Translations under genes and position numbers: made by a program | Source: Dehalococcoidales bacterium | Lineage (GTDB): Bacteria > Chloroflexota > Dehalococcoidia > Dehalococcoidales > RBG-16-60-22 | Assembly: GCA_028712355.1 (NCBI GenBank) | Contig: JAQTQH010000001.1 | Span: 73,864-111,215, forward strand | Length of the DNA: 37,352 bases | Direction: 5' to 3' | Shown here: piece by piece, positions 1 to 37,352 of the stretch | How the letters are laid out: every line of letters begins with the position of its first letter | Position numbering within the stretch: the first letter of the stretch is position 1 | Notes under the pieces: model-generated | What the model saw: the letters and a program-made list of their open reading frames with translations, nothing else | What the model was told of the DNA's origin: nothing | The model's database searches: none

Positions 1-121
1 GTTAGTTACCCCGGTTCGGACTGAGGCTCCCAAGCCCATTCCGCTTCTGCACCGGCACCGGCTCACACCTTGCCCGGCTCTCTTTGCCCTACTGGAAGCG
101 TACTATTCTTGTTCCCAGCCT
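1..121 (-). promoter_or_regulatory. T-box leader RNA, truncated by window edge (stem I region; downstream gene lies left of window)
   Basis: Minus strand reads ...GGGAACAAGAATAGTACGC...GCAAAGAGAGCCGGGCAAGGTGTGAGCCGGTGC...GCGGAATGGGCTTGGGAGCC. The AATAGTA, AGAGAG(C) and GGTGTGAGCCGG blocks and GAA-NNN-R-CTTGGGAG segment match T-box stem I landmarks; probable specifier TGG (Trp) at 38..36. Confidence 0.7.
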
Positions 122-136
122 TTACAGTATGAGACA

Positions 137-165
137 ATTTAACATTAAGTAAAATAGTTTGTCAA
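137..165 (-). promoter_or_regulatory. sigma70-type promoter for the T-box leader
   Basis: Minus strand TTGACA (165-160), 17-nt spacer, TTAAAT (142-137). Confidence 0.6.
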
Positions 166-170
166 GACCT

Positions 171-734
171 TTATTCCGCCAGCTTCTTGCCCAGCGCGAA
201 GGCTTCGGCGAGAGCCGCGGGGTGCTGTTTTATCTCGTCTTTCTGGTCGATGCCGCGGATGAGCAGTTCCGCCGTGTAATCCGCGTCAATCGTCTTGAAA
301 AAGTATTTCACGGTCAGCACTGCGCCGGCAAACAAATTATCGCCCTTCGTGGCGCCCACGGCGATAAACGCGCCCTTTTTGGGTGAGATGACGGGTTTCT
401 GCTTGAGAATGTATTTTCGCGCCCAGAGCGACTGGGAACGGTCAATAAGAGCTTTAAGCTGGGCGCTGATGCTGTAAAAAAATATCGGCGAGGCGATGAT
501 GATGCCTTCGCAATTGAGCAGCTTCGGATAGATTTCATCCATGTCATCGCGGATGACACAGTTGCCGTCCCGCAGGCAGCCATAACACTCCCGGCAGGGC
601 GCGATTTTTAGCTTATCCACGATAACTTTTTCTACTTCCGCTCCCCCGCTGCGGGCGCCCTGCAGCGCCTCTTCCAGCAGCAGATCGGTATTGCCGCCGA
701 TGCGCGGACTGCCCATAATGCCCAGTATCTTCAT
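171..734 (-). CDS. flavodoxin family / NADPH-dependent FMN reductase (iron-sulfur flavoprotein-like)
   Basis: Starts MKILGIMGSPRIGGNTDLLLEEAL; CRECYGCLRDGNC cysteines; IIIASPIFFYSISAQLKALIDRSQSLW. Start chosen at internal ATG (734) instead of the ORF-track start at 878. Confidence 0.85.
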   Translation of the reverse strand: MKILGIMGSPRIGGNTDLLLEEALQGARSGGAEVEKVIVDKLKIAPCRECYGCLRDGNCVIRDDMDEIYPKLLNCEGIIIASPIFFYSISAQLKALIDRSQSLWARKYILKQKPVISPKKGAFIAVGATKGDNLFAGAVLTVKYFFKTIDADYTAELLIRGIDQKDEIKQHPAALAEAFALGKKLAE

Positions 735-809
735 GCCGGTTCCTCCCCCCGGATGGGATTTAACCCTAATGATAACTCTTGAAGCTGTTTCAATCAAGCC
801 CGGGGGGTA

Positions 810-838
810 TTGACAAGTTTTAGCGATGTTACTATTCT
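810..838 (+). promoter_or_regulatory. sigma70-type promoter upstream of uspA-like gene
   Basis: TTGACA (810-815), 17-nt spacer, TATTCT (833-838). Confidence 0.5.
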
Positions 839-919
839 GTAAGTTGAAGCGCCTGAACGGCAACATTTTGGCGAACAATCTGCGATATTTAATAAAAAAC
901 GTAAATTATAGGAGGCAAT

Positions 920-1384
920 ATGTATCACAATATACTGGTCCCACTGGATGGCTCCGAGCTTGCCGAATGCGTGCTGCCCCACGTGCAGAGCATCGCCAAA
1001 GGCTGCGCCGTCCCCGATGTAACGCTGGTGCGTGCCGTAGAGCCTTTCCGCAACATCTCCACCGGGGAATACATTTTCCCCGAAGCTGATATTAAACGTA
1101 TCGATGCGGAAAGCAAAGCGGCTGCGAAGAAATACCTGGAGCAGGTGGTGAGCCAGCTCAAAAAACAGGGCCTTAACGCTAAAGCCGAGATTCTCACGGG
1201 AAGGGCTGCCGATACCATCGCCCCGTACGCCAATAAAATCGGGGCGGACCTCATTGTGATTGCCACCCACGGACGCTCAGGCGTCAGCAAGTGGGTCTGG
1301 GGCAGCGTGGCGGATAAACTCCTCCGCTCGGCATGCGTACCGGTACTCATGGTGCGGGCGCCGGGCTGTGTGGTGGGTGTTTAA
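920..1384 (+). CDS. universal stress protein (UspA family)
   Basis: MYHNILVPLDGSELAECVLPHV ... DLIVIATHGRSGVSKWVWGSVADKLLRSACVPVLMVR; RBS aggagg upstream. Confidence 0.93.
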   Translation: MYHNILVPLDGSELAECVLPHVQSIAKGCAVPDVTLVRAVEPFRNISTGEYIFPEADIKRIDAESKAAAKKYLEQVVSQLKKQGLNAKAEILTGRAADTIAPYANKIGADLIVIATHGRSGVSKWVWGSVADKLLRSACVPVLMVRAPGCVVGV

Positions 1385-1491
1385 GCCACGGGTGGAAGAT
1401 TTGAAAAGATAAGGTTAGCGTTACTCACCCTGAATAATAGAGGCGAGGGCACTTTTAGCGTGCCCCCTATTCTGCAAACAGCGGGAGAGAT

Positions 1492-2361
1492 GTGACCAGG
1501 CTAACCATCATGACCGATACCATCGCGGGCATTCCGCGGGAACTGGCGGAACAGCTGGGCATCAGGGTGGTGCCGACGGCGTACATCATCTTCGATGAGC
1601 ATCAGTACATCGAGGGCGTTACTCTCGATACTGCGCAGGCTTATCAACTATTGCGCCAGGCACCGGATAAATTCAACACCGCGGCGATTTCCCCGGACTA
1701 CCTGCTGAACGTCTACCGGGAACTCAGCCAGAAATCGTCGGATATTCTCTTCATTACCATCTCGCTGGCATTAAGCAGCGTTTCGCGCAGCGCTGCCGTT
1801 GCCGCCGATATCTTCAAGCAGGAATCACCGGACACCACCATAAGGATTCTCGATTCCCGTAACGCCGCCAGCGGGCAGGGTCTCATCGTCCTCGCCGCCG
1901 CCCGCGCGGCGGCACAGGGGAGAAACCTTGAACGAGTCACCGAAATCGCCGAGCAGACGCGGCAAAAGACCGGCAATGTTGTTCTACTAGATACCCTGCG
2001 TTATGTTTACCGTACCGGAAGGGTGCCCCGGTTCGCCTCCCTGCTGGGCGGCGCATTCGGCATCAAGCCCCTCAGCCGCATCCGGATTGACGGTGAGCTA
2101 CATCCCGCCGGCATCGTCCGCACTCTGACGAGCGGCTTCACCAAGATGGTGGATATGATCAAAGAAGAAGCCGCTACAGACGCTCTCCATTTCATGATTA
2201 TGCACGCCGATGCTCCGCAGTCTGCCGCGGAACTCGCCGCGCTCTTGCAGTCCCGGTTCAAATGCCTCAGCATGATTATCAGCGAGTTCAGCCCGGTAAT
2301 GGCATATGGCGCCGGCCCGGGCTCGCTTTCCATAGGCTTCCACTCGGAACTGGTCTTTTAA
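1492..2361 (+). CDS. DegV family protein (fatty-acid binding)
   Basis: GTG start; TIMTDTIAGIPRELAEQLGIRVVPTAYIIFDE ... TRQKTGNVVLLDTLRYVYRTGRV. Confidence 0.92.
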   Translation: MTRLTIMTDTIAGIPRELAEQLGIRVVPTAYIIFDEHQYIEGVTLDTAQAYQLLRQAPDKFNTAAISPDYLLNVYRELSQKSSDILFITISLALSSVSRSAAVAADIFKQESPDTTIRILDSRNAASGQGLIVLAAARAAAQGRNLERVTEIAEQTRQKTGNVVLLDTLRYVYRTGRVPRFASLLGGAFGIKPLSRIRIDGELHPAGIVRTLTSGFTKMVDMIKEEAATDALHFMIMHADAPQSAAELAALLQSRFKCLSMIISEFSPVMAYGAGPGSLSIGFHSELVF

Positions 2362-2400
2362 GTCTTGACTATTCACCGCTTTCGTGGCAAGCTATCAAGA

Positions 2401-2530
2401 GTTGACCTCACCCCCTGTGCCCCTCTCCTGTAAAGCGAGGGGGAAAGTAAATATAAGGAGGGAGCGAAGCCCCCTCCTTTCCAATATCTCCCCTTCCCCT
2501 CGAATGGAAGGGGACACAAGGGGATAGGGT
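2401..2530. repeat. intergenic palindromic repeat (CCCCTCTCC...CTCCCCTTCCCCTCGAATGGAAGGGG type)
   Basis: Purine/pyrimidine-rich imperfect palindromes, similar in layout to 19788-19920. Confidence 0.5.
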
Positions 2531-2575
2531 ATTTTAACCAGATAAATCGTCAGCAGCTAAGCAGGAGGAGTCCAC

Positions 2576-3640
2576 GTGAGCGACCAGATACGCCTCACCC
2601 AGACCGTACGCGGCGCCGGTTGAGCCTGCAAGATGGGTCCGGGTGACCTCAACAAAGCGTTAGCCGGCCTGCCCTTCATCTCCGACCCCAACCTGATTAT
2701 GGGACTGGAGCGGAGCGAGGACGCCGGCGTCTATAAGCTGACCGATGAGATGGCCATCATCCAGACGGTGGACTTTTTCACGCCCATCGTGGATGACCCC
2801 TTCACTTTCGGGCAGATTGCGGCGGTCAACTCGCTGAGCGATGTCTACGCCAAAGGCGGCAAGCCTTTGACGGCGATGAACGTCGTCTGCTTCCCTGAAA
2901 ATATGGACCTGAGCATTCTTAACCGCGTCCTCGCCGGGGGGCTGGACAAGATGCGCGAAGCCGGGGTGGTGCTGGTAGGCGGGCATACCGTCTCCGACCC
3001 CGAACTGAAGTACGGGCTCTCCGTGACCGGGCTGATTCATCCGCAGAAGGTCATCCGTAACAACGGCGCGCAAGCCGGCGATAAGCTTATCCTGACCAAG
3101 CCGCTGGGCACCGGCATTATCAGTACCGCGCTCAAGGGCGGGGCAGCCGGTGAAGCCGCCGTTCAGCGCATCGTCCGCTCCATGTCGACCCTCAACCGCA
3201 AGGCCGCCGAGCTGATGCTGGAGGCGGGCGTCCATGCCTGTACCGATGTCACCGGCTTCGGACTGCTGGGGCATTGCGCCGAGATGGTGGAGGGTACGGA
3301 AGTCGGCATGGTGATAGATGCCGCCGCCGTGCCGGTTTTCCCGGAAATCCGTGAATTTATCGGCATGGGCTTGCTCCCCGGGGGACTGCACCGCAACCGC
3401 GAGTTCCGCCAGCACATGGTGGAAATAGATGCAGGAGTCCCGGAATACCTGGCAGATATCCTCTACGACCCGCAGACCTCGGGAGGCTTGCTGATGGCGG
3501 TTCCGCCGGCAGAGGCGGCGGCACTATTGAAAAAGATGCACCGCGCCGATATTTCGGAGGCAGCTATTATCGGCGAGTTCGCTGCCGCGCCCAAGGGCAG
3601 AATCAAGGTCGGCGTTACTAATCAGGTGAAGCCGGCTTAA
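2576..3640 (+). CDS. selD: selenide, water dikinase SelD, selenocysteine-containing (in-frame TGA at 2621-2623)
   Basis: RBS aggaggag then GTG at 2576: VSDQIRLTQTVRGAG-U-ACKMGPGDLNKALAGL; the TGA falls at the catalytic Cys/Sec position of SelD; remainder of ORF is clear SelD. Confidence 0.93.
2621..2650 (+). promoter_or_regulatory. candidate bacterial SECIS element
   Basis: Directly after the UGA: GGGUC-CGGGU-GACCU stem-loop (2635-2649) with GGU in the apical loop, 18 nt after the UGA. Confidence 0.5.
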
Positions 3641-4328
3641 CCCGGGAATAGGGCACCTTTGCCTCTTCAACATTCAACAGGCTGCTTTCCTTCACGCCGC
3701 AGAAGGCATCTTCCGGAATAACATCGCTGCAGACCACCTGCTCGAAAGCCGGATAGTAATTTGTTGCCTCGCGGAAAGCATGCAGATAGGCGGCACGCAG
3801 CGCCTTCGCGGTGATACCGGTGCATTTACCCAGGATATCGACGGTAACCATCAGTTCCCCCTGCACCCCCCTGACGCTCCCGCCACCTTTGAAAATTCTG
3901 ATGCCGCCCGCATCGCTGCCGCCTGCAGTAATTTCAACTCTGGCCTGCTCTCCCGGCTCCGCCCGGTTTTCTCCGCCCGTTGGCACGGGTTTAATGGCGA
4001 ACGTTGCGATAGAATGCAGATTAATGATATTCGCCAGGACACAGGCGGCGGTCATTTTCGCCTCGGGGATGGTAATTATCCGGGTGACTGTCATTTTTAC
4101 TGTTTCCATATCCACGATGCCGCACACCAGTTCGTAAACCCGGTCACCCTGCAGCTTCATGCGAACCGTTTTCTGTTCTTCGTCAACGGCATAATAGCCC
4201 CGGTGCTCATTTTTAAAGTATTTTTTAACTCGGTTAAAAGCCGTGCTTGGTATTTCCTTGCCGCGCCCGGAATTCCGCTTCTTTTTCTTGAACCGTGGTC
4301 TCTGGAAATGGAACGGGTTCCTCAGCAC
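3618..4328 (-). CDS. hypothetical protein, possibly YbjN-like
   Basis: GTG start overlaps the cobO stop (GTGCTGA); VRMKLQGDRVYELVCGIV...TIPEAKMTAACVLANIINLHSIATFAI...YYPAFEQVV resembles YbjN-type patterning. Confidence 0.55.
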   Translation of the reverse strand: MLRNPFHFQRPRFKKKKRNSGRGKEIPSTAFNRVKKYFKNEHRGYYAVDEEQKTVRMKLQGDRVYELVCGIVDMETVKMTVTRIITIPEAKMTAACVLANIINLHSIATFAIKPVPTGGENRAEPGEQARVEITAGGSDAGGIRIFKGGGSVRGVQGELMVTVDILGKCTGITAKALRAAYLHAFREATNYYPAFEQVVCSDVIPEDAFCGVKESSLLNVEEAKVPYSRVKPASPD

Positions 4329-4867
4329 TCGATGCCCTCCCGCGCCGGGACGCCTTCCTCATAGTAGTGCTTGATGTCCTTGACCTCGCTCACGAGATCG
4401 GCGGCGGCGATAATCTCCGGGGGAGCCCCGCGCCCGGTAAAAACTATTTCCACGCCTTCCGGCTTATCACGGATAACCTGCAGCATTTCCTCGATGGTTA
4501 CCAGGTGGAAGAGGTAACCGGTCAGGATTTCATCGAAGATGACGATATTGTACTCGCCGGACAGCATCGCCGCCCGCGTTTTCGCCAGTGCATTCTTCGC
4601 CATCTCAATATCTTCCCGGTCGGGCGACGGTTTGACGTGGACAAAACAGGGCTTGCCGAATTGCTCTATGGTAATATAATCCGATACCCGCATGGCAGCA
4701 TCAAGTTCACTGTAATGCCGGCCTTTCAGAAACTGCCCGATGTAGGTCTTGAGCCCGCAGCCCATCGCCCGGAACGCCAATCCCAGCGCAGCGGTCGTCT
4801 TACCTTTGCCATTCCCGGTGTAGATTTGGACATAACCCCTACCCAGTGGATTGGAATCCGTTTTCAT
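4322..4867 (-). CDS. cobO: cob(I)yrinic acid a,c-diamide adenosyltransferase
   Basis: YVQIYTGNGKGKTTAALGLAFRAMGCGLKTYIGQFLKG (P-loop); FDEILTGYLFHLVTIEEMLQVI. Confidence 0.93.
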   Translation of the reverse strand: MKTDSNPLGRGYVQIYTGNGKGKTTAALGLAFRAMGCGLKTYIGQFLKGRHYSELDAAMRVSDYITIEQFGKPCFVHVKPSPDREDIEMAKNALAKTRAAMLSGEYNIVIFDEILTGYLFHLVTIEEMLQVIRDKPEGVEIVFTGRGAPPEIIAAADLVSEVKDIKHYYEEGVPAREGIEC

Positions 4868-4944
4868 GGTGCCTTCTTCCTCCCGAAATCCCGGAATAAG
4901 CCAAGTATAAAATGCGCCGCGGCATGTGTCAAACGAGCGGAGGT

Positions 4945-4973
4945 TTGACTCTTTATCAATCTTATGTTATATT
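4945..4973 (+). promoter_or_regulatory. strong sigma70-type promoter
   Basis: TTGACT (4945-4950), 17-nt spacer, TATATT (4968-4973). Confidence 0.65.
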
Positions 4974-5029
4974 AGTCACATCATGGTGAGTCTCAGAAAA
5001 TTAGAGAGATTTGGCTTCATCTTTACCGG

Positions 5030-5124
5030 GCGCACTGGGGTGCGCTTGGGGGTATAGCCGCGCGTTAAGTTAAATTATTCCAAAATGGCATTTTAGAATA
5101 CCTCCCCAAGCGGGAGGTATTTTT
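5030..5124 (+). promoter_or_regulatory. candidate attenuator / riboswitch-like leader with terminator hairpin directly before the start codon
   Basis: Hairpin GCGCAC-TGGG-GTGCGC (5030-5045); hairpin 5077-5099; terminator-like ATACCTCCC-CAAGC-GGGAGGTAT-TTTT (5098-5124); CTTGGGGGTAT (5045-5055) complementary to ATACCTCCCCAAG (5098-5110), giving a mutually exclusive fold. Confidence 0.6.
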
Positions 5125-7086
5125 ATGGGGAAAATGGCCGCACAGACTGGACTAAAACAAAAAAAGGACTCCGAGACACTGACGCTGGATGGCGTGCAGA
5201 CTATCCCGCAGCTTATCCGGCACAACTACGAGCGGTGGCGGGATGGTACCGCTATGTGCATGAAGCAGTTCGGCATCTGGCAGCGGTACAGCTGGGCGGA
5301 CTATTACCAGAAGGTGAAACATCTATCGCTGGGGCTGATTAGCCTGGGGCTGCAGCCGCAGGACGTTGTCTGCATCATCGGGGATAATGAGCCGCAGTGG
5401 TTCTGGGGCGAGTTCGCCACCCAGGCGGCAGGGGGCATTGCGACCGGTATTTTCGTGGACTCTATCCCTTCCGAGGTGAAATACATCGCGGAAAAATCAC
5501 GCGCTAGATTCGCCATCGTCAACGACCAGGAGCAGACCGATAAATTCCTCGAAATCAAGAGTCAGCTTCCCTCGCTGAAAAAAGTGATTTACTGGGACCT
5601 CAAGGGTCTCCGCGACTACGACGACCCTGTTCTCATAAGTTATTCCGAAGTCCTCAAATTAGGCGCGGATTATGAAACAACCCATCCTGACCTGTTCGAG
5701 CAGAACGTAGCGAAAGGGCGGGGTGATGATACCGCTTTTATCTATTTCACCTCGGGCACCACCGGACTGCCCAAAGGCGCCCTCCTCACCCACCGGGCGC
5801 TGCTCAATACCGCCCGGGGCTTTATCAGCCGCTTCCCGCTGAGCGAACATGACGACCTGATTTCCAATTTTCCGGCGGCCTGGGTGGGCGATAGTTTCTT
5901 CGCGACGGTTCCCCATCTGCTCACCGGAGCGCGGCTGAATTTCCCGGAAGAACCGGAGACCGTCGCCGAAGATACGCGGGAAGTGGGACCGAACTTCGCC
6001 ATCTACGGGCCGCGGCAGTGGGAGAGCCTGGTGCGGGAAATCCAGGTCAAGATGATCGATGCCCATCCTTTGAAACGCTTCGCCTATAAACTTTTTATGC
6101 CCGTCGGGCACAAGATTGCCGATATTAAATTCAGTGGACAGGAACCCGGCTGGAACTGGAAGCTGCTGCATGGCATCGCTTACTGGGGATTGTTCCGCGC
6201 CCTGCGTGACCGGCTTGGACTCAGCAAGGTGCGCTTCGCCGTGACCGGCAGCTCGGTACTCAGCCTGGACACCTTCCGCCTCATTCATGCCATCGGCGTC
6301 GAGCTGCGGCAGAGCTACGCCAGCACCGAAGCCGGCTTCATCTCCTCACACAGCAAAGGGGAAATACGCTTCGAGAGCCTGGGGCGACCGGCGCTGGGCA
6401 CCGAGGTGAGAATCACCGATGGAGGCGAATTGCTGGTACGCAGCGGCGCCATGTTCAGCGGGTACTACGAGGACCCCGGCAAAACGGCGGCGACCCTCAA
6501 AGACGGCTGGTGCCACACCGGCGATGCCGTTCATATCAACGAGGACGGGCATATCATTTTCATGGACCGCATGGAGCACATGGGCGAACTCAAGTCCGGT
6601 ATCAAGTATGCCCCGCAGTACATTGAGGGCAGGCTGCGCTTCAGCCCTTATATCAAAGATGCGATGGTCATCGGCGGCAAGGACAAGGATTTCGTTTCCG
6701 CCATCCTGAACATCGATTTCACAATGGTCGGCAAGTGGGCGGAGCGTCACCACATCCCCTACACCACCTTCGTCGACCTCTCCCAGAAAACCGAGGTCGC
6801 CGACCTGGTGCGGCAGGACCTGAACCGGGTGAACAGCTACTTGCCGGAGGGTTCGCGAGTGCGGAAATTCGTCCTGCTGCACAAAGAGTTCGACCCGGAT
6901 GAAGCCGAACTGACCCGCACGCGTAAATTGCGGCGGGAATTCATGGAAAAGAGATACCATACCCTCATTGAAGCGCTCTATGGAGAGAGCGGCGAGGTCG
7001 CTGTAGAAGCCCCGGTAACCTACCGCGACGGACGTCAGGGCGTGGTCAGCACCGTGATTAAAGTAAGGAGCGTCGAGAAGGATTAA
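5125..7086 (+). CDS. AMP-dependent synthetase / long-chain acyl-CoA ligase
   Basis: FIYFTSGTTGLPKGALLTHRALL; QSYASTEAGFISSHS; GWCHTGDAVHINEDGHIIFMDR. Confidence 0.92.
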   Translation: MGKMAAQTGLKQKKDSETLTLDGVQTIPQLIRHNYERWRDGTAMCMKQFGIWQRYSWADYYQKVKHLSLGLISLGLQPQDVVCIIGDNEPQWFWGEFATQAAGGIATGIFVDSIPSEVKYIAEKSRARFAIVNDQEQTDKFLEIKSQLPSLKKVIYWDLKGLRDYDDPVLISYSEVLKLGADYETTHPDLFEQNVAKGRGDDTAFIYFTSGTTGLPKGALLTHRALLNTARGFISRFPLSEHDDLISNFPAAWVGDSFFATVPHLLTGARLNFPEEPETVAEDTREVGPNFAIYGPRQWESLVREIQVKMIDAHPLKRFAYKLFMPVGHKIADIKFSGQEPGWNWKLLHGIAYWGLFRALRDRLGLSKVRFAVTGSSVLSLDTFRLIHAIGVELRQSYASTEAGFISSHSKGEIRFESLGRPALGTEVRITDGGELLVRSGAMFSGYYEDPGKTAATLKDGWCHTGDAVHINEDGHIIFMDRMEHMGELKSGIKYAPQYIEGRLRFSPYIKDAMVIGGKDKDFVSAILNIDFTMVGKWAERHHIPYTTFVDLSQKTEVADLVRQDLNRVNSYLPEGSRVRKFVLLHKEFDPDEAELTRTRKLRREFMEKRYHTLIEALYGESGEVAVEAPVTYRDGRQGVVSTVIKVRSVEKD

Positions 7087-7093
7087 AAGAAAC

Positions 7094-7166
7094 TGTCATT
7101 GCGAGCGAAGCGAAGCAATCTCTAAAAGATTGGGGTTGCTTCTTCACTACCCTCCTCGCAATGACA
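7094..7166. repeat. palindromic intergenic repeat, TGTCATTGCGAG...CTCGCAATGACA family
   Basis: Terminal inverted match TGTCATTGCGAG/CTCGCAATGACA with internal GAAGCAATC...GGTTGCTTC; related copies at 10473, 22356, 26889, 31290. Confidence 0.85.
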
Positions 7167-7187
7167 CTGATACGAAGGATTGACAAA

Positions 7188-8072
7188 ATGGCAGAGTTTT
7201 TACAATATGTGATTACCGGTCTGGCGGTGGGCATGGTCTATTCCCTGATTGCCCTCGGCTTTGTGCTGGTGTGGAAATCGAGCAGCGTGGCGAACCTGGC
7301 GCTGGGGCAGATTGTGCTGCTTTCTTCATGGTTCACCTACGGCATGCTGACACAGGCGGGCTTTCCTCTCTGGATAGCTCTGCCGCTGGTCATCCTCTTC
7401 GCCCTGGGGCTGGGCTGGGTCATCGAGCGCTTCACTCTGCGCCCCCTCATCGCGCAACCCATCCTGGCGCTCATCACGGTGACGCTGGGGCTGGGCTACT
7501 TCATCGAGGGTATCGTGCACTTTGTCTGGCCATGGAGCGTGGCGGCGCTGCCCCGCATCTTCCCCCAGTCAGTCGTCCATATCGGCCCGGCGGTTGTCTC
7601 GCAAGAATACCTCTGGGTCGTCGGCATCTCGCTGGTCGTCTTTATCGTCCTGACTTTGTTCTTCCGCTATCACCGCATGGGTATCGCCATGCGCGCCACC
7701 GCTGATGACCAGAAGGCGGTGCAAGCCTGCGGAATCCCGGTCACGGTCGTCTTTTCCCGCTCTTGGATGTTCGCCTGCGTGGTCGCCGCCATCAGCGGCA
7801 TCCTTATTTCCAGCATCGGCGGAATTACCTACGGGCTGGTCGAGACCGGATTGAAAGCCTTTTCCGTGGTGATTTTAGGCGGGCTCGATTCGTTCGGGGG
7901 CGCCATGCTGGCGGGACCCATCATCGGGCTGGCGGAGAGCGTGGGGGGCGGTTACCTGACGCCGGTTTTATGGGCGGGGGTCAAGGACATCATCCCCTTC
8001 ATCATGATTATTATCGTCATGGTCATTAAACCTTACGGGCTGTTCGGTGAACAGCGCATCGAGAGGATATAA
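7188..8072 (+). CDS. livH: branched-chain amino acid-type ABC transporter permease (LivH family)
   Basis: MAEFLQYVITGLAVGMVYSLIALGFVLVWKSSSVANLALGQIV; start moved from 7161, which lies inside the repeat. Confidence 0.9.
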   Translation: MAEFLQYVITGLAVGMVYSLIALGFVLVWKSSSVANLALGQIVLLSSWFTYGMLTQAGFPLWIALPLVILFALGLGWVIERFTLRPLIAQPILALITVTLGLGYFIEGIVHFVWPWSVAALPRIFPQSVVHIGPAVVSQEYLWVVGISLVVFIVLTLFFRYHRMGIAMRATADDQKAVQACGIPVTVVFSRSWMFACVVAAISGILISSIGGITYGLVETGLKAFSVVILGGLDSFGGAMLAGPIIGLAESVGGGYLTPVLWAGVKDIIPFIMIIIVMVIKPYGLFGEQRIERI

Positions 8073-9125
8073 ATGAGTCTACCCTGTGGCACACGTAACT
8101 ACACCTACGCCGATGACATGGCGATTATGCGTACCAGGACGCACCAGGTCCTGTTTATTGTTTTTCTCGTTTTGCTGTTCACCGCGCCGTACTACCTGGG
8201 CAACTACTGGCTGGGGGTGGTCAACCTCATCGGCATTACGCTGATTGCCGCCCTGGGCTTGAACCTGCTCATGGGCTACTGCGGGCAGCTTTCCATCGGG
8301 CATGCCGGCTTCATTGCCGTGGGCGCCTACACTACCGCCGTACTTACCGGGCGCTTCGAATTACCTTTCCTGGTTGGGCTTCTCGGCGCGGGACTGATGG
8401 CGGGGCTGGTGGGGCTTATCTTCGGGCTGCCTTCCATCCGCGTCAAGGGGTTCTACCTTGCCATCACGACCATCGCGGCGCAGATTATCATCATCTGGGT
8501 CATCAACCACTGGAGCCTGACCGGCGGATTTGTCGGTATAAAAGTGCCCTATGCTTCTATCGGCGGACTGGTGTTCCGCAGCGAGTCCAGCCAGTTCTAT
8601 TTGATTATGACCATAGCTGCGCTGTGCACCTTCTGCGCCAAGAACCTGGCGCGGACACGGGTAGGCCGGGCGTTCATCGCCGTGCGGGACAATGACCTCG
8701 CCGCCGAGGTAATGGGCATCAACCTGCTCTACTATAAGCTGCTCGCCTTCTTCATCGGCTGTTTTCTGGCGGGCATCGCCGGGGCGCTCCTTGCCCACTG
8801 GATCGGCTACATGCAGACCGAACAGTTCAGCCTCACGGAGTCCATTCTGTACGTGGGTATGATTATTATCGGCGGTCTGGGTACCACGCTGGGTCCCATC
8901 CTGGGCGTCGTCTTCATCCGCCTGCTCCAGCAGGTACTGGCAACACAGATTGTCCCATTTTTGGAAGAAACCATGACCTTTCTGCCTTCCGGGTTTGCCA
9001 CCGGCATTGGCCCCATGATTTTCGGGTTAGCCATTATCCTGTTCCTTATCATCGAACCCCGGGGCATGGCGCACCGCTGGAATCTGTTCAAGTCGGCTTA
9101 CCACCTCTGGCCTTTTTCCTATTAG
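8073..9125 (+). CDS. livM: branched-chain amino acid-type ABC transporter permease (LivM family)
   Basis: IALGLNLLMGYCGQLSIGHAGFIAVGAYTTAVLTGRF ... RVGRAFIAVRDNDLAAEVMGIN. Confidence 0.92.
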   Translation: MSLPCGTRNYTYADDMAIMRTRTHQVLFIVFLVLLFTAPYYLGNYWLGVVNLIGITLIAALGLNLLMGYCGQLSIGHAGFIAVGAYTTAVLTGRFELPFLVGLLGAGLMAGLVGLIFGLPSIRVKGFYLAITTIAAQIIIIWVINHWSLTGGFVGIKVPYASIGGLVFRSESSQFYLIMTIAALCTFCAKNLARTRVGRAFIAVRDNDLAAEVMGINLLYYKLLAFFIGCFLAGIAGALLAHWIGYMQTEQFSLTESILYVGMIIIGGLGTTLGPILGVVFIRLLQQVLATQIVPFLEETMTFLPSGFATGIGPMIFGLAIILFLIIEPRGMAHRWNLFKSAYHLWPFSY

Positions 9126-9202
9126 TTCCATGAGGAGGAACAAAGTTATGTAGGTGTCAGTATTTTCAACGATAACTACTTGAAAAATATTAGAGGAGAA
9201 CT

Positions 9203-10459
9203 GTGAAAAAGACATTAATATTAGTATCCCTGTTCCTCTGCCTGGCGCTGCTGCTGGGCACCCTGCCGCTTTCCGCCTGCGGCAAGCCCGCCGCGGAAAA
9301 ATTCCTCAAAGTAGGCATGATGACCCCCTCGACGGGTGCTGCTGCGGAAAAGGGCGCGCCGGGCGGCGATGGCGTCCGCGATGCCATCGAGTACATCAAT
9401 AACGAACTGGGCGGAGTCAACGGCATTCCCATCAAACTACTCTGGAGAGACAGCGGCTACGATGCCAGCAAAGCTGCCACCATCGTCAAAGAGTATATGG
9501 CAGAAGGCGCCCTCATGTTCACCACCCATGCTTCGGCGGAAATGACCTGGGTCATGGAACTGGCTAACCGCGCCGAGTTTCCCGGTATGGCAACCTATAC
9601 CGCACCAAACATTTACCGCCCGCCCCAGCACATCTACGGGCAATTGCCGGACTACGGCGACGACTGGAGCGCCTTTGCCGATTATTATTTGAAGAACATC
9701 TGGAAAGGTAGCGGCAAACCCCGGATGGCGCTGCACCTGCTCAACAACTCCACCGGCTACGGCGCCCGCGACGCCGCCAAGGCGCTGGCGGACAAGATGG
9801 GCATTGAAATCGTGGCAATCGAAGAACACACAGCCACCTCTATCTCGGAAACCGATAGTCTGAACCGCATTAAAGCCGCCAAGGCGGATGTGCTTTATAT
9901 TTCCAGCACCCCCAAACCCACCGCCCTCATCGTCAAAAACGCCCGCGAGCTGGGGATGTTCCCCGCGATGACCATCGGTTCGGGACATGCCGGGCTGACC
10001 AAGGCGCTCGTTGACCTTGCCGGCGCCGATGTAGCGGAAGGCGTTTATGGCGTGTTCCCCACGGTAAGCTGGGGCGATAATGTGCCCGGCATGGCGAAAA
10101 TAGTGGAGTACGCCCAGAAGCTGCACCCCGCGGATGTCGGCAACCTGGACTACCTCTCATGCTGGTCGGCAGCCCTGACTGTCGCCGAGATTCTCAAGAC
10201 AACATTGGAAACAACCAGCTACGATGTGCTCGCCAAGGGCAACGTGGAATCCTGGCGCGCCATCGAGAAGAACGGCATCCAGAAGCTGAACTATGATGCC
10301 GCCGGCCTGCATGGCCCTGCGAAGTATGTCGAGGGGGACAACCGCCTCGCCAAGTCGGTGCGCGTTCTCCAGGTAAAAAGCGGGCAGATAGTGCCGGTAA
10401 GCAACTGGGTGGATGCCCCGGTGGTCAAATACGAGGAATATAGCTGGTTCGGTAATTAA
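9203..10459 (+). CDS. ABC transporter substrate-binding lipoprotein (Leu/Ile/Val-binding family)
   Basis: Signal peptide with lipobox LSAC; LKVGMMTPSTGAAAEKGAPGGDGVRDAIEYINNELGGVNGIPIKLLWRDSGYD. Confidence 0.9.
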   Translation: MKKTLILVSLFLCLALLLGTLPLSACGKPAAEKFLKVGMMTPSTGAAAEKGAPGGDGVRDAIEYINNELGGVNGIPIKLLWRDSGYDASKAATIVKEYMAEGALMFTTHASAEMTWVMELANRAEFPGMATYTAPNIYRPPQHIYGQLPDYGDDWSAFADYYLKNIWKGSGKPRMALHLLNNSTGYGARDAAKALADKMGIEIVAIEEHTATSISETDSLNRIKAAKADVLYISSTPKPTALIVKNARELGMFPAMTIGSGHAGLTKALVDLAGADVAEGVYGVFPTVSWGDNVPGMAKIVEYAQKLHPADVGNLDYLSCWSAALTVAEILKTTLETTSYDVLAKGNVESWRAIEKNGIQKLNYDAAGLHGPAKYVEGDNRLAKSVRVLQVKSGQIVPVSNWVDAPVVKYEEYSWFGN

Positions 10460-10472
10460 TAGATAGTATTTG

Positions 10473-10549
10473 TGTCATTGCGAGCGAAGCGCAGCAATCT
10501 CTCAAGCGTACGGTATTGCTTCGGGCGGCATGACGCCCTCGCAATGACA
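10473..10549. repeat. palindromic intergenic repeat, TGTCATTGCGAG family
   Basis: TGTCATTGCGAGCGAAGCGCAGCAATCTC...TATTGCTTC...CCCTCGCAATGACA. Confidence 0.85.
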
Positions 10550-10619
10550 CGGTGAATGTTTAGTCGGTTTCTCTCATGCAGTATAATGCAAGAAGCGTTA
10601 TGGCCGGAAGGAAGATTAA

Positions 10620-11411
10620 ATGCTTAAGCTGAACAACATTGAGGTCACCTATCTCAATGTTATCCGCGTGCTGCACGGCGTCTCCCTCAACGTGCCGGAG
10701 GGCGCTATTGTTGCGTTGCTGGGTGCCAACGGCGCAGGGAAGAGCACCACACTCAAAGCTATCTCCGGGCTGCTGCGCGTGGAAGAAGGCGAGGTCACCG
10801 ACGGCAGCATTGAGTGGAACGGCGAGCGAATCGATAAGAAAGGCGCCGAGGAAATCGGGCGGCTGGGCATCCTCCAGGCGCTGGAAGGCCGGCGCGTCTT
10901 CGGGCACCTGACCGCCGAGGAGAACCTGATGGTGGGAGCATTCACCCGCCGCGACCGGCGCGCCGTCAAGAGCGACCTTGAGATGGTCTATCATTATTTC
11001 CCACGCCTCAAAGACCTGCGGCATAATACCGCCGGTTACCTCTCGGGCGGCGAACAGCAGATGCTGGTCATCGGGCGCGCCATGATGGCGACCCCCAAAT
11101 TGATGATGCTCGATGAGCCGTCGCTGGGGCTGGCGCCTCTGCTGGTGGAGGAAATCTACAATATCATCAAGCGGTTCAACACCGAGCAGAAGACCTCGGT
11201 ACTGCTGGTGGAACAGAACGTGCGTATTGCATTAAGTATTGCCAACTACGGCTATGTTATGGAAAACGGCCGCGTCGTGCTGGACGGCACCGCCGATTTC
11301 CTGCGCAACAACGAGGACGTGAAGGAGTTTTACATCGGACTGTCCGCCGTCGGGGCGAAGAAAAGCTACCGGGAAGTGAAACATTATAAAAGGCGCAAGC
11401 GATGGCTGTAA
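10620..11411 (+). CDS. livF: ABC transporter ATP-binding protein (LivF family)
   Basis: Walker A GANGAGKSTT; signature YLSGGEQQMLVIGRAMM; Walker B LMMLDEPSLGLAP. Confidence 0.92.
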   Translation: MLKLNNIEVTYLNVIRVLHGVSLNVPEGAIVALLGANGAGKSTTLKAISGLLRVEEGEVTDGSIEWNGERIDKKGAEEIGRLGILQALEGRRVFGHLTAEENLMVGAFTRRDRRAVKSDLEMVYHYFPRLKDLRHNTAGYLSGGEQQMLVIGRAMMATPKLMMLDEPSLGLAPLLVEEIYNIIKRFNTEQKTSVLLVEQNVRIALSIANYGYVMENGRVVLDGTADFLRNNEDVKEFYIGLSAVGAKKSYREVKHYKRRKRWL

Positions 11412-12679
11412 AGAAGGACTATTACGACGAACTGGAGACCATGACATCAGAGGCGCGCGAGAAGTATCGGAACGAGAAGCTGGCGGAGACCGTCAGTCAC
11501 GCCTATCGCTACGCGCCGACCGCGAGAGAAATCTTCGATAAAGCCGGCGTCAAGCCGGAGCAGGTGCGCACCGTCAAAGACCTGGAAAAGCTGCCCGTCA
11601 CCCGCAAGAACGACCTGATTGAGTTGCAGAAGAAGCACCCGCCCTACGGCGGCTTGCTCTGCGTCGCGCCGGAAGAAGTCGACCGTGTCTTCATCTCCCC
11701 GGGGCCGCTTTACGAGCCTATCCAGCACGCCGATATACGGTGGTTTGCCAGGGCATTCTGGGCGGCCGGTTTCCGCAAGGGCGACGTGGTGATGAACACC
11801 TTTACCTATCACCTCTCGCCGGCGGGCATCCTCTTTCATGAAGCCATCCGCGATTGCGGTGCCACGGCAATACCGATGGGCACCGGCAACACGGAAATCC
11901 AGGTGCAGACCATGCGAGACCTCAAAGTGACCGGCTTTGTGGGGACGCCCACTTTTTTGATGAACGTTATTAAGCGGGCGGAAGAACTGGGACTAAAGCC
12001 GCGCACCGACTTTGCCCTGACCAAAGCCTGGTTCACCGGCGAGATGCTGCCGACCTCGCTGCGCAAGACATTTGAAGAGGACTATCATATTAATACGTCG
12101 CAGGCTTACGCCGTCACCGAGCCGGGCGGCGCCATCGCCTACGAATGCCCGCAGAAATCGGGCTTGCATTTCATGGACGAGTACGTCATCGAGATTATCG
12201 ACCCGCAGACGGGCAAGCAGCTTGGCCCCGGCGAGGTGGGCGAAATCGTGGTAACGCCCATTCACAATCGGCAGTGGGGGCTTATCCGCTTCGGCACCGG
12301 CGACCTCTCCTCCTATACGACCGAAAGATGTCCCTGCGGGCGGACGGCAGACCGACTGAGCGGCATTGTGGGGCGTGCCGGGGATGCGGTAAAGGTGCGG
12401 GGGATGTTTGTGGTGGGCAGGCAGGCGGAACAGGTGCTGGCGGGCTTTGGGACAGTCTCGCGCTTTCAACTGGTGGTCACCCGGCAGGAACACCGCGATG
12501 AAATGACCCTCAAGCTTGAGCTCAAGGACGACAAGGCGGATATGCAGGAGCTAGCGAAGGGCATAAACCAGAAGTTCCAGGATGTCTGCCGGGTCAAGCC
12601 GGACAAAATCGAGTTCGTTAAGGCAGGTGTAATTCCTGAAAAAGCGCCGAAGATAGTGGATGAGCGGAAGTGGACGTAG
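11402..12679 (+). CDS. phenylacetate-CoA ligase family protein (PaaK-like AMP-forming ligase)
   Basis: YYDELETMTSEAREKYRNEKL; LEKLPVTRKNDLIELQ; RFGTGDLSSYTTERCPCGRTADRLSGIVGRAGDAVKVRGMFV; overlaps livF stop. Confidence 0.88.
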   Translation: MAVKKDYYDELETMTSEAREKYRNEKLAETVSHAYRYAPTAREIFDKAGVKPEQVRTVKDLEKLPVTRKNDLIELQKKHPPYGGLLCVAPEEVDRVFISPGPLYEPIQHADIRWFARAFWAAGFRKGDVVMNTFTYHLSPAGILFHEAIRDCGATAIPMGTGNTEIQVQTMRDLKVTGFVGTPTFLMNVIKRAEELGLKPRTDFALTKAWFTGEMLPTSLRKTFEEDYHINTSQAYAVTEPGGAIAYECPQKSGLHFMDEYVIEIIDPQTGKQLGPGEVGEIVVTPIHNRQWGLIRFGTGDLSSYTTERCPCGRTADRLSGIVGRAGDAVKVRGMFVVGRQAEQVLAGFGTVSRFQLVVTRQEHRDEMTLKLELKDDKADMQELAKGINQKFQDVCRVKPDKIEFVKAGVIPEKAPKIVDERKWT

Positions 12680-12759
12680 AATCTGTGTCATTTCATGGCT
12701 TCGCTTTCCACTAACGGTGAGTCTAATATATTAAGAAGAGGAAATTCTCGCCATAAACT

Positions 12760-12845
12760 ATACTAGTGTAGTGTCTCAAAGACAGCTTTACAATGGGCGA
12801 CCTTAGATTCATTGTCAAGATATTACGGTTACACTACACTAGTAT
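12760..12845. mobile_element. MITE-like 86-bp inverted-repeat element
   Basis: Perfect 15-bp inverted repeats ATACTAGTGTAGTGT (12760-12774) / ACACTACACTAGTAT (12831-12845); second inner inverted match ACAATG/CATTGT; TA at the outer ends. Confidence 0.6.
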
Positions 12846-12881
12846 TTAAATAACAGTATAATTTTTTATTATAAAGTTAAA

Positions 12882-13514
12882 ATGACAGAATTTGATGCGA
12901 TGAAACACTATCTAGAAATGGACGCCGAGGTAAACAAGATTCGAACGAAACTCAACTTCCAGAGGGCTGTGCAGAATAGCTTCAAGTTTCTGGTAGATAA
13001 ATATGGTTTTCATTGTCTAGGGGCTAATTTGTTATTGGTAAAGTATGAATCAAAAGATATATTCGTAAAGATCTACCACGACCGTCTATCTTATGAAATA
13101 GAACTGTACATCGGACTTAAAGCCAAAAATCCCGACAAAGAAATAGGGTATACCCTAGTAGAGATAATGAATATGGCTGGTGATGAGACTTTTATAGATT
13201 TTAAAGCAAGAACATGCACAGAAATGGCAGACAATATAAAAAAAGTCTCGGATTTAATAATGAAGTATGGGACTAAAGCGCTTGAGGGTGACGCTGATTT
13301 CTTTTCTCAATTAGATGCCATTAGGAAGAAAAACTCATGCAAAACCATGATTGAGGAAAAAGAGAAATATATTACTCCAGATGTCGAAAGAGCCTGGAAA
13401 AAACGAGACTATAAACAGGTGGCAAAATTGTACGGGGCTTATGAAAATTACTTAACTCAAGGCGAAAAACTTAAGCTTGAATATGCTCGAAAACAGTTGA
13501 ACCTAATGAAGTAA
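12882..13514 (+). CDS. hypothetical protein (AT-rich accessory gene)
   Basis: 210-aa ORF, charged, no recognised motif; AT-rich relative to both flanks. Confidence 0.65.
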   Translation: MTEFDAMKHYLEMDAEVNKIRTKLNFQRAVQNSFKFLVDKYGFHCLGANLLLVKYESKDIFVKIYHDRLSYEIELYIGLKAKNPDKEIGYTLVEIMNMAGDETFIDFKARTCTEMADNIKKVSDLIMKYGTKALEGDADFFSQLDAIRKKNSCKTMIEEKEKYITPDVERAWKKRDYKQVAKLYGAYENYLTQGEKLKLEYARKQLNLMK

Positions 13515-13567
13515 GAACAATAGCCTTTCGGTTAGACAGACTCACCACGAGCGGAAACAGTCCTGCT

Positions 13568-14398
13568 TTATTTCTTCTCTTCGCCGAGGTAGGCGGCAAT
13601 CACCTGCGGGTTGCTCTTGACCTCTTCCGGAGTGCCTTCGGCAATCTTGCGCCCGAAGTCCAGCACGGCGATGCGGTCGGCCAGGTCCATCACCACGCCC
13701 ATGTCATGCTCGACGAGGATGATGCAGCTCACCCCATCGCGCAGCACCGGCGTATCCGGGTAGGTCTCGCCCTGCCCCTCGAAAATGTCCACGATAAAGC
13801 GTGCGATGTCCTCTTTCTCTTCCAGGTTCATCCCTGCCATCGGCTCGTCAAGTAAAAGGACTTTAGGCTGCAATGCCAGCGCCCGCCCCAGCTCCACCCT
13901 TTTTCTCATGCCGTAGGGCAGCGAGCCGACTACTTTCTTGCGGATAGGCTCAATTTCCAGAAAGTCGATTATGTCCTCGACGACCCTGCGGTGCGCTACC
14001 TCTTCCTTGTGCGCCGGACCGAAGTACAGGGCGCTGGCGAGGGGATTCTGTTTCATCAGGACATGCCGCGCCGCCATAATGTTGTCCAGGGTGCTCAAGC
14101 CGGTGTACAGCTCGATGTTCTGGAAGGTGCGCGCCAGCCCCATCCTGGCTGCGCGGTCGGGGCGGATGCGAGTGATGCGTTTATCTTCAAAATAGATTTC
14201 CCCCTGCTGCGGCTTGTAGAAACCGTTGATACAGTTCAGCACGCAGGTCTTGCCCGCGCCGTTGGGACCGATAATCGCCAGGATTTCTTTATCCCTGATA
14301 TCCAGGCTGACATCGCTGAGGGCTTTGACGCCACCGAAGGAAAGAGATAGATTCTCGATGCGGATTTTGACGGGACTGCTGCTAGCACTAGCGGTCAC
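13568..14398 (-). CDS. livG: ABC transporter ATP-binding protein (LivG family)
   Basis: VKIRIENLSLSFGGVKALSDVSLDIRDKEILAIIGPNGAGKTCVLNCINGFYKP; RVELGRALALQPKVLLLDEPMAGMN. GTG start at 14398 overlaps the upstream stop (GTGA). Confidence 0.9.
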   Translation of the reverse strand: MTASASSSPVKIRIENLSLSFGGVKALSDVSLDIRDKEILAIIGPNGAGKTCVLNCINGFYKPQQGEIYFEDKRITRIRPDRAARMGLARTFQNIELYTGLSTLDNIMAARHVLMKQNPLASALYFGPAHKEEVAHRRVVEDIIDFLEIEPIRKKVVGSLPYGMRKRVELGRALALQPKVLLLDEPMAGMNLEEKEDIARFIVDIFEGQGETYPDTPVLRDGVSCIILVEHDMGVVMDLADRIAVLDFGRKIAEGTPEEVKSNPQVIAAYLGEEKK

Positions 14399-14637
14399 GG
14401 CTGTCCCTTCGCTTTCGCTTGTTCGGCGAGTAGCTTTTCGCGATATTGCATTGCGGAAGGACAATCGGGGCCGGTGCAACCGGTTCCCTTTACCGGCGCT
14501 TTGCTATTTTTGGCTGATTTGTGATATTTCTGATAACCCGTGCATTTTACCGAGCCGTCGCGGTAGACCATGATGGTCACTTCATCGTCAGCAGACTCGC
14601 AGTGAACGGTGGTCGCGGTTACCTGCCAGTTAAACAT
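14395..14637 (-). CDS. small conserved-looking hypothetical protein (80 aa)
   Basis: Lies 12 nt after the MBL gene and overlaps the livG start (GTGA); MFNWQVTATTVHCESADDEVTIMVYRDGSVKCTGYQKY. Confidence 0.7.
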   Translation of the reverse strand: MFNWQVTATTVHCESADDEVTIMVYRDGSVKCTGYQKYHKSAKNSKAPVKGTGCTGPDCPSAMQYREKLLAEQAKAKGQP

Positions 14638-14649
14638 CTTGCCAAATTT

Positions 14650-15633
14650 CTACGCCAGCGAATAAACTGCTTTCCCGTTGGGACTGTTACGACGCACCTT
14701 GCCCCTCTTTTCGAGGTATATCACATGCGCCATGGTTTCCCCAAAGGCAAACCATTTCTGCGGCGGCGGGAACTCCTCCCAGGTCCTGGCGGTGATGTCC
14801 CATTTGATATGCGGAGCTATCTGGAGAGCATTCAGATCTCTACCGTCAAGTGCCGCCAGCACTTCGTCAAGGCGGGCGCGATGGTGCTCCTTCAACTCTC
14901 GGACCCTGCCATGCAGGTCGTGCACCAGGCGGCGGTGCCCGGTCAGCACCAGATTGACATCGAGAGCATCAACCTTGTCCAGATTGGCAAGGTATTCGCC
15001 CAGAGAGTCTCCCATCTCCAGCCAGTAGGCGATGTTTGGTGTAATATCGAAGAGAATATGGTCGCCGGCGACCAGTATTTTTTTGTTGGGCTCGTACAGG
15101 CTGGTGTGGCCGGGCGAGTGCCCCGAGGTAGAGACGCACTTGAAATGAAAGTCGCCGATATCAATGACGTCCCCATCTTTGACGATGGTGAAATCGACCT
15201 TACGCTTGAGACCATACTTGTGTGCCGGATGGCTTTCCATGGAGTTGCGCACGGTATCCGCAGGGAAGCCGTTCGCCACGTAAACATCCATGAGTTTCTG
15301 CCAGTAATCCGTCCAGTTTTCCCGCTGGGCATTAATCTGCTTTGCTTCCGGCGCGTTGAAATAGACCTTTGAGCTGTCCTGGGCGAGCGTCCCCGTCAGC
15401 CCCATATGGTCGACATGCAGGTGAGTTACGAAAATATCCGTTTTGTTAAGGTCAACACCGAGCTTCTGCACCGTAGCATTCATTTCATTGAGGCACTCTT
15501 CACGGTTGAAGCCGGTATCGATGATGAGGAACCGGTCGCCGCCTTTGACGATATAAGAGTTGAGCCACTTGAGCGGGCTTTTCGGCAGCGGGATTTCCGC
15601 GCGGTACAAATTGGGAATAATTTCTTCAATCAT
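14650..15633 (-). CDS. MBL fold metallo-hydrolase
   Basis: FLIIDTGFN; IFVTHLHVDHMG; VSTSGHSPGHTSLY; ILVAGDHILFDITP; start MIEEIIPNLYRAEIPLP with GGAGGT upstream. Confidence 0.93.
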   Translation of the reverse strand: MIEEIIPNLYRAEIPLPKSPLKWLNSYIVKGGDRFLIIDTGFNREECLNEMNATVQKLGVDLNKTDIFVTHLHVDHMGLTGTLAQDSSKVYFNAPEAKQINAQRENWTDYWQKLMDVYVANGFPADTVRNSMESHPAHKYGLKRKVDFTIVKDGDVIDIGDFHFKCVSTSGHSPGHTSLYEPNKKILVAGDHILFDITPNIAYWLEMGDSLGEYLANLDKVDALDVNLVLTGHRRLVHDLHGRVRELKEHHRARLDEVLAALDGRDLNALQIAPHIKWDITARTWEEFPPPQKWFAFGETMAHVIYLEKRGKVRRNSPNGKAVYSLA

Positions 15634-15786
15634 GCTACGGGGAACACCTCCCTCAACAATCTCTGCGCTTCTATTATAACACACATCACTCGCCGCATGC
15701 TGAGATACGAAGTGGGACTAAAATCACTTGACCACCTGCGGGATAAGTGCGACAATACAAATAGAGACCATCTGGGGAGGAAGCTC

Positions 15787-16047
15787 ATGCCAATATACGA
15801 ATATATTTGCTCCGATTGCAAGTGTAAATTTGAAGAACTGCGCCCACAGAGCCGGGCTGAGGAAGATGCCCCTTGCCCGCGCTGCCATAAACCCGCCAAA
15901 CGCAAGATGTCGGCATTCCGGGCGAACTTCGTCAAAAGTATCGGCGATTATACCGCCATGGCGGAGGCTATGGCGAAAGACAACGCTGGCAGCGGCGGAG
16001 GTTGTGCGAGTTGCGGCGGCGGTAGCTGCAGCACCTGCGGCGGTTAG
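15787..16047 (+). CDS. FmdB family zinc ribbon protein
   Basis: MPIYEYICSDCKCKFEELRPQSRAEEDAPCPRCHKPAKRKMSAF with Gly/Cys-rich tail; start is internal to the longer ORF in the track. Confidence 0.92.
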   Translation: MPIYEYICSDCKCKFEELRPQSRAEEDAPCPRCHKPAKRKMSAFRANFVKSIGDYTAMAEAMAKDNAGSGGGCASCGGGSCSTCGG

Positions 16048-16076
16048 TCCCTCCCTCTGTTCAAAGGAGACCCAAC

Positions 16077-17162
16077 ATGGCAGCACCTTATAAAACGGGT
16101 GTCGCCAACTTACCCCTTCATTACGGCAAAGCCCCGCCCTGGCTTTTCCAGCGCATGGTCAAGCTCGCCCGCGAAATCACCATCGTCATAGTGAGCGATT
16201 TCGGCGCCGCGGAAATGCTGCGCCGCTTATCCCACCCCTACTGGTTCCAGGCTTTCGGCTGTGTGCTGGGCTTCGACTGGCACAGCAGCGGCGTCACCAC
16301 CACGCTCTGCGGCGCTCTCAAGGAAGCACTCAAGGGATTGGAACGGGATTTAGGCTTCTTTGTCGCCGGCGGCAAGGGCAGGACCTCGCGGCAGACTCCC
16401 ACAGAAATAACCGAATGGGGCGAGCGCCTTTCCTTCGACCCGCAGCCGCTGGTCTACGCCAGCCGCATGTCGGCGAAGGTGGACAGCGCTGCTATCCAGG
16501 ACGGCTACCAGCTTTACCACCATTCGTTTTTCTTCACGGATAAGGGCTCGTGGACGGTCGTCCAGCAGGGCATGAACGAGACTAACCGCTACGCCCGCCG
16601 CTACCACTGGCTGAGCGAAGCCGTTACCGATTATGTCAATGAGCCGCATTCCGGTATCCTGGCGGAAACCATCGGGGCGGCGCTCAATCTCGTTGCGGCG
16701 GAAAGCGCCCCGGCGCGCACCACCATCACCGGCATCGCCACGCAGGAGAAACCGGAGAAGACGTTATTAGAACTGAAAAAAATTAAAACGCTGAGCCTGC
16801 CGGCAAGGCACGATATAACCGTAAGTGACCTGCACCCGGACAGCCTGAGCAAGATTATCTTAAGTACTTATGACCGGCAGCCGAAGGATTTTGAACATTT
16901 ATTAGGACTGGAAGGCGTCGGGGCAAAGACCATCCGCGCTCTGAGCCTTATTGCCGAACTGGTCTACGGTGTCGCCCCCAGCTACCGCGACCCAGCCCGC
17001 TACACCTTCGCCCACGGCGGCAAGGACGGCATCCCTTACCCGGTCGACCGTAAAACTTACGACCAGAGTATCGAATTACTCGCCCGCGCTATCCGCCGGA
17101 CGAAGCTCGGCATCAGCGAGCAGAATGACGCATTAAGCAGGCTAAGCCGCCTGATGAAATAA
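16077..17162 (+). CDS. DUF763 domain-containing protein
   Basis: KTGVANLPLHYGKAPPWLFQRMVKLAREI ... FGAAEMLRRLSHPYWFQAFGCVLGFDWHSSGVTTT. Confidence 0.88.
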   Translation: MAAPYKTGVANLPLHYGKAPPWLFQRMVKLAREITIVIVSDFGAAEMLRRLSHPYWFQAFGCVLGFDWHSSGVTTTLCGALKEALKGLERDLGFFVAGGKGRTSRQTPTEITEWGERLSFDPQPLVYASRMSAKVDSAAIQDGYQLYHHSFFFTDKGSWTVVQQGMNETNRYARRYHWLSEAVTDYVNEPHSGILAETIGAALNLVAAESAPARTTITGIATQEKPEKTLLELKKIKTLSLPARHDITVSDLHPDSLSKIILSTYDRQPKDFEHLLGLEGVGAKTIRALSLIAELVYGVAPSYRDPARYTFAHGGKDGIPYPVDRKTYDQSIELLARAIRRTKLGISEQNDALSRLSRLMK

Positions 17163-17178
17163 TTCCAGATTAGGGGAG

Positions 17179-17865
17179 GTGGGGCTGATGAAAAAGACGG
17201 TTATCCAGGTTGCGGTGGTAGTAGTGTTGGTGGCGGCGGTTCTCTATGGCGCCAGCCGGTTCACGACACCCCTGACGACGAGAGTGGCGCCGCTGGAAGC
17301 GGTGGAGGTGAGGGAGTACGAAGGAGAAGACCTTTCTTCGGTCTACCAGTTCAGTGAAAATTCCATCCGCGGCGTCCAGAAGGTAGATATTGCCCGCTAC
17401 CGGCTCAACATTGACGGGCTGGTGCAGAATCCGCTCACTTTTACCTATGATGATGTGCTCGAGAACTATCAGCACTATAAAAAAACGGTGATACTGGACT
17501 GCGTGGAAGGGTGGAGCGTCCGAATTCTCTGGGAGGGCGTGCTGGTCAAAGACCTGCTCGCTAAAGCCGGGGTCAAGCCGGAAGCAAAGACCGTTATCTT
17601 CCACGCCTATGATACTTATACCACCTCCTTTCCCATTGAGTATCTCCTGGACAACAACATCATCATGGCGTACAAGATGAACGAGATAACGATGCCGCCG
17701 GAGCGCGGTTATCCCTTCGCGCTGGTCGCCGAGAGCAAGTGGGGCTACAAGTGGATAAAGTGGATTACCCGCATCGAGCTTTCCGATGACGTCAACTATC
17801 AAGGCTTCTGGGAGAGCCGGGGCTATTCCAACAGCGGAGACCTCGATAAAAACTTTTTCGAGTGA
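17179..17865 (+). CDS. molybdopterin-dependent oxidoreductase, sulfite oxidase-like Mo-cofactor domain, membrane-anchored
   Basis: N-terminal TM; YRLNIDGLVQNPLTFTYDDVLENY; VILDCVEGWSVRILWEGVLVKDLL; RGYPFALVAESKWGYKWIKWITRIEL. Confidence 0.85.
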   Translation: MGLMKKTVIQVAVVVVLVAAVLYGASRFTTPLTTRVAPLEAVEVREYEGEDLSSVYQFSENSIRGVQKVDIARYRLNIDGLVQNPLTFTYDDVLENYQHYKKTVILDCVEGWSVRILWEGVLVKDLLAKAGVKPEAKTVIFHAYDTYTTSFPIEYLLDNNIIMAYKMNEITMPPERGYPFALVAESKWGYKWIKWITRIELSDDVNYQGFWESRGYSNSGDLDKNFFE

Positions 17866-17871
17866 TAGGTT

Positions 17872-17900
17872 TTGACATCATCTCTTAAAATTGTTAACCT
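17872..17900 (+). promoter_or_regulatory. putative promoter upstream of membrane protein/glyQS
   Basis: TTGACA, 17-nt spacer, TAACCT. Confidence 0.4.
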
Positions 17901-17933
17901 TTACTGTCTGCGGGAACCGCAGCCGGGAAGAAC

Positions 17934-18428
17934 ATGCCTAGTCAAAGCCTCCGATTCCGCTGGAAATATATCGTACTGCCGCTAGCTGTATTGCTGGTTT
18001 CGCTGGCGATAGCGGTCATTTTTTACGGGCGGCTGCCGGCGGAACTGGCATATAATTTCAAGCCCGGCGCCGCGGATAAAACCGTAAACTGCGGCATTTT
18101 CCTCATCTGGACGCTGACGCCGCAATTAGTCATGGTGCTGATGGGGGTAGCGGTGGTGGCAGTGGTCGCCCGCATCGCCAACCGCCTCAGCCAAGAGACC
18201 AATCTTTACATGACGGAGCGTGCGCTGATGCTGATGGGTAATATTTTCATTCTGCCCCAGCTTATCCTCAGCTTTGCAATGCTGGATGTTTTCCTTTACA
18301 ATCTTTATCAGATTCACCTCATGCCCCTGTGGACTTTCACGCTGGTAGTGATGGTACTGGGGGCGATTTGCCTGGGCGTGTTCTTCATGCAGGCGCTCGG
18401 GCAATTGAGAGTTAAGGAGCGAAAGTAA
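17934..18428 (+). CDS. integral membrane protein, DUF1648-like
   Basis: Four hydrophobic segments; [21 protein letters not shown]; stop overlaps glyQS start (TAATG). Confidence 0.65.
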
Positions 18429-19789
18429 TGGCGGAACAACCGGGGAAAGTCACTCTGGAGAAGCTCGTTTCGCTAAGCCAGCGGCGCGGCTTCATTTTCC
18501 AGAGCAGCGACATTTATGGCGGAATGGGCAGCTGCTGGGACTACGGTCCCGTCGGCGTGGAACTCAAGCGCAACGTCAAGCAGGCGTGGTGGCGCGCCGT
18601 CGTGCAGGAGCGCGATGATGTCGTCGGAATCGACACCAGCATCCTGATGCACCCGCAGGTGTGGGTCGCCAGCGGACACGTCAAGGAGTTCGCCGACCCC
18701 CTCGTCGAGTGCAAGAGTTGCCACCAGCGCTGGCGCGCCGACCATCTCACGGAGCCGAAATGCCCCTCCTGCGGCGGCGAGCTTACCGAGCCGCGCATGT
18801 TCAACCTCATGTTCAAGACCTTCATGGGTCCGGTCGAGGACGCCGCCAATATCGCCTACCTGCGCCCGGAGACCGCCCAGGGCATGTTCGTCAACTTCGC
18901 CAACGTGCTGAACACCACCCGCAAGCGCCTGCCTTTCGGCATCGCTCAGCAGGGCAAGTCCTTCCGCAACGAGATTACCACCGGCAACTTCATCTTCCGC
19001 AGCCGCGAGTTCGAGCAGATGGAGCTGGAGTTTTTCGTGAAGCCGGGCACTGATGTCGAATGGTTCGAGCACTGGCGCGAGCAGCGCTTCAACTGGTACG
19101 TCAGGCACGGCATTAAAAAGGAAAATTTGCGCCTGCGCGACCACGAGAAAAAAGAGCTGGCGCATTACGCGATTTGCTGCTCCGACGTGGAATATCTTTT
19201 CCCGATGGGCTGGTCGGAGTTGGAAGGCATCGCCGACCGGGGCAGCTATGACCTGACGCAGCATTCGAAGGCGAGCGGCAAATCGCTCAGCTATTTTGAT
19301 GATGAGACCAAGGAGCAGATTGTTCCCTACGTTATCGAGCCTTCGGCGGGCGTCGACCGCTCCGTACTGGCGTTCATGTGCGATGCCTACGACGAGGAGC
19401 CGGATAAAGACGAAATCCGCGTGGTCCTCCATTTCCATCCGGATATAGCGCCCATCAAAATCGCGGTACTGCCGCTCAGCCGCAAGGAAAACCTGGTGCA
19501 GTTCGCCAGGAAAGTCCATGCCGACCTGCGCTCCTGCTGGACGGTGCAGTATGACGACACCCAGAGCATCGGGCGGCGCTACCGCCGGCAGGACGAACTG
19601 GGCACCCCCTTCTGCATCACGGTCGATTTTCAGTCGCTGGAGGACAACCGCGTTACCATCCGCGACCGCGACAGCATGAACCAGATACGCGTGCCGGTCG
19701 CCGTGCTGCGGGACACGATGACCAAGAAGCTCGGCGGCGAGAATATCTTAGTCCTTCCCGAGGGCGGCGAGGTCTGGAAACAGGGGTAA
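18428..19789 (+). CDS. glyQS: glycyl-tRNA synthetase (class II, dimeric type)
   Basis: [70 protein letters not shown]. Confidence 0.97.
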
Positions 19790-19920
19790 AATCCCTCTCC
19801 TGTCTCCCTTTTTTTAAAGGGAGAAGCTACTACCGGGGAGTCTGAGAGGGGCAAGCCCCTCTTCTAATAAATAATTCTCCCCTTCCCTTAATCCCGAAGG
19901 GAAGGGGGTCAGGGGTATAG
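19788..19920. repeat. intergenic palindromic repeat related to 2401-2530
   Basis: CCCTCTCCTGTCTCCC...CTCCCCTTCCCTTAATCCCGAAGGGAAGGGGG. Confidence 0.5.
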
Positions 19921-19932
19921 GTTACTTCTCAA

Positions 19933-21156
19933 ATGAAAATCCTCCATTTTGCTGACCTTCACCTCGGCGTTGAGACCTACGGGCGCACCGACCCGGGTAC
20001 CGGGCTGTCTACCCGCATCCTAGACTGCCTTGCCGCGCTGGACTACCTGGTTGATTACGCTATCGCGGAACACGTTGACCTTGTCCTGTTCTGCGGAGAC
20101 GCCTACAAGACCCGCGAGCCCAACCAGACCCACCAGCGGGAGTTCGCCAAGCGCATCAATAAGCTCTCCGCGGCGAATATCCCCACCCTCCTCCTTACCG
20201 GCAACCACGACCTGCACAACGCGGTGGGCCGCGCCACCTCTACCGAAATTTTTGATACGCTGGCGGTCAAGAATATTCATGTCGCCAACAAGCCGGACAT
20301 TTATCAAATCCCCACGGCGAGCGGCACCGTCCAGATTGCCGCTCTGCCCTGGCTGCGGCGGAGCGTTCTCATCGGCAAAGAGGAAACCAAAAACCTGACA
20401 CTGGAACAGCTTAACCGCCGCGCCGAGGAGATTCTCACCGGCATTGTCGCGAGCCACGCTGCGAAACTTGACCCTTCGCTCCCAGCCGTCCTCGCCGCGC
20501 ACGTGTGGGTCACCGGGGGGCAGGCGGGTACCGAAAAGAATATGACCATCGGGCAAGAACACACCCTGCTGCTGAGCAACGTCGCTCTTTCTGCCTTCGA
20601 TTACGTGGCGCTGGGACATCTGCACCGCCATCAGATACTTAAGGAAAAGCCGCCGGTGGTCTATGCAGGTAGCCTGTACCGTCTCGACTTCGGCGACGAA
20701 AAGGATGAAAAGGGTTTTTATATTGTGGAGATCGACCCGGCGCAGCGACAGACCAGAGCCGAATTTCACCCGGTGCCCGATCGTCGTTTCCTGACTATCA
20801 ATGTTGCAATTGCCGCCGACGAAGCCGACCCCACCGCCGCCGTGCTGCGCGCCGTTGCCGAAAAGGGCAACAACGTGAAAGATTCCATCTTACGGCTGAA
20901 CATTACCCTGCCCGCCTCGCTGGAAGGGCAACTGCGGGATAATGAGATAAGAAGCGCGCTGAAAGATGCCCACTATGCCGCCGTGGCGCGGGAGGTACAG
21001 CGGGAGGTTCGGGCGCGGCTGGGCAACTTTACCGCCGAGGAACTAACGCCCCTTGAGGCATTACAAAAATACCTCGAAGCTAAGAGCGTGCCGCCGGAAC
21101 GGGCGAAGGTCCTGCTGGAATACGGCGAGAAGCTGATTGGCGGGCAGAAAAGTTAG
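19933..21156 (+). CDS. sbcD: exonuclease SbcCD subunit D / Mre11-type nuclease
   Basis: MKILHFADLHLGVETYGR; LVLFCGDAYKTREPNQTHQREFAKRI; LLLTGNHDLHN; DYVALGHLHRHQ; YAGSLYRLDFGDEKDEKGF. Confidence 0.94.
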   Translation: MKILHFADLHLGVETYGRTDPGTGLSTRILDCLAALDYLVDYAIAEHVDLVLFCGDAYKTREPNQTHQREFAKRINKLSAANIPTLLLTGNHDLHNAVGRATSTEIFDTLAVKNIHVANKPDIYQIPTASGTVQIAALPWLRRSVLIGKEETKNLTLEQLNRRAEEILTGIVASHAAKLDPSLPAVLAAHVWVTGGQAGTEKNMTIGQEHTLLLSNVALSAFDYVALGHLHRHQILKEKPPVVYAGSLYRLDFGDEKDEKGFYIVEIDPAQRQTRAEFHPVPDRRFLTINVAIAADEADPTAAVLRAVAEKGNNVKDSILRLNITLPASLEGQLRDNEIRSALKDAHYAAVAREVQREVRARLGNFTAEELTPLEALQKYLEAKSVPPERAKVLLEYGEKLIGGQKS

Positions 21157-21166
21157 GTTATCTTAA

Positions 21167-21856
21167 TTATTCTATTTTATCTCTCTTCTCTAAATTGTGT
21201 CGCGCGCAGAGCAATTGAATATTCTCAGCTATTAAAGAGGAACCACCCTTTGAGTATGGGATTATATGATCAAAGTGGAGATTATCTTTGCTCCCGCACT
21301 TGATGCATTGCCCTTTATCCCTCTTCCATACTTCTAGTTTTACAGAAGCGGGAATGATGCGGTCGTGGCTTATATCCTCTTGTTCGGTAAGTTGATTACT
21401 AACGTCCTCTATCAATTCTAACTTAAATTTGAAGACCTTTCGAGACCTGCCTTGTTCTTGAAATGCATCAATTAACCTGAATAGTCCATTATAAGTCCAA
21501 ATGCCAGGACGAATCTTCTCGTAAACCTTTACTACTTCTGCATGCCCAATACCTTTCTTGAATTTGTGGGCAGCTTCATAGAACAAACCGTTCTGAGTTA
21601 ATGTCCCTAGTGGGTTTCTCATTGGTTGGTCCATTGATTTTGGATCAGGAGAACCAAAATTCTTAGCTATATCATGCCCTTCATAAATTAATATCTTGCC
21701 AGATTCTTCAATTCTATCCGCGTATGGAGCACCTGGACGTAAGCTCATAAGAATCACACTGTATTTGTTATTTAATCGGAAGTTCATCCCCCGCTGTAAA
21801 TTGACACCTTCCGCGATGCACATTTCTGGATAAGATATAATTTGTCCTGGTTTCAT
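21167..21856 (-). CDS. SRA/YDG-like domain plus HNH endonuclease (putative modification-dependent, type IV restriction protein)
   Basis: C-term CIKCGSKDNLHFDHIIPYSKGGSSLIAENIQLLCARHNLEKRDK is HNH; N-term ADRIEESGKILIYEGHD...SMDQPMRNPLGTL...EKIRPGIWTYNGLFRLID is SRA-like. Confidence 0.75.
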   Translation of the reverse strand: MKPGQIISYPEMCIAEGVNLQRGMNFRLNNKYSVILMSLRPGAPYADRIEESGKILIYEGHDIAKNFGSPDPKSMDQPMRNPLGTLTQNGLFYEAAHKFKKGIGHAEVVKVYEKIRPGIWTYNGLFRLIDAFQEQGRSRKVFKFKLELIEDVSNQLTEQEDISHDRIIPASVKLEVWKRDKGQCIKCGSKDNLHFDHIIPYSKGGSSLIAENIQLLCARHNLEKRDKIE

Positions 21857-21981
21857 CGTCTAATAATCCTCATGCAAAAAGAATATAGCATGTGTGTTAA
21901 GTAGATGCAATTCTTAATTTAAATTGATTTCCTGTTAAGCAAGCCTTTATAATTTAAACAGACCTTCTAGCAGGAGTCCTT

Positions 21982-22350
21982 ATGCCCCTGTATGAATACT
22001 GGTGCCCCAACTGCAAACGCAAATTCACCGTCTACCTCGCCGCGTTCGATAGCCCCGTGCCGCCCTGCCCCCAATGCGGCAAAAACGGGCTGGAGCGGCG
22101 TTTCTCTACTTTTTCCATGACCAGATCTTATAAAGACGTCTATGACGGCATCCTCGGCGACAGTAAGCTTAAGAAGGGTATGCTGCACAACGAACCGCAG
22201 GCGCTTGCGGAATGGAACAAGCGGATGGGCGGCGGCGAAAAGCCGGCTCCTGAATACGAAGAGATGGTGGGGCGGCTGGAACACGGGGAAATGCCCAAAG
22301 AAATTACCGAGAAGCCTAAAGGCAAGAAGCCCCGGAAGAAATCCAAGTAG
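21982..22350 (+). CDS. FmdB family zinc ribbon protein
   Basis: MPLYEYWCPNCKRKFTVYLAAFDSPVPPCPQCGKNGLERRFSTF. Confidence 0.9.
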   Translation: MPLYEYWCPNCKRKFTVYLAAFDSPVPPCPQCGKNGLERRFSTFSMTRSYKDVYDGILGDSKLKKGMLHNEPQALAEWNKRMGGGEKPAPEYEEMVGRLEHGEMPKEITEKPKGKKPRKKSK

Positions 22351-22355
22351 TTTTT

Positions 22356-22451
22356 TGTCATTGCGAGACCATCCCGATAAAGTCGGGAGGCGAAGCAATC
22401 CCATACGAAGTCAAAGGAGATTGCTTCGCCGCTATGACTCCTCACACTGAC
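22356..22451. repeat. palindromic intergenic repeat, TGTCATTGCGAG family
   Basis: TGTCATTGCGAGACCATCCCG...GGAGGCGAAGCAATCCC...GGAGATTGCTTCGCC. Confidence 0.8.
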
Positions 22452-22463
22452 GAGTTCTATTTT

Positions 22464-23396
22464 TTACTTCGGCTTCTTTATCTTGAATGAGAAGAGCGGC
22501 TCATTGTCCTTGATGACGCGGGTCTGTGCCTGCATCGCCTCACGCAGGTACCTGGGCAGCGAGAAAATCCCCTGGTGCGTAGTCCCGTCATAAAAGCGCA
22601 GCCCGGTGATACCCCGTTCCGCGATACGATGGTCAATTTCCTCTTTGGAAAGCTGTGCCGGACTGAGCTTCATCGAGGCAGTCGTCAGGCCCCAGGGACC
22701 ACCGTAGCCGGGCACCGCGACGACGTAGGGGCAAACACTGGCAAAGGCGCTGCGCAGAGTATTGGCGACCGAGGTGAAATTGAGCAGCTCGGTAAGCATC
22801 GCCGAGCCGGACTGCACACTGATGATGCCGTTCGCGGTAAGTTTGCCCAGCAGCATCCGGTAGAACTCCTGCGTATAGAGCAAATAAGCGGGGCCCTCAT
22901 CCAGCGGGTCGGGCAGGTCGATGATGATGACATCGTATTTTCTTGTGCTTTTCTCCAGAAAGGCGCGGGCGTCCTCGTGATAGACTTCCGTGCGGGGGTC
23001 TTCAAAAGCGCCGGCGGCGTGCTCCGGCAGGTACTTCTTGCTGAGGGCGACCACCTCTTCATCGATATCCACCATTACCGCTTTCTTGACGGTGCGGTAT
23101 TTCAAGACCTCGCGCAGGATAGCGCCTTCGCCGCCGCCGACGACAAAGACCGCCTCCGGTTTGGGGTGGGCGAGCATGGGCGGGTGCACCAACCCCTCGT
23201 GGTAGATGAATTCGTCCGCTTCGCTCGACTGGATTTTGTTATCCAGCACGAGGGTTTTGCCGTAATTCGGGCTGTGTAAAATCTGGACGCTCTGGTACTT
23301 CGTACGTCCCGAATAGAGCACCTCATCATAGCGATGCAACTGGGCGAAATTCAGGCTTATTCTATCCTGGAACCATTTTTCCTGTTCGTTAGACAT
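22464..23396 (-). CDS. speE: spermidine synthase (polyamine aminopropyltransferase)
   Basis: SVQILHSPNYGKTLVLDNKIQSSEADEFIYHEGLVHPPMLAHPKPEAVFVVGGGEGAILREVLKY. Confidence 0.95.
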   Translation of the reverse strand: MSNEQEKWFQDRISLNFAQLHRYDEVLYSGRTKYQSVQILHSPNYGKTLVLDNKIQSSEADEFIYHEGLVHPPMLAHPKPEAVFVVGGGEGAILREVLKYRTVKKAVMVDIDEEVVALSKKYLPEHAAGAFEDPRTEVYHEDARAFLEKSTRKYDVIIIDLPDPLDEGPAYLLYTQEFYRMLLGKLTANGIISVQSGSAMLTELLNFTSVANTLRSAFASVCPYVVAVPGYGGPWGLTTASMKLSPAQLSKEEIDHRIAERGITGLRFYDGTTHQGIFSLPRYLREAMQAQTRVIKDNEPLFSFKIKKPK

Positions 23397-23484
23397 GCTT
23401 ATTTATCCTTTCGATATATAAATGGGGAACACCAAATTAAAGCGGGCAAGAAGCATGACCGCGCCGGGGAAACGATAATTCTGG

Positions 23485-23856
23485 CTACCTGCTGCAAACG
23501 GGAGAGTTAAGCAGAATCCCTCTCTGGACTTCGATGATTGAGTGGTTTTTCGCGCCGAGTCTTTCTATCATGACTTCCACCGCCTTCTCAGGCTGGACAG
23601 ATTTCCCGCAGGTAAAAACATCGACAGCGGCATAGTCATACTCCGGCCAGGTATGGATGGACATGTGAGATTCGGCAATAATGACGACTCCGCTGACGCC
23701 CTGGGGATTGAAGGAGTGGAATGATTCGCCCATGACGGTCGCGCCGGACTCTTTCGCTGCCGCCAACAGGGCTTCTCTGAGAAAGCCCAAGTCATTCAAG
23801 ACACCACTTTTGCAGTTTTTCAACTCCAACAGTAAATGTCTACCTAATGCATTCAA
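23485..23856 (-). CDS. speD: S-adenosylmethionine decarboxylase proenzyme
   Basis: VVIIAESHMSIHTWPEYDYAAVDVFTCG (cleavage site E-S-H); TTG start with GGAGGG RBS. Confidence 0.95.
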   Translation of the reverse strand: MNALGRHLLLELKNCKSGVLNDLGFLREALLAAAKESGATVMGESFHSFNPQGVSGVVIIAESHMSIHTWPEYDYAAVDVFTCGKSVQPEKAVEVMIERLGAKNHSIIEVQRGILLNSPVCSR

Positions 23857-23971
23857 CCACCTGCCCTCCTTTTTAGGTGATGGCTGTACCGTACTGCACC
23901 CAGCACAAATTTAATTTTATAATAATACGGCATCTTTAATCAATATATATATATTTTCCGCCAAAGGAAAA

Positions 23972-23986
23972 GCCCCCGGCGGGGGC
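23972..23986 (-). terminator. intrinsic terminator downstream of 24024-24857
   Basis: Minus strand GCCCCC-GCC-GGGGGC followed by TTTT. Confidence 0.65.
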
Positions 23987-24023
23987 CCCTCTGTTTTCGT
24001 ATTAAATTGAGGCAGGTCCTCCA

Positions 24024-24857
24024 TTAACCGACCGCCCATTCGTCAATTATTTTAACATTCAGATATTGCTGGATCAACGCTGCTACCCGGTCGATTTTGC
24101 CGGCCGGATGAAACCTGGCTTTGTCCAGCATATCTTCGATAGCATTAATAATTTCTTCGGTACCCTTCTCGGAAGCGATGACCGGGACGCCTTTGCGGTT
24201 TGCCTTTATCATGACGTTAGAGATGGGGGGGGTCCTGCTCCCGCTGAGAACCAGACACCTCATCGATGTCTCCAGCGCCGCCAGCTGCATGTCCGCACGG
24301 TCGTTGCGGAGGACCGCCGCCTTGTTCTCTTTACGCCCGAAATAATCCGGCCCGGAATCCACCACCAGCGCGCCCAGCATGATATTCTCAATCAGAGCAT
24401 CCGTCTTTTCAGCAGCATTAAGTACGCTGCCTCCGATACCCTGCGCCACCTCGCCGGCGGTAAGAGCCGCCACAGCCCGGTCTTCCGGGAGCGCCCCTAA
24501 AAATTTGATGCCTGCCTTTTCACAAAAGACGGCGGCTTCCTCACGGGCGCGATTGAGCTGGCTCAACGGCACTTTATTGATAACCAGTCCTGCCGGATTA
24601 TCTTGAAAACCGTTGAGGCTCGCGGCCGGTTTGAGCGCCGGTCTACCCGCATAAGGAGCTACGATGATTACCTTTGCTTTTGCATCAAGGGCAGCATCAT
24701 AGACGGCTTTGCTGGGAGCGTCTTCCGGGGTCGCACCCAGGGTCCTTTCTTCGATAGTAACGCTCTTGCCCTGCGACTCGAAGCGCTTGCCCAGGCCGGC
24801 ACCAATGGCAGTTTTACCGGCACCTGCTTCAGCGGAGACAATCAATAGAGCGATCAA
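24024..24857 (-). CDS. P-loop/DRTGG domain protein (BioD-like, phosphotransacetylase N-terminal-like)
   Basis: ALLIVSAEAGAGKTAIGAGLGKRFESQGKSV; LGALPEDRAVAALTAGEVAQGIGG; VVDSGPDYFGRKENKAAVLRNDRADMQLAALET. Confidence 0.75.
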   Translation of the reverse strand: MIALLIVSAEAGAGKTAIGAGLGKRFESQGKSVTIEERTLGATPEDAPSKAVYDAALDAKAKVIIVAPYAGRPALKPAASLNGFQDNPAGLVINKVPLSQLNRAREEAAVFCEKAGIKFLGALPEDRAVAALTAGEVAQGIGGSVLNAAEKTDALIENIMLGALVVDSGPDYFGRKENKAAVLRNDRADMQLAALETSMRCLVLSGSRTPPISNVMIKANRKGVPVIASEKGTEEIINAIEDMLDKARFHPAGKIDRVAALIQQYLNVKIIDEWAVG

Positions 24858-24897
24858 ACACTACCCCCTGCTGAGGAATTAAGTCTATTATAAACCC

Positions 24898-25740
24898 TCA
24901 TAAGTCTTTGGTAAAGAGACGCATATTCACTACCCTCTCAATGCCGGCCAAATCGCGAAAGACTTTAACCTGCGCCTGCGGATAAAGGCTCTTTAATAGC
25001 GCGACGACATTTTGCGCCTGTCCCATGCCTACTTCCAGCAGCAGGCAGCCCTCTGGGCTTAGCTTCTCCCCCACCTGATGGCAAAGCGCAGTTATCTTGT
25101 CCAGCCCTTCGCTCCCGCCATCCAGAGCGATGCGCGGCTCGGCGGAAAGCCGGGGTAACTCGGACTTCCGGACATAAGGCAGGTTCGCCACGATAAGGTC
25201 AACGAGGCTGGACAGGGGATCGAGCAGGTCGCCCAGAAGCAAGACCATGCGCTCTATGACGCCGTGTTCGCGCCGGTTACGTCCGGCTACTTCCAGCGCC
25301 GCCGCCGAGGCATCGGTGGCATAGACCGTTACGCCAGGCAATTCCTTCGCCAGGGTGACGGCAATCGCGCCGCTGCCGGTGCCGATATCGGCAATAGTAG
25401 TGAAAGCTTGGCGGCGCACCAGCTCAATTGCCTTTTCCACAAGCAGTTCGGTCTCGGGACGCGGGATAAGCACCCGTGAATCGACGTAAAAATCGCGCCC
25501 GTAGAACTCGCGCCGCCCCGTGAGATAAGCGGATGGCTCGCCCCGGATACGGCGCTGAACCAGTTGCCGGTAGATGTGGATTTGCTCTGCGGTTAGCTCG
25601 CGGTCAAAGTCTAAATACAGCTCTACCGGATTTATGCCAAGAACATGTCTCAGGAGCAGGTTGCTTTCCAGTACGGCTTCTTCAATACGGGCGGTAGTAA
25701 GGGCTTCCCGGGCTTGCGCCAGGGCTTCCTTTACTTTCAC
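24898..25740 (-). CDS. prmC: peptide chain release factor N(5)-glutamine methyltransferase
   Basis: [60 protein letters not shown]. Confidence 0.95.
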
Positions 25741-26816
25741 ACCAGCTGCGCCTCAAGCTGCTTGGCCTGATCGCTGGTCGCGAGGGCGTCAATCAGCTCA
25801 TCGAGGTCGCCCGCCATGATACGAGGCAGGTTGTGAAGGCTTAAGCCTATGCGGTGGTCGGAAAGGCGGTCCTGGGGGAAATTGTAGGTGCGTATCTTTT
25901 CGGCGCGTTCCCCGGAGCCCACCTGGGCACGGCGGTCTTCCGTGACTTTCTCACCCTGCTCGCGCTGCTGCAAGTCGAGCAGGCGGGCGCGCAGTATCGC
26001 GAAAGCCTTGACCTTGTTCTGGAGCTGCGACCGTTCGTCCTGACAGGCGACGACCAGCCCCGTGGGCAGATGAGTGATGCGCACCGCGCTGGCGACCTTG
26101 TTAACATTTTGCCCGCCGGCACCGCTGCTGTGATAGATATCAATCCTGAGGTCCTTGGGGTTGATGGACACATCGACCTCTTCCGCCTCCGGAAGGACGG
26201 CTACGGTAGCCGTGGACGTATGGAGGCGCCCCGAGGCTTCGGTGACCGGGACACGCTGCACGCGGTGGACACCTCTTTCGTACTTGAAGCGGCTGAAGGC
26301 GCCCTTACCCTTCACTTCAAAAATGATTTCCTTGAAGCCCCCGGCGCTGCCTTCACTGGTGCTGAGGATATCCATTTTCCAGCCTCTGCTCTGGGCATAG
26401 CGGCTGTACATGCGGAAGAGGTCGGCGGCGAAGAGCGCCGCTTCATCACCCCCCGTCCCCGCCCGGATTTCCATGATGATGTCCTTTTCATCATTAGGGT
26501 CTTTGGGTAAAAGAGCCACCTTGATTTTCTGACGCAATTCTTCAATGCGCGCGGTCAGACTCTTGATTTCTTCCTCGGCGAGGGCGCGCATATCACTGTC
26601 CAGGCTGCTGTCCAGCATGGACCTGGTGTCTTCCAGAGATTTGGCGGCAGAGCGGTATTCACGGTTGAGGCGTACCAGCTCTTCAATACCGGCGCGTTCC
26701 CGGGCGAGGGTTTGCAGGCGCTTGATATCCGTAGAGACCTCGGGCTGCGCCATCTCCCGGTCAATCTGTTCGTAACGCTGTTCAATTTTCCCCAGGTGTT
26801 CCCACATCTCCGGCAT
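25737..26816 (-). CDS. prfA: peptide chain release factor 1
   Basis: [54 protein letters not shown] (GGQ); [18 protein letters not shown]; overlaps prmC start. Confidence 0.97.
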
Positions 26817-26888
26817 GATACTGATATTATATAACAGCCTGGAGATACACTCAAAGAAGTTGCCTTTTATTTAATCGTGGTTGTAGCA

Positions 26889-27060
26889 TCATTGCGAGAC
26901 CATCCTGCAAAGGAAGAAGGCAAAGCAATCTCTTGTGTTTATCATTCCCGCTTAGCGGGAATCCGGCAAAGGCGGGGCACGCGGGATTCTCGGGCTTGGC
27001 CCGAGAATGACAATGAGATTGTTGGGATTGCTACGCCGTTCTGACTCCCCGCAATGAGAC
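26889..27060. repeat. TCATTGCGAG-family palindromic repeat carrying an inserted second repeat
   Basis: Outer TCATTGCGAGACC...GCAATCTC and GGGATTGCT...CCCCGCAATGAGAC; inner 26942-27010 TCATTCCCGCTTAGCGGGAATCC...GGGATTCTCGGGCTTGGCCCGAGAATGA. Confidence 0.75.
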
Positions 27061-27113
27061 TGCTTTGGTTAAAAAAAGATGGCACTTGGCAAAAGGTACG
27101 GTATTAAGCTAGT

Positions 27114-27770
27114 ATGGTATTTGAGATGTCTGAAATTAAACCCGGGGGAACCCCGCAAACGCCGCCCGACCGCCGACAGCGCTTGGCGATTCTGATTTCC
27201 AATATTTTCAGCCCCTTTTTCATCAGCGTTGCCCTGGTCTTCCTGGTCGCACTGCGCTCAACGCGCGACACCATTGACGCGCTCAGGTGGTCCCTGGTGG
27301 CGCTGGCATTGAGTATACTGCCCATTTTTATCACCATCCTGTACCTGGTGCGCAGCGAGAGACTGGAAAGCATGTTCATCAACGTCCGGCGCCAGCGGCA
27401 CCGGATTTACCTTCTTTCGGGCTTATGTGCCGCGGCATCCTGCGTCATACTTTTCCTGCTTGAAGCACCGCTGCCCATCGTAGTATCGTTCCTGGCGGCG
27501 CTTACCACCATCCTGGTCTTCGGCGGCATCAACATCTGGTGGAAGATAAGCGTGCACACCGCTTTTGCCGCCTCATCGATAACCGTCCTGATACTGCTTT
27601 ATGGATATATCGCGGCGGTAGCACTGGTGCTGCTGCCGGCAATCGGATGGTCCCGTATAGAACTGGAACACCACTCTCCTTTGCAGGTCGCCGCCGGCGC
27701 CATCCTGGCCGCGGGGATTACCGTCGGCGTATTCTCCCTCTTCGGCATGACCGGCGCGATTACTGCCTGA
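27114..27770 (+). CDS. PAP2 (phosphatidic acid phosphatase)-like membrane protein
   Basis: Hydrophobic; WWKISVHTAFAASSITVL and GWSRIELEHHSPLQVAAGAILA resemble PAP2 motifs; exact start uncertain (27114 or 27126). Confidence 0.65.
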   Translation: MVFEMSEIKPGGTPQTPPDRRQRLAILISNIFSPFFISVALVFLVALRSTRDTIDALRWSLVALALSILPIFITILYLVRSERLESMFINVRRQRHRIYLLSGLCAAASCVILFLLEAPLPIVVSFLAALTTILVFGGINIWWKISVHTAFAASSITVLILLYGYIAAVALVLLPAIGWSRIELEHHSPLQVAAGAILAAGITVGVFSLFGMTGAITA

Positions 27771-27804
27771 ACCACTTCTGCAAGACAACACGCCAGGCTT
27801 TGCT

Positions 27805-27938
27805 TTGTATCAAACGTGTCTTATTGTTGTCACCCTGAGCGTAGCGAAGGACCTCAGGGTGGTGTGACCAGCGGTTTGCCGCCAGCCCCGCGCCCGGATT
27901 CTTTGCCGTTTCACTCCTCAGAATGACATTTGATACAA
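27805..27938. repeat. palindromic repeat (CACCCTGAGCGTAGCGAAGGACCTCAGGGTG type) bounded by 10-bp inverted repeats
   Basis: TTGTATCAAA (27805-27814) / TTTGATACAA (27929-27938); internal CACCCTGAGCGTAGCGAAGGACCTCAGGGTG. Confidence 0.7.
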
Positions 27939-27950
27939 CACGAAGACAAC

Positions 27951-27990
27951 AAAAAACCTACCGACAAGAGTGGTCATTCTTGCCGGTAGG
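27951..27990 (-). terminator. intrinsic terminator of the pilin gene
   Basis: CCTACCGACAAGA / TCTTGCCGGTAGG stem (one mismatch), then T-rich on the minus strand. Confidence 0.75.
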
Positions 27991-28033
27991 TCCTTTTAGG
28001 AGTCTGCTATATTTTCAGGCAGTCCGGATGAGA

Positions 28034-28417
28034 TTACGGGGGAGTCTGGGTGACCGTACCATCCGTAGTAAAGGCATATTCACAACCGGTCTTGGTGAGG
28101 CCAGCCTCAGTAAGCCCCGAAATGTAATCCGAGAGCGTCAGGGCGCCGGAACTGGCATGAACCGTGCTCAGGTCATTGGTGGCGGCATAGTCGGCATCCA
28201 GCGTGCCGTTGGTGCTGTCCGCCATCATTGCCATGGTGGCGGTGAGGACGTTGTGCAGCTCGGTCTCGTAAGACTGCTGCGTACCCTCGCCGATGAATTT
28301 ACCGACGTTAGGTACAGCGACGGCGGCCAGAACGCCGAGAATAGCGACGACCACCAGAAGTTCGATCAGGGTGAAACCCTTCTCGCCGTGACGGAACTGC
28401 CTCAAGATTTTCTTCAT
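28034..28417 (-). CDS. type IV pilin-like prepilin (type IV pilus/type II secretion major pilin)
   Basis: MKKILRQFRHGEKG-FTLIELLVVVAILGVLAAVAVPNV prepilin cleavage/N-methylation motif; start moved to 28417. Confidence 0.93.
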   Translation of the reverse strand: MKKILRQFRHGEKGFTLIELLVVVAILGVLAAVAVPNVGKFIGEGTQQSYETELHNVLTATMAMMADSTNGTLDADYAATNDLSTVHASSGALTLSDYISGLTEAGLTKTGCEYAFTTDGTVTQTPP

Positions 28418-28513
28418 AACAATTACCTCCGAATTTGTTTCGTTCACTTTCCAGCTTAGCATAACCGCGCTTAACTTCAATGAGTTATTAGTCATCCCCT
28501 GCCATAGTAAGAA

Positions 28514-28551
28514 AGTCCTGAGTGCCAGCCCTGAACAGTTGACGGGCGGCT
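28514..28551 (+). promoter_or_regulatory. leader motif copy A (AGTCCTGAGTGC...CGGCT)
   Basis: AGTCCTGAGTGCCAGCCCTGAACAGTTGACGGGCGGCT, shared with 29498-29528. Confidence 0.5.
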
Positions 28552-28575
28552 AAAAAGACGTCAAAATGTATTGAA

Positions 28576-29373
28576 ATGGAAATCTACCGGCTAATCATCG
28601 CCGCCCTGTTCGGCGCCGCCATCGGCAGCTTTCTCAATGTCTGCATCGACCGCTTGCCGGCCGGCAAGTCTCTGGCTTTCCCCCCTTCCGCCTGCGATTC
28701 CTGCGGACACCGCCTCTCTCCCCCGGACCTGGTCCCCATTTTCAGCTACATATTACTAAGAGGGCGCTGCCGCTACTGCCGCCAGCATATCCCCCTCCGC
28801 GTTTTAGTTGTCGAGCTGCTCAGCGCCTTGCTGTTTGCCCTTACTTTCTATCTCTTCGGCTGGAGCGCGCGGACTGCCGTGATACTGCTTTACAACAGCA
28901 TCTTCGTGGTTATCCTTTTTATTGATATGGAACACCAGCTCATCCTCAACAAGGTAGTCTATCCGGCTGCCATCGCGGCTCTGCTCATCCTGGCGCTGGA
29001 TTCACTCTTCCCGCAGGCGGGTTTTTACCGGACGGTCCTCTTGTTGCCCCGGCTTTCCATCCTGAGCGGCATCATCGGCGCTGCCGCCGGATTTATCTTC
29101 TTCCTAGTCATCTATCTCCTCTATCCCCGGGGCATGGGCGAGGGAGATGTCAAGCTGGCGGGCCTCATCGGGTTGATGACCGGCTTTCCGATGGCTGCGG
29201 TCGCTTTGTTCGTGGGGATAGTCGCCGGCGGAGTAGTGGCGGTCATACTCCTTGTCTTTCGCAAAGCCGGGCGCAAGCAGCTAATGCCCTATGGCTCATT
29301 CTTATCATTCGGCGCCATCATTACCCTGTTCTGGGGTAATAACCTGCTCATCTGGTATCTGGGGCTCTTCTAG
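28576..29373 (+). CDS. prepilin peptidase (A24 family; PilD/GspO type)
   Basis: GAAIGSFLNVCIDRLPAGKSLAFPPSACDSCGHRLSPPDLVPIFSYILLRGRCRYCRQHIPLRVLVVELLSA; GMGEGDVKLAGLIGL. Confidence 0.95.
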   Translation: MEIYRLIIAALFGAAIGSFLNVCIDRLPAGKSLAFPPSACDSCGHRLSPPDLVPIFSYILLRGRCRYCRQHIPLRVLVVELLSALLFALTFYLFGWSARTAVILLYNSIFVVILFIDMEHQLILNKVVYPAAIAALLILALDSLFPQAGFYRTVLLLPRLSILSGIIGAAAGFIFFLVIYLLYPRGMGEGDVKLAGLIGLMTGFPMAAVALFVGIVAGGVVAVILLVFRKAGRKQLMPYGSFLSFGAIITLFWGNNLLIWYLGLF

Positions 29374-29497
29374 ACACATCCCGCCCGATTAATCCCGCGC
29401 CATCTGCTTTTCATTTCGCTAATTGTCCGCGATGTTGACTTATGGGCTATCAGATAGTACAATAGTCCTCATACTAAATTGGGGGGTAGCCACCAAA

Positions 29498-29528
29498 AGT
29501 CCTGAGTGCTAACCCTCAATCGGCGGCT
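29498..29528 (+). promoter_or_regulatory. leader motif copy B (AGTCCTGAGTGC...CGGCT)
   Basis: AGTCCTGAGTGCTAACCCTCAATCGGCGGCT, shared with 28514-28551. Confidence 0.5.
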
Positions 29529-29607
29529 CCGGAACCCAATCTTGATGAAGTTGCCGTACCTGCCCCAGACCAGACGCGAGTTTAGAAGACTATTGCGGAG
29601 GTGCCAT

Positions 29608-31281
29608 ATGGCAACTGCGGGTGAACTTCTAAGTCAGGGAAGAAATGCGGAGCTGTGGAATATGTGCTGCGGGTTCCTGCAAATGGACCTGCCGCAGTTC
29701 ATGACAGTCCAGAAGCGGCTCCTCATGGAGCAAATCGGCCTGCTCAATCACTGCGAGCTGGGGAAGAAGATTTTCGGGGGCGTATGGCCGGTGTCGGTGG
29801 AGGAGTTCCGCCGCCTGGTCCCTCTGACCAGGTACGCCGATTATTGCCCCGAGTTCATGGAGAAACGGGAGGATTTTCTGCCCGCCCGGCCCGCCTTCTG
29901 GGTACGCACGTCGGGGCGGACGTCCGTTTCCACTTACAAATGGGTGCCGATGACTTCCACCTATGCCCAGGAACTCAGCCGCGTCCTCTACGGCATCGGC
30001 ATACTTTCCTCCTGTCCGCAATTCGGGGAAACCTCCCACATGCCCATCGACCCCAAGATATTATATTCGGTAGCCCCCCGCCCCTATACTTCGGGCATGT
30101 TCGCCGATGTTTTGAGAACCCAGTCCCCGATAGAATACCTGCCCTTCCTGGATGAGGCGGAAAACCTGCCTTTTGAAGAGCGCATCAAGCTGGGCTTCCA
30201 GCAGGCGATGTCGGAAGGGCTGGACTTCTTCTTCGGTCTGTCGCTGGTGCTGGTTGCGGTGGGCAACAAGTTCCGCGAATCGACCGGCAAGGTAGACCTC
30301 CGCCCCTATCTCTCCAACCCGAAGGCGCTGCTCCGCCTGGCGAAAGGCGTGGTGAAAAGCAAGCTGGCACACCGTCCCCTGTTGCCCAAGGACCTCTGGG
30401 CGGTCAAGGGCATCATCGGCAGCGGCGTGGATAGCTGGGTCTACAAAGATAAAATCAAAGAGCTCTGGGGTAAGTACCCCCTGGATCTCTATTCCTGTAC
30501 CGAAGGCGGCGTGATTGCCACCCAGACCTGCGACTACGAGAACATGACCTTCGTGCCGAACCTCAATTTCCTGGAGTTCATCCCGGAAGAAGAGTTATCA
30601 CGAGAGCAGTCCGACCGCAACTACCAGCCGAAGACGATACTGCTGGATGAAGTAAAAGCCGGCGGAGTCTACGAAATCGTCCTGACCAATTTCCACGGCG
30701 GGGCGATGGTGAGGTACCGCATCGGGGACATGGTGCGCATCACCGCGCTGCGCAATGATAACCTGGGTATTATTATCCCGCAGATGGCTTTCGAACGGCG
30801 CGCCGATGACCTGCTCAACTTCATGGTCATCAAACTGACGGAAAAGCAAATCTGGCAGGCTATCGAGCACACCGGACTCGCCTACGTGGACTGGACGGCT
30901 TACAAGATACCGGGTGAAACGGTGCTGCACCTGCTGATTGAATTGAAAGACAACATCGACGGGCGCGAGGCGGAGGTTAAAGCCGCTCTCCAGAAGCAGA
31001 TTATCGCTTCCGGCCGCACCGGCTACGATGAATCCGGCGTGGCGGAAGATTGGCGGGATTCGCTCGATTTCAGCGTGGCGGTCACCTTCCTGCCCCGCGG
31101 TGCTTTTGCCGGATATACCGCCCAGAAGCAGGCGGAGGGCGCCGACCTGGCGCACCTCAAACCGCCCCACATCAACCCGAGGGAAGAGGTGCTTGCCGCA
31201 TTACAGGTCAAACCCGAAGTCAGGGTCAGGGTCCGGCCCAAGACTCCCGCCCCTGCCGATGCCGGCAAAGTAGCGGCATAG
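29608..31281 (+). CDS. GH3 auxin-responsive promoter family protein (acyl-acid amido synthetase-like)
   Basis: EFRRLVPLTRYADYCPEFMEK; FWVRTSGRTSVSTYKWVPMT; LYSCTEGGVIATQ; EIVLTNFHGGAMVRYRIGDMVRIT; GGAGGT RBS 5 nt before ATG 29608 (ORF track starts at 29506). Confidence 0.85.
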   Translation: MATAGELLSQGRNAELWNMCCGFLQMDLPQFMTVQKRLLMEQIGLLNHCELGKKIFGGVWPVSVEEFRRLVPLTRYADYCPEFMEKREDFLPARPAFWVRTSGRTSVSTYKWVPMTSTYAQELSRVLYGIGILSSCPQFGETSHMPIDPKILYSVAPRPYTSGMFADVLRTQSPIEYLPFLDEAENLPFEERIKLGFQQAMSEGLDFFFGLSLVLVAVGNKFRESTGKVDLRPYLSNPKALLRLAKGVVKSKLAHRPLLPKDLWAVKGIIGSGVDSWVYKDKIKELWGKYPLDLYSCTEGGVIATQTCDYENMTFVPNLNFLEFIPEEELSREQSDRNYQPKTILLDEVKAGGVYEIVLTNFHGGAMVRYRIGDMVRITALRNDNLGIIIPQMAFERRADDLLNFMVIKLTEKQIWQAIEHTGLAYVDWTAYKIPGETVLHLLIELKDNIDGREAEVKAALQKQIIASGRTGYDESGVAEDWRDSLDFSVAVTFLPRGAFAGYTAQKQAEGADLAHLKPPHINPREEVLAALQVKPEVRVRVRPKTPAPADAGKVAA

Positions 31282-31289
31282 CTGTAGTT

Positions 31290-31383
31290 TGTCATTGCGG
31301 GGAGCGCAGCGACGAAGCAATCCTAGTCGGAATTAGTAGAGATTGCTTCGCCTTTCGCTTTGGCGGAATGGTCTCGCAATGAC
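31290..31383. repeat. palindromic intergenic repeat, TGTCATTGCGAG family
   Basis: TGTCATTGCGGGGAGCGCAGCGACGAAGCAATCC...GAGATTGCTTCGCC...GGTCTCGCAATGAC. Confidence 0.85.
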
Positions 31384-31441
31384 TACCTGAAAACCCCGTA
31401 CTTTAGTCAGGCTACGTTAGTCTAATTACTTTGGTCTATAC

Positions 31442-31470
31442 TTGACAGGCTGCCGATTTGTGAGGATAAT
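31442..31470 (+). promoter_or_regulatory. sigma70-type promoter adjacent to the start codon of 31479
   Basis: TTGACA (31442-31447), 17-nt spacer, GATAAT (31465-31470). Confidence 0.55.
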
Positions 31471-31478
31471 CCGCATAT

Positions 31479-34400
31479 ATGAACGTTTATGCAGCCTTCC
31501 CGCTGGTCGCCACGGTGGCTTATATGCCGCTTCTGTTAACGGCTCTGAGCAGCCGCCCATGGCAGCACCGGCACACGCTCTTTATCCTGTTCCTGATTTC
31601 CGCGATGTTCTGGAGCCTCACCGATTATCTTTACCGCGGCAACTTTTTCCCGGAAAATAATCACCTGCTGTTCAAGTTAATTATCATTATTTTCAGTACC
31701 ATGGGGGTGCAACTGCACACTTTTGCCTCCTCTTTCTTCGCCCCCGGGCAGAGCCGCTGGCTGCCCTTTGCTTATACCTCGCTGGCAATCATAGTTATCC
31801 TGGTACTGCTCGGTTACATCACCAAGGGAGTGGTGGTGAGGGGAGACATCGTACACGGCTCTTACAAGATAGGAGCGCTGGTATTTGTCATACCTTTATT
31901 GACCCTTGCTTTCAGAGACCTGTATGTTTTCTGGAGAAGGCTTCGCTCTCTGGACAACCCGGTGATGTACAATCAAATCGTTTCCCTGATGCTGGGGATT
32001 TCTGTTACCATAGTTTTTTCTTTTACCGCCTTAATTCCCTGGATTAGAGAATACCCCATCAGCCACCTGGGCAACATCATCAATGCCTTTATTTTGACTT
32101 ATGCTACCATACGCCACCAGCTGGTCGATATCAGGACTATTTTAAGGCGGAGCATAGCCCATTTCACCCTTGCCGCCATCGGGGCAGGAGCCTACTGGGC
32201 GCTGGTCATGGTCCTGCATGATGCTTTCGGTCTCATTCTCGACCCGTCCGCGACTTTTATCGCCACGCTTATCGCCATCGTTATTGCCGCAACCCTTTAC
32301 CGGCTGCGCAGCTGGCTCCTCAAAGCGACCTCCCGCTTCTTCCAGGGACAGACCTTCAACTACCGCCAGGAACTCATTTCTTTTACCGGCAAGGTACATA
32401 GTATTTTCAGCCTCCGCGATCAGGGCAGTGAGCTGCTGGAGCTGATTACCGGCGCCCTCGGCTGCCACAAGGCGTGCCTCCTCTTCCCTCTGGGGGAAAA
32501 CATGGAATTCAACGCCCAGCTGGTGGAGCCCAAGGGCGATGAAAATCCGCTCGCCAGCCTTAAATTGCGGAGCGACAGCCCCATAGCTGTATACCTCTCA
32601 CGTGAGCAGAAACCGCTCACCCGGGAGGAGTTGGAAGTCCTGCCCGAATTCCGCAGCCTCTGGCAGCAGGAACGGGACAGCTTCCATGCCGCCCACATTG
32701 AGATTTTTGCCCCCCTCATCAGCCGGGATAGGCTCATCGCTATCCTGGTGCTGGACAAGAAGCATTCCGGACGCTATTCATTAGAAGACCTCAATCTGCT
32801 GGAGAACGTCGCCCGGCAGGTCGCCGTGAGCATGGAAAAAGAATACCTGCGAGAACAACTCAAGGAACGGGAAGAGGAACTTTCTGTAATCAACCGCCTC
32901 GGCGCCATCATCACCTCCAGCCTTGATATCCAGGGTATCTTCGAAAGCTTCATTACCGAACTGAAGAAGGTGGTCGATGTCAGCTGGGCATCCGTCATGC
33001 TCTTGGAAGACAATACCCTCTACCGGCTGGCGCAGTATCCGGTCATCAGTTCCGTGTGGCAGGTCGGCGAGCGAATGCCCGTAAAAAGCACCGCCACGGA
33101 ATGGGTCATCGCGCATAAGCAGCCCGTGTTCGAAGCCGACCTCACCAAGGAAGCCCGCTTCGTCACCGGCCAGAAGCATATGAGCCAGGGGCTGCGCTCC
33201 ATCATCTATCTGCCCCTCATGGCGAAGGGCGAGGTCACCGGCACCCTTATTGTCGCCAGCCAGAAACCCGATGCTTATAATCCGCGCAATATCGCCCTGC
33301 TGGAGCAGCTGGCTGCCCAGATTGCCATGCCGGCGGAAAACGCCCGCCTGTATGCCAAAGCCGAGGAGAAAGCCCGCATCGATGAATTGACCGGGCTGTT
33401 CAACCGCCGCTCCCTCGATGAAGAAATCGCCCAGGAAATCGGCCGGCATTCCCGCTACGGCGGCGTCTTCTCCCTTATCATCATGGACCTCGATTCCTTC
33501 AAGGCATATAATGATAAATACGGACACCCGGCGGGCGACAAGCTGTTAAAGCAAATGGGCAGCATTATCAAAGGAGCCGTCCGCAATGCCGATCTCGCCT
33601 TCCGTTACGGCGGCGATGAATTCGCTATCCTGCTGCCGCAGACCGCCATCGATGCCGCCAGCCAGGTCGCCGAGCGGGTGCGCCAGCATGTGGCCAACAA
33701 AGCCAAGACCAACGCGGTGGCGGTGACCGCTAGCCTGGGGCTGGCCAGCTGGCCTGCCGATGGCATCGGTCCCAATGAAATGATCGCCGCGGCGGATGCG
33801 GCGCTTTACCGCGCCAAGCGCAACGGCGGCAACCAGTTCATCTGTTCTTCCGGTACGCTGCTGCACCTGGGTGACCTCGAGGTGAGCTTCTGGAGCGATA
33901 ACGACAGCGGGACACTCAGCGCCATTTATGCCCTCGCCGCCACGGTAGACGCCCGCGACCATTACACCGGCAGTCATTCCAAGCGGGTGAGCAAGTATGC
34001 GATGGCACTGGGTGAAGCCCTCGGGCTGCCACCGGCTCAGATAGCCAACCTGGAGACTTCGGCACTGCTGCACGATATCGGTAAAATCGGCATCAGCGAT
34101 GAAATACTGGGCAAAAACGCCCGGCTTACTGATGCAGAATGGGATGTGGTCAAGACCCACCCGAAGCTGGGCGCAATCATTGCCGGGCGTTCCCGCCAGC
34201 TGGCCGCTTTCGTGCCCGGCATTCTGCACCACCACGAGCGCTACGACGGCACCGGCTATCCGCAGAGGCTGAAGGGAGAAAACATCCCGCTGGAAGCCCG
34301 CATCATGGCGATTGCCGATTCTTTTGCCGCGATGACCTCGGACCGTGCTTATTCGAAGGCGCTCTCCCCGGAAAATGCCATGGAGGAACTGCGGGCCGGC

Positions 34401-34499
34401 GCGGGCACACAGTTCGACCCCCGGCTGGTCGAGGTCTTTGCGACCGTCGTCGAGAAGCTTACCCGCCAACCGCGCGATTCGGAACAGGAGGTAAAATAA
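31479..34499 (+). CDS. 7TM-GAF-GGDEF-HD-GYP signalling protein (putative bifunctional c-di-GMP cyclase/phosphodiesterase)
   Basis: N-term multiple TMs; GAF-like segments; RNADLAFRYGGDEFAILLPQ (I-site RxxD plus GGDEF); HDIGKIGISDEIL and HHERYDGTGYP of HD-GYP. Confidence 0.92.
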   Translation: MNVYAAFPLVATVAYMPLLLTALSSRPWQHRHTLFILFLISAMFWSLTDYLYRGNFFPENNHLLFKLIIIIFSTMGVQLHTFASSFFAPGQSRWLPFAYTSLAIIVILVLLGYITKGVVVRGDIVHGSYKIGALVFVIPLLTLAFRDLYVFWRRLRSLDNPVMYNQIVSLMLGISVTIVFSFTALIPWIREYPISHLGNIINAFILTYATIRHQLVDIRTILRRSIAHFTLAAIGAGAYWALVMVLHDAFGLILDPSATFIATLIAIVIAATLYRLRSWLLKATSRFFQGQTFNYRQELISFTGKVHSIFSLRDQGSELLELITGALGCHKACLLFPLGENMEFNAQLVEPKGDENPLASLKLRSDSPIAVYLSREQKPLTREELEVLPEFRSLWQQERDSFHAAHIEIFAPLISRDRLIAILVLDKKHSGRYSLEDLNLLENVARQVAVSMEKEYLREQLKEREEELSVINRLGAIITSSLDIQGIFESFITELKKVVDVSWASVMLLEDNTLYRLAQYPVISSVWQVGERMPVKSTATEWVIAHKQPVFEADLTKEARFVTGQKHMSQGLRSIIYLPLMAKGEVTGTLIVASQKPDAYNPRNIALLEQLAAQIAMPAENARLYAKAEEKARIDELTGLFNRRSLDEEIAQEIGRHSRYGGVFSLIIMDLDSFKAYNDKYGHPAGDKLLKQMGSIIKGAVRNADLAFRYGGDEFAILLPQTAIDAASQVAERVRQHVANKAKTNAVAVTASLGLASWPADGIGPNEMIAAADAALYRAKRNGGNQFICSSGTLLHLGDLEVSFWSDNDSGTLSAIYALAATVDARDHYTGSHSKRVSKYAMALGEALGLPPAQIANLETSALLHDIGKIGISDEILGKNARLTDAEWDVVKTHPKLGAIIAGRSRQLAAFVPGILHHHERYDGTGYPQRLKGENIPLEARIMAIADSFAAMTSDRAYSKALSPENAMEELRAGAGTQFDPRLVEVFATVVEKLTRQPRDSEQEVK

Positions 34500-34503
34500 C
34501 CCC

Positions 34504-35190
34504 ATGAACATGAACACGAATAAAATACAGGTCTTCATCATCAGCAACCAGCCCCTCTTTCAGCACGGTATTGAGCACACCCTGAGCGGTATCGAAGATA
34601 TTGCCGTATCCGGCATTATAGAGGTGGGCGAAAAAGTCCTTGCCGCCATTGATAACCTGCCGCCGGATGTCGCCCTGGTGGATATCGACGGCAAATCTGA
34701 TATCGCCCTGGAACTGGCGCGCAATATCCGGCAGCGGCAGCCCAGCATCGGCGTCATCGTGCTCAGTTCCAACACCAACGACGATGAGCTTTTCCAGGCG
34801 CTGAAAGCCCAGGCGGGGGCTTATATCAGCAAGGAAATCACCGCCCAGCAGCTCACGGATACCATCCGCCGCGTGGGGCGCGGGGAGCACCCCATTAACG
34901 AAGCTCTGACCGCCCGCCCCAAGGTCGCCGAGCAGGTTTTAAACCAGTTCCAGGAGCTTTTCTGGCAGAGCGAAGCCCAGACTTTAATTTCCCCGCTGAC
35001 GCCGCGGGAGACGGAAATCCTCAAATACATCGCGCAGGGTTTTTTGAACAAGCAGATTGCCGCCGAGCTCGGGATTTCCGAGCAGACCATCAAGAACCAC
35101 GTTACCTCTATCCTGCGCAAGCTGAACGCCAACGCCCGCACGGAAGCGGTGGTGGTGGCGATTAAACAGGGCTTGATTACGCTGACTTAG
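34504..35190 (+). CDS. LuxR/NarL-family response regulator with atypical receiver
   Basis: C-term LTPRETEILKYIAQGFLNKQIAAELGISEQTIKNHVTSILRKLNA; N-term receiver begins IQVFIISNQPLFQHGIEHTL. Confidence 0.92.
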   Translation: MNMNTNKIQVFIISNQPLFQHGIEHTLSGIEDIAVSGIIEVGEKVLAAIDNLPPDVALVDIDGKSDIALELARNIRQRQPSIGVIVLSSNTNDDELFQALKAQAGAYISKEITAQQLTDTIRRVGRGEHPINEALTARPKVAEQVLNQFQELFWQSEAQTLISPLTPRETEILKYIAQGFLNKQIAAELGISEQTIKNHVTSILRKLNANARTEAVVVAIKQGLITLT

Positions 35191-35210
35191 ACACAAGTTT
35201 TTGGATTAAA

Positions 35211-35906
35211 TTACAACCAACAAAAGAGCCTCTTTATTCTGTCTAGCAGAGAGGGCTCTTTTTCTTTAGGTAAATTCTGCAATTCTCTGAGCCTATTAAC
35301 GGTTTTTTGCCATAAACGATTACTCAAAGCTTCTCTACGACTTAACCATCTTTTAAACATGAGGTCATACTCGCGCTCAATCTTGCGCCTATTGTTCAAG
35401 ACAGTTATCCGGAGAAGATATTGCTTGATGTTAGGCTTATCTTTCGTTTTGATGTATTCCCATATCTGGTCAAATTGACCGTCTATATCTTTCATCGCTA
35501 TCGTCGAGTGAAACCAATAATCGCTATCATTATCCCAAGTTTGGCGATTGTCTTCATTAACGGTTTTATTTAATTCAAATGCTAATTCCTTACGCAGTTT
35601 CTTTAATTCTTGAGAAGCATTAATTTCACACGCAATTACTTTGCCGTTTCTTCCATGATGGTAACAGAAATCACTTATTGCGAATGGAACCAAATTATAA
35701 TTTCTAGCAACCTTTTCAATACTGGAGAAGACTATTTTTCTTTCCATAATCTGGAAAGGACCATAAAGAGTCATATGAGGTACAGACCTATATTTGACTG
35801 CCTCTTTAACCCTGAATTTTCTCGCTAATCCTCTGATTAAACGCCTAAGATAATGCTTGGAGTAAGAGTGAAACCTATATTCAAGATAATAGCTATACAA
35901 GCTCAA
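35211..35906 (-). CDS. 2H phosphoesterase / 2'-5' RNA ligase superfamily protein
   Basis: Two HxT motifs: VPHMTLYGPF and WFHSTIAMKDI; probable TTG start. Confidence 0.75.
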   Translation of the reverse strand: MSLYSYYLEYRFHSYSKHYLRRLIRGLARKFRVKEAVKYRSVPHMTLYGPFQIMERKIVFSSIEKVARNYNLVPFAISDFCYHHGRNGKVIACEINASQELKKLRKELAFELNKTVNEDNRQTWDNDSDYWFHSTIAMKDIDGQFDQIWEYIKTKDKPNIKQYLLRITVLNNRRKIEREYDLMFKRWLSRREALSNRLWQKTVNRLRELQNLPKEKEPSLLDRIKRLFCWL

Positions 35907-35922
35907 TTGTCTCCAGGCCAGA

Positions 35923-36381
35923 TTACGTTAGCCATTCAAGGATTTTACTTATGATGCTTGTCTTTTTCTGGTTTACGCGACTTCGTTTTTTATAAGAATA
36001 GTATCTCTCTATTATGTCTCGGGTTGTCCCAGATACTCGCACACCTGAGCCAGGTTTATAGTATGCAATAAACCTTATCTCATGACGGGGCGTTGGTGAG
36101 CCGTTAGCTTTTATGAGACAGACCGTGTGATGGTCCTGAAAATACCCATGCCCGTGTGATTTATTTATTTTCCCCACATGCCTGAATAGATATTTAGCAT
36201 AATATGCATCTAAGCCGGTTTCTTCTTTCAACTCTCTTATCGCGGCTTGAAGTCTAGTTTCACCTTTGTTCGCACCGCCTCCCGGTAGTAGAAATATTCC
36301 ATTGTGACCAGCTGTTACCAATATACCCTTTTCGGTCTCAATAATTGCTGTCCCTCTACGGCGTTTGCTGACTCTTGACAT
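35923..36381 (-). CDS. NUDIX hydrolase
   Basis: Nudix box GGGANKGETRLQAAIRELKEETGL. Confidence 0.92.
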   Translation of the reverse strand: MSRVSKRRRGTAIIETEKGILVTAGHNGIFLLPGGGANKGETRLQAAIRELKEETGLDAYYAKYLFRHVGKINKSHGHGYFQDHHTVCLIKANGSPTPRHEIRFIAYYKPGSGVRVSGTTRDIIERYYSYKKRSRVNQKKTSIISKILEWLT

Positions 36382-36392
36382 CTATTCTTACT

Positions 36393-36971
36393 CTAATCAT
36401 TAAAGATTTCTTTTGGTTCGTAATCTTGACCTTCAAATGAGAGATAATCTAAGAGATTAAAATTGTGGGCACGCGCCACAATGTTTCGAGGAAATCTTCT
36501 CGTCCTCTCGTTGTAATGCTGCGCCACCCTGTTAAATTCTAATCTTGTCTTCCGCAGTCTTCTCTCAACGTGAGAATCCCTCTCCATTAAAGTCATATGC
36601 ATTTTGTCAGCCTTGAGTTCGGGGTATTTTTCAAACACAGCTTGCAGTTTCAAGTAGTTATTTTCTATTTGCGAAGCCAGTTTGACCTTTTCATTCAAAT
36701 CAGTATCTTTAGTCCATCTGCTTCTAGCTTCAATGGTATCCTTAAGTGTTTTGTATTCATGAATGTCATACTTTTTGGTTACCTGTGCTAAAGCCTGAAT
36801 ATTATCAATCCGTTCCTGCATAATCACATCAATGTCCGCAAATTTCCTTTGAGCTCTCGTGATCCAATACTGGAATTTATTATATATGCTTATCCAAGCC
36901 CATATGCCGAGAAAAAGTATTACGACAACTACGCTCCATACTATTACCCAAATGCTTGTTGACAGTGACAT
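36393..36971 (-). CDS. LemA family protein
   Basis: N-terminal TM, then IYNKFQYWITRAQRKFADIDVIMQERIDNIQALAQVTKKY ... IENNYLKLQAVFEKYPELKADK. Confidence 0.85.
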   Translation of the reverse strand: MSLSTSIWVIVWSVVVVILFLGIWAWISIYNKFQYWITRAQRKFADIDVIMQERIDNIQALAQVTKKYDIHEYKTLKDTIEARSRWTKDTDLNEKVKLASQIENNYLKLQAVFEKYPELKADKMHMTLMERDSHVERRLRKTRLEFNRVAQHYNERTRRFPRNIVARAHNFNLLDYLSFEGQDYEPKEIFND

Positions 36972-36980
36972 CGGAACCTC

Positions 36981-37151
36981 CTAAACCGAGAAATAATCTT
37001 TCTCGTTAATTTTTTTGGGTTTTATATCAGCTTCAAAATACCTAATCATCTGTTTGATAGCTTCTTGCTTATTTTTGAGGTCGTGCACCAGTTTATAAAC
37101 CTCAACGATTTTATCCTCGTCTTTTGATAGTTCTATCTGGATTTTAGCCAT
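36981..37151 (-). CDS. small DUF2683-like protein
   Basis: MAKIQIELSKDEDKIVEVYKLVHDLKNKQEAIKQMIRYFEADIKP; GGAGGGGG RBS before ATG 37151. Confidence 0.6.
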   Translation of the reverse strand: MAKIQIELSKDEDKIVEVYKLVHDLKNKQEAIKQMIRYFEADIKPKKINEKDYFSV

Positions 37152-37187
37152 GCCCCCTCCAGCCATTGTTATATAATATATCATAAT

Positions 37188-37215
37188 AATATATCTTATT
37201 ATATTAATATGTCAA
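37188..37215 (-). promoter_or_regulatory. promoter of the small protein/LemA/NUDIX/2H operon
   Basis: Minus strand TTGACA (37215-37210), 16-nt spacer, TATATT (37193-37188). Confidence 0.55.
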
Positions 37216-37240
37216 TACCCTCTTTGGGCAAAGTTCACTC

Positions 37241-37270
37241 TTGCCAAAAGAGTGCCTAAAGGCATATACT
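37241..37270 (+). promoter_or_regulatory. putative promoter of the truncated rightmost gene
   Basis: TTGCCA, 18-nt spacer, TATACT. Confidence 0.4.
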
Positions 37271-37302
37271 ACCTGCAAAGAGATAAGGCGGGTAGGTGAA
37301 AT

Positions 37303-37352
37303 ATGTTCAAATCGGTTAGAGAATTTTTCAATTCTTTATCAGACGCCCAGCA
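37303..37352 (+). CDS. N-terminal fragment of an ORF running off the window
   Basis: RBS-like gggtaggtg then ATG: MFKSVREFFNSLSDAQ... Confidence 0.4.
   Translation, partial: MFKSVREFFNSLSDAQ

Follow-up and report, generated by a model that had tools for sequence, protein, structure and literature searches.

A predicted phenylalanine-responsive leader-peptide attenuator upstream of an acyl-CoA ligase and Liv transporter operon in Dehalococcoidales

In C. glutamicum, the leader AroR (Phe-Tyr-Phe) controls aroF by phenylalanine limitation (Neshat et al. 2014, via PMC11802643), and according to what PMC11802643 relates of it, the system responds to limitation of phenylalanine and not of tyrosine. 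By like reasoning, attenuators have been predicted in Actinobacteria (PMC1262725). For Dehalococcoidia or Chloroflexota, no attenuator was found in the open-licence literature, an absence that is weak evidence. The element described here has no Rfam family and no published description that could be found, and it is thus an uncatalogued attenuator family of a kind that is itself known. It lies in a stretch of 37,352 nucleotides from a Dehalococcoidales genome (the window), where it precedes an operon beginning with an acyl-CoA ligase gene. Its features are:

4945..4973, + strand: sigma-70-type promoter TTGACT-17-TATATT with an extended -10 (TG at 4965-4966)
4983..5057, + strand: leader peptide ORF of 24 codons, MVSLRKLERFGFIFTGRTGVRLGV*, supported by the in-frame ATG test and nearly leaderless
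5016..5024, + strand: putative regulatory codons Phe(TTC)-Ile-Phe(TTT), termed F1 and F2 for the two Phe codons
5025..5035, + strand: segment 1, ACCGGGCGCAC, 5' arm of the leader hairpin
5040..5055, + strand: segment 2, GTGCGCTTGGGGGTAT, 3' arm of the leader hairpin and antiterminator strand
5096..5110, + strand: segment 3, GAATACCTCCCCAAG, partner of segment 2 (antiterminator) or of segment 4 (terminator)
5112..5124, + strand: segment 4, GGGAGGTAT and T run, terminator 3' arm, here including the Shine-Dalgarno sequence of the ligase gene
5125..7086, + strand: acyl-CoA ligase (AMP-binding, PF00501), first structural gene of the operon
7161..12679, + strand: LivH, LivM, substrate-binding protein, LivF and PaaK-like CoA ligase, the rest of the operon, with the same gene order in relatives

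It is very likely that the element is a real and conserved leader-peptide attenuator, and the two mutually exclusive folds that the preliminary description of this DNA had proposed are supported by about 80 relatives. That it works as a ribosome-mediated transcription attenuator of the trp/phe type, sensing phenylalanine through tRNA charging, is probable on the sequence evidence.

The leader reading frame and its peptide

Every element that had been noted before is present, none of them displaced by more than one or two bases. The promoter includes a TG before the -10, and transcription is predicted to start from it at about 4980-4981. Around the leader, 2 promoter-like sites are observed versus 0.6 expected, and relatives carry similar promoters at the corresponding place. 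A divergent promoter-like site (TTGACA-17-TATACT, 4904-4932, minus strand) lies ahead of a corrinoid adenosyltransferase gene (4322-4867).

The leader had been taken to be untranslated, which was wrong, as 4983-5057 is a conserved ORF that opens with the ATG at 4983, 2-3 nt past the predicted transcription start, and closes with TAG at 5055-5057. A search of 60 related genomes placed the block conserved across families at window positions 5016-5052, and relatives keep this frame open too, their start codon standing 4 to 18 codons ahead of F1. Of 78 loci, 70 have an ATG upstream of the core and in frame with it, versus 2 and 5 for the other frames; in a smaller set of 65 loci the count is 59, versus 1 and 3, and the loci of that set that lack an in-frame ATG carry GTG or TTG in a comparable position. 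The operon is thus preceded, judging by frame conservation, by a short leader ORF of the attenuator type.

The nucleotide core is TTC-NNN-TTT-AY-NNG-CGC-AC and the corresponding peptide core Phe(TTC)-x-Phe(TTT)-Thr-x-Arg-Thr. In all 78 loci the two Phe codons, which do not form a run, stand at a fixed place ahead of the alternative structures, F2 being TTT in 78/78 and F1 being TTC in 76/78; the search pattern left the choice between TTC and TTT free at either place, and among its matches the figures are 77/77 and 75/77. The CGC-AC of the core is part of an RNA stem, and past Arg-Thr, where hairpin loops of differing length follow, the frame is not conserved, with a stop codon immediately after Arg-Thr in four loci (L112, L084, L168 and L213). 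The part of the peptide that can be regarded as constant is therefore Phe-x-Phe-Thr, with Ile replacing Thr in a few loci.

From the ATG up to the last six codons before F1, the codons are about neutral (omega about 0.97), whereas those last six are under some amino-acid constraint (omega about 0.4), both figures being rough, as they rest on 29 overlapping, non-independent pairs. The Thr at -2 ahead of FxFT uses all four codons. This constraint, the position of FxFT, which is fixed over very many families, and the retention of F1, although a stall there is unneeded for masking segment 1, would suit a nascent-peptide arrest switch of the TnaC/SpeFL kind, in which FxFTxRT together with a free aromatic metabolite would arrest the ribosome and thereby select the same two folds. 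The near-fixed codon choice at both Phe places, taken with the constraint before F1, would also fit an arrest peptide, but such peptides normally tolerate synonymous codons and F2 is always TTT; Arg-Thr is accounted for by the RNA stem, the residues past it are unconserved since the loop length shifts the frame, and pheST and aromatic biosynthesis genes, which are found downstream in some relatives, are classical targets of charging-dependent attenuators. An arrest switch is the chief competing explanation but an unlikely one, and it is similarly doubtful that FxFTxRT is a new arrest-peptide sensor of phenylalanine, phenylacetate or its CoA ester that controls an aryl-acid and aromatic amino acid regulon in Dehalococcoidales.

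Alternative helices and the proposed mechanism

The 166-nt leader folds better than 200 of 200 shuffles (z -3.15). The GCGCAC-TGGG-GTGCGC hairpin, already recognized before, is present at 5030-5045. Among the loci, hairpin 1 (segments 1:2) shows hardly any variation: five of its pairs never vary, and compensatory C-G to T-A changes occur in two aligned loci (L064 and L225). Its loop varies in both length and sequence, behaviour more in keeping with a spacer than with an aptamer. The term "riboswitch-like", which had been applied to this leader, is not upheld by this loop, nor by the most conserved part of the leader, which lies within a conserved reading frame. A true riboswitch, in which the conserved TTCNNNTTTACC-hairpin-CTTGGGG RNA would bind a ligand directly and the ORF would be incidental, could explain why nucleotide conservation exceeds what the amino acids need and why five pairs of hairpin 1 are fixed, but it leaves the in-frame ATG (70/78 versus 2 and 5), the amino-acid constraint upstream of F1 and the variable loop unaccounted for and has no Rfam match, and it is very improbable.

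The Rfam scan gave no match at gathering score in the window, and none of the matches with E up to 5 was convincing. The best sub-threshold match was Phe_leader (RF01859; 24.8 bits versus a cut-off of 55, E 0.037), of which the element is not a member. A riboswitch of known class was rejected, as no Rfam aptamer matched in the window or, at the element, in 8 related loci. The T-box model RF00230 likewise had no match at the element in the window and these 8 loci, in which the scan found only a T-box elsewhere in L114 (93.3 bits, L114:6001-6287, minus strand). This T-box leader lies near the element, and T-boxes and the attenuator thus coexist.

The terminator hairpin ATACCTCCC/GGGAGGTAT (5098-5106/5112-5120) was described correctly and extends to about 12 pairs, and its T tract does abut the ligase gene (T5 at 5120-5124, ATG at 5125). 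Also the complementarity of CTTGGGGGTAT (5045-5055) to 5098-5110 was borne out, whereas of the AT-rich hairpin in between it can be said that it exists in the window (about 5076-5098), but that the spacer there is not conserved in relatives. The homologous leaders, collected and tested for covariation as had been recommended, show covariation of both the antiterminator and the terminator. The terminator (3:4) is found in 80/80 loci with extensive covariation, 98.7% of the positions in its arms being paired versus 74% with arms swapped between loci. The antiterminator duplex (2:3) has -16.5 kcal/mol with swapped strands and -18.6 with its own, the latter a value that 0 of 20,000 permutations equal, and its covariation score (0.245 versus 0.178 shuffled) is the top among all slid registers. 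Relatedness inflates such covariation counts. In family f17, CGGGG is paired with CCCCGG, and in family f81, which belongs to another order (L235, L236), segments 2, 3 and 4 have changed together to TTAGAGG/CCTCTAA/AGAGGT. Linked changes across all three strands are hard to explain other than by alternative pairing, and these comparisons support an antiterminator and an intrinsic terminator that exclude each other.

In the window and its genus mate, the Shine-Dalgarno sequence lies within the hairpin 3' arm directly ahead of the start codon, as had been observed, but this arrangement is not general. Control could on this basis be mainly translational, the hairpin concealing the GGGAGG of the ligase gene, but most of the 80 loci place the start codon tens of bases further downstream while the T-rich tail after the hairpin is retained, so that termination is the general mode. 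Concealment of the Shine-Dalgarno sequence as the main mode of control is hence hardly to be expected, and it may be an added layer in the window.

Equilibrium folding of the complete leader yields the terminator every time, which is expected for a kinetic switch, and only folds at the decision point are therefore informative. If segment 1 is masked the way a ribosome at F2 would mask it, and the RNA has grown to just short of segment 4, the stall permits 2:3 in 77/80 loci; with the ribosome over segment 2 it is formed in 0/80, the latter by construction of the mask. These folds fit an assignment of phenylalanine shortage to stalling and read-through and of phenylalanine supply to termination. 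According to the mechanism that we infer, RNA polymerase would start at about 4980 and a ribosome would load on the leader ORF without delay. With ample charged tRNA-Phe, this ribosome would clear both Phe codons and cover segment 2, whereby the 3:4 terminator would form and transcription halt ahead of the ligase gene. Under phenylalanine shortage, it would slow down at TTC-x-TTT, masking segment 1 at most, and segment 2 would be free to capture segment 3, so that no terminator would form and the operon would be transcribed.

Several observations speak against the charging model. Most leaders have two Phe codons only and no run of them; in ribosome-free folds, the leader hairpin and 2:3 are able to coexist in many loci; and in the window's own leader, the F2-stalled fold has just 2.7 expected 2:3 pairs, compared with 7.9 for the F1-stalled fold. 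Relative to the end of GTGCGC, stop codons are located at -9 to +33 nt (65-locus set), so that a ribosome waiting at the stop codon would not always be over segment 2. Also the catabolic-looking operons behind some of the elements, described below, argue against it.

Distribution and downstream genes

Altogether, 80 distinct loci carry the element, roughly one for each genome, and the genomes are 76 of the 156 from Dehalococcoidales and a few from another order. The free-Phe-codon pattern has 77 matches in 76/156 genomes of the order, and a reversed control pattern has 0 matches in the same 156 genomes. A class-wide draw of 393 genomes gave four matches outside the order, three of them real, one family (L114/L166, L235, L236); the other (L237, genome G329) is a chance match without TTC codon or leader ORF. 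The same applies to six further pattern matches (L099, L117, L119, L122, L133, L150), and a BLAST match (L009/L096, G034 C21) was rejected, as it shares only a terminator-like block.

Immediately downstream, 62 of the 80 loci have an orthologue of the acyl-CoA ligase gene of the window (65-89% identity, for those measured), and, as far as the contigs extend, LivH, LivM, binding protein, LivF and PaaK-like ligase come after it. The remaining 18 loci have other downstream genes. One of them (L213, genome G125, minus strand) has pheST (1884-2921 and 3-1820), with PheS (TIGR00468, 295 bits versus a cut-off of 237) and PheT next, and its leader peptide, MPGRVVSQNGYFSFIFAFTVRT*, is Phe-rich. A DAHP synthase gene or shikimate operon follows in L055, L100, L159, L214 and L215, the shikimate gene order being aroF-B-D-E-K-A. 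L093 and L225 have an opine-dehydrogenase-like gene with ABC genes that we take to be TrpXYZ-like, an assignment made from the family fold and not from a specific model, and L114 has TrpYZ-like genes with a sodium symporter (SNF). Further genes are a HisC-like aminotransferase (L167), a metallo-beta-lactamase-fold gene (L064) and CoA-transferase III or 2-hydroxyacyl-CoA dehydratase operons (L107, L141, L143, L152, L168, L169, L224). The last, mostly of family f32, look catabolic, and for these the opposite sign of control would be expected.

PheST, DAHP synthase/shikimate genes or TrpXYZ-like transporters are thus the downstream genes in 9 loci, which suggests that the controlled genes make, import or charge phenylalanine or aromatics, the ligase operon being linked to this by its neighbourhood only. 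The earlier guess of a ligand tied to the transported acid came indirectly close, as the regulon points to the supply of phenylalanine and aromatic amino acids. Aromatic residues make up 33% of the last six pre-core codons in non-ligase leaders, which are Tyr-richer, versus 13% in ligase leaders. Trp directly before Arg-Thr is found in five loci only, none of them upstream of the ligase gene; this TGG before CGC-AC (L055, L159, L214, L215, L114) occurs only upstream of DAHP synthase or Trp-type transporter genes, where it may provide extra Trp sensing.

In six of the genomes searched (G038, G081, G047, G052, G154, G093), the ligase operon adjoins iorA (TIGR03336, about 688-719 bits); the family-wide search for iorA is noisy, as ferredoxin-type domains also score, and only matches of at least about 645 bits were used. 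Where checked, iorB follows iorA, and in L220 and L222 a class I/II aminotransferase gene follows iorAB. A 4HBT thioesterase is encoded in L220 and another at the operon end in L218. The genome from which the window comes has its iorA on a different contig. An aminotransferase, IorAB and an aryl-CoA ligase would in combination link aromatic amino acids to aryl acids, and in Methanococcus maripaludis aryl acids have been reported, in work cited in PMC4162585, to be used for aromatic amino acid synthesis. The operon, with its putative aryl-acid transporter and its CoA ligases, probably recovers aryl acids for the synthesis of phenylalanine and related amino acids, the direction of flow and the substrate being those that this neighbourhood suggests. 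Elsewhere in the window, a GH3-family protein (PF23571, PF03321; 29506-31281, + strand) and a DUF763 protein (PF05559, 450 bits; 16077-17162, + strand) are encoded. The GH3 family is best known from plant acyl-amido synthetases.

An attenuator family and an aromatic amino acid regulon are thereby defined in an order for which metagenomes are the main source of knowledge, and a strongly conserved and so far unexplained ligase-Liv-PaaK operon, with iorAB nearby, gains a testable function in importing aryl acids and turning them into phenylalanine and related amino acids. The two Phe codons with their fixed synonymous choice are also a clean case for codon choice in attenuators.

Comparison with known attenuators

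With the trp attenuator of E. coli, the element shares the four-segment logic and the position of segment 1 just past the regulatory codons. TrpL reads W-R-T, and so do some Dehalococcoidales leaders (TGG CGC AC), but a Trp codon is present there in 5 loci only, whereas the Phe codons are the constant feature. The pheST and pheA (pheL) attenuators of E. coli likewise have Phe codons in the leader ORF and an antiterminator that competes with a terminator, and pheST is a target also here (L213), but most of the Dehalococcoidales leaders are without a run of Phe codons. Among the known attenuators, the AroR leader is the one that the element most closely parallels in its proposed working: both have a short Phe-x-Phe leader peptide, and AroR precedes a DAHP synthase operon. 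The Dehalococcoidales element belongs to a different phylum, stands mainly before the aryl-acid ligase/Liv operon and, unlike AroR, has the fixed TTC-x-TTT and the GCGCAC/GTGCGC hairpin; homology is not implied.
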